64,000 nt of DNA, taken from positions 124,001-188,000 of the forward strand of contig NZ_JACSQG010000002.1 in NCBI RefSeq assembly GCF_014836765.1. Direction: 5' to 3'. Shown in pieces: positions 1-64,000 of this stretch; position 1 is the stretch's first letter; the number at the start of each line of letters is the position of its first letter. Below the pieces are notes generated by a model. The model was not told the DNA's origin, did no database searches, and saw only the letters and a list, made by a program, of their open reading frames with translations. The DNA is from Serpens gallinarum. GTDB lineage: Bacteria; Pseudomonadota; Gammaproteobacteria; Pseudomonadales; Pseudomonadaceae. A program made the position numbers and the translations under genes.

Positions 1-2
1 AC

Positions 3-1043
3 TTGGCCACCATGGTGTCGCTGCTCGCCACCTTGCTGTTGCTGCGCTTTTTCTTCGAATTCATGTTCGACGGTCTGCAGCAGATCTTCGCCGCCTCCTA
101 CATCAATTTCCATCACAGCGAAATCGGCCTGGACGACCTGACCACGCTGCTCACTCTGAACCTGCTGCTGTTCGTCAAAGTGCTACTGCCGCTGGCTCTG
201 GCGCCCTTCATTGTGGTGATCTTCGGCATGATTCCCAGCGGCTGGATGTTTGCCTCGAAGAATTTTCACTTCAAACTCGACAAGATCAACCCGCTGACCG
301 GCCTGAAACGCATCGTCTCGCTGCAGAACCTCACCGACTTTCTCAAGTCGCTGCTGAAGATCATCGTGCTGATCGCCATCGCCTGGCTGCAGATGGTCTA
401 CACCCTGCCGCGGCTGATCGCCCTGCAAAAAACCGACCTGTACACCGCGATCGGCAGCGCGTTCTCGCTAACCTTCGATTTGCTGCTGACGCTGATGGCG
501 GTGTTCGTCCTGTTCGCGATGATCGACGTGCCGCTGCAGCGCTTCCTGTTCATGAAAAAAATGCGCATGACCAAGCAGGAACGCAAGGAAGAGCACAAGA
601 ACATGGAGGGCAAGCCTGAGGTCAAGGCCAAGATCAAGCAGTTGCAGCGCCAACTGGCGCAGCGGCAAATCAGTAAGGTGTTGAAAGACGCCGATGTGGT
701 GATCACCAACCCGTTGCACTACGCAGTGGCCCTCAAGTACGACACCCGCAAAGCCCAGGCGCCCTTTGTGATTGCCAAAGGGCACGACGAAACCGCGCTG
801 TTCATTCGCGAGCTGGCCGCCAAGCTGGCCATCGAAGTGGTGGAAATGCCACCGCTGGCCCGTGCGGTGTACTTCACCACCCAGGTCAATCAACAGATTC
901 CCGCACCGCTGTATCAGGCGGTCGCCCACGTACTGACGTACGTGTTGCAACTCAAGGCCTATCGACAAGGCCGGCGTAAACAGCCGGTGTTGCCGCAAGA
1001 CCTGCCCATTCCCGAAGCCCTTGCCAACCGAGTGCCATCATGA
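3..1043 (+). CDS. flhB: Flagellar type III export switch protein FlhB (5' end outside window)
   Basis: Membrane component of the flagellar export gate that switches substrate specificity after self-cleavage. Only the first roughly 30 residues are missing. The visible part has the usual four hydrophobic segments (to about residue 185 here), a charged linker (KKMRMTKQERKEEHKNMEGKPEVKAKI) split across residues 190-215, and the FlhB C-terminal domain. The cleavage site reads N-P-L-H at residues 236-239 of this frame (nt 708-719) instead of the usual N-P-T-H. The stop overlaps the flhA start by 4 bases (ATGA), so the two are one operon. The family call is firm. Assignment to a lateral or second flagellar system rests on the context described for flhA. 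Confidence 0.93.
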   Translation: MATMVSLLATLLLLRFFFEFMFDGLQQIFAASYINFHHSEIGLDDLTTLLTLNLLLFVKVLLPLALAPFIVVIFGMIPSGWMFASKNFHFKLDKINPLTGLKRIVSLQNLTDFLKSLLKIIVLIAIAWLQMVYTLPRLIALQKTDLYTAIGSAFSLTFDLLLTLMAVFVLFAMIDVPLQRFLFMKKMRMTKQERKEEHKNMEGKPEVKAKIKQLQRQLAQRQISKVLKDADVVITNPLHYAVALKYDTRKAQAPFVIAKGHDETALFIRELAAKLAIEVVEMPPLARAVYFTTQVNQQIPAPLYQAVAHVLTYVLQLKAYRQGRRKQPVLPQDLPIPEALANRVPS

Positions 1044-3136
1044 GTCTTTTGCAGCAGTTCATGCCCACCTTGCGCAGCGGCCGTATCGGCATCCCGCTGG
1101 TCGTCCTGTCCATCCTGTCGATGATCATCCTGCCGCTGCCGCCGCTGATGCTCGACATCCTGTTCACCTTTAACATCGGCATGGCGGTGCTGGTGTTGCT
1201 GGTGTGTGTATCGACCCGCACGCCGCTGGACTTCTCGCTGTTGCCTACGGTGATTCTGATCACCACGCTGCTGCGTCTGTGCCTGAACGTGGCCTCGACG
1301 CGCATCGTGTTGCTTGAAGGGCACAACGGCACCGATGCCGCGGGCAAGGTGATCGAGGCCTTCGGCGAAGTGGTGATCGGCGGCAACTTCATCGTCGGCA
1401 TGATCGTCTTCGTGATCCTCACCATCGTTAACTTCATGGTGATTACCAAGGGTGGCGAGCGCATCGCCGAGGTGACCGCGCGCTTCACCCTGGACGCATT
1501 GCCTGGCAAGCAGATGGCCATCGACGCCGACCTCAACGCCGGGCTGATCGGCCAGGACGACGCACGCAAGCGTCGCCGCGACGTGGCCAAGGAGTCCGAG
1601 TTCTACGGCGCCATGGACGGGGCGGCGAAATTCGTGCGCGGCGACGCCATCGCCGGCATCCTGATTCTGCTGATCAACCTGTTCGGCGGTTTCGCCATCG
1701 GCATGCTGGTGCATGACCTGTCCGCCGGCGACGCGTTCCGCCTGTATGCCCTGCTGAGCATCGGTGACGGCCTGGCCTCGCAGATCCCGGCCATTTTGCT
1801 GTCCACCGCGGCGGCGATCATCATCACCCGCACCAACGAGTCGGCCGACATCACCAGCCTGGTCCGTCGGCAGATGCTCGCCCAGCCGCCGGTGCTCTAC
1901 ACGGTGGCCGGCGTTATCGCCGTGCTGGCGATGATTCCCGGCATGCCGCACCTCGCGTTTTTCAGCTTCGCGGCACTGATCGGCTTTGTCGCGTGGAAAG
2001 TCTCGAAAACCCTGCCGGTGGACGAGGCGCAAAGCCTCGAGAAGATCACCGCACTGAGCCAGGACCTGCGGCAGGACAAGCCGCAGAGCCTGGCCTGGGA
2101 AGACATCCCGCTGGTCGAGCGGCTGTCCATTTCCCTGGGCTACAAACTGGTTGGCCTGGTCAACGAGGCCAGCGGCGCGCCGCTGCCACAACGGATTCGC
2201 GGCGTGCGCCAGACGTTGTCCGAGCAGCTCGGCTTCCTGCTGCCGGAAGTGCACATTCGCGACAGCCTGCGCCTGAAGGCGTCGCAGTATGCGATTTACA
2301 TCAACGGCGAGCGCATCGACGGCACCGAGCTGCACGCCGACCGGCTGATGGCCATTCCTTCGCCGCAAACCTATGGCGAGATCGACGGCATCCTCGGCAA
2401 CGACCCGGCCTACCGCATGCAAGTGGTGTGGATCGAGCCGGGCCAGAAGAGCAAGGCGCTGAACCTGGGTTATCAGGTGATCGACTGTGCCAGCGTAGTG
2501 GCCACGCACATGAACAAGATCATTCGCGAAAACCTGGGCGAGATCTTCAAGCATGACGATGTCGACCAGCTGATGCAGCGTCTCACCCTGCAGGCGCCCA
2601 AGCTCGCCGAGCACCTCAAGGGGGCGCTGAGCTATACGCAGCAGCACCGTGTCTACCGCCAGTTGCTGCAGGAAGAAGTGCCGCTGCGCGACATCGTCAC
2701 CATTGCCACCACGCTGCTGGAGTCCAGCGAAACCACAAAGGACCCGATTCTGCTGGCCTCCGACGTGCGCTATGCGCTGCGTCGCACCATCGTGTCGATG
2801 ATCGCCGGCGAGCGCAGCGAACTGGGCGTGTTCGTGTTGGAAAGCGCGCTGGAAAACACCCTGCTTGGCGCCCTGGGCATCGCCCAGCAACAGGGGCCGG
2901 TGAGCCTGGACAACATTCCCGTCGACCCGGCGCTGCTCAACCAGCTGCAGACCAGCATGCCGGTGGTCAAGGAGCGCCTGCGCAAGGATGGCCACCCGCC
3001 GGTCCTCACCGTGATGCCGCAGCTGCGCCCGCTGCTGGCCCGTTACGCACGGGTGTTCAGCCCCGGCCTGCACGTGCTTTCGCAGAACGAGATTCCTGAA
3101 AAAGTCGGTGTGAAGATTGTCGGTACGCTGGGCTAG
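1040..3136 (+). CDS. flhA: Flagellar export gate protein FlhA, probable lateral/second-system type
   Basis: Large ring protein of the flagellar type III export gate, 698 aa, the normal family length. About eight membrane helices fill residues 15-320 and contain the FHIPEP-family signature (TTLLRLCLNVASTR) and the conserved cytoplasmic loop (DALPGKQMAIDADLNAG). The remaining ~370 residues are the cytoplasmic docking domain. It overlaps flhB by 4 bases. In the polar flagellar locus of Pseudomonas, flhA is normally followed by flhF and fleN. Here it ends the cluster and meets a gene on the opposite strand. A fliMNPQR-flhB-flhA order ending at flhA is known from lateral flagellar loci such as that of Vibrio parahaemolyticus, so a second system is inferred. 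Confidence 0.92.
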   Translation: MSLLQQFMPTLRSGRIGIPLVVLSILSMIILPLPPLMLDILFTFNIGMAVLVLLVCVSTRTPLDFSLLPTVILITTLLRLCLNVASTRIVLLEGHNGTDAAGKVIEAFGEVVIGGNFIVGMIVFVILTIVNFMVITKGGERIAEVTARFTLDALPGKQMAIDADLNAGLIGQDDARKRRRDVAKESEFYGAMDGAAKFVRGDAIAGILILLINLFGGFAIGMLVHDLSAGDAFRLYALLSIGDGLASQIPAILLSTAAAIIITRTNESADITSLVRRQMLAQPPVLYTVAGVIAVLAMIPGMPHLAFFSFAALIGFVAWKVSKTLPVDEAQSLEKITALSQDLRQDKPQSLAWEDIPLVERLSISLGYKLVGLVNEASGAPLPQRIRGVRQTLSEQLGFLLPEVHIRDSLRLKASQYAIYINGERIDGTELHADRLMAIPSPQTYGEIDGILGNDPAYRMQVVWIEPGQKSKALNLGYQVIDCASVVATHMNKIIRENLGEIFKHDDVDQLMQRLTLQAPKLAEHLKGALSYTQQHRVYRQLLQEEVPLRDIVTIATTLLESSETTKDPILLASDVRYALRRTIVSMIAGERSELGVFVLESALENTLLGALGIAQQQGPVSLDNIPVDPALLNQLQTSMPVVKERLRKDGHPPVLTVMPQLRPLLARYARVFSPGLHVLSQNEIPEKVGVKIVGTLG

Positions 3137-3142
3137 TGGGTT

Positions 3143-3169
3143 GGGGTGGATGCGCTGACCATCCACCCC
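3143..3169. terminator. Hairpin between convergent flhA and PilZ genes
   Basis: A perfect 10-bp stem (GGGGTGGATG / CATCCACCCC) with a 7-base loop starts 6 bases after the flhA stop, in the gap between two convergent genes. There is no strong T-run on either side, so it may end transcription weakly or protect mRNA 3' ends. Confidence 0.5.
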
Positions 3170-3187
3170 GCCTTCACTCACGCAACG

Positions 3188-3550
3188 TCAGCGGCGTCTG
3201 GGCAGACTGGTGTCCGATAACCCCAGGGTATGGCTCAGGGACTTGACCAGGTTTTCGAAAGCCCGCGAGGACTCGGTCAGCTTCAGCCCCTGCTCATAGC
3301 CGCGGCGAAAGTTCTTGCGCGACCACTGCACGACCACCTGTATGGGGATTTCCTGCTGCGGCAGCACCTTGTTGGCCGGGATGTTGAGCTGCAGCTGATA
3401 TTCCTCGCCTGCCACCAGTGGCTCCGCACCGATCAGGCGCAGGCCTCCCAACGACACATCGGCCGCATAGCCCAGGGATTGTCCTCGGACGGTATCGATG
3501 ACATCGATCCGCAGACCTTTGATAAACGGAAAACGGCTGAACTTACGCAT
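3188..3550 (-). CDS. PilZ-domain protein (probable c-di-GMP binder)
   Basis: Small 120-aa protein made of one PilZ-like domain. It has an RxxxR pattern at residues 2-6 (RKFSR) and a DxSxxG-type motif (DVSLGG), the two elements that bind cyclic di-GMP in PilZ proteins, followed by the beta-barrel with VVVQWSRK. The RxxxR lies very close to the N terminus, so an upstream start is possible, though none is obvious. It sits convergent to flhA. The window also carries two c-di-GMP enzymes further along. A role in motility or surface behaviour is inferred only. Confidence 0.8.
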   Translation of the reverse strand: MRKFSRFPFIKGLRIDVIDTVRGQSLGYAADVSLGGLRLIGAEPLVAGEEYQLQLNIPANKVLPQQEIPIQVVVQWSRKNFRRGYEQGLKLTESSRAFENLVKSLSHTLGLSDTSLPRRR

Positions 3551-3719
3551 ATTTCGGGTCGTCTCGGCACAGAGAATACGAATAATGGCATAGGGCCTGC
3601 GCTGCTAGTCTATGCCGTTCCGCCTTCTGGGCCAAACCATGACATGGATCACCGAGCTCAGCAGTGCCTGCCGCTCGCCTGCTAGAATCGCCGGCTCGCG
3701 TTTTTCAGGCACGGTATTC

Positions 3720-5729
3720 ATGTCCCGACTCAATCCCCGCCAACAGGAAGCGGTGCACTACGTCAGCGGTCCGATGCTGGTGCTGGCGGGTGCCGGCTCC
3801 GGCAAGACCAGCGTGATCACCCGCAAGATCGCTTATCTGATCCAGCAGTGCGGCATCCAGGCCCGGCACATCGTGGCCATGACCTTCACCAACAAGGCTG
3901 CGCGCGAAATGAAAGAGCGCGTCGGCAGCCTGCTGCGTGGCAGCGAGGGCAAGGGTCTGACGGTGTCGACCTTCCACAACCTGGGCATGAACATCATCCG
4001 CAAGGAATACGCACGCCTGGGTTACAAGCCCGGCTTTTCGATCTTCGACGAGGGCGATATCAAGGCGCTGCTCAGCGACATCATGCAGAAGGAGTATGCC
4101 GGTGACGATGGCGCCGACGAGGTGAAGAATCTGATTGGCGCCTGGAAGAACGACCTGATCATGCCTGAAGAAGCCCTGGAGAGAGCGCGCAATCCCAAGG
4201 AGCAGACCGCCGCCATTGTCTACCTGCATTACCAGCGCACGCTCAAGGCGTACAACGCGGTGGACTTCGACGACCTGATTCTGCTGCCAGTGAAGCTGTT
4301 CCAGGAGCACGCCGACATCCTGGAAAAATGGCAGAACCGCATCCGCTACCTGCTGGTGGACGAATACCAGGACACCAACGCCAGTCAGTACCTGCTGGTA
4401 AAACTGCTGGTGGGACAGCGCCGCCAGTTCACCGTGGTGGGTGACGACGACCAGTCGATCTATGCCTGGCGCGGCGCGCGGCCGGAAAACCTCATGCAGT
4501 TGAAGGAGGACTATCCGTCGCTCAAGGTGGTGATGCTCGAGCAGAATTACCGCTCCACCAGCCGCATCCTCAAGTGCGCCAACATCCTCATTGCCAACAA
4601 CCCGCACGTGTTCGAAAAGCAGCTGTGGAGCGAGATGGGCCACGGCGACGAGATCCGCGTGATCCGTTGCCGCAACGAGGATGCCGAAGCCGAGCGCGTG
4701 GCCCTGGAAATCCTCACCGAGCACCTGCGCACCCAGCGCCCGTACAGCGACTTCGCCATCCTCTATCGCGGCAACTACCAGGCCAAGCTGATGGAGCTGA
4801 AGTTGCAGCACCACCAGATTCCCTATCGCCTGTCCGGCGGCACCAGTTTTTTCGCCCGCCAGGAGGTGAAGGACCTGATGAGCTACTTCCGTCTGCTGGT
4901 CAATCCGGACGACGACAACGCCTTCCTGCGGGTGATCAACGTGCCGCGCCGGGAAATCGGCTCGACCACCCTGGAAAAGCTCGGCAACTACGCCACCGAG
5001 CGCAAGATCTCCATGTACGCCGCCAGTGATGAACTCGGCCTTGCCGAGCATCTGGACAGCCGTTACACCGAGCGTCTGGGCCGTTTCAAGCGCTACATGG
5101 ACAAGCTGCGCCAGCAGTGCGCCGAAGATGACCCCATCGGCGCGCTGCGCAGCATGGTCATGGATATCGACTACGAGACCTGGCTGCGGCAGAACGCCTC
5201 CAGCGACAAGGTCGCCGAGTACCGCATGGGCAACGTCTGGTTCCTGATCGAGGCGCTGAAGAACACCCTGGAGAAGGACGAAGAGGGTGACATGACCATC
5301 GAGGACGCCATCGGCAAGCTGGTGCTGCGCGACATGCTCGAGCGCCAGCAGGAAGAGGAAGACGGCGCCGAGGGCGTGCAGATGATGACCCTGCATGCCT
5401 CCAAGGGCCTGGAATTCCCTTCGGTGTATATCCTTGGTGTGGAGGAGGAAATCCTTCCGCACCGTTCCAGCATCGAAGCCGACACCATCGAGGAAGAACG
5501 CCGCCTGGCCTATGTCGGCATCACCCGCGCCAAGCGTAACCTGACCATGACCTTCGCCGCCAAGCGCAAGCAATACGGCGAGATCATCGACTGCCTGCCA
5601 AGTCGTTTTCTCGATGAGCTGCCCAGCGAAGACCTGGTCTGGGAAGGCCAGGAAGAAGCCCCACAGGAGATCAAGGCCGCGCGCGGCAATGATGCGCTCG
5701 CCAACATGCGTGCCATGCTGAAACGATGA
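3720..5729 (+). CDS. rep: ATP-dependent DNA helicase Rep
   Basis: Superfamily 1A 3'-5' helicase that helps replication forks move through bound proteins. The 669-aa length fits Rep. Motif I is GAGSGKT near residue 25, then the TFTNKAA motif, DEYQDTN (motif II), GDDDQSIYAWRGA (motif III), QNYRS (motif IV), TLHASKGLEFPSV (motif V) and VGITRAKR (motif VI). The open frame extends upstream to 3612, but the ATG at 3720 gives the family-typical N terminus (MSRLNPRQQEAV) and is preferred. A methyltransferase gene overlaps its stop by 4 bases. A second SF1 helicase (uvrD) lies at 22125-24320; this one matches Rep better by its start and length. Confidence 0.95.
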   Translation: MSRLNPRQQEAVHYVSGPMLVLAGAGSGKTSVITRKIAYLIQQCGIQARHIVAMTFTNKAAREMKERVGSLLRGSEGKGLTVSTFHNLGMNIIRKEYARLGYKPGFSIFDEGDIKALLSDIMQKEYAGDDGADEVKNLIGAWKNDLIMPEEALERARNPKEQTAAIVYLHYQRTLKAYNAVDFDDLILLPVKLFQEHADILEKWQNRIRYLLVDEYQDTNASQYLLVKLLVGQRRQFTVVGDDDQSIYAWRGARPENLMQLKEDYPSLKVVMLEQNYRSTSRILKCANILIANNPHVFEKQLWSEMGHGDEIRVIRCRNEDAEAERVALEILTEHLRTQRPYSDFAILYRGNYQAKLMELKLQHHQIPYRLSGGTSFFARQEVKDLMSYFRLLVNPDDDNAFLRVINVPRREIGSTTLEKLGNYATERKISMYAASDELGLAEHLDSRYTERLGRFKRYMDKLRQQCAEDDPIGALRSMVMDIDYETWLRQNASSDKVAEYRMGNVWFLIEALKNTLEKDEEGDMTIEDAIGKLVLRDMLERQQEEEDGAEGVQMMTLHASKGLEFPSVYILGVEEEILPHRSSIEADTIEEERRLAYVGITRAKRNLTMTFAAKRKQYGEIIDCLPSRFLDELPSEDLVWEGQEEAPQEIKAARGNDALANMRAMLKR

Positions 5730-6349
5730 AAGACACCAGCCGTATCACCCTCGCCCATTACCAGCGCAATGCCGCCGCCTTCCGCGAAGGCACGCGCGAT
5801 CATGATGTACGACAGAACATCGAGGCGCTGCTGCGCCATTTACCGGCATTTGCACCGCTGGCCATTTTGGATTTCGGCTGCGGCCCAGGCCGGGACCTGG
5901 CCGCCTTCAAGGCGCTGGGCCACGCGCCGGTGGGCCTGGACGGCTGCGCCGACTTTGTCGCCATGGCGCGAGACGACAGCGGTTGCGAGGTGTGGCAGCA
6001 GGATTTTCTACAACTCGACCTGCCCGGCGAGCGCTTTGACGGCGTGTTCGCCAATGCCTCGTTGTTCCATATCCCTGCCGCCGACCTGCCGCGCGTGCTC
6101 GGTCAGTTGTATGCCTGCCTGAAACCCGGCGGCGCGCTGTTCAGCTCCAACCCGCGCGGCCATAACGATGAAGGCTGGCAGGGCGAGCGCTACGGCGTGT
6201 GGTACGACTGGCCACGCTGGCGCGCGTTAGTGCTCGCCGCCGGATTCAAGGAGCTGGAACACTATTACCGCCCCGCCGGTCTGCCGCGTGAACAACAGCC
6301 CTGGTTGGCCAGCGTGTGGCGCAAGCCAGCGGTTGGTTCGCAATCCTAA
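5726..6349 (+). CDS. Class I SAM-dependent methyltransferase
   Basis: 207-aa Rossmann-fold methyltransferase. Motif I (LDFGCGPGRDLAAF) binds S-adenosylmethionine and is followed by the acidic loop at GLDGC. The later F-H-I-P stretch (ASLFHIPAADLPRVL) and LKPGGALFSSNPRG are typical post-motif segments of the Methyltransf_11/25 families. The substrate cannot be told from sequence. The ATGA overlap with rep indicates co-transcription, but a functional link to the helicase is not evident. Confidence 0.82.
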   Translation: MKDTSRITLAHYQRNAAAFREGTRDHDVRQNIEALLRHLPAFAPLAILDFGCGPGRDLAAFKALGHAPVGLDGCADFVAMARDDSGCEVWQQDFLQLDLPGERFDGVFANASLFHIPAADLPRVLGQLYACLKPGGALFSSNPRGHNDEGWQGERYGVWYDWPRWRALVLAAGFKELEHYYRPAGLPREQQPWLASVWRKPAVGSQS

Positions 6350-6358
6350 CGCCAGGCA

Positions 6359-7288
6359 TTAGCCCAACGCCGTATCCAGAAACATCATTACCGCAAACCC
6401 CACCATCAGGCCGACAGTAGCCGGGGTCTGATGACCGTTGCGGTGGGTTTCCGGGATTACCTCGTGGGAGACCACGAAGATCATCGCGCCGGCAGCCAGG
6501 CCCAGACTGACCGGGTAGGCAATGGCAAACCCGCTGGAAATGCCGATGCCGAGCAATGCGCCGATGGGCTCCATGAGCCCGGAGGCTGCGGCAATCAGCA
6601 CCGAGCGCAGCATCGACTGGCCGATGGCGCGCAGGGCCAAGGCCACGGCAAGGCCTTCGGGAATGTCCTGAATGGCGATGGCGCTGGTCAGCGGCAGACC
6701 GACGGTCATATCGCCGTGGGCAAAACTTACGCCGATGGCCATGCCTTCCGGGATGTTATGCAGGGCGATGGCCAGCACGAAAAGCCAGACCCGGTTCAAA
6801 CGCACGCAATCCGGGCCGCAGGGGCCGGTGCTTTCATGTTCGTGGGGCGTGAAGTAGTCGAGGCCGAGCATCAGAAGCACGCCTAGGCCCAGGCCGATCA
6901 CCACGGTCAGCGCGGCGGCGGGCGCATTGCCAAAAATGGTTTCGGCGGCAGCCAGTCCGGGCAGAATCAGGGAAAAGGCACTGGCGGCGAGCATCATGCC
7001 GGCGGCGAAGCCGAGCATGCTGTCCTGGGTGCGGGTTGAAATGCTGGTCAGGGCGACGGCCAGTAGCGCACCCAGGGACGTGGTGACAAACCCGGCCGTG
7101 CCGCCAATGAAGGCGTAGCCGAGGTTGGTCTGGTTACCGTTGCTGACCGCGCTGTAAACACTGGCGATCACCAGGCACAGTAGTGCCAGACTGGTCCCGG
7201 CCAGCCCGAGGGCAATCACTGGATTGGCACGCGCCTGGGCGGCCCAGGCGCTGCGCAGTTCGGCAGCAAGGGTGGGAATATTAGCCAT
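6359..7288 (-). CDS. ZIP-family divalent metal transporter
   Basis: Inner-membrane metal permease of the ZIP (ZupT/GufA-like) family, 309 aa from the ATG at 7288. About eight hydrophobic segments are present. The paired metal-binding motifs are clear: HNIPEGMAIG in one helix and QDIPEGLAVAL in the next, matching the HNxPEG / xxxPEG pair of ZIP helices IV and V. A short charged loop with HEHESTGPCGPDC may also bind metal. Zinc is the likeliest substrate, but iron or manganese cannot be excluded. The open frame extends 39 codons further upstream, but that stretch does not look like a ZIP N terminus. Confidence 0.9.
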   Translation of the reverse strand: MANIPTLAAELRSAWAAQARANPVIALGLAGTSLALLCLVIASVYSAVSNGNQTNLGYAFIGGTAGFVTTSLGALLAVALTSISTRTQDSMLGFAAGMMLAASAFSLILPGLAAAETIFGNAPAAALTVVIGLGLGVLLMLGLDYFTPHEHESTGPCGPDCVRLNRVWLFVLAIALHNIPEGMAIGVSFAHGDMTVGLPLTSAIAIQDIPEGLAVALALRAIGQSMLRSVLIAAASGLMEPIGALLGIGISSGFAIAYPVSLGLAAGAMIFVVSHEVIPETHRNGHQTPATVGLMVGFAVMMFLDTALG

Positions 7289-7415
7289 GATCTGACCCGG
7301 ACTGAAAACGAGGCGCCAGTGTAACCCGAGGCATCCAGCGAGGAAGATGAGGAGCTCTGAACGGGGCGATAGGCCTAGCTTATCGTCAACGCCCCATCCC
7401 GCCAAAATGCCCTCG

Positions 7416-8366
7416 CTACAGCGCGAAGGGCAGCGCGCTGTCGGCCTGTTGGCGTGCCTCCAGCAAGCAGCGGAATTCGTCGGGATTCTTGATCAGTACG
7501 GTGCGGCCGGCATTTTCTTCCGCAGCGATCAGCCGCGACAGCCAGAAGCGCACGCAGGCGATACGCAACATGGCCGGCCAGAGTTCGGCTTCAGCCGGGG
7601 TGAAATGGCGCTGCGTCGAGTAGGCGCCCAACAGGGCCTGGGTGCGCGCCGGGTCGAGCGGACCGTCCGGCGTCGAACACCAGTCGTTCACGGTGATCGC
7701 CAAGTCGTAGAGCATCGGACCTGAGCAGGCGTTGTAAAAGTCGATCACGCCGGTCAGGTGCGTGCCTTCGAACAGCACGTTGTCGCGGAATAAATCGGCG
7801 TGCAAGTTGGCGCGAGGCAGGGTCTGCAGGCGCGGCAACAGTGCCTGGATTTCCGCCAGGGCATCGCGCAACAGCGGCAATTGTTCATCGGGCAGGCTCA
7901 GGGCCAGGCTGGGCCCTTGCTCCAGCATCCACGCCAGGCCGCGATCGCTGGGACGTTCCAGAACCCGCTCGCGGGTGGCCAGGTGCAGTTGCGCCAGCCA
8001 GTCGCCGACCTCCGCGCAATGGTGCGGATTGGGTTCGCTGACATGGCTGCCTGGCAGGCGCGGTTGCAGCAGCGCGGGTTTTTCCGCCAGAGAGCGCAGC
8101 GCCATGCCGTCGCGATCGCGCAGCGCGTAAGGCACCGCGAGATCGGCCTGGTGCAGCACATCGAGCAGCTCGATGAAAAACGGCAGATCGTCTACCGGGC
8201 CACGCTCGACCAGGGTCAGCACGAATTCGCCACCTTCCAGGCTGACAAAGAAGTTACTGTTTTCGGTGCCGGCGGCGATGCCCTGGAATTCATGCAACCG
8301 CCCCAACCCGTAGGGGGCCAGGAAGGTTTCCAGTTCGTGTTGTTCGAGTGGCGTAAAGACTGACAT
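7416..8366 (-). CDS. thrB: Homoserine kinase (phosphotransferase-fold type)
   Basis: Phosphorylates L-homoserine to O-phosphohomoserine in threonine synthesis. At 316 aa it belongs to the aminoglycoside-phosphotransferase-like class used by Pseudomonas, not the GHMP kinase class of E. coli. The catalytic loop [15 protein letters not shown] and the metal-binding GVIDFYNAC segment are intact. The N terminus ([22 protein letters not shown]) is typical of the family. The DUF2782 gene begins upstream on the same strand and ends 7 bases before this start, so the two form a short operon, as I remember from other Pseudomonas. Confidence 0.95.
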
Positions 8367-8373
8367 GGCACAC

Positions 8374-8655
8374 CTACCAGCTGAAGATTTTCCAGGACGG
8401 GATCAGCAGGTCCGGCTGGTCGGCACGCACGAAGTTGCCGTCATCGCCATCGGCGCGTACCAGGAAATACGGCTTGCCGTTTTTCGGGGTGATCTTGATC
8501 GCATAGAGGAAGCCGTTCACACGGTACTCCTCGACGGTCCTGTCGCCCTGCTGGCGAATGGTCACGTCGGGATCGGCATCCACCGGGTCCTGGGCGAAGC
8601 CGCTCAGTGGCAACGCCAGCAGACTTGCCAGCAGCAAAGGTTTGAGAACGCGCAT
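8374..8655 (-). CDS. DUF2782 exported small protein
   Basis: 93-aa protein with a clear signal peptide ([22 protein letters not shown], cleavage likely after FAQ near residue 22). The mature part ([27 protein letters not shown]) matches DUF2782, a family of unknown function found beside thrB and polA in pseudomonads. It is divergent from polA and just upstream of thrB. Confidence 0.85.
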
Positions 8656-8733
8656 GGTAACCTTGTCCCTCAGTTATCAATTCGTTGGTTCGGTCATTCT
8701 AGCGCCGGGCCCGTGCAAAAGGTTGCCCTGCAC

Positions 8734-11517
8734 ATGAGTCAAGTGCCCCTCGTCCTGGTGGACGGTTCCTCCTATCTGTATCGCGCCTTCCACGCCCTAC
8801 CGCCGCTGACCACCTCCAAAGGCCTGCCGACCGGTGCGGTCAAGGGCGTGCTGAACATGCTGCTCAGCCTGCGCAAGCAGTACCCGGACAGCCCCTTTGC
8901 CGTGGTGTTTGACGCCAAGGGCGGCACCTTCCGCGATGAGTTGTTCGCCGACTACAAGGCCAACCGGCCGTCGATGCCCGATGAGCTGCGCCTGCAGATC
9001 GAACCGCTGCACGCCAGTGTGCAAGCCCTCGGCCTGCCGCTGCTGTGCGTCGAAGGAGTCGAGGCCGACGACGTGATCGGCACCCTCGCCCGCCAATGTG
9101 CCGCGCAGAGCCGCGACGTGGTGATTTCCACCGGCGACAAGGACATGGCGCAATTGGTCTGCCCCCATGTCAGCTTGGTCAACACCATGACCGGCAGCGT
9201 CTATGACGTCGAGGGTGTTAAGACCAAATTCGGCGTCGGTCCCGAACTGATCATCGACTTCCTCGCGCTGATGGGCGACAAGGTCGATAACATTCCCGGC
9301 GTGCCGGGGGTCGGCGAGAAAACCGCGCTGGGCCTCCTGACCGGGATTCCCGGTGGTCTGGACGGGCTGTATGCCAATCTCGACAAGGTCGCCGAGCTGC
9401 CGATTCGCGGCGCCAAGACCCTCGGCGCCAAGCTCGCCGAACATCGGGAGATGGCGTACCTCTCTTACCAGCTGGCCACCATCAAGCTGGACGTGCCGCT
9501 GGATATCGAGATCGAACAGCTGCACCCCGGGGCAACGGATGACGCGGCGCTGATCGAGTTGTACCGTGAGCTGGAATTCAAGACCTGGCTCAATGAACTG
9601 CTGCGCAAGGCGCCGCCAGCCCCCGCGCCGAGCCAGCCGGGCGCCAGCGGCGACCTGTTCGCCGAGCCGGCGGCACTCGAAGCCGAAACAGCGCTCGTCG
9701 ACACCGAGAGCCGCTACGAAACCTTGCTCGATCCGGCCCGTTTCGACGCCTGGCTGGACAAGTTGCGCGCTGCCCCGCTGTTCGCCTTCGACACCAAAAC
9801 CGCGGGCGAGGACGCCCAGCAGGCGTTGCTGGTCGGCTTGTCCTTCGCGGTCGACTGCCATGAGGCAGCTTATGTGCCGCTGGCCCATACCTACATGGGT
9901 GTGCCGCAGCAGCTGGACCGTGACAGAGTACTTACGGCCCTCAAGCCGTTGCTGGAAGATCCGGCCAGGGCCAAGGTCACCCAGCACGGTAAATTCGACA
10001 TGAATGTGCTGGCGCGCTATGGCATCGAGGTGCGCGGCCTGGCGTTCGACACCCTGCTCGAATCCTATGTGCTGGACTCCGTCGCCACGCGCCACAACAT
10101 GGACGCCCTGGCGCTGAAGTACCTCAACCACGGCACCATCCGCTTCGAGGATATTGCCGGCAAGGGTGCCAAGCAGCTGACGTTCGACCAGATTGCCTTG
10201 GAGCAGGCCGGTCCCTTTGCGGCCGAGGATGCCGATCTCACTCTGCGCCTGCATCAGAGTCTGTGGCCCAAGCTGCAGGCGGTGCCGAGCCTGGCCAGTG
10301 TGCTGACCGACATCGAAATGCCGCTGATGCCGGTGCTGGCGCGTATCGAGCGCCAAGGTGCGCTGGTGGATGCCAAGCTGCTCGGTGAACACAGCCGCGA
10401 ACTGGGCGAACGTCTGGTGCAGCTGGAGCGCGAAGCCTTTGCCATTGCCGGCGAGGAATTCAATCTTGGCTCGCCTAAGCAGTTGGGGGTGATTCTCTAC
10501 GAAAAGCTCGGCTTGCCTGTCCTGAGCAAAACCGCCAAGGGGCAACCTTCTACCGCTGAAAGCGTGCTCGCCGAACTGGCCGAGCAGGAGTATGAGCTGC
10601 CTAAGGTACTGATGCAGTACCGCAGCCTGAGCAAGTTGAAGAGCACTTACACCGACCGCCTGCCCGAACAGATCAACCCGCAGACGGGACGCATCCACAC
10701 CAGTTACCAACAGGCCGTCACGGCGACCGGGCGTTTGTCTTCCCAAGACCCGAACCTGCAGAACATCCCGATCCGCACCGCCGAAGGGCGGCGCATTCGT
10801 CAGGCGTTCATCGCGCCCGAGGGTTACAAGCTGCTGGCCGCTGACTACTCGCAGATCGAGCTACGCATCATGGCCCACCTGGCCCAGGATGCCGGCCTGC
10901 TGCATGCGTTCCAGAACAATCTGGACGTGCACCGTGCGACCGCCGCTGAGGTGTTCGGCGTCCCGCTGGATCAGGTCAGTCATGATCAGCGGCGCAGCTC
11001 CAAGGCGATCAATTTCGGCTTGATCTACGGCATGAGCGCCTTTGGCCTGGCCAAGCAGATCGGTGTCGACCGCAAGGAGGCCCAGGCCTATATCGACCGC
11101 TACTTCGCTCGCTATCCCGGTGTGCTCGCTTACATGGAACGCACCCGCGAGCAAGCCGCCGCCCAAGGGTACGTCGAGACGCTGTTCGGCCGTCGTCTGT
11201 ACCTTCCGGAGATCAACGCGAAGAACGGCGCGATGCGCAAGGCGGCGGAGCGTACCGCCATCAACGCACCCATGCAGGGTACTGCGGCGGACATCATGAA
11301 ACGCGCCATGGTGGCGGTGGATACCTGGCTGCAGAACAGCGGCCTGGATGCGCGCGTGATTTTGCAGGTGCACGACGAACTGGTGCTGGAGGTGCGTGAA
11401 GAGCTGCTCGATCAGGTGCGTGAGCAGGTTATCTCCCTGATGAGCCATGCCGCTGAGCTGGCCGTGCCGCTCCTAGTTGAGGCAGGCATGGGTAACAACT
11501 GGGACGAAGCACACTGA
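8734..11517 (+). CDS. polA: DNA polymerase I, with altered 3'-5' exonuclease residues
   Basis: Repair and Okazaki-fragment polymerase, 927 aa against 928 in E. coli. Residues 1-290 are the 5'-3' exonuclease ([34 protein letters not shown]). Residues ~330-520 are the 3'-5' exonuclease domain, and the C-terminal part is the polymerase with motif A ([13 protein letters not shown]), motif B ([14 protein letters not shown]) and motif C (VHDELVLE). In the proofreading site, exo motif I reads FAFDTKT: K355 stands where E. coli has E357. Exo motif III has F495 in place of Y497, while D353, D422 and D499 remain. The ATG at 8734 gives the standard N terminus; the longer open frame from 8365 is not expected to be coding. 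Confidence 0.96.
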
Positions 11518-11575
11518 TTAGACCGGGTTCGCCAAGCTGGGCATCGGCCTTTTTCGGGCCCCTTTAAACAAAAAA

Positions 11576-11610
11576 CGCCGGACAGCCATGCTGCTTCGGC
11601 GATTTTTTTA
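11576..11610 (+). terminator. Terminator after polA
   Basis: Stem CGCCG...CGGCG, preceded by an A-run and followed by ATTTTTTTA. The flanking A and T runs would let it work on either strand, but only polA reads into it from the left. Confidence 0.7.
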
Positions 11611-11620
11611 TAAGGCGATT

Positions 11621-11648
11621 GAACTATTGCGGAGCATCCTCGGTCAGA
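11621..11648 (+). promoter_or_regulatory. Sigma-E/AlgU-type promoter for the downstream sRNA
   Basis: GAACTA (11621-11626), a 17-base spacer, then TCAGA (11644-11648). This is close to the GAACTT-N16/17-TCtgA consensus of the extracytoplasmic stress sigma factor AlgU/RpoE. Transcription would start near 11654. ErsA of P. aeruginosa is known to be AlgU-dependent, which fits. Confidence 0.68.
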
Positions 11649-11654
11649 CGCCTT

Positions 11655-11779
11655 GAATGGGTGAAGCCGTTCATTGCTCCTTGTTGTGTTTAGTGTTGGC
11701 AGATATCCGGGCCTCGCCATAGCGGTTCGGATTTGAACCTCGAACTTCCCCTCCCCATACGAAGTTCGAGGTTTTTTTT
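11655..11779 (+). ncRNA. ersA: ErsA-like (Spot 42-position) small RNA
   Basis: A probable ~125-nt sRNA between polA and engB, the position of Spot 42 in enterics and ErsA in Pseudomonas. It is preceded by a sigma-E-type promoter and ends in a strong intrinsic terminator: left arm at 11736-11748, right arm at 11761-11771, core stem CCTCGAACTTC/GAAGTTCGAGG, then eight T. The C-rich terminal loop (CCCTCCCCATAC) could pair with ribosome binding sites. ErsA is about 132 nt and acts with Hfq on envelope and exopolysaccharide targets in P. aeruginosa. Size, position, orientation and promoter type agree, but the 5' end is inferred. Confidence 0.75.
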
Positions 11780-11821
11780 GCCTGTAACACGTGCGTAAAC
11801 CGGGCGCAACGCAGCTGTGGT

Positions 11822-12478
11822 TCAGCCCTGCTGCTGGTCCTGTTCGGCTGCATTCTCGTCCTGGCCGAGCTCCAGCCAGTTGGCCAGCACCGCCAGCGCT
11901 TCATCAATGCCTTGGCGCTTGGGGGCCGAGAACAGCTGGACGCTGACCTCCTCGCCCCAGCCGTCGCGCACGTCTTTCTGCACCTTGAGCAGCGCATTCT
12001 TGGCCGCGCCGAAAGCCAGCTTATCGGCCTTGGTCAGCAAAATGTGCAGCGGCATCCCGCTGGCCTGCGACCAGTCGAGCATCAGGCGATCGAACTCGGT
12101 GAGCGGATGGCGGATATCCATCAGCAGGATCAGGCCGGCCAGGCTATTGCGGCTGCCCAAGTAGGCTTCCAGGTGCTTTTGCCAGTGCAGCTTGAGTGGA
12201 ATCGGCACTTTGGCGTAGCCATAACCAGGCAAGTCGACCAGGCGACGCTGTCCATCCAGTGCGAAGAAGTTGAGCAACTGCGTACGGCCTGGGGTTTTCG
12301 AGGTGCGCGCCAGGCTGGCATGGGTCAGGGTATTCAGCGCGCTGGACTTGCCGGCATTGGAACGTCCGGCGAACGCCACCTCCAGACCTTCGTCCGGCGG
12401 GCATTGATCAACCTTGGCGGCACTGATGAGAAAGGCGGCCTGTTGGCACAGGCCGAGGATCGGATTCTTGGTTGACAT
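11822..12478 (-). CDS. engB: Ribosome biogenesis GTPase EngB/YihA
   Basis: 218-aa TRAFAC-class GTPase needed for large-subunit ribosome assembly. The G1 motif is [10 protein letters not shown], switch and G3 are [11 protein letters not shown] and [11 protein letters not shown]4 is TKAD and G5 is SAPKRQG. The chosen ATG at 12478 gives the usual start ([20 protein letters not shown]). The open frame runs 123 codons further upstream, but that part overlaps the decayed cytochrome on the other strand and is not family-like. It is convergent to polA and the sRNA. Confidence 0.94.
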
Positions 12479-12549
12479 GGGCTTTCCAGGGGTGCGACTC
12501 GGCGTCGCAGGCGGCGGTTTCGTTTCCGTTTCAGCGGCGCAAGTATATA

Positions 12550-12895
12550 ATGCCGCAGATTTTGTGTGCGCTTTGTTCCGTGGTTGTGTGGCAATGGGCT
12601 GGTAATTCACGCTCAGGCCGCACACTATCCGCAAACGGTCTTTTGAGCGTAGCTGCGGCGTCTGCCTTAAAAGACAGTTGCCCATGGCGCTACACACAGG
12701 GCGATACTGCCTGAAACTGCTGCTGGATAAGGCATGGGCACTCCGGTACCCCATGTCGTCAATGGATTCAACGCCATGCCGCCGAGCGGCATGTGGATGG
12801 ATTGCTCTGTCGAGGACTACAAGGCCGTCATCGAAGCGGATGAGCACGTAACTCCAAAAGCCCCTCTCACCCTTAGCCGTTATTGGATTAGCTGA
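12550..12895 (+). pseudogene. Decayed c5-type cytochrome c gene
   Basis: Remains of a small exported cytochrome can be read across several frames. An initial ATG at 12550 opens a hydrophobic leader, followed after a frame change by [12 protein letters not shown]. After another shift comes ERSCGVC (12654-12665 encode C-G-V-C). The next residues of a CxxCH site, HGAT, appear only after 17 extra bases (12666-12682). The C-terminal part from 12735 reads [19 protein letters not shown], then [15 protein letters not shown], closely like c5 cytochromes. The normal CMDC is changed to WMDC. Its final TGA overlaps the cytochrome c4 ATG. I recall an intact small cytochrome at this position in P. aeruginosa. 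At least three lesions argue against function. Confidence 0.7.
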
Positions 12896-13527
12896 TGAAC
12901 AAAGTACTCGTGAGTCTGCTGTTGACCCTGGGAATCACTGGTATGGCACAAGCTGCTGGCGATGCTGCAGCCGGCCAGACCAAAGTTGCACTCTGTGGCG
13001 CCTGCCACAACGCGGACGGCAACAGCGCTGCGCCGAACTTTCCGAAGCTGGCGGGCCAGGGTGAGCGTTACCTGCTCAAGCAGATGAATGACATCAAGGC
13101 CGGTTCCACTCCCGGTGCCCCCGAGGGCGTAGGCCGCAAGGTGCTGGAAATGACCGGCATGCTGGACCCCTTCAGCGACCAGGATCTGGCTGATATTGCC
13201 GCGTACTACTCCAGCCAGAAAATCAGCGTCGGCGCCGCCGACCCGGCTCTGGTTGAGCGTGGTGCCGCGCTGTATCGCGGTGGCAAGCTGGCCGAAGGCA
13301 TGCCTTCGTGCATCGGCTGCCACGCTCCGGACGGCAAGGGCAACGCTCCGGCAGCCTACCCGGCACTGGGCGGGCAGCACGCGACCTATGTCGCCAAGCA
13401 GCTGACCGATTTCCGTGAAGGTGTGCGCACCAACGATGGCGACACGATGATCATGCGTTCCATTGCTGCCAAACTGAGCAACAAGGACATCGCCGCGCTG
13501 TCCAGCTATATCCAGGGCCTGCACTGA
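12895..13527 (+). CDS. Diheme cytochrome c4
   Basis: Periplasmic electron carrier of 210 aa that passes electrons toward terminal oxidases. A signal peptide ([20 protein letters not shown]) is followed by two homologous heme domains with CGACH at residues 34-38 and CIGCH at 139-143. Distal Met ligands are plausible in the KVLEMTGML and TMIMRSIA segments. The two-domain length and the dsbA gene immediately downstream match the cytochrome c4 locus of pseudomonads and Azotobacter. A terminator separates it from dsbA, so the two may be transcribed separately. Confidence 0.92.
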
Positions 13528-13543
13528 GCGCAGGGTCTGCATT

Positions 13544-13575
13544 AAAAAAAGGGTGGCGATGGCCGCCCTTTTTTA
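13544..13575 (+). terminator. Terminator after cytochrome c4
   Basis: A-run, stem GGGTGGC-GATG-GCCGCCC, then TTTTTT: a canonical intrinsic terminator 17 bases past the stop. Confidence 0.9.
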
Positions 13576-13669
13576 TTTCCGGCCTCGTTACAATCAAGGA
13601 ACCGCCGCAGTGCGGTTTCGGTCGAAATGCGGCCGACAGCGGTCCGAAATCTCAGTCTAGGAGTCAACC

Positions 13670-14299
13670 ATGCGTAACCTGTTACTCAGCGCCGTTCTGG
13701 CGGCCACCAGTCTTTTCGGCATGGCTGCGCTGGCCGCCGATTATCAGGCGGGCAAGCAGTATGTCGAGCTGAGCAGCCCGGTCCCGGTGTCCCAGCCGGG
13801 CAAGATCGAAGTGGTTGAACTGTTCTGGTACGGCTGCCCGCACTGCTATCAGTTCGAACCGACCCTGAATGCCTGGGTGGATACCCTGCCCGATGACGTG
13901 AACTTCGTCCGCGTACCGGCCATGTTCGGCGGTGTGTGGAATACCCACGGCCAGCTGTTTCTCACCTTGGAAGCCATGAAGGTCGATCAGCAGGTTCATG
14001 AGGCGGTATTTGCCGCCATCCACCGCGATGGCAAGAAGCTCGCCACGCCCGAAGCCATGGCCGAACTGCTGGCCGAGCAGGGTGTGGACAGCGAAGCTTT
14101 CCTCAAGTCATACAAATCATTTGCCGTAAAAGGGCAGATGGAAAAGGCCAAGAAGCTGGCCATGGCCTATCAGATCACCGGCGTCCCGGTGCTGGTGGTC
14201 AATGGCAAGTACCGCCTGGACCTCGGCTCCGCCGGCGGCCCGCAGCAAGCGGTGGCGGTGGCTGATTTCCTGATCGCAAAGGAGCGCGCAGCCCAGTGA
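13670..14299 (+). CDS. dsbA: Thiol:disulfide interchange protein DsbA
   Basis: Periplasmic oxidase that introduces disulfide bonds into exported proteins, 209 aa. A signal peptide ends near ALAA (residue ~22). The active site CPHC is at residues 56-59 within FWYGCPHCYQFEP, and the cis-proline loop appears as TGVPVLVVNGKY. Both belong to the thioredoxin-fold DsbA family. The SD-like AGGAG at 13660-13664 supports the ATG at 13670. The proximity of a c-type cytochrome fits, since heme attachment needs managed thiols. Confidence 0.95.
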   Translation: MRNLLLSAVLAATSLFGMAALAADYQAGKQYVELSSPVPVSQPGKIEVVELFWYGCPHCYQFEPTLNAWVDTLPDDVNFVRVPAMFGGVWNTHGQLFLTLEAMKVDQQVHEAVFAAIHRDGKKLATPEAMAELLAEQGVDSEAFLKSYKSFAVKGQMEKAKKLAMAYQITGVPVLVVNGKYRLDLGSAGGPQQAVAVADFLIAKERAAQ

Positions 14300-14351
14300 A
14301 GCCCGCGTCGCTGCCGATTCGCTCAGCCCGGCCCGGCTATCGGAGCTGTTG

Positions 14352-15221
14352 ATGCTGCGCCGTCGCCTGTCTCGCACGCCTGCAGCCTGCAAACCTCAGG
14401 TCAACTCGCAGGGTCAGGATTGCCGCGGCTTGCCTGCCGATGGGTTGTTACGCCTGTTGAGTTTCAATATCCAGGTCGGGATCAGCACGCAGCGTTATCA
14501 CCATTACCTGACCCGTAGTTGGCAGCATCTGTTGCCCCATGCGGGGCGCGCCAATAACTTGCAGCGTATTGGCGAACTGCTGGGCGATTACGATCTGGTG
14601 GCGTTGCAGGAAGTCGACGGCGGCAGTCTGCGCTCCGGTTATGTCAATCAGGTCGAGCGCCTCGCCCAGTTGGGCGACTTTCCCTATTGGTATCAGCAGC
14701 TCAATCGCAACCTTGGGCATTTTGCCCAACACAGCAACGGCTTGCTCAGCCGTCTGCAGCCACAGGGGCTCGAGGATCATCCGCTGCCGGGTCCGGCCGG
14801 CCGTGGCGCCATCCTGCTGCGTTTCGGCGAGGGCAAGAATGCCCTGGCGGTGGTGATGATGCACCTGGCGCTGGGCGCTCGGGTACGCACCCGGCAGTTG
14901 GCCTATATTCGCGAGCTGCTCGGCGATTACCGGCACATGGTGCTGATGGGGGATATGAATACCCAGGCCGTTGAGCTGCTTGAGCACTCCCCGTTGCGTG
15001 ACCTTAGCCTGGTGGCGCCCCAGATTGCAGCCACGTTCCCCAGTTGGAAGCCGCAGCGCTGCCTGGACCACATCCTGCTTAGCCCGAGCTTGAGCCTGGA
15101 GCGGGTACAGGTGCTGGATCAGGCGATCTCCGACCATCTGCCTGTGGCGGTCGAGATTCGCTTGCCCCATCAGCTGGGGGGCGATGCCCTGCCTCAGAAA
15201 ATGAGTGAATCCGCGTCATGA
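14352..15221 (+). CDS. Endonuclease/exonuclease/phosphatase family protein
   Basis: 289-aa member of the EEP (DNase I-like) fold. The key motifs are LLSFNIQVG near the N terminus, DYDLVALQEVDGGS with the metal-binding Glu, a conserved HLALG, GDMNTQ, and the C-terminal SDHLPV with the catalytic His. There is no signal peptide or membrane helix. The substrate is unknown; EEP members hydrolyse nucleic acids or lipid/inositol phosphates. It overlaps the downstream diguanylate cyclase start by 4 bases, and the same pair occurs after dsbA in P. aeruginosa as I recall. Confidence 0.86.
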   Translation: MLRRRLSRTPAACKPQVNSQGQDCRGLPADGLLRLLSFNIQVGISTQRYHHYLTRSWQHLLPHAGRANNLQRIGELLGDYDLVALQEVDGGSLRSGYVNQVERLAQLGDFPYWYQQLNRNLGHFAQHSNGLLSRLQPQGLEDHPLPGPAGRGAILLRFGEGKNALAVVMMHLALGARVRTRQLAYIRELLGDYRHMVLMGDMNTQAVELLEHSPLRDLSLVAPQIAATFPSWKPQRCLDHILLSPSLSLERVQVLDQAISDHLPVAVEIRLPHQLGGDALPQKMSESAS

Positions 15222-16888
15222 GTTGTCCCGACAGCTTTGAAAATGGCGACCCCTGCCCGGCATTGCAGCGACTGCAGGCGGAAAATCAGCTGCTGCGCCA
15301 GGCCATGGTGCGCAGCAGTTTCGCTGTGGTGGGCCATGACAGTGCGGTTGATCACTGCCTGCGCGAGTTGCGCCAGGTATTGCGGGGCGAGGATGGCGCG
15401 CAGCTGGAAGCGGTGTTGGCGCAACTGGACATCGTCCTGGTGGATGTGGCAAGCAGGCGCAGCGCCAGCCTGCATGAGCAGCGCCATGCCCTGATCGGGC
15501 AGGCGACCAAACTGCAAACCTTGAACCTGTCTCAGGAGCTGCATCGCGCAATTACGCAGTTTTCCCAGGCGCTGGATGAAATCGATCCGCTGCAGCTGGA
15601 TTTGTCCGCGGCCCTGAGCGAATTCAATCAATATCAGTGGCAAGTGCTGGCGCAGTTCGTCGCCCACAAGTCGTTGGCGGCCGGTTTGCTGGAGGGTTTG
15701 GGTACGCCTGCGTCTGCCCTGCCAGCGGATAAATCTGCCGTGTCGAATGAACTCGACAGGGGCGTCAGTCCGTCCAGCGAGAACACCGCAGCGGCGGACG
15801 ATCAGCCATCCATGCTGGGCTACGCCTATATCGTCGGGCGGGTCGAAAGCGTCCTTTACGAGCTGTTCGAAGACGACGATCTGCCGGCGAACTATCAGCT
15901 CCAGGCACGACGGCTCAAGCGAAAGATCAATCGAGGCCTGCACGGCTACGAGCTGGTGACCGTAGTGGAAAGCCTGGCCCGCCTGGTGCGTGACGCTGCC
16001 TCCGACCAGCGCAGCCTGGGCGATTATCTTCAGCAATTGATTGAGCGTCTGGCCGAGTTCCAGGCGAGCCTGATGGACATGGATGCCGCTCAGGCCGACG
16101 AAGTGGCGTTGGCCCGCGATCTCGACCAGCAATTACGTGCGCATGTGGACCACCTGCAGCACAGCGTGCGCGAAGCCCAGGATCTGGAGCAACTCAAAAC
16201 CAGCCTTACCGAGCGCCTGGACAGCCTGCTGGCGAGCCTTACCCTGCAACGGGAGCAACGTGAGCGTCGCGATCAGGCGCTGCTTGGACGCCTGAAGGTT
16301 CTAGCGGAGCGGGTGGCCGAGCTGGAAAGCGAAGCCCAACACTACCGTGCGCACATCGACACACAACAACGACAGACGCTGCTCGACCCCTTGACCGGTC
16401 TGCCCAATCGCGCCGCCTGGAATGCCCGTTTGCGAACGGCAATGGAGCAGTGGCAGGCGCGCGGTGGCGATTTGCTGCTGGCAATTCTGGATGTCGATCA
16501 TTTCAAGCAGGTCAATGACAGCTACGGCCACCTGGCTGGGGATAAAGTGCTCAAGCTGATCGCCGACGCGCTGGTTCGCGAGCTGGGCGAAAAGGAATTC
16601 ATTGCGCGCTTTGGCGGCGAGGAGTTCGTTCTGTTGCTGCCCGATCGCAGTCTGGCGTCAGGACAGGACTTGCTGCGCCGTCTGCTGGCCAGCATCGAGG
16701 CCTGTCCGTTTCATTTCAAGGGCGAGCGCTTGCCGATTACCCTGTCTGCCGGCCTGGCGAGCTTTCGCAGCGCAGAGACCGGTGAGGAGGCCTTCCAGCG
16801 GGCTGACCAGGCGCTGTACCGGGCCAAGCATGAGGGCCGCAACCGGCTCGTGGTAGACGGCGAAATGACGGTCTGCCTGGCACCCTGA
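15218..16888 (+). CDS. Diguanylate cyclase (GGDEF), DgcH-like
   Basis: 556-aa soluble protein with long helical N-terminal segments (residues ~10-385, probably coiled coil near 310-390) and one C-terminal GGDEF domain. The active site is GGEEF at residues 466-470, in ARFGGEEFVLLLPD, with the upstream DPLTGLPNRAAWN and LDVDHFKQVNDSYGHLAGD motifs, so it should make c-di-GMP. The inhibitory RxxD site that usually precedes the signature is absent (GEKE instead), which suggests weak product feedback. It starts within the stop of the EEP gene (ATGA). The position matches dgcH of P. aeruginosa, from memory. Confidence 0.9.
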   Translation: MSCPDSFENGDPCPALQRLQAENQLLRQAMVRSSFAVVGHDSAVDHCLRELRQVLRGEDGAQLEAVLAQLDIVLVDVASRRSASLHEQRHALIGQATKLQTLNLSQELHRAITQFSQALDEIDPLQLDLSAALSEFNQYQWQVLAQFVAHKSLAAGLLEGLGTPASALPADKSAVSNELDRGVSPSSENTAAADDQPSMLGYAYIVGRVESVLYELFEDDDLPANYQLQARRLKRKINRGLHGYELVTVVESLARLVRDAASDQRSLGDYLQQLIERLAEFQASLMDMDAAQADEVALARDLDQQLRAHVDHLQHSVREAQDLEQLKTSLTERLDSLLASLTLQREQRERRDQALLGRLKVLAERVAELESEAQHYRAHIDTQQRQTLLDPLTGLPNRAAWNARLRTAMEQWQARGGDLLLAILDVDHFKQVNDSYGHLAGDKVLKLIADALVRELGEKEFIARFGGEEFVLLLPDRSLASGQDLLRRLLASIEACPFHFKGERLPITLSAGLASFRSAETGEEAFQRADQALYRAKHEGRNRLVVDGEMTVCLAP

Positions 16889-16919
16889 GGACCAGGCAGG
16901 CCTGTCATACGCAGAGCGT

Positions 16920-17405
16920 TCAGCCTTGCGGTGCGCGCAATTCCTGATAGCGCTGTTCAAGCTCAGCGCGGATCTTGCGTCGCTGCTCGGCCTGAAAGAA
17001 GCGCCGCCGCTCTTCAGCGGTTTCCGGCTGCAAGGGCGGTACTTCGGCAGGTTTGCCTTCCTCGTCCAGGGCCACCATGGTGAAAAAGCAACTGTTGGTG
17101 TGGCGCACCGAACGCTCACGAATATCCTCGGTGATCACCTTGATGCCGATTTCCATCGAGGTGCGCCCGGTGTAGTTGACCGAGGCGAGGAAGGTGACCA
17201 ACTCACCCACATGCACCGGTTGGCGGAACATCACCTGGTCCACCGACAGGGTCACCACATAACGGCCGGCGTAGCGGCTGGCGCAGGCATAAGCCACCTC
17301 GTCCAGGTACTTGAGCAACGTGCCGCCGTGCACGTTGCCGGAAAAATTGGCCTTGTCGGGGGTCATCAGTACTGACATCGACAATTGGTGGTTTCCGACT
17401 TCCAT
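16920..17405 (-). CDS. Hotdog-fold acyl-CoA thioesterase
   Basis: 161-aa thioesterase of the YciA/BACH 4HBT type, which hydrolyses acyl-CoA to free acid and CoA. The core is NVHGGTLLKYLDEVAYACASRY, where the HGG-x10-D pattern holds the active site, followed by VDQVMFRQPVHVGELVTF. The C terminus is a charged helix (EERRRFFQAEQRRKIRAELEQRYQEL), as in the Pseudomonas homologues. I prefer the ATG at 17405; in-frame TTG and GTG codons up to 17420 are possible alternatives. Confidence 0.87.
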   Translation of the reverse strand: MEVGNHQLSMSVLMTPDKANFSGNVHGGTLLKYLDEVAYACASRYAGRYVVTLSVDQVMFRQPVHVGELVTFLASVNYTGRTSMEIGIKVITEDIRERSVRHTNSCFFTMVALDEEGKPAEVPPLQPETAEERRRFFQAEQRRKIRAELEQRYQELRAPQG

Positions 17406-17525
17406 CACACTTTTCACCAACAGAAAAACGAGGCGCCACGATAGCCGAGGTGCGGCATTTTGTCCCGTGGCTAGTGGCTATTAGGTTAATTGTTTTATCG
17501 GTTTTCTGGCTGGGGCAAGGTTTTA

Positions 17526-17554
17526 TCTACTAAAGTTGGCGATATTTCTACTAA
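17526..17554. promoter_or_regulatory. Direct-repeat operator candidate for the Xre-RES module
   Basis: TCTACTAA occurs at 17526-17533 and again at 17547-17554, exactly 21 bases apart (two helical turns), 22 bases before the antitoxin ATG. Xre-type antitoxins commonly repress their own operon from such repeats. This is inference from position and spacing. Confidence 0.45.
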
Positions 17555-17575
17555 CTACCGGTGTACATCCATCCC

Positions 17576-17992
17576 ATGACTGTCACCAGCTTGCGTTCAG
17601 CGCACCCCGCCCAGGCGTTGGGTACAGAAGAAGAGCGGCGCGAACTGGCGCGCATTTTGGCGGCCTTGTTTGAACGCTGGGCGCTCGACACCGAGGTGCA
17701 GATGCAGCTGCTGGGCATGAGCCCCAACAGCCGCAAGCAACTGCCCAAATACCGTGCCGGTGAAAGCGCGCTGCCCAACAGCCGCGACACCCTGGATCGC
17801 GCCGGTTACCTGTTGGTTATCCACAAGGGGCTGCGCGTGCTGTTTCCCGAGGATGAAGAGCTGCGCTTCAACTGGGTGCGGCGGCGCAACCAGGCCCTGG
17901 ATGGCGCCACGCCGCTGGAAGTCATGGTGCGCGACGGCTTGATCGGTATCGCGCGCATTGCGCGGTTGGTCGATTTTCAGCGGGGTCGCTGA
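17576..17992 (+). CDS. Xre/MbcA/ParS-type antitoxin
   Basis: 138-aa protein with an N-terminal helical Xre-like DNA-binding region (ERRELARILAALFERW ... LLGMSPNSRKQLPKY) and the C-terminal toxin-binding domain typical of antitoxins paired with RES toxins (GATPLEVMVRDGLIGIARI). It is followed directly by the RES gene with a TGATG junction. The start at 17576 lacks a clear ribosome binding site; a GTG at 17561 is in frame. It should bind and neutralise the RES protein and repress the operon. Confidence 0.87.
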   Translation: MTVTSLRSAHPAQALGTEEERRELARILAALFERWALDTEVQMQLLGMSPNSRKQLPKYRAGESALPNSRDTLDRAGYLLVIHKGLRVLFPEDEELRFNWVRRRNQALDGATPLEVMVRDGLIGIARIARLVDFQRGR

Positions 17993-18690
17993 TGGCGCTG
18001 TTGGATACCTGTTGCGATTTCTCCGCACCGGTATTTCGCAACATTGCCTCACTGCGCCAGTCGGTCAACCTGTTCGATGACCTGCTGCCAGACGCTCGCG
18101 CGCAGGACGTGGCGGTTGTCGCCGTAATGCGTGTGCGCCAGGTGCCACAGGGTGTCATCGACCGCGGCCTGGCCTACAGCGAAGCCATTAATTACCCCTT
18201 CGAATCCGACATCTGCGTGGCGAGCCGCTTCGGTGATGGCAGCATCCGCGTCTGGTACGGGGCGCTGGACAGCGATACCGCGCTGGCCGAGACCTGTTAT
18301 CACCAAATCATGATGCTGCGCGAAATCGAGGGCATCGATCGGGTTGTGACTCGCTATCGCCAGGTCTGGCGCGTGCAGGCGGGGGGATTGTTCATTGATC
18401 TGCGCCGCAAGGCTGTCGCTTTTCCGGCGCTGGTTGGCGACGATTACGCCTGGCCGCAAGCGGTGGGCAAGCGCGTGGCCCATGAGGGCCTGCCTGGCTT
18501 GCTGTACCCTTCGGCGCGCTGGCCGGGTGGCGAATGCCTGGCGGCGTTTCGCGCCTCGCCCTTGTCACAACCGGTGCAGCTGCATGAGCTGACCTATCGT
18601 ATCGATGCCAAGGCTGGGGTCGTTGACGTGGAGCGGGAGCCGGGCCGGCTGCTGCGTCGCCTCAGTCTGGCGGAGCTGCGCCGCCCCTGA
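17992..18690 (+). CDS. RES-domain toxin
   Basis: 232-aa RES-family protein. Characterised members deplete NAD+ by glycohydrolase or phosphorylase activity, arresting growth. Family features visible are an early Arg in VFRNIA, the YSEAINYPF segment, RVWYGALDSDTALAETCYH, and YPSARWPGGECLAAFR, where the conserved Ser lies. The length fits the family. Its ATG overlaps the antitoxin stop by one base, so translation is coupled. No mutation disrupting the domain was seen, so the module looks intact. Confidence 0.87.
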   Translation: MALLDTCCDFSAPVFRNIASLRQSVNLFDDLLPDARAQDVAVVAVMRVRQVPQGVIDRGLAYSEAINYPFESDICVASRFGDGSIRVWYGALDSDTALAETCYHQIMMLREIEGIDRVVTRYRQVWRVQAGGLFIDLRRKAVAFPALVGDDYAWPQAVGKRVAHEGLPGLLYPSARWPGGECLAAFRASPLSQPVQLHELTYRIDAKAGVVDVEREPGRLLRRLSLAELRRP

Positions 18691-18711
18691 GCGGCGAATG
18701 GGCGCGGCGGA

Positions 18712-19119
18712 TCAGCTTTCCAGCCAGACGTCGCGTACCCAATGCCAGACTGACTCCCAGCTCTCGTCATCGAGCTCGCCGGTTTCTTCGAGCCACAGAA
18801 AGACCTCGCCTTCGGCATCCACCACGTAATAGTCACGGCCGTCCTGGCACAGCGGCACCAGCTCGCGTGGTACGCCGATATCCCAAGCCGTGGCGGCGAC
18901 TTCCGGCAGGTAGGTGTGGGAATGCGGATCGCTGGCCGTCACCGGCTCCAGGCGGCCGTACACCACGTCGCTGACCTTGAGGAGAAATTCACGCAGTTCA
19001 TAGGGCAGATGGATCAGGATTTGCTCCTGGATCTCCACCAGGGTTTCCTCTTCGGGCAACTCCAGCGGCACCGGAACGGTTTCGTTGACTTCACGCAGTT
19101 GGTCGATGACGTCTTCCAC
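18712..19119 (-). CDS. SMI1/KNR4 (SUKH) family protein
   Basis: 135-aa acidic protein. The pattern LPYELREFLLKVSDVVYGRLEPVT and the YYVVDAEGEVFLWLEETGEL segment match the SUKH fold. SUKH proteins include contact-toxin immunity proteins as well as housekeeping versions. No toxin partner for it is adjacent. The RES toxin converges on it but already has its own antitoxin. The start codon is GTG and has no clear ribosome binding site, so the N terminus is uncertain. Confidence 0.72.
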   Translation of the reverse strand: MEDVIDQLREVNETVPVPLELPEEETLVEIQEQILIHLPYELREFLLKVSDVVYGRLEPVTASDPHSHTYLPEVAATAWDIGVPRELVPLCQDGRDYYVVDAEGEVFLWLEETGELDDESWESVWHWVRDVWLES

Positions 19120-19181
19120 GGTGGGGGGCTCTCTGTGCAGGGAATGCTCGCTTTATAGCGCAAGCGGCAGGCAGACAAAAG

Positions 19182-19207
19182 AAAACCCGGAGCAAGCTCC
19201 GGGTTTT
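19182..19207 (-). terminator. Terminator after the Tim44-domain gene
   Basis: Perfect 12-bp inverted repeat AAAACCCGGAGC / GCTCCGGGTTTT. Read on the minus strand it ends in TTTTCTTTTG, just past the stop of the Tim44-domain gene. Confidence 0.85.
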
Positions 19208-19227
19208 GGGGTTTTCGCGTGTGCGGA

Positions 19228-20106
19228 TCAGCCGTTCTGGCGAATACCGGCGACCAGCCACGGCTGGTTTTCGCCCTGCTCGCGCTCCATGCGCCAGCTT
19301 TCGCTGAATGCTTCACCCTGGTCGAAGCGCGACGTCTTGCTCACGGCGCTGAACGTCAGCGTGGCGACCGTCTTCTCGGCATCGTCATCCACGCCATCGA
19401 GCTGCACGTGCAGGTTGTCGATGTAGGTGGACTGGAAGCCATCGCCCAACTCGGCGCGCTCGCGCTTGAGGAAATCCAGCAGTTCCGGGGTCACGAACTC
19501 GCCGATCTGGTCCATTTCATTGGCGTCCCAATGCTGCTGCAGGGACTGGAAGTGTTCGCGAGCCTGCTCAACGAAGCGTTGTTCGTTGAACCAGGCCGGA
19601 GCATTGATGACCGGGGCGGCGCTGGCAGCGCCACCGAGGCTCTGGCCGAAGATGTTACTGCCGGCTGCCGGCTGCTGGACATCACGCGTCATGGGCGCCG
19701 GACCCCCTGCGCCCGCGGCGGCGTATTGCTGCGCCTGCGGCATAGTGGCCAGGGCCTTGCGACGACGGGAGGCGATCAGCTTGAAGATCACGAAGGCAAT
19801 CAGGCCGAACAAGAGGATGTCCATGAACTGCAGGCCTTCGAAGCCATCACCCATGAACATCGAGGCCAGCAAGCCACCGGCAGCCAGGCCGGCCAACGGG
19901 CCGAGCCATTTGGAGGCGCCACTGGCCGGGCGTGCCGCGGCTGCTGCGCCGGCGGTGGGTGCTTGCTGCGCCGGAGCGGCTTGGCGAGTCTGGTGACTGG
20001 GTGCCTTGCCGAAGCTTTTGCCACCGCCCATGCGCTTGGCATTGGCGTCGAGGCTGAGAGTCAGGCCCAGGCACAAGGCCAGGGCGATGCTGAGAAAACG
20101 CTGCAT
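19228..20106 (-). CDS. Tim44-like domain membrane protein
   Basis: 292-aa protein. An N-terminal signal segment (MQRFLSIALALCLGLTLSLDANA) precedes a low-complexity Gly/Ala/Pro/Gln stretch. A second hydrophobic region at about residues 65-110 (LGPLAGLAAGGLLASMFMG ... ILLFGLIAFVIFKLI) follows, and then a C-terminal Tim44-type domain (FVEQAREHFQSLQQHWDANEM ... FVTPELLDFLKRE). Bacterial Tim44-like proteins are membrane-anchored with unknown function. It stands alone on the minus strand with its own terminator. Confidence 0.83.
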   Translation of the reverse strand: MQRFLSIALALCLGLTLSLDANAKRMGGGKSFGKAPSHQTRQAAPAQQAPTAGAAAAARPASGASKWLGPLAGLAAGGLLASMFMGDGFEGLQFMDILLFGLIAFVIFKLIASRRRKALATMPQAQQYAAAGAGGPAPMTRDVQQPAAGSNIFGQSLGGAASAAPVINAPAWFNEQRFVEQAREHFQSLQQHWDANEMDQIGEFVTPELLDFLKRERAELGDGFQSTYIDNLHVQLDGVDDDAEKTVATLTFSAVSKTSRFDQGEAFSESWRMEREQGENQPWLVAGIRQNG

Positions 20107-20217
20107 TAAGGTAGTCCCGTTGGTTGATCCACGCGCGTCATCTTGCACAGCCCCTGCACTGAATGCCAGCGCAGAATGTTTCCGGCTTTTGCCTGGCAAT
20201 GTATTTGTGCGAGCCGA

Positions 20218-20787
20218 TCACCGCAGCAGCAGGCGCAGAGGGCCGCAGCGCAAGCGGGCACGCAAATGCGCACGGGTTTCGCCAAGGTCCGCGGAGTACG
20301 CGCGCAACCAGTGACAGACGGTGCTCAGGTACACCGCGCTCAGCGCACATTCCTCAGCCACCCGCTGCCCATGGCTGGTGCCGCGCTGCGCCGCTTCCCG
20401 CCACCATTGCACGGTATGACTGATGCGCAACAGGCCTTGCACCTGCAGGTGCACATGAGCCGGTTCGAATTTGTAGAGCAGCATCTGCCGGGTCAGCCGG
20501 CGGTGAGCATCAAGCGGCGCAAACCAGGCCATCAACAGCTCCTCCAGCCGCTGGGCAGGCGCCAGCAGGCTCAGTGCTTCGTCACGGCTGCGTATCAGCA
20601 TGGCTTGGTCGGCACGGTCGAACCAGGCTTCCACCAGTTGGTCCTTGTCGGTGAAATGGTGGGCGATGGCATCGAGGCCGACGCCCAGCTGATCGGCGAT
20701 AGCAAACAGGCGCAAGCGCTCCCAGCCACAGTCTTCGGCCAAAATCAGGGCAGTGTCGAGAATCTGCTGTGCGCTAGGCTGGGGCAT
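20218..20787 (-). CDS. TetR-family transcriptional regulator
   Basis: 189 aa from the ATG at 20787. The N-terminal helix-turn-helix is TetR-like (AQQILDTALILAEDCGWERLRLFAIADQLGV, then AIAHHFTDKDQLVEAWFDRAD). The C-terminal ligand domain is all helical, and its inducer is not identifiable. The TRAP receptor gene lies upstream on the same strand beyond a terminator, so co-regulation is possible but not shown. Confidence 0.82.
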   Translation of the reverse strand: MPQPSAQQILDTALILAEDCGWERLRLFAIADQLGVGLDAIAHHFTDKDQLVEAWFDRADQAMLIRSRDEALSLLAPAQRLEELLMAWFAPLDAHRRLTRQMLLYKFEPAHVHLQVQGLLRISHTVQWWREAAQRGTSHGQRVAEECALSAVYLSTVCHWLRAYSADLGETRAHLRARLRCGPLRLLLR

Positions 20788-20863
20788 GGCAATCACCTCG
20801 CCGGAAAGTATGGCCGGCAGGAGCCATGCAGTAGTGCACCGCGACGGATGGCGCAAATGAAAA

Positions 20864-20883
20864 CGGAGCCCCGAGGGGCTCCG
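20864..20883 (-). terminator. Terminator after the TRAP receptor gene
   Basis: Stem CGGAGCCCC / GGGGCTCCG. Read on the minus strand it is followed by TTTTC, 35 bases past the receptor stop. Confidence 0.8.
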
Positions 20884-20917
20884 TTGCAGGCGTTACGCTA
20901 CGTGACGTCAGTGGCGC

Positions 20918-22015
20918 TTAGCGCCACTGATAGATTTCCTTGTCGGTCATCTGGTGCATCTGCGTGGCTTTCTTGAGGAAGTCTTGCTGCGAGGCGTGGA
21001 TACGCGTGGCCAGTTCGGACTGCGCGGCGACATCCGTGATCACTTGGGTGGAGGTTTCGCGCAGCGCCGTCAGGACGTCATCAGGGAAGCGCTTGAGGAC
21101 GGTGCCCTGCTCGATCAGTGCCGGCAGTGCCTTGGCATTGTTGAAGGTGTAATCGTCCATCATGTCCAGGGTCGCGGCGCGCGAGGCCTCGGCAACGATG
21201 GCTTTCAGATCGGCTGGCAAGCTTTCGTAGGCGGCTTTGTTGACCAGCAGCTCGACCAGCGCCTGCGGCTCCTGCCAGGCCGGGAAGTAGTAGTACTTGG
21301 CGGCTTTGTTCAGGCCGAAGGCCAGGTCGTTGTACGGACTGACCCAGTCGGTGGCATCAATGGCACCGGTCTGCAGCGAGGTGAAGATTTCACCGCCCGG
21401 CAGGTTGATGGTGGTAGCGCCCAGCTTGGCCAGCACTTCGCCGCCCAGGCCCGGCATACGGATCTTCAGGCCCTTGAGGTCGTCAACCGAGTTGATTTCC
21501 TTGTTGAACCAGCCGCCCATCTGCATGGTGGTGTTGCCGGCCGCGAACGGTTTTACGCCGTGTGCGCTATAGGCTTCGTCCCACAGGGCCTGGCCGTCGC
21601 CCTTGTGAATCCAGGCATTCATCTCGCCCGTCGAGAAACCGAACGGGATCGAGCTGAAGAACTGTGCGGCCGGTACCTTGCCCTTCCAGTAGTAGGGAGT
21701 GCCGTGGCCCATTTCCGAGGTGCCGCGGGAAACGGCGTCGAATACTTCCAGTGCCGGTACCAGTTCGCCTGCGGCGTACACCTTGATGGTCAGGCGACCG
21801 TTGCTCATGGTGTTGATGCGCTCGGCCAGGCGGTCGGCAGCGGTACCCAGACCGGGGTAGTTCTTCGGCCAGGAGGTGACCATTTTCCAGTGGAAGGTCT
21901 GGGCAGGTTGAGCAGCGGCTTGCTGGGCGGCCGGGCTGCTGTCGTCTTTGCAGCCAGCCAAGCCCAAAGTGGCGAGCAAGGCAGCGGCGGCGCCGAACAG
22001 ATGGCGACGGTTCAT
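20918..22015 (-). CDS. TRAP-transporter substrate-binding lipoprotein (DctP/TakP-like)
   Basis: 365-aa periplasmic receptor of the DctP family. The N terminus has an arginine pair, a hydrophobic run and the lipobox L-A-G-C (Cys22), so it is probably a lipoprotein. The family body is clear: WKMVTSWPKNYPGLGTAADRLAERI, GTSEMGHGTPYYWKGK, LKGLKIRMPGLGGEVL, GGEIFTSLQTGAIDATDWV. These are close to TakP-type receptors for 2-oxo or other organic acids. No DctQ or DctM permease genes are adjacent, so its partner must lie elsewhere or it has a sensing role. Confidence 0.88.
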   Translation of the reverse strand: MNRRHLFGAAAALLATLGLAGCKDDSSPAAQQAAAQPAQTFHWKMVTSWPKNYPGLGTAADRLAERINTMSNGRLTIKVYAAGELVPALEVFDAVSRGTSEMGHGTPYYWKGKVPAAQFFSSIPFGFSTGEMNAWIHKGDGQALWDEAYSAHGVKPFAAGNTTMQMGGWFNKEINSVDDLKGLKIRMPGLGGEVLAKLGATTINLPGGEIFTSLQTGAIDATDWVSPYNDLAFGLNKAAKYYYFPAWQEPQALVELLVNKAAYESLPADLKAIVAEASRAATLDMMDDYTFNNAKALPALIEQGTVLKRFPDDVLTALRETSTQVITDVAAQSELATRIHASQQDFLKKATQMHQMTDKEIYQWR

Positions 22016-22124
22016 GGTGTCTCCCTAGTGGTCAAACCCGTTGTCGGGTGTTTTTTTAATATGCTGCGCGCCTTACGTCAGGCGCGTGCTGGTTTTTACC
22101 ATATCGGCGCCGGTGCGGCTTTTT

Positions 22125-24320
22125 TTACAGCGCCTCCAGTTTGGCGTAGCCAAGCATCAGCCACTTGCTGCCTTCCTGGGCGAAATTCACCTGGACCCGC
22201 GCCTGGGCGCCGGAGCCTTCGAAGTTGAGAATCACGCCTTCGCCAAACAGCGCATGGCGCACGCGCTGGCCGAGGTTGAAACCGGTGTCCGGCACGGCGG
22301 CGCCGGCGAACATCGACCCCGCAGCATGTTGCGTGTTCTGCCCGTAGGGGCGGCTGATGCTATTAGACAGACGCACTTCCTGAACCAGCCCGGCGGGAAT
22401 TTCACGCACGAAGCGCGACACCTTGTTGTAGGTTTCGCTGCCGTACAGGCGGCGCGTTTCCGCGTAGGACATGATCAGCCGCTGCATGGCGCGGGTGATG
22501 CCGACATAGGCCAGGCGGCGTTCCTCTTCCAGGCGGCCGGGTTCTTCCAGGCTCATCTTGTGCGGGAACAGGCCTTCTTCCAGGCCGACCAGGAAGACCA
22601 GCGGAAACTCCAGGCCCTTGGCGCTGTGCAAGGTCATCAGTTGCACGCTGTCCTCATGTTCGGCGGCCTGCTGCTCGCCGGCCTCCAGTGAGGCGTGGTC
22701 GAGGAAGGCGGCCAGCGGCGTCTGCGCCTCGTCACCCTCTTCGCCTTCGTAGTGATCGAAAGCCCGCGCGGCGGAAACCAGTTCCTCGAGGTTCTCCACG
22801 CGCGTCTGGCCTTTCTCGCCTTTTTCGTCGCGGTGGTAAGCGAGCAGTCCGGACTCTTCAATGACCCGCTGCGCCATGCTGTGCAAGGGCAGGCCTTCGA
22901 CCTTCAAGGCCAGTTCGTCGATCAATTCGACGAAGGCATTCAGTGCGCTGGCGGCCCGCCCAGTGATGGCCTTGAGGCCAGTCGCTTCGTGAATCGCCGC
23001 CCACAGCGACAAATCCTGCTGACGGGCGAAGTCGCGCAAGGCCTCCACAGTCTTTTCACCGATGCCGCGCGCCGGCAGGTTGATCACCCGCTCCAGCGCT
23101 GCGTCGTTGTGGCGGGTCTGCAGCAGACGCAGGTACGCCATGGCGTTCTTGATCTCGGCACGCTCGAAGAAGCGTTGGCCACCGTAGATGCGGTAAGGAA
23201 TGCGCTCGCGCAGCAGGGCCTCTTCAAGCACCCGCGACTGGGCATTGGAGCGGTAGAGAATGGCGATGTCGCTGCGCGCCATGCCGTCCTTGATGGCTCG
23301 CTCGATACCTTCAACCACGTAACGCGCTTCGTCGTGCTCGTTGTAGGCGGCGTACAGCGCCAGCGGTTCGCCCTCCTCACCGTCGGTCCATAGCTCCTTG
23401 CCCAGGCGCCCCTGGTTGTTGGCAATCAACGCGTTGGCCGCCTTGAGAATGGTGGCGGTGGAGCGGTAGTTCTGTTCCAGGCGCACGGTGTCGACGTCTG
23501 GGAAATCCTGGCTGTACTGGTGCAGGTTCTCGATTTTCGCGCCACGCCAGCCGTAGATCGACTGGTCGTCATCGCCGACCACCATCAGGCTGTCGCCGCC
23601 TTGGGCGAGCAGGCGCAGCCAGGCGTATTGGACGGCGTTGGTGTCCTGGAATTCGTCGACCAGGACGTGCCGGAAACGCTTCTGGTAATGGGCCAGCAGA
23701 CCGGGCTGATCGCGCCACAGGTCCAGCGCGCGTAGCAGCAGCTCGGAGAAATCGATGACCCCGGCGCGCGCGCAGGCCGCTTCGTAGGCTTCGTAGATGG
23801 TGCGCATGGTGGCCAGGAACAGGTCGCCACTGGCTTGAATGTGCTGGGGGCGCAGGCCCTCGTCCTTCTGGCCGTTAATGAACCACTGCGCCTGACGGGC
23901 CGGCCACTTGTTGTCGTCCAGACCCAGTTCGCGGATCACCCGCTTGACCAGGCGCTGCTGATCATCGGAATCGAGGATCTGGAAATTCTGCGCCAGACCA
24001 GCTTCCTGCCAATGGGCGCGTAGCAGGCGGTGCGCCAGGCCGTGGAAGGTGCCGACCCACATGCCCGCCGGATTCAGGCCGAGCAGCTGTTCGATGCGCT
24101 GGCGCATCTCGGCGGCGGCCTTGTTGGTAAAGGTCACCGACAGAATGGAGTGCGCAGAGGCGTGCTCGACCTGGATCAGCCAGGCAATCCGGTGCACCAG
24201 CACGCGAGTCTTGCCCGAGCCGGCACCGGCCAGCACCAGTTGACGCCCGCGCGGGGCTGCTACGGCCTGGCGTTGAGCATCGTTGAGGGAATTCAGTAAT
24301 AAGGAGAGGTCATCGTGCAT
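22125..24320 (-). CDS. uvrD: DNA helicase II UvrD
   Basis: 731-aa superfamily 1A helicase for nucleotide excision and mismatch repair. Motifs run in order: GAGSGKTRVL (I), TFTNKAAAEM (Ia), DEFQDTNAVQY (II), GDDDQSIYGWRGA (III), QNYRST (IV), TLHSAKGLEFPLV (V) and VGITRAMQRL (VI). The C terminus has the Tudor-like segment (GQRVRHALFGEGVILNFEGSG) that UvrD uses to contact partners. It is divergent from the c-di-GMP enzyme gene across a 200-base gap. No convincing LexA box was seen there. Confidence 0.95.
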   Translation of the reverse strand: MHDDLSLLLNSLNDAQRQAVAAPRGRQLVLAGAGSGKTRVLVHRIAWLIQVEHASAHSILSVTFTNKAAAEMRQRIEQLLGLNPAGMWVGTFHGLAHRLLRAHWQEAGLAQNFQILDSDDQQRLVKRVIRELGLDDNKWPARQAQWFINGQKDEGLRPQHIQASGDLFLATMRTIYEAYEAACARAGVIDFSELLLRALDLWRDQPGLLAHYQKRFRHVLVDEFQDTNAVQYAWLRLLAQGGDSLMVVGDDDQSIYGWRGAKIENLHQYSQDFPDVDTVRLEQNYRSTATILKAANALIANNQGRLGKELWTDGEEGEPLALYAAYNEHDEARYVVEGIERAIKDGMARSDIAILYRSNAQSRVLEEALLRERIPYRIYGGQRFFERAEIKNAMAYLRLLQTRHNDAALERVINLPARGIGEKTVEALRDFARQQDLSLWAAIHEATGLKAITGRAASALNAFVELIDELALKVEGLPLHSMAQRVIEESGLLAYHRDEKGEKGQTRVENLEELVSAARAFDHYEGEEGDEAQTPLAAFLDHASLEAGEQQAAEHEDSVQLMTLHSAKGLEFPLVFLVGLEEGLFPHKMSLEEPGRLEEERRLAYVGITRAMQRLIMSYAETRRLYGSETYNKVSRFVREIPAGLVQEVRLSNSISRPYGQNTQHAAGSMFAGAAVPDTGFNLGQRVRHALFGEGVILNFEGSGAQARVQVNFAQEGSKWLMLGYAKLEAL

Positions 24321-24521
24321 CGCGGCATTCTAGGGGCGCGCGCGTGACGGGGCAAACCGTCGCGCTGACCGGAGAGGCTATTCGTGCAAAATAGCTGCCC
24401 AGTGTCAGTAAACCCTCATTAGCAGGATTCAGTACTAATAGACTGTTTGTAGTGTTGGGCATCGTCATGGGCTCGGGTATGCTCGGCGAAGCCTAGGCAA
24501 CCAATTATTCGAAAAGCGCCT

Positions 24522-27407
24522 ATGACCGCTCCTATCACCACTGTTCTACCGCTCTCGGCATCGCTTTCGGGCCAGGCCATCGAGCAGCATTACGCTACTC
24601 CCATCGGTATCGAGAAAACGCGTCTGTTGTATGCGGGATCTCGCCTGCCGACGCTGTTCATGCTGCTGTGTGGCATTGCGTGCGCATTCTTGCTGTGGAA
24701 CCAGGAACACAAGCTGCTCCTGATTGGCTGGCTGGTCTGGCTCAGCGCCTTGGCGGCATTGCGTCTGCTGCAGATGCGCGCCTTCGATCGGGCTCCGGCG
24801 ATACGTCAGGCAGAAAACTACTGGCACCGCATGTTCCTGCTCGGGGCCGGCGCCTCCGGTTTGACCCTGAGTTTTGCCGTCATTTTTCTCGTTCCCGCCG
24901 ACAGCTTCTACCAGCAAGTGCCGGTGTACGGTCTGATTGCCGCGTCGGTGGCTTGCGCTTCCGCTGCGTATGCCGTCAGCTTCGCGGCACTGCTCAGTTT
25001 TGTTCTGCCCTGCCTGCTGCCGTCAATGGTCTATCTGATGTTCAGCGAACACGAGATGCAGCAAGGCTGGGGCAAGCTGTGTCTGATTCTGCTGGTCGCG
25101 ATGCTGGTGGTGGCTTGGCAGGTTAACCGACTGGTGCAGCGCAGCCTGATCCAGCGTTTCCACAACCAGGCCTTGCTGGAGCGGCAGGAAGAGGCCAAAC
25201 GGCAGGCCGAAGCCCTTAATCGCAAACTGTCACGCGAAGTCGAACAGCGCCGACTGGCCGAGCGGAGCCTGCGCAGTGCCCATGACCAGCTGGAAGCGCA
25301 CGTCAGCGAGCGTACCCGCGAGCTGGACGAGGCCACCTATGCGTTAGGCAAGAGCCAGGCGCGCCTGGCCATGGCCCTGGAAGCCAGCGAGCTGGGGCTA
25401 TGGGACTGGGACCTGCGCACCGACGCGGTGCATCACTCGAAACTGCAGGAGCTGTTCGGCCTGCCGCAGAGCGGCACGCTGAACATGCGCAAAGATTTGC
25501 GTCCGCTGCTGCATCCCAAGGATCGACCCTTATTGCTGCGTGCCTTGACCGCGCACTTGCGCGGGCGCACCGACGGCTACGCGGTCGAATACCGCGTGCG
25601 CCATGCCGATGGTCATTGGGTGTGGGTCGAGGACCGTGGCCGGGCCATGGAGCGCGATGCCCGCGGTCGGGTGCAGCGCATGCTCGGCACCCGGCGCAAC
25701 ATCAGCGCACGCAAGCATCGCGAGGAAGAACAGCGCCTGGCCGGCACGGTATTCGAAGCGGCCAGCGAGGGCATCGTGATTCTGGATGCCCAGTACCATG
25801 TGCTGGCGGTCAATCAGGCCTTCAGCGAGATGACCGGATATCGCCGCGAGGAAGTCCTCGGCCAGAGCGTGATTCGCCTGATCAGCACCCATGAGGCGCG
25901 TCTCCAATACCAGCAGATCCATGAGCATCTGATGCAGCATGGCCGCTGGCAGGGCGAACTGATGGAAACCCGCAAGAACGGCGAGTTGTATCCGCAATGG
26001 CTGCAGCTCAACACGGTACGCGACCGGCAAGGGCGTATCGCCCAAGTGGTGGGTTTCTTCGCCGACCTCACCACGCGCCACCAGACGGAAGAGCGCCTGC
26101 GTTACCTCGCTCACTACGACAACCTGACCGGATTGGCCAATCGCACCCTATTCCGCGAACGTCTGCACGACGCGATTCAGCGTTCGCGCTCTGCGGCGAG
26201 CCGTCTGGCCCTGCTGCATGTCGACCTGGATCGTTTCAAGGTCCTCAACGACAGCCTGGGTCATGACATCGCCGACCAGCTGCTGCGCCGGATGGCCCAG
26301 CGCCTGACCCAGGCGGTACCGGAAGCGGATACGGTGTCGCGCTTGAGCAGTGATGAATACGCGCTCATTGTCGATGGTTATCCGAGCCTGGCGACTCTGG
26401 CCCGGCTGGCCAGCAACCTGCTTGCCACAGTGCGCAAACCGCTGACCATCGATGGCCACGAACTGGTGGTCAGCGCTTCCATCGGCATCAGCCTGTTTCC
26501 TGATAACGGCCGTGAATTGTCGCCGCTGATCAGCCAGGCGAATATGGCCATGCAGCATGCCAAGCACCTGGGCGGGAACTGCTTCCAGTTCTACACCGAC
26601 AATTTGCAGGTCACGACTCTTGAGCGCCTGCAACTGGAAACGCAGTTGCGCAAAGGCATCGAGAATGGCGAGCTGGAAGTGTTTTATCAGCCCAAGCTGA
26701 ATCTGGCCGATGACAGTATTGGGGGAGCCGAAGCGCTGGTGCGCTGGCGGCACCCGCAACGTGGCCTGGTGGGCCCCGGCGAGTTCATTTCCCTGGCGGA
26801 GGAAACCGGCTTGATCGGCGCCATTGGCGAGTTCGTGCTGCGTCAGGCGGTCAACCAAGCCTATGCCTGGCATCAGCAGGGGCTGGATGTGCGCGTGTCG
26901 GTGAATGTTTCTGTTCATCAGGTGCGTCAGGGCAATCTGACCAGCATCGTCCGCCAGGTGCTGGAAGAAACCCACCTGCCGGCTCGGCTACTGGAACTGG
27001 AGCTGACGGAAAGCCAGCTGCTCGACAACGTCGAAAGCGTCATCGCCACCTTGCATCAATTGCATGCTCTGGGCATCAAGCTGGCCATCGATGATTTCGG
27101 CACGGGCTATTCGTCACTCAGCTACCTCAAACGCTTTCCAGTCGATTACGTGAAAATCGACCAGACGTTCATCCGCGACTTGTCCCAGGGCGGCGAGGAC
27201 GCCGCGATTACGCGGGCGATCATTGCCCTGGCCCACAACCTGGAACTCAAGGTGGTGGCCGAGGGAGTCGAAACCCAGGATCAACTGGACTTCCTCAGGC
27301 TGCAGGGCTGCGATGAAATCCAGGGCTACCTGATCAGCCGACCGATCGAGGCGCTGGATTTCGTACGAGTTCTGCGCGCGCACGCAGCCTCGCCGAGCAT
27401 GGCGTAG
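24522..27407 (+). CDS. Membrane PAS-GGDEF-EAL protein, probable c-di-GMP phosphodiesterase
   Basis: 961-aa sensor enzyme. Residues ~40-215 hold several membrane helices, followed by a coiled coil (~220-280) and two PAS domains (~285-405 and ~415-535). The GGDEF-like domain (~540-700) has SSDEY at residues 609-613 instead of GGDEF, so cyclase activity is unlikely. The EAL domain (~715-950) is intact, with EAL at 737-739 (GGAEALVRW), NVSVHQ, ELTES, DDFGTGYSSLSYLK and VAEGVET. It should break down c-di-GMP, perhaps with the GGDEF part binding GTP as a regulator. It occupies the same place beside uvrD as a homologue in P. aeruginosa. Confidence 0.9.
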   Translation: MTAPITTVLPLSASLSGQAIEQHYATPIGIEKTRLLYAGSRLPTLFMLLCGIACAFLLWNQEHKLLLIGWLVWLSALAALRLLQMRAFDRAPAIRQAENYWHRMFLLGAGASGLTLSFAVIFLVPADSFYQQVPVYGLIAASVACASAAYAVSFAALLSFVLPCLLPSMVYLMFSEHEMQQGWGKLCLILLVAMLVVAWQVNRLVQRSLIQRFHNQALLERQEEAKRQAEALNRKLSREVEQRRLAERSLRSAHDQLEAHVSERTRELDEATYALGKSQARLAMALEASELGLWDWDLRTDAVHHSKLQELFGLPQSGTLNMRKDLRPLLHPKDRPLLLRALTAHLRGRTDGYAVEYRVRHADGHWVWVEDRGRAMERDARGRVQRMLGTRRNISARKHREEEQRLAGTVFEAASEGIVILDAQYHVLAVNQAFSEMTGYRREEVLGQSVIRLISTHEARLQYQQIHEHLMQHGRWQGELMETRKNGELYPQWLQLNTVRDRQGRIAQVVGFFADLTTRHQTEERLRYLAHYDNLTGLANRTLFRERLHDAIQRSRSAASRLALLHVDLDRFKVLNDSLGHDIADQLLRRMAQRLTQAVPEADTVSRLSSDEYALIVDGYPSLATLARLASNLLATVRKPLTIDGHELVVSASIGISLFPDNGRELSPLISQANMAMQHAKHLGGNCFQFYTDNLQVTTLERLQLETQLRKGIENGELEVFYQPKLNLADDSIGGAEALVRWRHPQRGLVGPGEFISLAEETGLIGAIGEFVLRQAVNQAYAWHQQGLDVRVSVNVSVHQVRQGNLTSIVRQVLEETHLPARLLELELTESQLLDNVESVIATLHQLHALGIKLAIDDFGTGYSSLSYLKRFPVDYVKIDQTFIRDLSQGGEDAAITRAIIALAHNLELKVVAEGVETQDQLDFLRLQGCDEIQGYLISRPIEALDFVRVLRAHAASPSMA

Positions 27408-27500
27408 TCGTGAGCTCAGGGGCGCCGGCGCAAAGTTAGGCGGCACAATGCTGGTGCCGTGCCATTCTAAAGCCTGGACTCCCCGACAAAGGACTCACGC

Positions 27501-28202
27501 ATGGATACGCGTGCCACGCTTGGTTTCGGATGGCGGACTTTGTTGGCCTGGCAAGGCCTGGCTCCGCTGGAACTCAAGGTCATGTTGTTGCGTCGGCTTG
27601 GCGCGCAACGCACCGCCTGGTTGGCTCCGCATCTGCCGGACAGTCAGTTACGCCCACTGATCATCGCCCTGCCCAGCGACTTCGCCGCACAGGTGACCCA
27701 GCATCTCGATCCTCGCGCGATTCTCAACACCTATCGCAGCCTGCCTGACGAGTTGCACCTGCGGGTTGCCCGCCAACTGTGCGCCGATAAACAGTTCGCC
27801 ACGGCCGCGCGCTATGCCGAATGCCTCACTGCGCACCAGCTCAAGTTGATGATTCTAGGGCTCAATGACCCCACGGCCATCCTGTATATCGCCCGACATA
27901 TGGGCAATATGCAGCTGATCATGCAGAGTTTGCGCGGTTTGTCGGCCGGCTATTTGCGCACCCTCACCGAAGCCGCAGCCAGTACCGACAGTTTCGTCCT
28001 GGCCGCCGAGGTGCTCAGCGGCCTGCCGTTGGCACGACAGGGCAATGTCTGCAGTGGATTGACGCTGGAGACGTTGGTCGCGCTGCTGCCCTTGCTGATG
28101 GAAAAAAGCGGCGGTGCGTTGCGCGAGCATTTGCCGGAGCGGCTGCGGGCAAAGCTGCTGGTTCTCGATTCGCTCCGCGCGCAGCCTGCCGTACCGAGCT
28201 GA
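27501..28202 (+). CDS. Conserved hypothetical protein, all-helical
   Basis: 233-aa protein I do not recognise by function. It has no signal peptide or membrane helix. It is leucine-rich with repeated amphipathic helices (LRPLIIALPSDFAAQVTQHL, LPDELHLRVARQL, LEVLSGLPLARQG-like units), reminiscent of MgtE-N or FliG-style helical repeats, but that resemblance is weak. It follows the PAS-EAL gene by 93 bases on the same strand and converges on trhP. The same three-gene order is known in P. aeruginosa as I recall. Confidence 0.75.
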   Translation: MDTRATLGFGWRTLLAWQGLAPLELKVMLLRRLGAQRTAWLAPHLPDSQLRPLIIALPSDFAAQVTQHLDPRAILNTYRSLPDELHLRVARQLCADKQFATAARYAECLTAHQLKLMILGLNDPTAILYIARHMGNMQLIMQSLRGLSAGYLRTLTEAAASTDSFVLAAEVLSGLPLARQGNVCSGLTLETLVALLPLLMEKSGGALREHLPERLRAKLLVLDSLRAQPAVPS

Positions 28203-28218
28203 CCGGCTGCGCGCAGTC

Positions 28219-29577
28219 TCAGCGGCGAGCCGGGCTGGCCTGCAGTTCGCGCATCAGCAGGGCGTACTGCAGATCGATTTCCTCCGGCACCGGAATGTAC
28301 AGGGTGTGGCCGTCGCCCGGCGCCACGTCGCGCTGTTCGCCGTGCTGGTTGGCCAGGGCTTCGAGCTGAAAATTCAAATTGCCCTGCGGCGTCATCAATT
28401 CCAGACGGTCGCCAATTGCAAAGCGGTTCTTTACCTTGACCTCGGCCAGGCCGTTTTTGCGCTCGCCGGTCAGTTCGCCGACGAACTGCTGACGCTCGGA
28501 GAGCGAGAAGCCGCGCTCGTAGTTCTGGTATTCATCGTGTACGTGGCGGCGGAGGAAGCCCTCGGTGTAGCCGCGGTGGGCCAGGGACTCCAGGGTATCC
28601 ATCAGCGACCTGTCGAACGGCCGACCGGCCACCGCGTCATCGATGGCCTTGCGGTACACCTGGGCGGTGCGCGCCACGTAGTAATGGCTCTTGGTGCGCC
28701 CTTCCAGCTTCAGCGAATGCACACCCATCGTTACCAGGCGCTCGACGTGCTGCACGGCGCGCAGATCCTTGGAGTTCATGATGTAGGTGCCGTGCTCGTC
28801 CTCGCTGACTTCCATGAACTCGCCGGGGCGGCTGACATCTTCCAGCAGGAACAACTCGTCGGTGGGCGCACCCGCACCCAAGGTTGGTTCCACGGCCTGC
28901 ACGGCGATCGGTTCGTATTGGTGGACCACCTCGCCCAGCTCGTTTTCCTTGGCCTCGTGGGCCTTGTATTCCCAGCGGCAGGCATTGGTGCAGCTGCCCT
29001 GGTTGGGGTCGCGCTTGTTGATGTAGCCCGACAGCAGGCAGCGGCCGGAATAGGCCATGCACAGCGCGCCATGGACGAAGACTTCCAGCTCCATGCCGGG
29101 CACTCTTTCGCGGATCTCGCCGATTTCCTCCAGCGACAACTCACGGGACAGGATCGCCCGGGTCAAGCCCTGCTGACGCCAGAACTCGACGCTGGCCCAG
29201 TTCACCGCATTGGCTTGCACCGAGAGGTGCACGTTCATCTGCGGGAAATGCTCGCGCACCAGCATGATCAGGCCCGGGTCGGACATGATCAGTGCATCCG
29301 GGCCCATGGCGACCACCGGCTCCAGGTCTTTGATGAAGGTCTTCAACTTGGCGTTGTGCGGCGCGATGTTGACCACCACGTAAAATTGCTTGCCCTGCGC
29401 ATGTGCTTCATTGATGCCCAGCGCCAGGTTGGCGTGATCGAACTCGTTGTTGCGCACCCGCAGGCTGTAGCGCGGCTGGCCGGCATAAACCGCGTCGGCG
29501 CCATAGGCGAAGGCGTAGCGCATGGACCTGAGGGTCCCTGCGGGAGAAAGCAGTTCGGGGCGAAAGACGCTGGACAT
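28219..29577 (-). CDS. trhP: tRNA 5-hydroxyuridine modification protein TrhP (U32 family)
   Basis: 452-aa U32 'peptidase' family protein, the orthologue of E. coli YegQ/TrhP (453 aa), which uses prephenate to make 5-hydroxyuridine at tRNA wobble position 34. Long stretches are nearly invariant: LLSPAGTLRSMRYAFAYGAD, NIAPHNAKLKTFI, MSDPGLIMLVREHFP, the U32 signature EVFVHGALCMAYSGRCLLS and KRDPNQGSCTNACRWEY, with Cys residues thought to hold an Fe-S cluster. The ATG at 29577 fits the family start; the frame extends 27 codons upstream without similarity. Confidence 0.94.
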   Translation of the reverse strand: MSSVFRPELLSPAGTLRSMRYAFAYGADAVYAGQPRYSLRVRNNEFDHANLALGINEAHAQGKQFYVVVNIAPHNAKLKTFIKDLEPVVAMGPDALIMSDPGLIMLVREHFPQMNVHLSVQANAVNWASVEFWRQQGLTRAILSRELSLEEIGEIRERVPGMELEVFVHGALCMAYSGRCLLSGYINKRDPNQGSCTNACRWEYKAHEAKENELGEVVHQYEPIAVQAVEPTLGAGAPTDELFLLEDVSRPGEFMEVSEDEHGTYIMNSKDLRAVQHVERLVTMGVHSLKLEGRTKSHYYVARTAQVYRKAIDDAVAGRPFDRSLMDTLESLAHRGYTEGFLRRHVHDEYQNYERGFSLSERQQFVGELTGERKNGLAEVKVKNRFAIGDRLELMTPQGNLNFQLEALANQHGEQRDVAPGDGHTLYIPVPEEIDLQYALLMRELQASPARR

Positions 29578-30007
29578 GGCAAGAAACCCAGATGGCGGAC
29601 AAAACGTGGGGGATTCTACGGTAAAGCACGTTCTGGCGCAGGGTGCGCGGACCGTCACGGCGCCGGCATACGCGCTTGTCGGGCGGCGCGCGTCTGTCGC
29701 TTTGCTACTGTTGCCTGCAGGCCTTGGGCATCGCCAGCATGATGCTCTGATCGAATCGCGCGGTTGTTACTGCGTTGCGTCTCGTCTGGGCTGCCTCGCC
29801 TACGCTTTTCAATGGCCTGTTGCATTCCGAAGGTGGGTCGCAACAAGCGGCCGCTGAGTCGAGGACACCGGACTTGATTTGACTACAAATACGTGAACCC
29901 AGAAACGCCGCTCGTCTTGAGTCATGCCCTGTTAAGCACAGCGGGGCCTGAACTCTTTCGAGTTCGCCCCGTGTGCTCGGCGAGTGCTGCCGAGTGTTCT
30001 CGGCGGA
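29578..30007. other. 430-base non-coding gap with a strong GAAA-loop hairpin
   Basis: No convincing gene is seen between trhP and the cstA-type gene, both on the minus strand. A short minus frame at 29655-29846 has no recognisable motif. At 29943-29970 a hairpin forms (GGGGC-GAACTC-GAAA-GAGTTC-AG-GCCCC when read on the minus strand) with a GNRA tetraloop and no T-run. It sits 38 bases beyond the cstA stop, so it may mark that transcript's 3' end. Smaller CTCGGC/GCCGAG repeats lie between it and the stop. Confidence 0.5.
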
Positions 30008-31486
30008 TTACACTTCCGGCCCCGCATAAGCGTTGGCATTGTTCCGGTTATGCTGAATGACAACGCCGATGAGGCACGCTATGGCGATCAGGATACCTAT
30101 CGGTTTGGCGTAGGTCATCGGCAAGCTGAAGCCAATACCGGCCGTCGCGATATAAGAAATGGTTATAGAAGTACCGATAACGGCGGGAATACTGACGATC
30201 CAGTGGAAGCTGCCCCTGTCCAACAAATACTTGGTTGCCAGCCACAGCACGCTGGTGGACAGCAGCATGTTGGAGAAGGCGAAGTAGCGCCAGATCAGCG
30301 AGAAGTCCAGGAACGTCATCAGATACGCCACGCCCAGCAGCGGCGCCGCCAGAGCCAGTCTGTGCATGGCGGACTGGCTGATATTGAATGCATCGGTAAT
30401 CGTCAGGCGCAGCGAGCGGAATGCGGTATCGCCGGAGGTGATCGGGAAGATGGCCACCGCCAGGATCGCCATAACACCACCGAAGACGCCCAGGTAACTG
30501 GTGGCGATATGATTAACCACCAAACCCGGTCCGCCCTGGGCCAGCATGGCTTTTAGTTCTACATAACCGCCGGGGAACGTGGCGATCCCGGCAGTTGCCC
30601 AGACGCAAGCGACGATGCCTTCGCACATCATCGCGCCATAAAACACCGGACGAGCATATTTCTCATTGGTGAGACAGCGGGCGATCATCGGGGACTGCGT
30701 GGAGTGGAAACCGCTAATAGCGCCGCAGGTGATCGTCAGGAACAGCAACGGCCATACAGGCAAGCCATCAGGGTTGGGAACCAGGAAATCATGCGCATGA
30801 TCGCCGCTGAAATAGGAAAAAATACCAGTGATCTGGGGCAAGTGGGGAGCTTCCCACAGCACCGCCAGAGCAACCAGGCTGGTCATCACGATCATCAGCA
30901 AACCAAACAGCGGATACAGTTTGGTGATGATCTTATTGATGGGCAGCAAGGTCGCGAAGAAATAGTAGGCCAGAATGACCAATACCCAGAACGTATTGCC
31001 CGCCAGTAATGTGCCCTCGAAATACGACAGGTTACTCAGCAGTCCCGCCGGACTCATGATGAAAACCACACCCACAAAAAACAACAACATGCAGGTGAAG
31101 ACCAGCATGAAGCCTTTGAAAATCACGTTGTAATAGTTGCCTGCAATCTCCGGCAGACTTTTGCCGTTTTCCTTGAGGCTCATGACGCCAGAAAAATAGT
31201 CGTGCACCGCACCGCCGATCACGTTGCCTATGACAATCCAGACCAGCGCGATCGGACCGTACAGGGCCCCAAGAATAGGGCCGAAAATGGGACCAATCCC
31301 GGCGATGTTCAAAAACTGAATCAAAAAAGCCCGCGCGGGGCTGATGGGAACGTAGTCAACACCATCATGCAAGCGTTGTTGAGGTGTTATGGCTGTTGGG
31401 TCTATACCCGCTTGTTTTTCAACAAATGGGCTGTAGAACTTGTAGCCGAGTAAAAGTATGGCAAGGCTGGCAAAGAAAATGAGCAT
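30008..31486 (-). CDS. CstA-family transporter, short form
   Basis: 492-aa membrane protein with about 13-15 helices. It matches CstA/carbon-starvation permeases, whose characterised members import pyruvate or peptides: QFLNIAGIGPIFGPILGALYGP, GNVIGGAVHDYFSGVMSLKENGKS, FHSTQSPMIARCLTNEKYARPVFYGAMMCEG and FPITSGDTAFRSLRLTIAD-like segments. E. coli CstA is about 700 aa; this is the shorter type more familiar from Firmicutes. A good ribosome site (GAGGTG) precedes the ATG. The gene is visibly richer in A and T than its neighbours and splits a block (trhP-zwf) that is contiguous in P. aeruginosa, which suggests acquisition. Confidence 0.85.
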   Translation of the reverse strand: MLIFFASLAILLLGYKFYSPFVEKQAGIDPTAITPQQRLHDGVDYVPISPARAFLIQFLNIAGIGPIFGPILGALYGPIALVWIVIGNVIGGAVHDYFSGVMSLKENGKSLPEIAGNYYNVIFKGFMLVFTCMLLFFVGVVFIMSPAGLLSNLSYFEGTLLAGNTFWVLVILAYYFFATLLPINKIITKLYPLFGLLMIVMTSLVALAVLWEAPHLPQITGIFSYFSGDHAHDFLVPNPDGLPVWPLLFLTITCGAISGFHSTQSPMIARCLTNEKYARPVFYGAMMCEGIVACVWATAGIATFPGGYVELKAMLAQGGPGLVVNHIATSYLGVFGGVMAILAVAIFPITSGDTAFRSLRLTITDAFNISQSAMHRLALAAPLLGVAYLMTFLDFSLIWRYFAFSNMLLSTSVLWLATKYLLDRGSFHWIVSIPAVIGTSITISYIATAGIGFSLPMTYAKPIGILIAIACLIGVVIQHNRNNANAYAGPEV

Positions 31487-31540
31487 TTATGCACCTCGTT
31501 ATGGGAGTTAAGCCCGGCTGCTCTTTTTAGAACCTCATAT

Positions 31541-31573
31541 GCTAATAGGATTTTTTTTGCTCTGGATATTAGC
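31541..31573. promoter_or_regulatory. Inverted repeat upstream of the cstA-type gene
   Basis: GCTAATA (31541-31547) and TATTAGC (31567-31573) form a perfect 7-bp inverted repeat with a 19-base spacer. It sits in an A/T-rich stretch 55-87 bases before the start codon. The rest of the 310-base gap (31487-31796) up to the zwf stop shows nothing else I can name. Possible operator for an unknown regulator. Confidence 0.35.
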
Positions 31574-31796
31574 CTATGGTCGCCCGCACCCCTGAAGCCT
31601 AGCGCGGGCCAAACGAACCGTACCAGCAAGGGGCTGCGCCTTGGTATCAGGGTGAGATTGTTGCGCTCCAGTTCACAACAAGGCGCGGTGAACGGTGGCG
31701 GGTAGAGAGCGGATCCGGACAAAAAACAGGCGGGTATAGGGCTAACTGAGCTCTCGTTACGGTTTGCGGCACGCGCGTGATTATTAAATGGATGTG

Positions 31797-33239
31797 CTAG
31801 CCCAACCATTCGCGCCCGCCCAGCTCCAGCAGGCTGTGGGCCTGTTCCGGACCGCTGCTGCCGGCCGGGTAGCTGCGCGGGCTCTGGTAATGCTGCTGCC
31901 AACCCTGCAGGATCGGGTCGATCCACTGCCAAGCGGCTTCTACTTCATCGCGGCGCATGAACAAGGTCGAGTCGCCTTCGATCACATCGAGCAGCAAGCG
32001 CTCATAGGCATCCCAGCGGCGCTGCTGGAAGGCCTGGGCCAGGTTGAGATCCAGCTCAACCGGCTCCAGGTGCATGCCCTTGCCCGGCGTCTTGGCCATC
32101 AGTTGTAGGCTGATGCGCTCCTCCGGCTGCAGGCGAATCAGCAGCCGGTTGGCTTCATCGCCCTTGAACAGGTGATGGGGCACCGGTTTGAACTGAATGA
32201 CGATTTCCGAGGTTTTTTTCGCCAAGCGCTTGCCGGTGCGCAGATAGAAAGGCACGCCGGCCCAGCGCCAGTTGTCGATTTCCGCCTGCAGCGCAACAAA
32301 GGTTTCGGTGTCGCTGTCGTTATCTACATTTTTCTCGAAGTAATAGGCGGGCACGTCATGCCCGCCAATCCGCCCGGCGCCGTATTGACCGCGCACCGTC
32401 TTGTCTCGGACGTCGAGCCCCTGGATGGGCTTGAGCGCTTCGAGAATCTTCACCTTCTCGTTGCGCACCGCTTCGGCATCGAACCGCACCGGGGCTTCCA
32501 TGGCCACCAGGCACAGAAGTTGAAGCAGATGGTTCTGCACCATGTCACGCATTGCGCCGGCGCGGTCGTAATAAGCGCCGCGATTTTCCACGCCGAGGGT
32601 TTCACAGACACTGATCTGCACATGGTCGATGTGCCCGGCACGCCACACCGGCTCGAACAGGGCATTGGCAAAGCGCAGCGCCATGAGGTTCTGGACGGTT
32701 TCCTTGCCCAGGTAATGGTCGATACGAAAAATCTGCGGTTCGGCAAAGGCGGCGCCAATGGCCGCGTTAATCGCCTGGGCCGATGCCAGCGAATGGCCGA
32801 TGGGTTTTTCCAGCACGATCCGGCTGTCCTCGGTGACCAGCCCTGCGGTGCCCAGCGAGGCGGCAATATCCTCGAACAGGTCCGGGGCAGTAGCCATGTA
32901 GTAGATGCGCCCACGTTGGCAGGACTGCCCTAAATGACGTGCCAGGCGGCCGTAGTCAGCACTCTGACCTGCATCCATGGCCAGGTAGTCGAGTCGCTCG
33001 GCAAAGCGCTGCCAGGTGTCGGCATCAAAATCGGCACGCGCCACCTGGGCGCGGCAATGGCGCTCGGCCAACGCCTGGTAGGCCGCGCGGCTCAAGGATT
33101 TGCGTGCCAATGCCAGGATGCGCATGTCTTTAGGTAGACGGCCATCGCGGTGCAAGTGATAGAGCGCCGGCAGCAACTTGTGCAGGGCGAGATCACCTGT
33201 GCCGCCAAAAACCAGCATATCGCAAGGAGGGATCACCAC
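31797..33239 (-). CDS. zwf: Glucose-6-phosphate 1-dehydrogenase
   Basis: 480-aa enzyme that oxidises glucose-6-phosphate to 6-phosphogluconolactone, feeding the Entner-Doudoroff and pentose phosphate routes. The nucleotide-binding motif GGTGDLALHK lies at residues 12-21, EKP at 144-146, and the substrate site RIDHYLGKE at 172-180. The start is GTG; an ATG at residue 8 would be too short for the Rossmann strand. It is divergent from an RpiR regulator with a shared palindromic operator. This is a zwf paralogue position distinct from the hexR-zwf-pgl cluster known in Pseudomonas. Confidence 0.93.
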   Translation of the reverse strand: MVIPPCDMLVFGGTGDLALHKLLPALYHLHRDGRLPKDMRILALARKSLSRAAYQALAERHCRAQVARADFDADTWQRFAERLDYLAMDAGQSADYGRLARHLGQSCQRGRIYYMATAPDLFEDIAASLGTAGLVTEDSRIVLEKPIGHSLASAQAINAAIGAAFAEPQIFRIDHYLGKETVQNLMALRFANALFEPVWRAGHIDHVQISVCETLGVENRGAYYDRAGAMRDMVQNHLLQLLCLVAMEAPVRFDAEAVRNEKVKILEALKPIQGLDVRDKTVRGQYGAGRIGGHDVPAYYFEKNVDNDSDTETFVALQAEIDNWRWAGVPFYLRTGKRLAKKTSEIVIQFKPVPHHLFKGDEANRLLIRLQPEERISLQLMAKTPGKGMHLEPVELDLNLAQAFQQRRWDAYERLLLDVIEGDSTLFMRRDEVEAAWQWIDPILQGWQQHYQSPRSYPAGSSGPEQAHSLLELGGREWLG

Positions 33240-33278
33240 ACGGCTCCCAAAGTCGGTTTACTGGGCGGGCGATGTGTC

Positions 33279-33306
33279 TTGTAGTATAACTACAAAACCA
33301 CTACAA
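33279..33306. promoter_or_regulatory. HexR/RpiR-type operator between zwf and rpiR
   Basis: TTGTAGT-ATA-ACTACAA (33279-33295) is a perfect 7-bp palindrome, and a further ACTACAA half-site follows at 33300-33306. It resembles HexR sites (TTGT...ACAA palindromes upstream of glucose-metabolism genes). It lies between the two divergent starts, so one protein could control both genes. Confidence 0.75.
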
Positions 33307-33340
33307 CCCGGCTGGTGCCGATCATAACCGAGTCTTGCCC

Positions 33341-34207
33341 GTGAATCTGTTGCAACACATCGCTCAATCCCGTCACCTGCTGCGTAAATCCGAACTCAAG
33401 GTCGCTGAACATGTTCTAGTCGATCCCGCAGTGGTGATGCACAGCTCGATGGCCGATCTGGCCCACGCCGTGGGCGTCAGTGAGCCGACCATAGTGCGCT
33501 TCTGCCGGGCCATTGGCTGCAACGGCTTCCAGGATCTCAAGCTGAAACTGGCGCAGAGTCTGGCCGCTGGCGCCAGTTTCGGTCAGTTCGCCATCACCGA
33601 GAACGACTCGATCGCCGACTTCAGCCTGAAGATCTTCGACACCACCCTGCATACCCTGATGGAAGTGCGCGAACGGCTCGATACGCAGGCGCTGGAGCGC
33701 GCCATTGCGGCCTGTGCCCAGGCGCGGCGTGTGGAGTTCTACGGCTTTGGCGCCTCCGGCGCGGTAGCCGCCGATGCTCAGCACAAATTCTTCCGCCTGC
33801 TGCTCACCGCCGCGGCGTATTCCGATCCGCATATGCAGGCGATGTCTGCGGTGACCCTGAAGCCTGGTGATGTGGCGATCTGCATTTCCCAGTCCGGGCG
33901 CTCCAAGGACCTGCTGACCACCGCGAATCTGGTGCGCGAAAGCGGCGCCACGCTGATCACGCTGTGCCCTGGACAGACGCCGCTGGCCGAACTGGCCGAC
34001 GTCAACCTGGCCATCGACGTGCAGGAAGACACCGAGATCTATACGCCGCTGACCTCGCGCATCGCTCACCTGGTGGTGATCGACGTGCTGGCCATGGGCG
34101 TTGCCATGGCTCGGGGCCCGGACCTGGTCAATCACCTGAAGAGCGTCAAACGCAGCCTGCGTACCCTGCGTCTGTCGCCTAAAGCGGTGAAAGCTCAGGA
34201 GGACTGA
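33341..34207 (+). CDS. RpiR-family regulator with SIS domain (HexR-like)
   Basis: 288-aa regulator with an N-terminal RpiR helix-turn-helix (SELKVAEHVL ... MADLAHAVGVSEPTIVRFCRAIGCNGFQDLKLKLAQSL). The C-terminal sugar isomerase (SIS) domain (RVEFYGFGASGAVAADAQHKFFRL, ISQSGRSKDLLTTA) senses a phosphosugar; in HexR the ligand is 2-keto-3-deoxy-6-phosphogluconate. I take the GTG at 33341 as start; a TTG two codons upstream is possible. It is divergent from zwf. It is probably a paralogue of HexR, so the specific ligand is uncertain. Confidence 0.88.
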   Translation: MNLLQHIAQSRHLLRKSELKVAEHVLVDPAVVMHSSMADLAHAVGVSEPTIVRFCRAIGCNGFQDLKLKLAQSLAAGASFGQFAITENDSIADFSLKIFDTTLHTLMEVRERLDTQALERAIAACAQARRVEFYGFGASGAVAADAQHKFFRLLLTAAAYSDPHMQAMSAVTLKPGDVAICISQSGRSKDLLTTANLVRESGATLITLCPGQTPLAELADVNLAIDVQEDTEIYTPLTSRIAHLVVIDVLAMGVAMARGPDLVNHLKSVKRSLRTLRLSPKAVKAQED

Positions 34208-34298
34208 GCGGGCGTCACCGCATCGTTATCGTCCTGCCCTCAAAGCGTCATGCAGGCTTGTCAGAGTGCAACTTCCGCATTGTGCTGGGAGTGCCGCC

Positions 34299-34460
34299 AT
34301 GTCCTGTCAATCTCTCCACTATCCGCACCCGCTGGATACCAAGGCCCGCCGCCGGCTCGAAGACCAGCGCCGCATGCGTTACCGGCGGGCCATTGAAGAG
34401 TACTGGGAGCAGCGCCGGCTCAGCGTGGGCTTGGCCGATTTCCTGTATTCCTCTCGTTAA
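34299..34460 (+). CDS. Small conserved basic protein (53 aa)
   Basis: 53-aa ORF from the ATG at 34299 with a highly charged helix (TKARRRLEDQRRMRYRRAIEEYWEQRRL). Small proteins with this RRLEDQRRM-type helix occur widely in Pseudomonas as conserved hypotheticals. The function is unknown. Its stop overlaps the stop of the convergent pycR gene in the shared bases TTAA. Confidence 0.6.
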   Translation: MSCQSLHYPHPLDTKARRRLEDQRRMRYRRAIEEYWEQRRLSVGLADFLYSSR

Positions 34461-35413
34461 TCCACCGGCCCAGGCTGCAGCGCCTGAAAGCGACCCACCA
34501 GCTCGCCGATCTGGCTGCGCTGCTGGCGGACGAACTCGAAGAAGGTTTGCGCGACCGGCGACAGGTGCTTGCCGCGTGGATGCACCACGCACCAGCTGCG
34601 CATCAGCGGCAGTTCGGCGACTGGCAGTTCCACCAATGCGCCGCCGTCCAGTTCACGGCGCACCGCGTGGCGCGGCAGCAGGGCCAGGCCAAGGCCGGCG
34701 ATCACCCCTTCGCGCTGGCCTTCCAGGGAACCGATTTCCAGTGTCTGCGGGAAGTGCGCGCGTTTCTGATGGCAATACTCCTGGGTGGCCTGCCGGGTGC
34801 CGGAGCCAGCCTCGCGCAGCAACAGCGGGTAGGCGGTCAGGTCCTGAAGCTGCAGGGGACCCCGGCGCAGCAAGGGATGGTCGGGGCGCGCCACAGCGAT
34901 GATCGCGTTGTCCAGAAACGGGAAGAACTCCAGCTCCATGCCGGTCGGCACCATGGCCATGATCAGCAGGTCGTCACGGTTGATGCTCAGGCGCTTGATC
35001 GCCTGGGCATGATTGACCACGGCCAGTTGCAGGCTCACCTCTGGGTAGCTCTGGCGAAAGGCGGCGAACAGGTGGGGGATGAAGTATTTGGCGCTGGACT
35101 CCACCGCGAGGCGCAGTTGTCCCTGGAGCGAACCTTGTAGCTCCGAAAGCTGCATGTCGAGGTTTTCCAGGCGACCGAAGATATCCAGGCAGGCATGCTG
35201 CAACGCCTCGGCGGCGTCGGTCATGTACAGCTTCTTGCCGACATATTCGAACAAGGGCTGGCCGATCAGCTCTTCAAGCTGGCGAATCTGCAGGCTCACC
35301 GCCGGTTGGGTCAGGGCCATTTCCTCGGCGGCGCGGCTGTACGATCGGTTGTCGCAGACTGCGCGAAATACCGTCATTTGCCGCAGCGTCATACGCAACA
35401 GCGATTTGCGCAT
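34457..35413 (-). CDS. pycR: LysR-type regulator of pyruvate carboxylase (PycR-like)
   Basis: 318-aa LysR protein with helix-turn-helix at residues ~5-65 (TLRQMTVFRAVCDNRSYSRAAEEMALTQPAVSLQIRQLEELIGQPLFEYVGKK is the region, read in parts). The effector domain is of the CbbR type (GQLRLAVESSAKYFIPHLFAAFRQSYPEV). It is divergent from pycA, the arrangement known for PycR in P. aeruginosa, so it most likely controls pyruvate carboxylase. The ATG at 35413 fits; the longer frame adds an unrelated 19-residue extension. Confidence 0.88.
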   Translation of the reverse strand: MRKSLLRMTLRQMTVFRAVCDNRSYSRAAEEMALTQPAVSLQIRQLEELIGQPLFEYVGKKLYMTDAAEALQHACLDIFGRLENLDMQLSELQGSLQGQLRLAVESSAKYFIPHLFAAFRQSYPEVSLQLAVVNHAQAIKRLSINRDDLLIMAMVPTGMELEFFPFLDNAIIAVARPDHPLLRRGPLQLQDLTAYPLLLREAGSGTRQATQEYCHQKRAHFPQTLEIGSLEGQREGVIAGLGLALLPRHAVRRELDGGALVELPVAELPLMRSWCVVHPRGKHLSPVAQTFFEFVRQQRSQIGELVGRFQALQPGPVD

Positions 35414-35505
35414 ATATTTCTCCTGACCTTCGGTCGCCTTGAAGCAGGTTGTCGAGTCTCGAGTGCCCATGGACAGGGAGCTGTCGGTGCATTGCCGCCT
35501 AACGT

Positions 35506-35555
35506 ATAAGCTTTTACTTATCGCGATTCAAACAAATATTGATTTTCATTAATCA
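35506..35555. promoter_or_regulatory. Two LysR-type palindromes in the pycR-pycA gap
   Basis: ATAAG-N6-CTTAT (35506-35521) and TGATT-N6-AATCA (35540-35555) share the same 5-6-5 architecture, with centres 34 bases apart, in an A/T-rich stretch between divergent starts. This is a typical layout for recall and activation sites of a LysR regulator, here PycR. Confidence 0.55.
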
Positions 35556-35629
35556 GGTGTACAGGCGTAGGGTGAAACCCATTATTGCCCCGCCAGGGGT
35601 CGCCAGTTCACGGGTCGAGGACAACACAC

Positions 35630-37045
35630 GTGATCAAGAAAATCCTGATAGCCAACCGCGGCGAAATCGCTGTCCGCATCGTGCGGGCCTGTGCCGAGAT
35701 GGGCATCCGCTCCGTGGCGGTCTATTCTGAGGCCGACCGCCATGCGCTGCACGTCAAGCGTGCCGATGAGTCCTACAACATTGGCGAGGATCCGCTGAGT
35801 GGCTACCTGAGCCCGCGCAAGCTGGTCAACCTGGCGGTGGACACGGGTTGTGACGCGCTGCATCCGGGCTACGGCTTTCTGTCTGAGAACCCCGAACTTG
35901 CAGAGATCTGCGCCGAGCGTGGGATAAAATTCATCGGTCCCAGCGCCGAGGTGATTCGCCGCATGGGCGACAAGACCGAAGCGCGGCGCAGCATGATCAA
36001 GGCGGGTGTGCCGGTCACGCCCGGCACCGAAGGCAACGTCGTCGACTTGGCCCAGGCGCTGCAGGAAGCCGAGCGTCTGGGTTACCCGGTCATGCTCAAG
36101 GCCACCTCCGGTGGCGGTGGCCGGGGCATTCGTCGCTGCAACAGCCGTGAGGAGCTGGAGCACGCGTACCCGCGGGTAATCTCCGAAGCAACCAAGGCCT
36201 TTGGCAATGCCGAGGTGTTCCTCGAGAAGTGCATCGTCAATCCCAAGCATATCGAGTCGCAGATCCTCGCCGACAGCTTCGGCCATACCGTGCACCTGTT
36301 CGAGCGCGACTGCTCGATCCAGCGGCGCAACCAGAAACTCATCGAAATCGCCCCCAGCCCCCAGCTGACGCCAGAGCAGCGGGCCTATATCGGCGACCTG
36401 GCGGTGCGCGCCGCCAAGGCGGTGGGCTATGAAAACGCCGGCACTGTGGAATTCCTGCTCGCCGACGGTGAGGTGTATTTCATGGAAATGAACACCCGCG
36501 TCCAGGTGGAACACACCATCACCGAAGAAATCACCGGCATCGACATCGTGCGCGAGCAAATTCGTATCGCGTCGGGGCTGCCGCTGTCCGTGCAGCAGGA
36601 AGACATCCAGTACCGCGGTTTCGCCTTACAGTTCCGCATCAACGCCGAGGACCCGCGCAACAACTTCCTGCCCAGCTTCGGCAAGATCACCCGCTACTAC
36701 GCCCCCGGTGGCCCCGGCGTGCGTACTGACACGGCGATCTACACCGGTTACACCATTCCGCCGTTTTACGATTCGATGTGCCTGAAGCTGGTGGTTTGGG
36801 CATTGACCTGGGAAGAAGCGGTGGCGCGTGGCTCGCGGGCGCTGGACGACATGCGCGTGCAGGGGGTGAAAACCACCGCCACCTATTATCAGCAGATTCT
36901 CGCCAACGCGGATTTTCGCAGCGGACATTTCAATACCAGTTTCGTCGACGAACACCCTGAACTGCTGAACTACTCGATCAAACGCAAGCCGGGCGAACTG
37001 GCCCTGGCCATTGCCGCCGCCATTGCCGCCCACGCAGGCCTGTGA
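35630..37045 (+). CDS. pycA: Pyruvate carboxylase subunit A (biotin carboxylase)
   Basis: 471-aa ATP-grasp biotin carboxylase subunit. It carboxylates the biotin on PycB as the first half of pyruvate to oxaloacetate. Motifs are ILIANRGEIAVRIVRA at the N terminus, HPGYGFLSEN, the glycine-rich KATSGGGGRGI loop, FLEKCIVNPKHIE, and the catalytic EMNTRVQVEHTITEEI. The start is GTG at 35630; this gives the length of the Pseudomonas subunit. AccC is the alternative, but the pycB partner next to it settles the call. Confidence 0.94.
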   Translation: MIKKILIANRGEIAVRIVRACAEMGIRSVAVYSEADRHALHVKRADESYNIGEDPLSGYLSPRKLVNLAVDTGCDALHPGYGFLSENPELAEICAERGIKFIGPSAEVIRRMGDKTEARRSMIKAGVPVTPGTEGNVVDLAQALQEAERLGYPVMLKATSGGGGRGIRRCNSREELEHAYPRVISEATKAFGNAEVFLEKCIVNPKHIESQILADSFGHTVHLFERDCSIQRRNQKLIEIAPSPQLTPEQRAYIGDLAVRAAKAVGYENAGTVEFLLADGEVYFMEMNTRVQVEHTITEEITGIDIVREQIRIASGLPLSVQQEDIQYRGFALQFRINAEDPRNNFLPSFGKITRYYAPGGPGVRTDTAIYTGYTIPPFYDSMCLKLVVWALTWEEAVARGSRALDDMRVQGVKTTATYYQQILANADFRSGHFNTSFVDEHPELLNYSIKRKPGELALAIAAAIAAHAGL

Positions 37046-37055
37046 GGAACACACC

Positions 37056-38864
37056 ATGAGCAAACGAATCTCCGTTACCGATACCGTCCTGCGTGATGCC
37101 CACCAGTCCCTGCTGGCAACGCGCATGCGCACCGAAGACATGCTGCCGATCTGCCCGAAGCTCGATCAGGTCGGTTACTGGTCGCTGGAAGTGTGGGGCG
37201 GCGCCACCTTCGATGCCTGTGTGCGCTTCCTCAAGGAAGACCCCTGGGAGCGTCTGCGTCAGCTGCGCGCTGCCCTGCCCAATACCCGTTTGCAAATGCT
37301 CCTGCGCGGACAGAACCTGGTCGGCTACCGGCACTACAGCGATGACGTGGTACGGGCCTTCGTTGCCAAGGCGGCGGATAACGGCATCGACGTGTTCCGC
37401 ATCTTCGATGCCATGAACGATGTGCGTAATCTGCGCGTGGCCATCGAAGCGGTAAAGGCCGCCGGCAAGCATGCCCAGGGCACCATCTGCTACACCACCA
37501 GCCCGGTACACACCAACGAAGCCTTCGTCCAACAGGCGCGGCAGATGGCGGCGATGGGCGTCGATTCCATTGCCATCAAGGACATGGCCGGTCTGCTCAC
37601 CCCGTACGCCACCGGTACGCTGGTCAAGGCCCTCAAGGAAGCTCTGCCACACCTGGAGGTGGTGGTGCACTCCCACGACACCGCCGGTGTCGCCAGCATG
37701 TGCCAGATGAAGGCCATCGAAAATGGCGCCGATCGCATCGATACGGCGATCTCCAGCCTGGCCTGGGGCACCAGTCACCCGGGCACCGAGTCGATGGTTG
37801 CCGCGCTCAAGGGCAGCGAATACGACACGGGTCTGGATCTAGAGCTGCTGCAGGAGATCGGCCTGTACTTCTATGCCGTGCGCAAGAAGTACCACCAATT
37901 CGAAAGTGAATTCACCGGGGTCGACACCCGTGTGCAAGTCAACCAGGTACCGGGAGGGATGATTTCCAACCTGGCCAACCAGCTCAAGGAACAAGGCGCG
38001 CTTCACCGCATGGATGAAGTGATGGCAGAAATTCCCAAGGTGCGCAAAGACCTGGGCTACCCACCGCTGGTCACCCCGACGTCGCAGATCGTCGGCACCC
38101 AGGCGTTCTTTAACGTGCTCGCCGGCGAACGCTACAAGACCATCACCAACGAGGTGAAGCTGTACCTGCAAGGCGGTTACGGCAAGGCGGCCGGGCAGAT
38201 CAACGAACAGTTGCGCCAGCAGGCGATCGGCAGTGAAGAGCTCATCGACGTGCGCCCAGCCGACCTGCTCAAACCCGAGCTGGCGCGTCTGCGCGAGGAA
38301 ATCGGCAGCCTGGCCCAAAGCGAGGAGGATGTGCTGACCTTCGCAATGTTCCCGGACATCGGGCGGAAATTCCTCGAAGAGCGCGCCGCTGGCACCCTGA
38401 CGCCGGAAGCCCTGCTGCCCATCCCCAACGGCAATGGCGCAGTTGCCAGCGACGAAGGCGTACCGACCGAATTCGTTATCGATGTGCACGGTGAAAGCTA
38501 CCGCGTGGATATTACCGGTGTGGGCGTCAAGGGTGAGGGCAAGCGCCACTTCTTCCTCTCCATCGACGGCATGCCCGAGGAAGTGGTGTTCGAGCCCCTC
38601 AACACCTTCGTGGCCGGCGCCCCCGGCCAGCGCAAACCGGCCAGCGCGCCGGGTGACGTCAGCACCAACATGCCGGGCAACATCGTCGAGGTACTGGTCA
38701 AGGAAGGCGACACAGTCAAGGCGGGCCAGCCGCTGCTGATCGCCGAGGCCATGAAGATGGAAACCGAAGTGCAGGCGCCGATCGCCGGCACCGTCAAGGC
38801 CGTGCACGTGGCCAAGGGCGACCGCGTCAACCCGGGCGAGACGCTGATCGAGATCGAGGGCTGA
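37056..38864 (+). CDS. pycB: Pyruvate carboxylase subunit B (carboxyltransferase + biotin carrier)
   Basis: 602-aa subunit related to oxaloacetate decarboxylase alpha. The carboxyltransferase barrel begins TDTVLRDAHQSLLATRMRTEDM, with metal and substrate motifs EVWGGATFDACVRFLKEDPW, KDMAGLLTPY and VHSHDTAG. The C-terminal biotinyl domain carries the lysine at residue 567 in EAMKMET. GAGGA precedes the ATG, 10 bases after the pycA stop. No sodium-pump beta or gamma subunits are near, so it is the anaplerotic carboxylase, not the decarboxylase. Confidence 0.94.
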   Translation: MSKRISVTDTVLRDAHQSLLATRMRTEDMLPICPKLDQVGYWSLEVWGGATFDACVRFLKEDPWERLRQLRAALPNTRLQMLLRGQNLVGYRHYSDDVVRAFVAKAADNGIDVFRIFDAMNDVRNLRVAIEAVKAAGKHAQGTICYTTSPVHTNEAFVQQARQMAAMGVDSIAIKDMAGLLTPYATGTLVKALKEALPHLEVVVHSHDTAGVASMCQMKAIENGADRIDTAISSLAWGTSHPGTESMVAALKGSEYDTGLDLELLQEIGLYFYAVRKKYHQFESEFTGVDTRVQVNQVPGGMISNLANQLKEQGALHRMDEVMAEIPKVRKDLGYPPLVTPTSQIVGTQAFFNVLAGERYKTITNEVKLYLQGGYGKAAGQINEQLRQQAIGSEELIDVRPADLLKPELARLREEIGSLAQSEEDVLTFAMFPDIGRKFLEERAAGTLTPEALLPIPNGNGAVASDEGVPTEFVIDVHGESYRVDITGVGVKGEGKRHFFLSIDGMPEEVVFEPLNTFVAGAPGQRKPASAPGDVSTNMPGNIVEVLVKEGDTVKAGQPLLIAEAMKMETEVQAPIAGTVKAVHVAKGDRVNPGETLIEIEG

Positions 38865-38892
38865 CTCATCCTTTTTTAAACGATTACCTCTT

Positions 38893-38919
38893 GGGGAGCA
38901 TGATGCTCCCCTTTTTTTT
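38893..38919 (+). terminator. Terminator after pycB
   Basis: GGGGAGC-ATGAT-GCTCCCC followed by eight T: a canonical strong intrinsic terminator. Confidence 0.95.
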
Positions 38920-38978
38920 GGCTGGCCGAAGCTCTGCGAGTACCTGCGGCGAGATCACCCGTTGTTTCTGGGCTCTTG

Positions 38979-39434
38979 CTACAACGCCTTGGCGTACTGC
39001 ACAAAGCCGCTACGCTCGGCTACTCGCGCATACAAACGCATGGCCATGGTGTTGGTTTCATGGGTCAGCCAGTACAGCTTGCTGCAGCCGCTATCGCGAG
39101 CAGCGGCCTCGACATAGTCGATCAGTTGGCGACCAACGCCCTGTCCTCGCAGGTCGCGGGCAATGTACAGGTCTTCCAGGTAGCAATAGTCACCGATGGT
39201 CCAGCTGGAGCGGTGATACAGCCAGTGCACCAGCCCCACGGCTTGGCCATCGGCCCAGGCCAGCGCGGCGTGCAACGGATCGGCCGGATCGAGAAAGCGC
39301 CGCCAGTTGGTGGCGCTGACCTCGGCTGGAATCTCGGTCATGTAAAAGCGCTGATAACCCTGCCACAGCGGTAGCCAGGCATCATGGTCGGCGTCGCCAA
39401 CCAGACGGATTTCGACGGCAAGACGGGTGGGCAT
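38979..39434 (-). CDS. GNAT-family N-acetyltransferase
   Basis: 151-aa acetyltransferase. The acetyl-CoA loop is RDLRGQGVGRQLIDYVEAAARDSG, preceded by the YCYLEDLYIA strand and followed by KLYWLTHETN. It has a strong ribosome site (GGAGGTGA) before the ATG at 39434. The substrate is unknown; homologues are generic GNAT proteins. It stands alone, convergent with pycB. Confidence 0.88.
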   Translation of the reverse strand: MPTRLAVEIRLVGDADHDAWLPLWQGYQRFYMTEIPAEVSATNWRRFLDPADPLHAALAWADGQAVGLVHWLYHRSSWTIGDYCYLEDLYIARDLRGQGVGRQLIDYVEAAARDSGCSKLYWLTHETNTMAMRLYARVAERSGFVQYAKAL

Positions 39435-39535
39435 GAGCAGTCACCTCCAACAGAGGGGCTTATCCTGCAATGCGCCGCGCCTGCCGCGCAATTGCCGTTC
39501 GGCCAAACTGACAAGAAGGCCGGGCGGCGGGCGGG

Positions 39536-40531
39536 TTAGCCGGCACGTTCGCCACACAGATCCCGGGTAAACCAGCGCTCCGCTTCGGCCTGCTCAAGTC
39601 CTGCGCCGAGCAGGGCGAACAGCTTGCCCAGCGCCGCTTCGCGGGTCATGGCCCCGCCACTGATCACGCCACAAGCCGCCAGTTGGCTGCCCGCGGCATA
39701 GGTGTCGAAGGTCACGCGGCCCTCGGTGCATTGGCTGATGGCCGCCAGCACCACGCCCCGTTGGTGGGCATTGCGCAGTGCGTCCAGCAGGGGTTGATTG
39801 TCAGACGGCCCGGTGCCGCTGCCAAAACATTCCAGCAGTAGACCCTGCACGCCACTGCCCAGCAGCGCGTGCAGGTGTTCGGCGCGCAGACCGGGGAACA
39901 GCGGCAGCACGGCGAGGTTCACGTTGCGGCGCACAACCCGGTAATCCAGCGCAGCCGGCACGCTGATGCAGGGCGCCGCGGGTACTCCGCGCAGGGCCTC
40001 GGCAAAGGCGTCGAAGGCTTGGCTGTTGCGCTTGTTGACCCGCGCGCCATGCAGCACGCGGCCATGAAAAAACACCTGCACGCCCGGAGTCATGCCCTGT
40101 TCCAGCAGTGTAAGAGCGCCGAACAGGTTGCCCCAGGCGTCACTGCCCTCAACGCCCGCCGGCAGCATCGAGCCGGTCAGCAACACCGGCACCGGTAAGC
40201 CGAGGAGCAGAAAACTCAAGGCAGCCGCGGTATAGGCCAGGGTGTCGGTGCCGTGCAGGACCAGCACGCCCGTACAGCCGTCGCGCTCGACTGCGCTGAC
40301 GATGGCGTCACGCATGGCCAGCCAGTGGGCCTGGGTGATGTTGGCGCTGTCGATTGGCGGGCTCAGCTCTTGAAACCGCCAGTCTGGGAGTCGGCATTCG
40401 GAATGCACGGCCTGCTCGGCGCGCAGGCGCTCTTCGAAACCGGACGCCGGAGCAAGGCCCGCAGCGCTCATCTGCATGCCAATGGTGCCGCCGGTATAAA
40501 GGATCAGCAGGGAATCGCGGGCAGGGTTCAT
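39536..40531 (-). CDS. ansA: Type I L-asparaginase
   Basis: 331-aa cytoplasmic asparaginase, converting asparagine to aspartate and ammonia. The first active-site motif is YTGGTIGM near residue 15 and the second is VLHGTDTLAYTAAALSF, each with its catalytic Thr. No signal peptide is present, so it is the type I rather than the periplasmic type II enzyme. It lies downstream of aspA on the same strand, so Asn to Asp to fumarate is encoded consecutively. The start may also be a GTG nine codons upstream. Confidence 0.9.
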   Translation of the reverse strand: MNPARDSLLILYTGGTIGMQMSAAGLAPASGFEERLRAEQAVHSECRLPDWRFQELSPPIDSANITQAHWLAMRDAIVSAVERDGCTGVLVLHGTDTLAYTAAALSFLLLGLPVPVLLTGSMLPAGVEGSDAWGNLFGALTLLEQGMTPGVQVFFHGRVLHGARVNKRNSQAFDAFAEALRGVPAAPCISVPAALDYRVVRRNVNLAVLPLFPGLRAEHLHALLGSGVQGLLLECFGSGTGPSDNQPLLDALRNAHQRGVVLAAISQCTEGRVTFDTYAAGSQLAACGVISGGAMTREAALGKLFALLGAGLEQAEAERWFTRDLCGERAG

Positions 40532-40646
40532 GGCGGCATCCAGGCAAGGTGAATGCACGCATGCTGGCCCGTCAATGAGCGATCTACAAGGGGCGAGCAG
40601 GCAAATGACTGCTCGCTAAAAGGTGTGCTCCTCGCGCAGTCTGGAA

Positions 40647-40799
40647 TCAGGCCTGCGGCGTGCCGACCGGGGCCGGGCGGTAGGCCTTGTGGGTGGTGAA
40701 GGCGCCCCGCATGGGCATGAAGCGTGCTGGCGGCTGGACTGCGCTGGTCATGGGTACGACGTTGCGCGCGCGCGAGGGGGGAAGCATGGGAATCTCCAT
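40647..40799 (-). CDS. Possible 50-aa small protein downstream of aspA
   Basis: An ATG five bases after the aspA stop opens a 50-codon frame, rich in Pro, Arg and Met (MEIPMLPPSRARNVV at the start, RPAPVGTPQA at the end), ending at 40647. GGAG lies before its second ATG (codon 5), which may be the true start and would give 46 aa. No family is recognised. It could be spurious; codon use is GC-rich like its neighbours. Confidence 0.35.
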   Translation of the reverse strand: MEIPMLPPSRARNVVPMTSAVQPPARFMPMRGAFTTHKAYRPAPVGTPQA

Positions 40800-40804
40800 T
40801 TTGA

Positions 40805-42226
<1,422 letters not shown>

Positions 42227-42420
42227 GACGGTACACATTCTCGGAAAACGGCTTGACTTGCCTCAGTGCCCATAGAATAAGGGTCGTAGCCTTGCGGCGG
42301 CCAATGCCATTAACCGCTGGCCCATGCCGAAACGGCATAATGTTCATGTGACTTTCTCTGGCATTCGCAGCACGTGGATGCGTCAAGGTGTCGCACGTGG
42401 GACAAGGAGCGCAAAAACCC

Positions 42421-43323
42421 ATGAATCTGGAAACCAAATGGCTGGAAGACTTCGTCACCCTGGCGACTACGCGCAGTTTTTCTCAGGCGGCGGCGAAGCG
42501 TTTTGTGACCCAGCCGGCCTTCAGCCGGCGCATACGCAGTCTGGAGACAACGCTGGGGCTGACCCTGGTCAACCGCGCCCGAACGCCGGTGGAACTGACC
42601 GAGGCCGGGCAATTGTTCCTGATCACTGCGCGCAGCCTGGTCGAGCAGCTCGGTGAGGTGCTGCGCCATTTGCACCATCTGGAAGGCCCGAAAGGCGAGG
42701 TGCTGCAATTCGCCGCCGCTCACTCCCTGGCCCTGGGCTTTTTTCCACAGTGGATCGCCAGCCTGCGCGAGCTGGGGCTGAGCCCCAGCACCCGCCTGGT
42801 GGCGACCAACGTGGGCGAAGCGGTGCATGCTCTGCGTGAAGGAACCTGTGACCTGATGCTGGCCTTCCACGACCCGGACGCCGCATTGCAAATGGACGCG
42901 GAGATCTTCCCCTCGCTGCATCTGGCCAACAACGAAATGCTGCCGGTCTGCGCAGCGGATGCCCAGGGGGCGCCGCTGTATGACCTGAACAGCGGGCAGA
43001 GCGTGCCGCTACTGGCCTACAGCGCCGGTGCCTTCTTGGGCCGCTCTGTCAACGCACTGCTGCGCCAGCGCCAGTTGCGCTACACCACGGTGTACGAAAC
43101 GGCGATGGCCGACAGCCTGAAGAGCATGGCCCTGCAGGGCCTGGGCGTGGCCTGGGTGCCGCGCCTGAGTATTGACGCCGAGCTGCAACGCGGCGAGCTG
43201 GTGGAATGCGGTGACGAGACCTGGCGACTGCCGCTGGAAATTCGCTTGTACCGCTGCTCACTGGTGCGCAAAGCCGGAGTCCGGTTGTTGTGGCGCAAGC
43301 TGGACGGGGGCGCCAGCGATTAG
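42421..43323 (+). CDS. LysR-family regulator divergent from aspA
   Basis: 300-aa LysR protein. The helix-turn-helix is at residues 1-60 (LEDFVTLATTRSFSQAAAKRFVTQPAFSRRIRSLE read in parts), followed by the effector domain. The divergent position beside aspA is kept in P. aeruginosa as I recall, so control of aspartase is a reasonable guess. I take the ATG at 42421; the frame extends 11 codons further upstream. Confidence 0.88.
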   Translation: MNLETKWLEDFVTLATTRSFSQAAAKRFVTQPAFSRRIRSLETTLGLTLVNRARTPVELTEAGQLFLITARSLVEQLGEVLRHLHHLEGPKGEVLQFAAAHSLALGFFPQWIASLRELGLSPSTRLVATNVGEAVHALREGTCDLMLAFHDPDAALQMDAEIFPSLHLANNEMLPVCAADAQGAPLYDLNSGQSVPLLAYSAGAFLGRSVNALLRQRQLRYTTVYETAMADSLKSMALQGLGVAWVPRLSIDAELQRGELVECGDETWRLPLEIRLYRCSLVRKAGVRLLWRKLDGGASD

Positions 43324-43328
43324 AGGCC

Positions 43329-43387
43329 GATACCCATCAGCGTCAGAATCGCGCGCTGGGTATCGCTGCGCTCAATGCCCTCCTACA
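43329..43387. repeat. Dispersed intergenic repeat, copy 1
   Basis: Starts GATACCCATCAGCG and returns as CGCTGGGTATCGCTGCGCTC...CCCTCC, forming a GATACCCA/TGGGTATC hairpin with a long loop. A shorter version with the same ends is at 51997-52050. It lies between two convergent genes. It resembles the GGGTATCGCTGCGCTCAACCC family common between Pseudomonas genes. Confidence 0.65.
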
Positions 43388-43413
43388 AAGTGGCAAGCCG
43401 ATGACGGGCTCGC

Positions 43414-44736
43414 TTAGAGACCGTACTTTCTGACTTTGTCGAACAGCGTGGTCTTGGCCATGCCCAGCGCGAGCGCGGCCTGGCTGAGGTTGCCGGCGTG
43501 ACGCTCGAGGGCGTCGCCCAGCAGGCTGCGCTCGAAGGCTTCTACCGCTTCGGCGAAGCAGGGGCCGTTGTCCTCGGTGGCCAGGCCGCTTTTCTTGAAG
43601 ACGGGCAGGCCGAGGGCGAAACGCTCGGCGACGTTGCGCAACTCGCGCACGTTGCCCGGCCAATCGTGGGCCATCAACGCGGCGATGGTGGCCTGATCCA
43701 GCGCCGGGCTGATGCGATCAAAGCGCAGCGCCGACAGCTGTAGGAAATGCTCGAACAGCACCAGGATGTCTTCGCGGCGCTCGCGCAGCGGCGGTATTTC
43801 CAACGTGACGACGTTGAGCCGGTAATACAGGTCGCTGCGAAACTGGCCACGCCTGCCCCATTCATTGAGGTCGGCTTTGGTGGCGGCGATCACCCGGCAG
43901 TCCACCTCGACCGGCTGGTTCGAGCCCAGCCGTTCCAGCGAGTGCTCCTGTAGCACGCGCAGCAGCTTGATCTGCAGGTTCGCCGGCATGCTCTCGATCT
44001 CATCAAGGAACAGGCTGCCGCCGTTGGCGTGCTCAATCTTGCCGATGCGCCGCTTGCCGGCGCCCGTGAAAGCATGGGCTTCGTGCCCGAATATTTCACT
44101 CTCGAACAAGCTTTCCGGCAGGCCGCCGCAGTTGAGGGCGACAAACGGGTGCGTCTGGCGGCGACTGAAATCATGCAGGCAGCGAGCAACCAGCTCCTTG
44201 CCCGTGCCGGTTTCCCCCTCGATCAGCACGTTGGCGGCGGTGTCGGCGACATTGGCGATCAGCTCGCGTAGGTGCTGCATGGCCGGCGAGCGGCCGATGA
44301 TGCGCTGCTCCAGCGCCTGGCGGCCGGCCAACTGGCGGCGCAGGACGGACACTTCGCGGGCCAGGCTGCGTTGTTCCAGGGCGCGTCGGGCCACGTCCAC
44401 CAGTCGTTCCGGGGAAAAGGGTTTTTCCATGAAGTCGTAGGCGCCATCGCGCATGGCGCCCACGGCCATGCTGATGTCGCCGTGACCTGTGATCAGTACC
44501 ACCGGCAGGCTGGGGTCGCGCTGCTTGAGTTGGGCCAGTAGCTGCAGGCCGTCCATACCGGGCAGGCGGATGTCGCTGATGACGATGCCGGGGAAGTCGG
44601 CGCCGATACGCTGCAGCGCCTCTTCGGCGCTATTCACGCCGATGCTGGCAATGTCTTCCAGGGCTAGGGCCTGCTGGCAGCCGAGCAGGACGTGGGGATC
44701 GTCTTCGACGATCAGGACGCTGAGCGGATCATTCAT
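43414..44736 (-). CDS. aauR: Sigma-54-dependent response regulator AauR
   Basis: 440-aa NtrC/DctD-type regulator. The receiver domain has phospho-acceptor D55 (VISDIRLPGMDG). The AAA+ domain has Walker A GETGTGKE and Walker B GSLFLDEIE. The C-terminal Fis-type helix-turn-helix is GNLSQAALALGMAKTTLFDKVRKYGL, read in parts. The sigma-54 contact loop reads HAFTGA rather than GAFTGA. It is the last gene of an operon with a glutamate/aspartate ABC transporter and its sensor, the order of aatJQMP-aauSR in P. putida. Matching activator palindromes upstream of aatJ support AauR rather than DctD. Confidence 0.9.
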   Translation of the reverse strand: MNDPLSVLIVEDDPHVLLGCQQALALEDIASIGVNSAEEALQRIGADFPGIVISDIRLPGMDGLQLLAQLKQRDPSLPVVLITGHGDISMAVGAMRDGAYDFMEKPFSPERLVDVARRALEQRSLAREVSVLRRQLAGRQALEQRIIGRSPAMQHLRELIANVADTAANVLIEGETGTGKELVARCLHDFSRRQTHPFVALNCGGLPESLFESEIFGHEAHAFTGAGKRRIGKIEHANGGSLFLDEIESMPANLQIKLLRVLQEHSLERLGSNQPVEVDCRVIAATKADLNEWGRRGQFRSDLYYRLNVVTLEIPPLRERREDILVLFEHFLQLSALRFDRISPALDQATIAALMAHDWPGNVRELRNVAERFALGLPVFKKSGLATEDNGPCFAEAVEAFERSLLGDALERHAGNLSQAALALGMAKTTLFDKVRKYGL

Positions 44737-46678
44737 CGCAAGCAATCTCGTGGACAATCAAGGGACGCAGGCTGAGCACGAAGGCGATACCGCCCTCGTC
44801 CGGATGGCGCACACCGAGGCTACCACCGGCCGCCGCGGCCAGGCTGGCGGACAACGTCAAGCCCAGGCCCAAACCCTGCTCGCCCGGTTTGGTGGTGAAG
44901 AACGGCTCGAATAAATGTGCGCGAGCTTCGGCCGACATGCCGGGACCGTTGTCGCGTACTTCAAACTGAAACAGGTCGTCTTCCAGACGCCCGCTCAGCC
45001 ACAGGCGACGGTCATCCTGGTCGCGCAAGGCATCCAGGGCATTGCCGATCAGGTTGACGAGGATTTGCTCCAGGCGCGTCTGATCGATGGCCAGGCGCAG
45101 ATCGTCGTAGTCGCGCTCGAGGTGCAGGCGGCTGCGTTGCAGGCGCGGGTGGAGCAGCAGCAAGGCGGCGTCCACCGCCTTGCCAAGCCGGGCCTGGCCA
45201 CGGTCATCGGAGCGGCGCGCAAAGGCCCGCAAGCTGGCAGTGATCTTGCCCATGCGGTCGACCAGCTCGTTGATCGCCTGCAGGTTGGTGCTGGCGGTAT
45301 CCAGCGCGCCCCGTTGCAGAAAACGCACGGTGTTGCCGGACAGAGTGCGCAGCGCCGCCAGCGGCTGGTTGAGCTCGTGGGCAATGCTGGTGGACATCTG
45401 GCCAATCACCGCCAGCTTGCCGGCCTGTACCAGTTCATCCTGGGCCTGGCGCAGGGTCTGTTCGGCCTGGCGGCGCTCGCGGATCTCAGCTTTCAGCCGG
45501 TCGTTGCTGGCGCGCAGGTCGGCGGTGCGTTCGGCGATCTTGCGCTCCAATTCGTTGTTGGCCTGTTGCAGCGCCTCGCGGGCTGCCAGACGTGTGGCGA
45601 TCACCTTGCGTCGCTCATTCCAGGCGATCAGCAGCAGGGCCAGCAGCGCCACCGCCACCGCCACCATCACGCCATGGCTGATGGCGGTGCGGCGCAATTC
45701 CTTGAGTGGGCTGAGCAAGGTCAGCCTCCAGGGCGTGTCGTTGAGCAGGCGCCCCTGGGCCAGATAATGCTGGGGCGACGCGTCGTCGCCGGCCAGGCTG
45801 ATTCGCTTCAGTCCATCGGCCAAAGCCCGGCGCTCCAATACCTGCAGCTCTTCCAGCGCCCACCAGTGGTATTGCAGGCTGCGCGCCAGGCGCTCCCTGG
45901 TGGCGGCGTCCAGCGGGTGCACGGCTTTGAGGCGGCGGGCCGGGTTGCTGGCCAGGATAATGATGCCGTTCTCATCGCTGACATAGGCTTCCAACTGGGC
46001 GCGCTGCCAGCGTTCCTCCAAGGTGTCGAGGCGTACTTTGACCACCCCCACGCCAATGATCCGACCGTTGTGTTCGAGGCTGTGGGCCAGGTAATAGCCC
46101 GGCTCGCCCGTGGTGCTGCCGATGCCATAGAAACGCCCCGGGCGCCCCTGCACCGCATCCTGAAAATAGGCGCGGAAGGACAGGTCTTCCCCCTGGTAAC
46201 TGTCGGCCGAACGCCAGTTGCTGGTGGCCAGTACCCGGCCGCTGGTATCCAGTATGTAGGTGGCCAGGCTGCCGCTGCGTCGGTTGAGCCCTTCCAGGTA
46301 GTCATTGACCCGCTGGCGACGCTGCGGGCTGGGATCGAGCAGCAAGCGCTCGACGTCGCTTTCCAGCTCTAGCAGGCTGGGCAGGTAGGTGTACTTGGTG
46401 ATCTCGCTTTCCACCGCGCGAGCGTTCAGCTCCAGTTGGCGCTCACCGTTCTCGGCCAGGGCGCGGATGCCGGTGTGTTTACTGAGCAGGTAGCCGCCGT
46501 AACCGCCGCCGAACACCAGTAGCGGCAGCGTGAGCAGCACCAAGTGACGGAACACCGCCCGTATCGCCCGCCGTGCGAAACGCGAACGCTGAGGGTCGGC
46601 GTGTGCCGAGCCCGTCGCGATCCGGGCCCGTTCCGCCGCGCCGGGGACGAGCAAGCGCCCGTCCGCGTGGCGCTGCAT
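44729..46678 (-). CDS. aauS: Acidic amino acid sensor histidine kinase AauS
   Basis: 649-aa membrane kinase of the DctB type. A first transmembrane helix (residues ~45-65, LVLLTLPLLVFGGGYGGYLL) is followed by a periplasmic double-Cache sensor with YGIGSTTGEPGYYLAHSL. The second helix is at about 325-345. A coiled coil and the phospho-acceptor H434 (SIAHELNQPLAAL) come next, then the ATPase with NLIGNALDAL, DNGPGM and GLGLGLTLS. Its ATG overlaps the aatP stop (TGATG), and its end overlaps the aauR start by 8 bases. It should sense external Glu, Asp or their amides and phosphorylate AauR. Confidence 0.9.
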   Translation of the reverse strand: MQRHADGRLLVPGAAERARIATGSAHADPQRSRFARRAIRAVFRHLVLLTLPLLVFGGGYGGYLLSKHTGIRALAENGERQLELNARAVESEITKYTYLPSLLELESDVERLLLDPSPQRRQRVNDYLEGLNRRSGSLATYILDTSGRVLATSNWRSADSYQGEDLSFRAYFQDAVQGRPGRFYGIGSTTGEPGYYLAHSLEHNGRIIGVGVVKVRLDTLEERWQRAQLEAYVSDENGIIILASNPARRLKAVHPLDAATRERLARSLQYHWWALEELQVLERRALADGLKRISLAGDDASPQHYLAQGRLLNDTPWRLTLLSPLKELRRTAISHGVMVAVAVALLALLLIAWNERRKVIATRLAAREALQQANNELERKIAERTADLRASNDRLKAEIRERRQAEQTLRQAQDELVQAGKLAVIGQMSTSIAHELNQPLAALRTLSGNTVRFLQRGALDTASTNLQAINELVDRMGKITASLRAFARRSDDRGQARLGKAVDAALLLLHPRLQRSRLHLERDYDDLRLAIDQTRLEQILVNLIGNALDALRDQDDRRLWLSGRLEDDLFQFEVRDNGPGMSAEARAHLFEPFFTTKPGEQGLGLGLTLSASLAAAAGGSLGVRHPDEGGIAFVLSLRPLIVHEIACDE

Positions 46679-47412
46679 CAGTGCTGCAGGATCTTGGAGA
46701 GGAAGTGCTGGGCGCGATCCGAGCGAGCCCCGACCTCGCCGAAGAAGGCGTCCTTGGCACAGTCTTCGACGATCTGCCCGGCGTCCATGAAAATTACCCG
46801 GTCGGCGACCTTGCGGGCAAAGCCCATCTCGTGGGTGACGCACATCATGGTCATGCCCTCGTGGGCCAGCTGCACCATGACATCCAGCACTTCGTTGACC
46901 ATCTCCGGGTCAAGGGCCGACGTCGGCTCGTCGAACAGCATCACCACCGGGTCCATGGCCAGCGCGCGGGCAATGGCTACGCGCTGCTGCTGGCCGCCGG
47001 ACAGCTGGCCGGGGTGCTTGTCGGCATGGGCCAGCAGGCCGACGCGGTCGAGCAACTTGAGACCCTTGTCCATGGCATCGGCCTTGCTGCGGCCGAGCAC
47101 CTTGATTTGCGCAATGGTCAGGTTTTCGGTGATCGACAGGTGCGGAAACAGTTCGAAGTGCTGGAACACCATGCCGACCCGCGCACGCAGCTGGGGCAGA
47201 TTGGTCTTGGGATCGCCCAGGGAAATTCCGTTGACCCGGATATCGCCCTCCTGAAATGGCTCCAGGGCGTTGACGCACTTGATCAGGGTGGACTTGCCGG
47301 AGCCAGACGGGCCGCACACCACCACCACCTCGCCTTTGCTCACCCGGGTGCTGCAGTCGGCCAGCACCTGGAAGTCCCCGTACCACTTGTTGATGTTCTG
47401 GATGGAAATCAT
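46678..47412 (-). CDS. aatP: Glutamate/aspartate ABC transporter ATPase AatP
   Basis: 244-aa ABC ATPase of the polar amino acid type (GltL/GlnQ). Walker A is GPSGSGKST (residues 34-42), the signature [15 protein letters not shown], Walker [16 protein letters not shown], and the H-loop [15 protein letters not shown]. It overlaps aatM by 4 bases and aauS by one, so the operon is translationally coupled throughout. Confidence 0.94.
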
Positions 47413-48074
47413 ACGGCTACCCTTGTTTGCAGGCGTTTCGCCAGGCGCGTGGCGGCGAAACTGATGACGAAGTACACCAGCCCGGCGAAGATCAGGAACT
47501 CATGGGATAGGCCCATGATGTCGCCTCGCGAGCGGGCAGCATTGAGGAAGTCCATCAGGCCGACGGTGTAGACCAGTGAGGTGTCCTGGAACAGGATGAT
47601 GCTTTGCTGCAGCAGCAGCGGCGCCATCTTGCGGAAAGCCTGCGGCAGGATGATCAACCGCATGCACTGGCCGTAGCTCATGCCCAGCGCCTGGGCGGCG
47701 CCCAGCTGGCCCTTGGGAATGGCCTGGATGCCGGCGCGCACGATCTCGCAGAAGTATGCCGCCTCGAACATGATGAAGGCCACCAGGCAGGATCCGAAGG
47801 CCCCCACAGGGGTGTCCTCACCGGTAATGGCGCGCAGCACGAAGGGCACCGCGAAGTAGAACCAGGTGATCACCAGCAGCAGCGGAATGGACCGGAAGTA
47901 GTTGACGTAGGTGGTGGCGATGCCTGCCAGCATGCGGTTGGACGACAGCCGCATCAGCGCCAGCACGGTGCCAAGAATGACACCGCCGAGCACACCCAGC
48001 ACCAGCAGTTGCAAGGTGGTGGCCATGCCCGCCCAGAGGATCGGCCAGGCGGCCGGAATCTCGCTGAAATCCAT
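47409..48074 (-). CDS. aatM: Glutamate/aspartate ABC transporter permease AatM
   Basis: 221-aa inner-membrane permease of the His/Glu/Gln/Arg family, about five helices. The EAA loop that docks the ATPase is [43 protein letters not shown] is typical of GltK-type subunits. The start at 48074 overlaps the aatQ stop (TAATG); the open frame runs further upstream inside aatQ but is not coding there. Confidence 0.92.
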
Positions 48075-48820
48075 TACTTGCCCTCCATGGAAATCAGTCC
48101 GGGCACCGCGATCTTTTTCTCGATCAGGCGCATCAGCAGCATCAGACTCATGTTCAGGGTGAAGTAGATCAGCGTCGCCAGGGTAAAGGCCTCGAACAGG
48201 TTGGCGCTGAACTCGGCGGTTTGCTTGGTCTGCGCCAGCAGCTCCATCAGGCCGATCAGGGAGGCGACCGAGGAGTTCTTGAAGATGTTGAGGAATTCCG
48301 AGGTCAGTGGCGGAATGATGATGCGGTAGGCCTGCGGCAGCAGCACGTTGGTGTAGATCTGCGGCAGGCGAAAACCCAGCGCGTAGCCGGCAGCCAACTG
48401 GCCCTGGGGCAGCGCCTCGATGCCGGTGCGCACCTGCTCGCACACGCGCGCGGCGGTAAACAGACCGAGGCACACCACCACGCTCAAATAGGCAGACGTG
48501 GCAGGATGCAGATCCTGTTTGAACCAGATCTCCAGCGGCTCGGGCAGCAGATCTGGCATTAGGAAATACCAGAGGAACAGCTGCACCAGCAGCGGCACAT
48601 TGCGGAAGATTTCCACATAGGTGGCGGCGATGCCGGCCAGCCAGCGGTTTGGCAGGGTGCGCAGCACGCCCAGCAGCGAGCCCAGCAGCAGGGCAATGAT
48701 CCAGCCGACCAGTGCTATGGCGATGGTCCAGCCCAGGCCGGTGACAAACCAGTCCAGGTAGATTTCGCTGCCGATGCCGGTGGACTTGAAGAAGACACCC
48801 CAGTCCCAGTTGTAATTCAT
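48074..48820 (-). CDS. aatQ: Glutamate/aspartate ABC transporter permease AatQ
   Basis: 248-aa permease of the GltJ type, starting MNYNWDWGVFFKSTGIG. The EAA loop is EQVRTGIEALPQGQLAAGYALGF, with FRNVPLLVQLFLWYFLMPDLLP upstream. With AatM it forms the heterodimeric channel for acidic amino acids. It is the first permease gene after a 103-base gap from aatJ. Confidence 0.92.
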   Translation of the reverse strand: MNYNWDWGVFFKSTGIGSEIYLDWFVTGLGWTIAIALVGWIIALLLGSLLGVLRTLPNRWLAGIAATYVEIFRNVPLLVQLFLWYFLMPDLLPEPLEIWFKQDLHPATSAYLSVVVCLGLFTAARVCEQVRTGIEALPQGQLAAGYALGFRLPQIYTNVLLPQAYRIIIPPLTSEFLNIFKNSSVASLIGLMELLAQTKQTAEFSANLFEAFTLATLIYFTLNMSLMLLMRLIEKKIAVPGLISMEGK

Positions 48821-48892
48821 GCGGATTTCTCGTGGTCTGGCGAACGCGGACCGGGGGCGCGTGGCACGCCCTCGGTGGACAGGCTATGAGCG

Positions 48893-48915
48893 GGCCGCCC
48901 GCAGCACGGGCGGCC
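48893..48915 (-). repeat. GC-rich hairpin between aatJ and aatQ
   Basis: Perfect 9-bp stem GGCCGCCCG / CGGGCGGCC with a 5-base loop, right after the aatJ stop and without a T-run. Such hairpins after binding-protein genes commonly stabilise the upstream mRNA, so AatJ is made in excess over the membrane parts. Confidence 0.65.
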
Positions 48916-48923
48916 GCGGCGGA

Positions 48924-49832
48924 TCAGCGCTCTTCGACCGACTTGTCGGTGGGGTTGGCGATGAGGCTCTCGACCGCAGCGCTCATGGGGAAGTTGAGGT
49001 TCAGGCCCTTAGGCGGCACGGGCTGCATGAACCACTGGTTGTAGATGTCATTGATTTCGCCAGAGGCGAAGGTGGCGCTGATCGCCTTGTCCACGACCTG
49101 CTTAAAGTCTGTGTCGCCCTTGCGCACCATGCAGGCATAGACCTCGTAGGATTGCGGCGTGCCGACAACGGCCCAGTCGTCCGGTTTCTTGGCCTTGGCC
49201 ATTTCGCCGTAGAGCAGCGCGTCGTCCATCATGAACGCCACGGCGCGCCCGGATTCCAGCATCAGGAACGATTCGCCGTGGTCCTTGGCGGAAATGACGT
49301 TCATGCCCATCTGCTGCTCGGCATTCATTGACTTGATCAAGCGTTCGGAGGTGGTGCCCGCGGTGGTCACCACGTTCTTGCCCTTGAGATCGGCGAAATC
49401 ATTGATGCCGGAGGTTTTCTTGGCCAGCAAACGCGTGCCCACTTCAAAGATACCCACGGAGAAGTCCACCTGACGCTGGCGCTCCAGGTTATTGGTGGTG
49501 GAGCCGCACTCCAGGTCCACGGTGCCGTTCTGCATCAGCGGGATACGGGTCTGTGAGGTGACCAGGTTGTAGCGCACCTTGAGGTCCGGCATGCCCAGCT
49601 CCTGCTTGAGCGCGTCGACTACCTTGAGCTGCAGGTCATGGGAGTAGCCGATCGGCTGCTTGGGATCGAGTCCCAGATAGGAGAACGGGATGGAGGAGTC
49701 GCGGTGGGCCAGGGTGATGGTGCCCGAATCCTTGATCTTCTTCAGCGTGCCGGTCAGCTCAGTGGCCAGCGCCGGCGTGGCGAGAAGGGCCGTCGCAACG
49801 GCTGCACTCAGTACATGGGTAACGAAACGCAT
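48924..49832 (-). CDS. aatJ: Glutamate/aspartate-binding periplasmic protein AatJ
   Basis: 302-aa solute-binding protein. A signal peptide (MRFVTHVLSAAVATALLATPALA) is followed by the GltI-type body: GTLKKIKDSGTITLAHRDSSIPFSYL, PIGYSHDLQLKVVDAL, LVTSQTRIPLMQNGTVDLECGSTTNN and GTTSERLIKSMNAEQQMGMNVI, each visible in parts. First gene of the aat-aau operon, behind a sigma-54 promoter. The ligands are Glu and Asp, by family. Confidence 0.93.
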   Translation of the reverse strand: MRFVTHVLSAAVATALLATPALATELTGTLKKIKDSGTITLAHRDSSIPFSYLGLDPKQPIGYSHDLQLKVVDALKQELGMPDLKVRYNLVTSQTRIPLMQNGTVDLECGSTTNNLERQRQVDFSVGIFEVGTRLLAKKTSGINDFADLKGKNVVTTAGTTSERLIKSMNAEQQMGMNVISAKDHGESFLMLESGRAVAFMMDDALLYGEMAKAKKPDDWAVVGTPQSYEVYACMVRKGDTDFKQVVDKAISATFASGEINDIYNQWFMQPVPPKGLNLNFPMSAAVESLIANPTDKSVEER

Positions 49833-49943
49833 GATTCGATTCCTTATTGTTGTTGTGCTTGTCGTGACGCAGCGGTTCGGATGAGCTGCTGGTCACCCTC
49901 AAAGGGAGGCAGGTCTCTTCCCCAAACTCACCTTACCTACGAG

Positions 49944-49958
49944 GCAGGATGCGTGCCA
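49944..49958 (-). promoter_or_regulatory. Sigma-54 promoter for aatJ
   Basis: On the minus strand TGGCAC-GCATC-CTGC: GG and GC separated by exactly 10 bases, the -24/-12 spacing of RpoN promoters (consensus TGGCAC-N5-TTGC). It is 111 bases before the aatJ ATG. The operon's own NtrC-type regulator fits this promoter class. Confidence 0.82.
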
Positions 49959-50024
49959 GGTAGCTGAAAGCCGTAGTTACCAGTTAACTAATTGAAAAAC
50001 ATTAGGTTTTTTGATTTCAGGGAT

Positions 50025-50089
50025 GTTCGGAAAGCGAACGGCGTTCGCATTGACGAACATGCGCCGCCGGTGCGTTCGGCAAACCGAAC
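50025..50089. promoter_or_regulatory. Three AauR upstream activator palindromes
   Basis: GTTCG-N5-CGAAC at 50025-50039, GTTCG-N6-CGAAC at 50043-50058, and GTTCGGCAAACCGAAC at 50074-50089. The last matches the reported AauR motif TTCGG-N4-CCGAA exactly. They lie 67-145 bases upstream of the sigma-54 promoter, the normal range for enhancer-like sites. Confidence 0.8.
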
Positions 50090-50254
50090 GATGTTTCGAC
50101 GGCGACTGGCCAGCGTTCCAGTCGGCGTGACGGCGTGGCGAGCGCACAACGGCCGAGACCCGGTCGTTTCGTCTAGCGTGGGGGTCTGCGAATTCAGCCG
50201 CGTTGACAGCGTCACGTCTGTCACGCCAGATACGCTACACGCGTGGCTTTCCGG

Positions 50255-50341
50255 TATAATGCCGCGCCTTCAAACCGGCCTGCCCGCCGGTTTGCCCCAA
50301 CATGACAAGCCACGCCCCTTGCGCGTGGCTTGTTGGTTTTT
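50255..50341 (+). promoter_or_regulatory. purE promoter -10 and two-hairpin leader
   Basis: TATAAT at 50255-50260 is a perfect -10 box; no good -35 is seen. The presumed leader then holds an 8-bp hairpin (AAACCGGC/GCCGGTTT, 50272-50293) and an 11-bp hairpin (ACAAGCCACGC/GCGTGGCTTGT, 50305-50333) followed by TGGTTTTT. This looks like an intrinsic terminator 37 bases before the purE start, so transcription attenuation is possible. The remainder of 49833-50377 is the aatJ control region described separately. Confidence 0.55.
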
Positions 50342-50377
50342 GTAGCGCCGCGCGGCGCACAACGAAGAGGCACAACG

Positions 50378-50869
50378 ATGAGCGCACTGGTTGGCGTGAT
50401 CATGGGTTCCAAATCCGATTGGAGCACCCTCAGCCACACGACGGAGATGCTGGAAAAGCTCGGCATCCCCTTCGAGGTGAAGGTGGTGTCGGCGCACCGC
50501 ACGCCGGATCTGCTGTTCCAGTACGCCGAACAGGCGGAAGAGCGCGGCCTCCAGGTGATCATCGCCGGTGCAGGCGGCGCCGCCCACCTGCCAGGCATGT
50601 GCGCGGCCAAGACCCATCTGCCGGTGCTTGGCGTGCCGGTGCAATCCTCAATGCTCTCCGGTGTCGATTCGCTGCTGTCCATCGTGCAGATGCCGGCCGG
50701 CGTACCGGTTGCCACCCTGGCCATCGGCAAGGCCGGCGCGGTCAACGCGGCGCTGCTGGCGGCAAGCATTCTCGGTCATCAACACCCGCAGTATCACGCG
50801 GCGCTCAAGCAGTTTCGCGACGAGCAGACGCGTACCGTGCTGGACAACCCGGACCCGCGCGACGCCTGA
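50378..50869 (+). CDS. purE: N5-carboxyaminoimidazole ribonucleotide mutase
   Basis: 163-aa class I PurE, which moves the carboxylate of N5-CAIR to give CAIR in purine synthesis. Motifs are [12 protein letters not shown] at the N terminus, [12 protein letters not shown], and [25 protein letters not shown] precedes the ATG at 50378. The partner purK follows. Class I assignment is supported by the presence of purK. Confidence 0.95.
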
Positions 50870-50901
50870 TGGCCGTGCCTCTTGAACGACAGGACAAAAC
50901 C

Positions 50902-51987
50902 ATGAAGATCGGTGTAATCGGTGGCGGTCAGCTGGGCCGCATGTTGGCGCTGGCGGGCACCCCGCTGGGGATGGACTTCACCTTCCTCGACCCGGCGCCG
51001 GATGCCTGTGCCAGCCCGCTGGGCACCCACCTGCTGGCGGGCTATGACGACTCGCAGGCGCTGCGCCAGATGGCCGAAAGCGTCGATCTGGTGACCTTCG
51101 AATTCGAGAACGTGCCGGCGGAAACCGTCGCCTTCCTCTCCCAGTTCGTGCCGGTGTATCCCGCCGCCGACTCGCTGCGCATCGCCCGCGACCGTTGGTT
51201 CGAGAAGTCGCTGTTCAAGGAGCTGGGCATCCCCACGCCCGCGTTCGCCGACATCCAGTCCCAGGCCGACCTGGACGCCGCCGTGGCCGCCATCGGCCTG
51301 CCGGCGGTGATGAAGACCCGCACCATGGGGTACGACGGCAAGGGCCAGAAGGTGCTGCGCCAACCCGAGGACGTGCAAGGCGCCTTTGCCGAACTGGGCA
51401 GCGTGCCGTGCATCCTCGAAGGCTTCGTGCCGTTCACCGGTGAAGTCTCGCTGGTGGCCGTGCGGGGTCGCGACGGCGAAACGCGCTTCTACCCGCTTTC
51501 CCACAACACCCACGTCGGTGGCGTGCTCAACCTCTCCGTCGCCAGCAGCACCCACCCGCTGCAGGCACTGGCCGAGGATTACCTGGGTCGCGTGCTGGAA
51601 AAACTTGATTACGTCGGCGTACTGGCCTTCGAGTTCTTCGAAATCGAGGGCGGCCTGAAGGCTAACGAAATTGCCCCGCGCGTGCACAACTCCGGGCACT
51701 GGACCATCGAAGGCGCCGAGTGCAGCCAGTTCGAGAACCATTTGCGCGCCGTCGCCGGCCTGCCGCTGGGCTCGACCGCCAAGGTGGGCGAAAGCGCCAT
51801 GCTCAACTTCATCGGTAGCGTGCCGGCGACCGAGCAGGTGATTGCCATCGAAAACTGCCACCTGCATGACTACGGCAAGGCCTTCAAGCCGGGCCGCAAG
51901 GTCGGCCACGCCACCCTGCGCTGCCAGGACGCGACCACTCTCAAGGCTCGCATTGCCGAGGTCGAGGCGCTGATCGCCAACGCGTGA
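50902..51987 (+). CDS. purK: N5-carboxyaminoimidazole ribonucleotide synthetase
   Basis: 361-aa ATP-grasp enzyme that carboxylates AIR to N5-CAIR using ATP and bicarbonate. Motifs are KIGVIGGGQLGRMLALAG, VTFEFENVPAETV, MKTRTMGYDGKGQ, FEFFEIEGGLKANEIAPRVHNSGHW, read in parts. The ATG at 50902 has AGGA upstream. An ATG at 50869, overlapping the purE stop, would add 11 residues but does not fit the family start. Confidence 0.94.
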   Translation: MKIGVIGGGQLGRMLALAGTPLGMDFTFLDPAPDACASPLGTHLLAGYDDSQALRQMAESVDLVTFEFENVPAETVAFLSQFVPVYPAADSLRIARDRWFEKSLFKELGIPTPAFADIQSQADLDAAVAAIGLPAVMKTRTMGYDGKGQKVLRQPEDVQGAFAELGSVPCILEGFVPFTGEVSLVAVRGRDGETRFYPLSHNTHVGGVLNLSVASSTHPLQALAEDYLGRVLEKLDYVGVLAFEFFEIEGGLKANEIAPRVHNSGHWTIEGAECSQFENHLRAVAGLPLGSTAKVGESAMLNFIGSVPATEQVIAIENCHLHDYGKAFKPGRKVGHATLRCQDATTLKARIAEVEALIANA

Positions 51988-51996
51988 TGCCCTGCC

Positions 51997-52050
51997 GATA
52001 CCCATCAGCGCCTGATGGGTATCGCTGCCTTCCACCCCCTCCGTGCCCCA
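51997..52050. repeat. Dispersed intergenic repeat, copy 2
   Basis: A 12-bp perfect hairpin GATACCCATCAG-CGC-CTGATGGGTATC followed by GCTGCCTTCCACCCCCTCC. Both arms and the downstream part match the copy at 43329-43387. It lies just after purK and may also serve as its transcript end. Confidence 0.65.
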
Positions 52051-52152
52051 TCCTGCGCTGCTCCGCTTTGCGGTCCTGCCGAACTGCCTAATAACGCGAC
52101 GGTCGGATACAGCGTGGCGCGTGCCACGACTCTCTCGGACTGGAGGAATGCC

Positions 52153-52401
52153 ATGGGCATCATCGGAACCATCATCATCGGATTGATCGTCGGCCTGATT
52201 GCACGCTTTCTCAAACCCGGCAGCGATAGCATGGGTTGGATAATGACCATTCTGCTCGGCATCGGTGGTGCCTTGTTGGCGACCTACGGCGGCCAGGCGG
52301 TGGGTATCTACGAGGCTGGAGAGGCAGCAGGCTTTATTGGCGCGGTGATTGGCGCGATCATTCTGCTGGTCATCTATGGACTGGTAACGCGTAATCGCTG
52401 A
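52153..52401 (+). CDS. GlsB/YeaQ/YmgE-family small membrane protein
   Basis: 82-aa protein with three hydrophobic helices and the family pattern MGIIGTIIIGLIVGLIARFL, then GWIMTILLGIGGALLATYGG and AGFIGAVIGAIILLVIYGL. The family is called transglycosylase-associated and is linked to stress responses, without a proven activity. TGGAGGA precedes the ATG at 52153. Single-gene unit. Confidence 0.87.
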   Translation: MGIIGTIIIGLIVGLIARFLKPGSDSMGWIMTILLGIGGALLATYGGQAVGIYEAGEAAGFIGAVIGAIILLVIYGLVTRNR

Positions 52402-52491
52402 AGGTGCTTCCTCCGCGCGGGAGCCAGCGGCCTGGCTCCTGCGGGGTAACATCCTTCATTCGACCCTTGCTACCCATGAGCTGAGCCGTCC

Positions 52492-53022
52492 ATGCGCCCT
52501 GTGCTGTTTTCGCTGTTGTTTATCCTTCCCTTGTGCGCCCAGGCAGCCCCTGCTGAATTGGATTGGCTGGAATTACTGCCGCCCGAAGACCTGGCCGCTC
52601 TCGAGGCGATGCCCGAGATCGAGCACAACACGCCCGAGGCCGGTGGTTTCAGCGACGAGGGCGGCCTCAGGCAGGCCGCAGGATTGCCAGAGGTGATGTA
52701 CTCGGCCAAGACCGTGGCTGAACTGGACAACCGCGAGATCCGTCTGGGCGGCTACCCGGTGCCGCTGGAAACTGATGCCCAGGGGCGATACATTGAGTTC
52801 TTTCTGGTGCCCTACCCGGGCGCCTGCATCCACGTGCCGCCGCCCCCGCCGAATCAGATCGTGCTGGTGCGTTATCCCCAGGGCATGCCCATCGACGACA
52901 TCTACGCGCCCTTGTGGGTCGATGGCCGCCTGCGCATTGAAAACGGCAGCAATGACCTGGCCGATGCTGCTTATGCCTTGCAAGCCGCGGCGGTCAAGGT
53001 GATCGTGGAAGACGAACTGTAG
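52492..53022 (+). CDS. DUF3299 exported protein
   Basis: 176-aa protein with a signal peptide (MRPVLFSLLFILPLCAQA). It contains the DUF3299 pattern: VAELDNREIRLGGYPVPLE, FFLVPYPGACIHVPPPPPNQI and YAPLWVDGRL. The fold is probably an OB-type domain in the periplasm; the function is unknown. It is upstream of recC on the same strand but separated by 140 bases. Confidence 0.83.
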   Translation: MRPVLFSLLFILPLCAQAAPAELDWLELLPPEDLAALEAMPEIEHNTPEAGGFSDEGGLRQAAGLPEVMYSAKTVAELDNREIRLGGYPVPLETDAQGRYIEFFLVPYPGACIHVPPPPPNQIVLVRYPQGMPIDDIYAPLWVDGRLRIENGSNDLADAAYALQAAAVKVIVEDEL

Positions 53023-53162
53023 CCTTTTCCCCTCGCGGCGAAGCCTCTTAACCCGCTGCACCCAGGTCGTTCTGTGCGAAAACTTTACCTGTCCGTCCGT
53101 CCAGTGTGTGCCGCGTTGGGCTAAGCCACTACCATGGGCGCCATTCGGATGAAGGAACTCAC

Positions 53163-56100
53163 ATGACCGCACAACAGCCCCTGATCCCCGGTTTCATGAT
53201 CGTCCACGGCAATCGCCTGGACGAACTGCGCGACCTGGCGGTGGTGTGGATGCGCCGTTATCCGCTTCGTCCGCTGGAAAACGAGGTGGTGCTGGTACAC
53301 AGCAACGGCGTGGCGCAGTGGCTCAAGCAGGCGTTGGCCGAGCAGCCTGACGAGAGTGGCGGCGGTGGCTGCGGGATTGCCGCGGCCATTGATGTGCAGT
53401 TGCCGGCCAGTTTTCTCTGGCAGGCCTACCGCAGTGTGCTGGGTCGCGAGCAGATTCCTCGCGTTTCGCTGGTCGACAAGGGGCCGCTGACCTGGCGATT
53501 GATGCGTCTGTTGCCGCAGTTGCTGAGCGGCGAGGCCTTCGCCCCGCTGGCGCGCTTTCTGGCCCAGGACCGCGAATTGCGCAAGCTGTATCAGTTGGCC
53601 GAGCGCCTGGCCGACCTGTTCGACCAGTACCAGGTGTACCGCGCCGACTGGCTGGAGGATTGGGCCGCCGGCCGTGACCAATTGCGTCTGGCCAACGGCA
53701 GCGTCGCGCCGCTGGGCGAGGAGCAGCGTTGGCAGGCTGAACTGTGGCGCGCGCTGCTGACCGACGTGGGCGCCGAGGGGTTGGCGCAGAGCCGGGCCGG
53801 CGTGCACCGCCAGTTCATCGCCCGCCTGCAGGCGCTGGACCAGGCGCCGTCCGGCCTGCCGCGCCGGGTGATTGTGTTCGGCATTTCCTCGCTGCCCGCC
53901 CAGGCGCTGGAAGCCCTCGGCGCGCTGGCGCGTTTCAGCCAGGTGCTGCTGTGCGTGCATAACCCCTGCCGCCATCACTGGGCCGATATCGTCGCCGACA
54001 AGGACCTGCTGCGTCATCAGTACCGCCGCCAGCAACGCCGTGCGCGGATGCCCGCAGAGTTGCCGCCGGAACTGCTGCACCAGCACGCCCAGCCTCTGCT
54101 GGCCGCCTGGGGCAAGCAGGGTCGCGACTACATCAACCTGCTCGACAGCTACGACAACCCGGACGATTACCGCGCGCTGTTCCCGGCCGAGCGCATCGAC
54201 CTGTTCAGCGAGGAGCAGCCGACCCGCCTGCTCGGCCAGCTGCAGGACGACATTCTCGAATTGCGCCCGCTGGCGGAAACCCGCGAACACTGGCCGGCAG
54301 TCGATCCGGCCCAGGACCGCTCGCTGCGCTTTCAGATCGCCCACAGCGCCCAGCGCGAGGTGGAAATCCTGCATGATCAGCTGCTGGCGCGTTTTAGCGC
54401 CGATCCGAGCCTGCGCCCGCGCGACGTGATCGTCATGGTGCCGGACATCGACAGCTACACCCCGCACATTCAGGCGGTGTTCGGCCAACTTGAGCGTGAC
54501 GATGCGCGCTTTATCCCCTTCACCCTCGCCGACCAGGGCCGGCGCGGTCGCGAGCCGCTTCTGATCGCGCTGGAACACCTGCTGGAATTGCCGGACAGCC
54601 GTTTTGCGGTCAGCGAAATTCTCGACCTGCTGGACGTACCGGCGCTGCGCGAGCGCTTCGCCATTGCCGAGGCCGACCTGCCGCTGCTGCACCGCTGGAT
54701 CGAGGGCGCCGGCGTGCGCTGGGGGCTGGACGCCGCGCAGCGCGAGCAGCTCGGTCTGCCGCCGGGCCTGGAGCACAACAGCTGGCTGTTCGGCCTGCGC
54801 CGCATGCTGCTCGGCTACGCGGTGGGCGAAGGCGCGCCGCTGGGCGAGATCGAACCCTACGACGAAATCGGCGGCCTGGACGCCGCGCTGCTCGGCCCGC
54901 TGGTGGAACTGCTCGAGCGCCTGCGCCTGGCCTACGCCGAACTGGCCCGCCCGGCGACGCCAGCGCAGTGGGGCGAACGGTTGCGCGCCTTGCTGGAGGT
55001 GTTCTTCCTGCCGGCCAGCGACCACGACCAACTGCTACACGGCCAGTTGCTGCAGAGCCTGGAGGACTGGCTGGAGCAGTGCCGTAACGCGGCGCTTGCC
55101 GAGGCGCTGCCACTCAGCGTGGTGCGCGAAGCCTGGCTGGGCAGCCTCGATCAGCCCAGCCTGGGTCAGCGTTTTTTGAGCGGCGCGGTGAACTTCTGCA
55201 CGCTGATGCCGATGCGCGCGATTCCCTTCCGCCTGGTGTGCCTGCTGGGCATGAACGACGGCGACTACCCGCGCGCCCAGCCGCCGCTGGATTTCGACCT
55301 GATGGGCAACGACTACCGCCCCGGTGACCGCTCGCGCCGTGAGGATGATCGCTACCTGCTACTCGAAGCGCTGCTCTCGGCGCGCGAGCAGCTGTACATC
55401 AGCTGGGTTGGGCGCAGCGTGCGCGACAACAGCGAGCGGCCACCGTCCGTGCTGGTTGGCCAGTTGCGCGACCACCTGGCCAGCGGCTGGCGACTGGCCG
55501 GCGCGGAGCAGGATGAACAGGCGCTGCTCGAGGCGCTGACCTGCGAGCATCCGCTGCAGCCCTTCAATGCCGGTTATTTCACTGCGGACTCCGGGCTGTT
55601 CAGCTACGCCGGCGAATGGCTGGCCCTGCACCAGCAGCGTGCGCCGACCACTCAGGAGCCGGCGGCGTTGCCCGACTACGAACACGGCGGCACGGTGAGC
55701 CTGGAAACCCTGCAGGACTTCCTGCGCTACCCGCTGCGCCAGTTTCATCGCCTGCGCCTCAAGGTGTATTTCGAGGAACTGCAGGCGCCGCTGGCCGACG
55801 CCGAAAGCTTCGACCTCGACGGCCTGCAACGCTTCGGCCTGAGCGACAGCCTGCTGCGCGCCGCGCTGGCGGAGACCAATCCCGCACAAGCTCAAGCGCG
55901 GCTGGAGGAGCGCGCCGCGCAATTGCAGCGCAGCGGCGTGCTGCCGCTGGCCGGTTTCGGCGACCTGCAACGCGAGGCCCTGCTGGCGCCGCTGCCGGAC
56001 CTGCTGCAGCGCTATCGTGCCCTGCACGCACTGTGGCCGCTGGAGCAGGAATCGCCACTGGCCCTGCGCTTCAGCCATGAATCATTGATAGTGGAAGGCT

Positions 56101-56624
56101 GGCTGGCGCCGCTGCGCCAACGTGCCGACGGCAGCCTGCTCAGCCTGCGCCTGCAAGCCAATGCCCTGACCACCAAGAGTGGCGACTACAAGTGGCATCA
56201 CCTCATGCGCCCTTGGGTCGCTCACCTGATCGCCAGCGCCATGGGCATGCCCTTGCACAGCGCGCTACTGGCCAGCGACGGCGGCGTGCTGCTGGCGCCG
56301 CTGCCCAAGGAGCAGGCAGAGGCCGACCTGCGCGCGCTGCTCGACGCCTGGCAGGCCAACCTGCAACACCCGCTGCCGCTGGCGGCCAAGACGGCCTGCG
56401 CATTCCTCGCCGCGAGCAAGCCCGAGAAGGCTGAGGAGCAGGCGCGCAGCGCCTACGAAGGCGGCCACGCCAGCCCCGGCGAGCGCGGCGAAAGCCTCGA
56501 TCTGCGCCGGCACTTTGCCGACTACGCCAGCCTGGTGGCAACGGACCCGGAGCATCAGCTGTGGCAGCGCCTCTACGGCCCGCTGGTGAAGGCTCCCTGG
56601 CAGGCTCTGGAGGAGTCGCTATGA
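53163..56624 (+). CDS. recC: Exodeoxyribonuclease V gamma subunit RecC
   Basis: 1153-aa RecC, the Chi-scanning scaffold of RecBCD. Family segments include VVLVHSNGVAQWLKQALAE, VIVMVPDIDSYTPHIQAVFG, NFCTLMPMRAIPFRLVCLLGMNDGDYPR (in parts) and SRREDDRYLLLEALLSAREQLYISWVG. Helicase motifs are degenerate, as expected. The true ATG is at 53163. The stop overlaps recB by 4 bases. The order recC-recB-recD is that of Pseudomonas; enterics have ptrA between recC and recB. Confidence 0.94.
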   Translation: MTAQQPLIPGFMIVHGNRLDELRDLAVVWMRRYPLRPLENEVVLVHSNGVAQWLKQALAEQPDESGGGGCGIAAAIDVQLPASFLWQAYRSVLGREQIPRVSLVDKGPLTWRLMRLLPQLLSGEAFAPLARFLAQDRELRKLYQLAERLADLFDQYQVYRADWLEDWAAGRDQLRLANGSVAPLGEEQRWQAELWRALLTDVGAEGLAQSRAGVHRQFIARLQALDQAPSGLPRRVIVFGISSLPAQALEALGALARFSQVLLCVHNPCRHHWADIVADKDLLRHQYRRQQRRARMPAELPPELLHQHAQPLLAAWGKQGRDYINLLDSYDNPDDYRALFPAERIDLFSEEQPTRLLGQLQDDILELRPLAETREHWPAVDPAQDRSLRFQIAHSAQREVEILHDQLLARFSADPSLRPRDVIVMVPDIDSYTPHIQAVFGQLERDDARFIPFTLADQGRRGREPLLIALEHLLELPDSRFAVSEILDLLDVPALRERFAIAEADLPLLHRWIEGAGVRWGLDAAQREQLGLPPGLEHNSWLFGLRRMLLGYAVGEGAPLGEIEPYDEIGGLDAALLGPLVELLERLRLAYAELARPATPAQWGERLRALLEVFFLPASDHDQLLHGQLLQSLEDWLEQCRNAALAEALPLSVVREAWLGSLDQPSLGQRFLSGAVNFCTLMPMRAIPFRLVCLLGMNDGDYPRAQPPLDFDLMGNDYRPGDRSRREDDRYLLLEALLSAREQLYISWVGRSVRDNSERPPSVLVGQLRDHLASGWRLAGAEQDEQALLEALTCEHPLQPFNAGYFTADSGLFSYAGEWLALHQQRAPTTQEPAALPDYEHGGTVSLETLQDFLRYPLRQFHRLRLKVYFEELQAPLADAESFDLDGLQRFGLSDSLLRAALAETNPAQAQARLEERAAQLQRSGVLPLAGFGDLQREALLAPLPDLLQRYRALHALWPLEQESPLALRFSHESLIVEGWLAPLRQRADGSLLSLRLQANALTTKSGDYKWHHLMRPWVAHLIASAMGMPLHSALLASDGGVLLAPLPKEQAEADLRALLDAWQANLQHPLPLAAKTACAFLAASKPEKAEEQARSAYEGGHASPGERGESLDLRRHFADYASLVATDPEHQLWQRLYGPLVKAPWQALEESL

Positions 56625-59600
56625 GTGCAACCCAATCCCTGGCCCTGAACTTGCCGCTGCGCGGCAGCCAGTTGATCGAGGCCAGTGCTGGCACAGGTAA
56701 GACCTTCACCATCTCCGCGCTCTATGTGCGCCTGGTGCTCGGCCATGGCGGCGCCGAACGCGGTTTCGGCCGCCCGCTGCTGCCGCCGGAAATCCTCGTG
56801 GTGACCTTTACCGACGCCGCCACCCAGGAACTGCGCGAGCGCATCCGCGCGCGCCTGGCGGAAGCGGCGCGGCACTTTCGCGGCGAGCTGGCCACGCCGG
56901 ACGCCTTGCTCGATGAGCTGCGCGGCGAGTATGCCGAGGCCGACTGGCCCGTCTGTGCGCGGCGTCTGGACGTGGCCGCGCAATGGATGGACGAGGCGGC
57001 GGTGTCGACCATCCACAGCTGGTGCCAGCGCATGCTGCGCGAACATGCCTTCGACAGCGGCAGCCTGTTCACCCAGACCCTGGAAACCGACCAGAGCGAC
57101 CTGCTCGCCGAGGTGGTGCGCGATTACTGGCGCGAACATTTCTACCCGCTGGACGGCGCCGCCTTGCAATGGGTGCATGAGCGCTGGCAAAGCCCGCAGC
57201 ACCTGCTGGGTCGCCTGCGCCCGCTGCTGGGTCAGAGCCTGGGCGAACCCGGCGCCGATCCCGAGACGCTGATCGAGCAGACGCTACAGGAACGCGCCCG
57301 GAAGCTGGCCGAACTTAAGGCACCGTGGGGCGCCTGGGCCGAAGAGCTGCGCACCCTGCTGGACGGTGCCTGTGCTCGCAAAGAGGTGAATGGCCGGCGC
57401 CTGCAGGCGCGCTGGTACAACCCCTGGTGCGACCTGTTGCGCGACTGGGCGGCTGATGTTTCCTTAGAAAATTTGGTGCTGGGCACCGGCTTTACCCGGC
57501 TGACTCCGGACGGCCTGGCCGAGGTCTGGACCTCCGGAAGCCCCTTCGAACATCCCTGCCTGCAGGCCATGGTCCAGCTGCAGGCGGCGCTGGCCGCTCT
57601 GCCCGATCCCGATGTGCCGCTGCTGCGCCACGCGCTGGCCTGGGTCGAGCAGCGCTTCGAGCGGGAAAAGCAGCAACGCGCGCAGATGGGTTTTGACGAC
57701 ATGCTGGTGCGTCTGGACGCCGCCCTGGCCGGCATCAACGGCGAACGGCTGGCGGAGGTGATCCGCAGCCAGTTCCCGGTGGCGCTGATCGACGAATTCC
57801 AGGACACCGACCCGCTGCAGTACCGCATCTTCCAGCGCATCTACCGCATTGGCGAGGCCCAGGATGGCAACGCCATCCTGCTGATCGGCGATCCCAAACA
57901 GGCGATCTACGCGTTTCGTGGCGCGGACATCTACACCTACCTGCAGGCCCGTGAGGCCACCGCCGGCTGCCATCACAGCCTGGGTACCAACTTCCGTTCC
58001 AGCCAGGGGCTGGTCACGGCGGTCAACCAGCTGTTCGGCTTTGCCGAGGCGCACGCCAAGGGTGCGTTCCTGTTTCGTGGGGGCGACGACAATCCGCTGC
58101 CGTTCGTGAAGGTCGACGCCAAGGGCCGCCGCGAACGCCTGCTGGTGGACGGCGCCGAGCAGTCGCCACTGACCCTCTGGCAACAACGCAGCGAAGAACC
58201 GCTGGGCGGCGATGCCTACCGCCGCGAACTGGCCGCGCGCAGCGCCAGCGAAATTACCCGCCTGCTCAACCTGGGCCAGCAGGGTCGTGCCGGCTTTGCC
58301 AAACCTGATGAACCGCTCACACCGCTGTGCCCGGCGGATATCGCCGTGCTGGTGCGCGACGGCCGCGAAGCGCGGGCGATCCGCCAGCACCTGGCGCGGC
58401 GCGGCGTGCGCAGCGTGTACCTGTCGGACAAGAACTCGGTCTACGACACCCAGGCCGCCCACGATTTGCTGGCCTGGCTCAAGGCCTGCGCCGAGCCGGA
58501 CGACGAGCGCCTGCTGCGCGCCGCCCTGGCCAGCGCGACCCTGGACCGGCCGCTGGCCGAGCTGGAAGACCTCTGCGACAACGAGCTGGCCTGGGAACAG
58601 CGCGTGCTGCAGTTTCGCGGCTACCGCCAGCAATGGCGCTGGCAGGGTGTATTGCCGATGCTGCGCCGCCTGCTGCAGGACTTCGAGCTGCCGCAAACCC
58701 TGATCGCCCGCGACGACGGCGAACGGGTGCTGACCGACCTGCTGCACCTGGCCGAGTTGCTGCAGCAAGCCTCCGGCGAACTGGATGGCGAGCAGGCGCT
58801 GATCCGTCACCTGGCCGAGCACCTGAGTGGCCACGGCCAGGACGCCGACGAACAGATTTTGCGTCTAGAAAGCGATGCCGACCTGGTCAAGGTGGTGACC
58901 ATCCACAAATCCAAGGGCCTGGAATACCCGCTGGTGTTCCTGCCGTTCATCTGTTCGCACCGCGCGGTCGACCCGAAGAAGCCGCCGCTGCGGTACCACG
59001 ATGCACAGGGCCATCTGCAGCTGGACCTGCAACCGGATGAGGCCGCCGTCGAGCGCGCCGACTTCGAGCGCCTCGGCGAAGACCTGCGCCTGCTCTACGT
59101 GGCGCTGACCCGTGCGCGGCATGCCTGCTGGCTGGGGATCGCCGACCTGAAAAAAGGCAACGCCAAGACCTCCTGCCTGCACCGCTCGGCCCTCGGCTAT
59201 GTGCTCGGCGGCGGCCAGCCGCTGGTGTTGGGCGCGGCGTTGCAAACGCTGGCGGACGCCTGCCCGGCGCTGACCTTGTGCGACGCGCCCGAGGCCAGCG
59301 AGCAGCGTTTCCAGCCGGTGCAGGCTGAAACCGTCACCCTGCGCGCCGCCATCCCGCGTCGCCGCGCCACCGAACACTGGTGGATCGCCTCCTACAGCGC
59401 CCTCGCGTTGGCTGGCATGGATGAGGCCGCGCCCCTGCACGCCGAAGCGCCCGACAGCCCGGCGGCGCAGAAGATTCACGATGATGACGCTGAGCGCCAG
59501 GAATTCAGCGTGCTGCCCGGCAGCCTCGACCTGCACCGCTTTCCGCGCGGGCCTCAGCCGGGCACCTTCCTGCACGGCATTCTCGAATGGGCCGGGCGCG

Positions 59601-60253
59601 AAGGCTTCGCGCAGAGCCTGGACCATCCCCAGGCGCGCCGCGAGATGCTCGCCAAGCGCTGCCAGCTGCGCGGCTGGCAGCGTTGGATCGAGCCGCTGGA
59701 CGCTTGGTTGGAGGGCTACCTGCAGGCCGAGCTGAACCTCGGCGAACACCGCGTGCGCCTGGCGGATCTGCAGCAGTACCAGGTGGAAATGGAGTTCTGG
59801 TTCTCCAGCCGGCAGGTCAACGTGCAGCGTCTGGACGCCCTGGTGCGCCGCCATACGCTGAACGGCGCGCCGCGCCCGGCCTTGGCACCGAGTCTGCTCA
59901 ACGGCTTGTTCAAAGGCTTTATCGACCTGGTGTTTGAGTACCAGGGCCGCTATTACGTGGCCGACTACAAGTCCAACTGGCTGGGCGGCGACGACGAGGC
60001 CTACAGCGCCGAGGCCATGGCCCAGGCCGTGCTGGACAAGCGTTACGACCTGCAATACGTGCTCTACCTGCTGGCTTTGCACCGCCAGCTCAAGGCGCGC
60101 CTGCCTGATTACGACTATGCACAGCACATGGGCGGCGCGCTTTACCTGTTCCTGCGCGGCGGTCAGCGCGGCGTGCATGTCGATTGCCCGCCCCAGGCGC
60201 TGATCGAGTCACTGGATCGCCTGTTTGCCGGCCACGCGGAGACTGCCCTATGA
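56621..60253 (+). CDS. recB: Exodeoxyribonuclease V beta subunit RecB
   Basis: 1210-aa RecB, the 3'-5' helicase and nuclease subunit. Walker A is ASAGTGKTF at residues 21-29, motif II is DEFQDTDPLQY, motif III GDPKQAIYAFRGADI, motif V HKSKGLEYPLVFLP and motif VI LLYVALTRARHA. The C-terminal nuclease holds GFIDLVFEYQGRYYVADYKSNWLG with the catalytic D...DYK triad, and the downstream QYVLYLLAL. The ATG overlaps the recC stop, and recD overlaps the end by 4 bases. Confidence 0.95.
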   Translation: MSATQSLALNLPLRGSQLIEASAGTGKTFTISALYVRLVLGHGGAERGFGRPLLPPEILVVTFTDAATQELRERIRARLAEAARHFRGELATPDALLDELRGEYAEADWPVCARRLDVAAQWMDEAAVSTIHSWCQRMLREHAFDSGSLFTQTLETDQSDLLAEVVRDYWREHFYPLDGAALQWVHERWQSPQHLLGRLRPLLGQSLGEPGADPETLIEQTLQERARKLAELKAPWGAWAEELRTLLDGACARKEVNGRRLQARWYNPWCDLLRDWAADVSLENLVLGTGFTRLTPDGLAEVWTSGSPFEHPCLQAMVQLQAALAALPDPDVPLLRHALAWVEQRFEREKQQRAQMGFDDMLVRLDAALAGINGERLAEVIRSQFPVALIDEFQDTDPLQYRIFQRIYRIGEAQDGNAILLIGDPKQAIYAFRGADIYTYLQAREATAGCHHSLGTNFRSSQGLVTAVNQLFGFAEAHAKGAFLFRGGDDNPLPFVKVDAKGRRERLLVDGAEQSPLTLWQQRSEEPLGGDAYRRELAARSASEITRLLNLGQQGRAGFAKPDEPLTPLCPADIAVLVRDGREARAIRQHLARRGVRSVYLSDKNSVYDTQAAHDLLAWLKACAEPDDERLLRAALASATLDRPLAELEDLCDNELAWEQRVLQFRGYRQQWRWQGVLPMLRRLLQDFELPQTLIARDDGERVLTDLLHLAELLQQASGELDGEQALIRHLAEHLSGHGQDADEQILRLESDADLVKVVTIHKSKGLEYPLVFLPFICSHRAVDPKKPPLRYHDAQGHLQLDLQPDEAAVERADFERLGEDLRLLYVALTRARHACWLGIADLKKGNAKTSCLHRSALGYVLGGGQPLVLGAALQTLADACPALTLCDAPEASEQRFQPVQAETVTLRAAIPRRRATEHWWIASYSALALAGMDEAAPLHAEAPDSPAAQKIHDDDAERQEFSVLPGSLDLHRFPRGPQPGTFLHGILEWAGREGFAQSLDHPQARREMLAKRCQLRGWQRWIEPLDAWLEGYLQAELNLGEHRVRLADLQQYQVEMEFWFSSRQVNVQRLDALVRRHTLNGAPRPALAPSLLNGLFKGFIDLVFEYQGRYYVADYKSNWLGGDDEAYSAEAMAQAVLDKRYDLQYVLYLLALHRQLKARLPDYDYAQHMGGALYLFLRGGQRGVHVDCPPQALIESLDRLFAGHAETAL

Positions 60254-62325
60254 GCACCCTCGAACACCTCGCCCAGCGTCTGCGCGATGAAGCGGGGCCG
60301 TCGCCGGCCAACCCGCTGCTCGAGCGCGAGGCCCTGCTCGTCCAGCTCGATTTGTGGGTGCGCCGTGGCTGGCTCCGCGCGCTGGACCGTGCCTTCGCGG
60401 CCTTTTTGCTGGAACAGGAGCCGGACGCCTCACCGTTGCTGCTGCTGGCCGCCGCGCTGGCCAGTCACCAGCTCGGCCAGGGACACGTGTGCCTGGACCT
60501 GGCCGCCACGTTGGAAGAACCGGACTTTGCCCTGTCGTTGCCGCCCGAAGGCGAGCTGGCCGGCGAGGCGCGTTTGCCCTCGCAACTGCTCGCCGACCTC
60601 GACGTAGCGCGCTGGCAGCAGGCGCTGATCGGTAGCGCCCTGGTGGAGCATCGCGCCCCCGGCGCGGCAAACGATCCCGCCCAAGCCGCGCGGCCCCTGC
60701 TGCTCGCTGGCGGGCGCCTGTACCTGCGCCGTTACTGGAATTACGAACAAAGCGTGGCGCGCATCCTGCGCCAGCGTCTGGCCCAGCCGCTGACGGTGCC
60801 CGCTGACCTGCCGGCACGGCTCGATGCGCTGTTTCCCCGTGACGACGCAGCGCGCCTCGACTGGCAGAAACTCGCCTGCGCACTGGCGGCGCGGGGCAGC
60901 TTCAGCCTGATCACCGGCGGCCCGGGAACCGGCAAGACCACCACCGTGGTGCGTCTGCTGGCCCTGCTGCAGGCCCCGGCGGTGGCTGCCGGTCAGGCGC
61001 TGCGCATTCGACTGGCCGCGCCCACCGGCAAGGCGGCGGCGCGGCTGACCGAATCCATCGGCGCCCAGGTGGCGGGGCTGACGGTTTCCAGCGACGTACG
61101 CGAGGCGATTCCTACCGAGGTGGTCACCCTGCACCGCCTGCTCGGCAGCCGCCCGGACACCCGCCATTTCCGTCACCACGCCGGCCATCCGCTGGCCCTC
61201 GACGTGTTGGTGGTGGACGAGGCGTCGATGATCGACCTGGAAATGATGGCCCGGCTGCTGGAAGCCCTGCCAGCCCATGCCCGGTTGATCCTGCTCGGCG
61301 ACAAGGATCAACTGGCCTCGGTGGAAGCCGGCGCGGTACTTGGCGACCTGTGCCGGGATGCCGAAGCGGGCTTTTATGACCCGGCCACCCGCGCCTGGCT
61401 GGAGCAGCTCGGCGGCCAGCCGCTGGACGAGCCGGGCCTACTGCCGGGCAGCGCCGGCACGCGGCCGTTGGCTCAGCAGACGGTGATGCTGCGCCACTCG
61501 CGGCGCTTTGGCGCCGACAGTGGCATCGGTCGCCTGGCGCGCCTGGTCAATCAGCAGCAGGCGGGCGAGGCGCGCGCCCTGTTGTCGGCGCCGTCCAACG
61601 ATGTGTTCAACCTGCGCCTGCGTGGCGAACAGGACCGCCACTTGGCGCGGCTGCTCAGCGACGGGCGTGACACAGCGCCGGGTTATCGGCATTACCTCAT
61701 GGTGCTGCAAGGGGGGCGGCCGCTGGACATGACGCCGCTGGAGGCGCCCGACTGGCAGGACTGGGCCAAGAATGTGCTGGCCGCGTTCGATGGTTTCCGG
61801 CTGCTCTGTGCGTTGCGCAAGGGCGACTGGGGCGTGGCCGGCCTGAACATGCGGGTGGAGGCCGAGCTGCAGCGCCAGGGGCTGATCGATGCCAGCCACG
61901 AATGGTACGAAGGCCGCCCGGTGCTGATTACCCGCAACGACTACGGCCTGGGGTTGATGAACGGCGACATCGGTATCGCCCTGCTGCTGCCCGGCGACAA
62001 CGGCCCGCTGCTGCGCGTGGCCTTTCCCCGTAACGACGGCTCGGGTCAGGTGCGCTTCGTGCTGCCCAGCCGCCTGACGGCGGTGGAAACCGTGTTCGCC
62101 ATGACCGTGCACAAATCCCAGGGCTCGGAGTTCACCCACACCGCGCTGGTGTTGCCCGACACCCTCAACCCGGTACTGACCAAGGAGCTGCTGTACACCG
62201 CCATTACCCGCGCCCGCGATTATTTCACTTTGGTGGAACCGCGCGGCGGCGTGTTCGAAGCGGCCGTGCAGCGCAAGGTCAAACGCCTCAGTGGATTGAT
62301 GCTGGAGTTGCAGGGGCAGGGGTAA
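60250..62325 (+). CDS. recD: Exodeoxyribonuclease V alpha subunit RecD
   Basis: 691-aa RecD1-type 5'-3' helicase. Walker A is ITGGPGTGKTTTVVRLLAL around residue 225, Walker B VLVVDEASMIDLEMM, motif III LGDKDQLASVEAGAVLGDL, and the C-terminal motifs MTVHKSQGSEF and LLYTAITRARDYFTLV. It completes the RecBCD operon with a 4-base overlap to recB. Length and N-terminal domain fit RecD of RecBCD rather than the stand-alone RecD2. Confidence 0.95.
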   Translation: MSTLEHLAQRLRDEAGPSPANPLLEREALLVQLDLWVRRGWLRALDRAFAAFLLEQEPDASPLLLLAAALASHQLGQGHVCLDLAATLEEPDFALSLPPEGELAGEARLPSQLLADLDVARWQQALIGSALVEHRAPGAANDPAQAARPLLLAGGRLYLRRYWNYEQSVARILRQRLAQPLTVPADLPARLDALFPRDDAARLDWQKLACALAARGSFSLITGGPGTGKTTTVVRLLALLQAPAVAAGQALRIRLAAPTGKAAARLTESIGAQVAGLTVSSDVREAIPTEVVTLHRLLGSRPDTRHFRHHAGHPLALDVLVVDEASMIDLEMMARLLEALPAHARLILLGDKDQLASVEAGAVLGDLCRDAEAGFYDPATRAWLEQLGGQPLDEPGLLPGSAGTRPLAQQTVMLRHSRRFGADSGIGRLARLVNQQQAGEARALLSAPSNDVFNLRLRGEQDRHLARLLSDGRDTAPGYRHYLMVLQGGRPLDMTPLEAPDWQDWAKNVLAAFDGFRLLCALRKGDWGVAGLNMRVEAELQRQGLIDASHEWYEGRPVLITRNDYGLGLMNGDIGIALLLPGDNGPLLRVAFPRNDGSGQVRFVLPSRLTAVETVFAMTVHKSQGSEFTHTALVLPDTLNPVLTKELLYTAITRARDYFTLVEPRGGVFEAAVQRKVKRLSGLMLELQGQG

Positions 62326-62443
62326 CCCGCAACCACACGTTTTCACTGTTACCCGTAAGACGGTCTCGCCCGTTACGGGTGTGGGATGGAAAGACAGAGC
62401 CACCCTCGGTAGCCCGCCGCGCTGGGATGCTGGCGGAGTGTTG

Positions 62444-62583
62444 TAGGGGCGAATTCATTCGCCTGGCGCATGACCTCCAGGCAACGCATTCTCTGCGACA
62501 TGCATAAAGGCATCAGCCGCGTAGTTCGTCGCATCCCCCCAGGTGTCGGGAACGCGATGCCAGGCGAATGAATTCGCCCCTAC
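62444..62583. repeat. REPIN-like element: two inverted 25-bp REP arms
   Basis: A 25-base arm starting GTAGGGGCGAATTC (62444-62468) is repeated perfectly in inverse orientation at 62559-62583, with a 90-base spacer. Each arm itself contains a small palindrome (GGCGAA-TTCA-TTCGCC region). Paired inverted REPs like this are mobilised by RAYT transposases in Pseudomonas. It fills most of the 285-base gap after recD; nothing else is evident there. Confidence 0.75.
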
Positions 62584-62610
62584 CCAGGCGCGGCAGCCGC
62601 TTTACGCTCT

Positions 62611-63687
62611 TTATCTGGCCAACGCCTGCAACGCTTCCAATGACTGCCGTCGCTCATGCGCCGGCAATGTCCCCAATTCCAGCACCCGCGCATAAAACAC
62701 CGGCCAATTCTCGCCGGCCTGCTGAAACAACGCAGCAAACGCCGGCAGCCACTGGTCGTAGAGGCCGAAGGGCAACAGGCTGGCGTTGTTCAGCGGGCCG
62801 TTGATCCAGGCGTCGAAACGGCCGTCACCGTTCCAGTGCGTGTCTTGCAGCCGCCGGTACTCACGGCGCAGGCGGTCGAACTCGGCCTGTTTGCGCGGGC
62901 GCATCTGCTCGTCAGGCAAGGGCTGGGCATACAGCGCGCGCAGGCGTTCGCGGGTCTGCAGCACCAGAGCGACGAAGGCCTCGCGCTGGCGTTTGAGTGC
63001 GGGGTCGGGCGGCGTCCAGCCGAGGCGGGCGCGCCATTGGCGCAGGCCTTCCCGCTCGACGAAGCTGGCGAAGGATTCGTTGAACGCCGTGTCGCCCGAC
63101 AAGTAAAACTGCTGATGGGCCAGCTCATGAAAAATCAGCCCGACCAGGTGCGGGTCATCCCAGTGCAGCATGCTGCTGAGCAGCGGGTCGGCGAACCAGC
63201 CCAGGGTGGAGTAGGCTTCGATGCCAGCGATCTGCGTGTCCAGGCCCTGCAACTGCAATAACGCGGCGGCGCCCCGTGCCCGGCCCTGCTGGTAATAACC
63301 GCGATAGGCCACGCAGCCCACCAGGGGCATGCAATGCAGGCGCGGCTCGACGGAAAACGCCTCGGTGGCGAAGACGTTCCACACCACATAGGGTCGATCC
63401 AGTTGAACGTAATCCAGATAGCTGCGGTTATCGGGCAGGTGCAGCTGTGTGGTCGCGAACGCCCGCGCCTGTTGGGCGAGGGCCAGTCGCTGACGCAGGC
63501 GGGCATCGCGGCTCGAGTCGGCCAGGATGGCGGTGACCGGCTCGCGCCGATGCATCAGCTGCATTTGTCCTTCGGCCAGGTGCAGGTAATAGCCGACCTG
63601 AGCGCAGCCGCTCAGCCAGCCGCCCAGCAGCAGCGGAACCCAGCGCCAGGCCCAACGGTCGAGTAAGGGAAGTGAGGAGCGTGTCAT
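62611..63687 (-). CDS. Lipoprotein aminopeptidase (PF10023-like)
   Basis: 358-aa outer-envelope protein. The leader ends in the lipobox L-S-G-C (Cys28). A zinc peptidase motif HELAHQ (residues ~188-193) sits in LVGLIFHELAHQQFYLSGDTAFNESFASFVEREG, with the downstream Glu of FNESFASFVE as probable third ligand. This matches the predicted aminopeptidase family of Pseudomonas. The substrate is unknown. It converges on recD across the REPIN element. Confidence 0.85.
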   Translation of the reverse strand: MTRSSLPLLDRWAWRWVPLLLGGWLSGCAQVGYYLHLAEGQMQLMHRREPVTAILADSSRDARLRQRLALAQQARAFATTQLHLPDNRSYLDYVQLDRPYVVWNVFATEAFSVEPRLHCMPLVGCVAYRGYYQQGRARGAAALLQLQGLDTQIAGIEAYSTLGWFADPLLSSMLHWDDPHLVGLIFHELAHQQFYLSGDTAFNESFASFVEREGLRQWRARLGWTPPDPALKRQREAFVALVLQTRERLRALYAQPLPDEQMRPRKQAEFDRLRREYRRLQDTHWNGDGRFDAWINGPLNNASLLPFGLYDQWLPAFAALFQQAGENWPVFYARVLELGTLPAHERRQSLEALQALAR

Positions 63688-63754
63688 GCAGCGACCCTAG
63701 CGTATTGCGCCCGATCATGCCCCTTGGCACCCCCGTTCCGACCGGAGTTCGCTT

Positions 63755-64000
63755 ATGCGCATTGCCCTGTGGTGTGTGTGCCTGTGCAGCAGCCTAGGCG
63801 GTTGCTCGCTCTGGCTGCCCAGCCCCCATCCGGATCGGGCCTGGATCGACCTGCAGACCCAAGCCAATAATCGCTTGCTGGCGGTTGAGGTCGACGGCGA
63901 GCAGTTGCGTGATCGGCGCTACTTCCAGATCGAACCCGGCGCCCATGAGCTGGCGGTGCGGTACCACTTCGAGGTCAAGCCGACCAATATCGGCGCTGTG
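63755..64000 (+). CDS. Hypothetical lipoprotein, 3' end outside window
   Basis: The first 82 codons are visible. A signal with lipobox L-G-G-C (MRIALWCVCLCSSLGGCSLW) is followed by a mature region containing WIDLQTQANNRLLAVEVDGEQL and RRYFQIEPGAHELAVRYHFEV. The latter resembles the PEGA-like or 'extensible structure' lipoproteins of Pseudomonas. ATG at 63755 with GGAG upstream. Divergent from the aminopeptidase gene. Confidence 0.65.
   Translation, partial: MRIALWCVCLCSSLGGCSLWLPSPHPDRAWIDLQTQANNRLLAVEVDGEQLRDRRYFQIEPGAHELAVRYHFEVKPTNIGAV

Follow-up and report, generated by a model that had tools for sequence, protein, structure and literature searches.

The window, that is, the whole 64,000-nucleotide stretch of Serpens gallinarum DNA that we analyzed, carries polA, the gene for DNA polymerase I, flanked by a homoserine-kinase-like gene and by engB. 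The features are as follows, with residues numbered as in the window PolA unless E. coli is named.

7416-8366, minus strand: homoserine-kinase-like gene, flanking polA
8734..11517, plus strand: polA, encoding the 927-aa DNA polymerase I, with 62% identity to E. coli PolA over residues 4-928
9709..10287, plus strand: 3'-5' exonuclease (DEDDy) domain, taken here as residues 326-518
9790..9810, plus strand: exo motif I, D353-T-K355-T-A357-G-E359; intact relatives mostly D-T/S-E-T-T-G/S-L/I/V
9997..9999, plus strand: exo motif II, D422 kept (E. coli D424)
10216..10230, plus strand: exo motif III, F495-A-A-E-D499, D499 kept; intact relatives Y-x-x-x-D
within 11822-12847, minus strand: engB, flanking polA

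A 1050-aa open reading frame listed from 8365 starts too early for polA. The PolA chain consists of FEN, 3'-5' exonuclease and family A polymerase domains (full-length alignment, PF01612 and Klenow matches), and we assign it to PolA1, or DNA polymerase I, on the ground that the 5' nuclease, DnaQ-like and polymerase domains lie in one chain. PolA2 (APEX), an actinobacterial form without a 5' nuclease domain (PMC12926913, in excerpt), is ruled out by the presence of that domain with its carboxylates. By sequence, the closest relative with a solved structure is the Klenow fragment, with a shared fold over 594 and 588 residues (1kfs and 1kln; 63% and 62% identity); the Pol I enzymes of Bacillus, Mycobacterium and Taq (1xwl, 6vde and 3rtv) are likewise of family A and share the fold but are distant (39, 38 and 43% identity). 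These last three enzymes are known not to proofread and have lost other site residues than the window PolA. The exonuclease domain is matched by PF01612 (G000:C2:133715-134278, equal to window 9715-10278) at 101.7 bits against a cut-off of 23.6 and, because the domain still scores so far above this cut-off, a domain search is blind to loss of the site. The window genome has a single PolA match, and hence no second PolA as a source of proofreading; its sole other PF01612 match is a 382-aa frame on contig C1, which may be RNase D.

As in the window, engB (yihA) follows polA in E. coli. Directly downstream of polA we observed the small RNA ErsA (Pseudomon-1; window 11674-11787, plus strand, 124.6 bits), whose place beside polA is occupied in E. 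coli by Spot 42. An open reading frame listed at 11671-11997 on the minus strand overlaps ErsA and is probably not a gene.

Residues of the proofreading site

Using E. coli K-12 PolA (L215), aligned with the window PolA, as the reference for residue placement, we find that the original prediction had located and numbered the motifs correctly, with 9790-10233 spanning motifs I to III. D353 (codon at 9790), D422 and D499 (codon at 10228) are retained as the equivalents of E. coli D355, D424 and D501, and, as had been predicted, K355 (codon AAA, 9796-9798) replaces E357 and F495 (codon TTT, 10216-10218) replaces Y497. The DEDDy set for active proofreading (D355, E357, D424, D501, Y497), which E. 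coli Klenow keeps in full, is therefore incomplete in the window PolA. Two further changes in motif I had been overlooked: A357 where relatives have T357, and E359 in place of the usual L359 (E. coli L361), the third changed substrate-site residue. The remainder of the enzyme looks normal, as had been claimed, since 12/12 checked residues are identical to those of E. coli (D705, R754, K758, Y766, D882 and E883, which we take to be the key polymerase residues, and D13, D63, D115, D116, D138 and D140, which we take to be the 5' nuclease carboxylates). With FEN, DnaQ-like and polymerase domains and a retained exonuclease domain bearing DEDDy substitutions, the window PolA fits the class of PolA1 with inactivated proofreading described by Timinskas et al. 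2026 (PMC12926913, in excerpt).

The deviations of the window PolA from its relatives are concentrated in this site. Of the 458 columns with >=97% conservation among the 151 intact Pseudomonadaceae PolAs, five are changed in the window, and two of these belong to the catalytic columns, which number five in all (hypergeometric P about 0.0009); by domain there are four deviations in the exonuclease, one in the polymerase and none in the FEN domain, or 4/81 exonuclease columns versus 1/377 in the other two (Fisher P 0.004). Both P values are rough, because the same five catalytic columns served to define the intact set and prompted the choice of the finding. Residues 321-927 were modelled with AlphaFold (mean pLDDT 92.4), and the model matches Klenow 1kfs with Z 45.3 and an rmsd of 2.8 over 594 residues, and on the strength of this confident match the exonuclease domain would be expected to fold.

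Distribution across the family and the class

To describe how common such sites are, we gathered 214 loci, 213 of them with PolA (L001 is without). Together with the window these gave 204 distinct rows, two of which are the window sequence, and hence 203 distinct PolAs. Here intact means that all five catalytic residues are present and nothing more. By this definition 158/203 are intact (151 Pseudomonadaceae and 7 other Gammaproteobacteria) and 45/203 are substituted, the latter comprising 2 from the window genus, 22 from a P. syringae group and 21 from a P. mandelii / lini / brassicacearum group (hereafter the mandelii group), figures that are counts and not frequencies because relatives of the window and of the P. 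syringae group are over-represented in the sample. The names of the two Pseudomonas groups are ours and follow presumed taxonomy. Scattered single losses outside the three groups are absent among the 203 distinct PolAs. The intact sequences are also uniform around the site: F471 is present in all 158, T357 in 157, and 157 have L, I or V at position 359. Two records deserve mention for their labels. L085, titled Pantoea sp. Cy-639, has a PolA that groups with P. putida and is perhaps mislabelled, and L036 is titled P. viridiflava isolate p13.H9, but its PolA is intact and lies in the tree at a distance from that of P. viridiflava p23.C6 (L097), which makes the label doubtful.

Drawn by genome, the family sample comprised 398 genomes, 393 with a PolA match and 171 typed. 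The typed genomes include 134 intact and 37 substituted; the substituted ones are 2/2 in genus g1 and 35/120 in genus g15, and the 17 other typed genera are intact in 49/49. Substituted Pseudomonadaceae typed from whole genomes range from 3.8 to 6.7 Mb. For the class we drew 150 genomes, 147 with a PolA match, of which two are Pseudomonadaceae (the window and G016) and two more were left out (G491 and G520, whose listed match is without part or all of the site). The remaining 143 loci are 129 intact and 14 substituted. Twelve of these 14 genomes are <=2.4 Mb, with sizes tallied for the 14 alone and a few of them aligning badly; since the published survey found no link with genome size across bacteria (PMC12926913, in excerpt), we do not press this trend. 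One such genome (L398, G536; 1.0 Mb), from a gammaproteobacterium of another family, has a PolA with E357K and D501G in E. coli numbering, two changes of the window's congener.

Origins of the losses

In the genus of the window, for which the comparison consists of the window and one other genome (G001, L004), loss of site residues is common to both (2/2) and is further advanced in the congener. At the five catalytic positions the congener has N, K, D, Y and G (D353N, E355K, D499G), with T356L, T357N and F471L in addition, and at the >=97% conserved columns it deviates at 14/81 in the exonuclease, 1/220 in the polymerase and 0/157 in the FEN domain; intact relatives have a mean of 0.57 exonuclease deviations and at most 6. 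To the question of strain or lineage raised by the original prediction there is a divided answer: K355 is common to the genus (2/2 genomes), whereas F495 occurs in the window species alone of the two. The end-branch ratio of exonuclease to the rest of PolA is 1.55 for the window, reached by 20/93 intact tips, and 2.59 for the congener, reached by 1/93. Because its ratio lies within the intact range, the window domain appears damaged at the site and not generally decayed. Its pN ratio of exonuclease to polymerase against intact sequences is 1.58, and those of two intact neighbours are 1.50 and 1.55. Loss of function in the window species may be recent.

The ancestry of the two genes is less uniform across analyses. 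In an rpoB tree of 30 genomes the window and the congener are sisters (SH-aLRT 96), and a window plus congener clade is 12.39 higher in likelihood outside the exonuclease domain (set of 39; p-AU 0.72) and 1.64 lower within it (p-AU 0.27), and is rejected in neither part. By rpoB identity, however, the congener is outside the window's ten nearest genomes, free PolA trees with the exonuclease domain removed place the window apart from it and beside the intact G351 (SH-aLRT 95), and in sliding windows the nearest PolA is that of the congener in 1/16 and of G351 in 3/16. That the window species acquired its polA by horizontal replacement, as the free trees and sliding windows would suggest, was not kept as the preferred reading, since the AU tests and the neighbour genes are against it: the homoserine-kinase-like neighbour has its best non-self match in the congener, and EngB there also scores near the top. 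We infer a single origin, in which E probably changed to K in the genus ancestor and was followed by separate decay in the two species; two separate E-to-K changes, or an exchange of polA, may have occurred instead, and two changes would fit the free trees, the sliding windows and the rpoB identity.

The substituted Pseudomonas sequences form two groups, composed as follows.

P. syringae group: loci L087, L097, L104, L115-L135; D353V in 22/22 distinct sequences, E355Q in 21/22 and E355K in the remaining one, D422A in 10/22, D499E in 19/22; named members Pseudomonas sp. KUIN-1, P. californiensis CDFA601, P. viridiflava p23.C6
P. mandelii / lini / brassicacearum group: loci L066, L067, L072, L073, L075, L076, L079, L092, L149, L152-L158, L161-L166; named members P. 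mandelii RIT-562, P. lini DSM 16768, P. brassicacearum CCUG 51508, P. fluorescens PS862, and further P. violetae TNT19 and strains Q11, QTF5 and GM18

Sites read VQAYE, VQDYE, VQDFD or VKDFD in the first group (n=22) and VEEYD, VEDYD, VEEFD, VEEYG or VQEYD in the second (n=21), where D353V is found in 21/21, D422E in 19/21 and a changed F471 in 13/21 distinct sequences. D353V is common to both groups, as is T357N in most sequences. On a fixed topology, the exonuclease has a tree length, relative to the rest, of 2.18 in the syringae and 2.02 in the mandelii group, whereas the 151 intact sequences give 0.98 and four intact groups give 0.77-1.38; this points to relaxed selection on the exonuclease domain in both substituted groups. 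Mean changes at conserved exonuclease columns are 10.9 (syringae) and 7.3 (mandelii), against 2.1 vs 0 in FEN and 1.3 vs 1.5 in the polymerase. Pairwise pN ratios of exonuclease to polymerase are 3.16 (syringae), 2.05 (mandelii) and 1.87 (600 intact pairs), those of exonuclease to FEN are 2.58, 2.84 and 1.43, and exonuclease pN/pS in the mandelii group (0.110) is below that of intact pairs (0.163). These values would agree with relaxation in the syringae group and only weakly in the mandelii group, whose exonuclease to polymerase ratio is hardly raised.

Outside the exonuclease domain, the AU test rejects a common origin of the syringae and mandelii losses (likelihood 127.91 lower, p-AU 1.2e-8). 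From the exonuclease domain alone, with the motifs left out, the joint clade is 6.21 higher (p-AU 0.69), and since it is allowed there, transfer of the segment between the two groups is possible. P. cichorii (L103) and P. capsici (L102) are intact yet lie inside the syringae group in PolA trees; a single clade of the substituted syringae sequences is not rejected (AU p 0.43). Across Pseudomonadaceae, at least two and probably three separate losses have occurred in the Pol I proofreading site.

Predicted activity and significance

We propose that the window encodes a Pol I that very probably has little or no 3'-5' exonuclease and is otherwise ordinary, its site inactivated by point substitutions. 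The original prediction had read the site in this way, and this is the best-supported reading in view of alanine data from Tt72 polymerase and of the worse site in the congener; both the loss of activity and any effect on mutation are deduced from the substitutions. E357 is a metal ligand in the Klenow-type exonuclease site. Its change to K would remove this ligand and put a positive charge at the place of the metal ion, Y497F would remove the hydroxyl that contacts the phosphate, and L361E would spoil the hydrophobic pocket for the 3'-terminal nucleotide, the roles of Y497 and L361 being those given in PMC9324360 (in excerpt). In the same source, Ala at the equivalents of E357, Y497 and L361 in Tt72, a related family A polymerase, leaves 7%, 4% and 23% of wild-type activity, a comparison limited by the window changes being K, F and E rather than Ala, with three of four carboxylates kept. 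Y to F alone may matter less because the corresponding Tyr of T4 polymerase is directed away from the site (PMC8867116, in excerpt). The exonuclease domain would stay folded, probably as a scaffold between the 5' nuclease and the polymerase. Some Pol I members are inactive in proofreading despite having the domain (PMC11048162, in excerpt). The Pol I of H. pylori is without D355, D424 and D501 and, as measured, does not edit, but extends mismatches and carries out mutagenic bypass (PMC3121766, in excerpt); its exonuclease fold is likely preserved, as in the window, where the changed residues are instead E357, Y497 and L361 and are known from sequence.

The cell would tolerate a non-checking Pol I in gap filling and Okazaki fragment maturation with DnaQ proofreading and MutS mismatch repair in place. 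For Klenow, the exonuclease adds only about a factor of 10 to fidelity (PMC8867116, available portion). In the window genome, the congener and four others, DnaQ keeps D12, E14, D103, H162 and D167, which we take to be its active-site residues, and the MutS match is nearly full length in 6/6 genomes and without stops in the window genome. Both the window genome and the congener have Pol II, and there is no link that would indicate compensation by Pol II (28/29 substituted versus 29/31 intact genomes); Y-family matches likewise show no clear difference, with means of 2.7 in 29 substituted and 2.3 in 31 intact genomes.

Other readings of the site must be weighed. The exonuclease could be weakened and not dead, with the three carboxylates holding one or two metals and a low activity still under selection. 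Retention of D353, D422 and D499 and a remaining domain nearly as conserved as in intact relatives agree with this, but three metal or substrate positions are changed together, one of them K for E, each equivalent Ala alone costs 77-96% in Tt72 (PMC9324360, available text), and the congener is minus two more carboxylates; we regard this reading as improbable. Even less probable is a remodelled site in which Lys replaces the metal, or 3' ends are bound uncut, in favour of strand displacement or bypass of damaged bases. E to K does recur, since besides the window and the congener it is seen in a single sequence of the P. syringae group (VKDFD) and in a gammaproteobacterial genome of 1.0 Mb (DKDYG), and the proofreading-dead H. 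pylori Pol I participates in bypass (PMC3121766, available text). However, E to K needs one base change, the losses that go with K355 differ between the two species, as expected from decay, and the Y-family matches just given (2.7 versus 2.3) do not differ clearly. The base-call error that the original prediction raised as a possibility, or an assembly error, has next to no chance of being the explanation, with several changes in two motifs, an open frame, a genome 99.99% complete and K355 recurring in the congener. On the scale of the family, it is unlikely that the repeated loss was favoured, through extension of mismatches or lesions, with the dead segment perhaps recombined between the syringae and mandelii groups.

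Inactivation of the window site by point substitutions, the preferred reading, belongs to a kind of loss that is already known. About half of bacterial PolA1 orthologues have a changed DEDDy motif, and the loss is largely phylum-specific and commonest in Firmicutes, Tenericutes and Actinobacteria (PMC12926913, in excerpt). Unlike this phylum-wise pattern, the losses reported here fall into three groups within a single gammaproteobacterial family, the other typed members of which are intact. The word Pseudomonas occurs 0 times in the main text of that paper, among the papers listed, titles and the start of abstracts revealed nothing on loss of proofreading in Pseudomonas Pol I, and, supplements aside, we did not find repeated loss within Pseudomonadaceae in print among them. 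Because loss of DEDDy elsewhere runs largely by phylum (PMC12926913, available part), effect and ancestry are hard to part there. A single family whose species differ in one active site is a natural experiment on the purpose of Pol I proofreading, and comparisons of damage bypass and of mutation spectra between such species, especially for the lagging strand in the latter, would test what this proofreading contributes.
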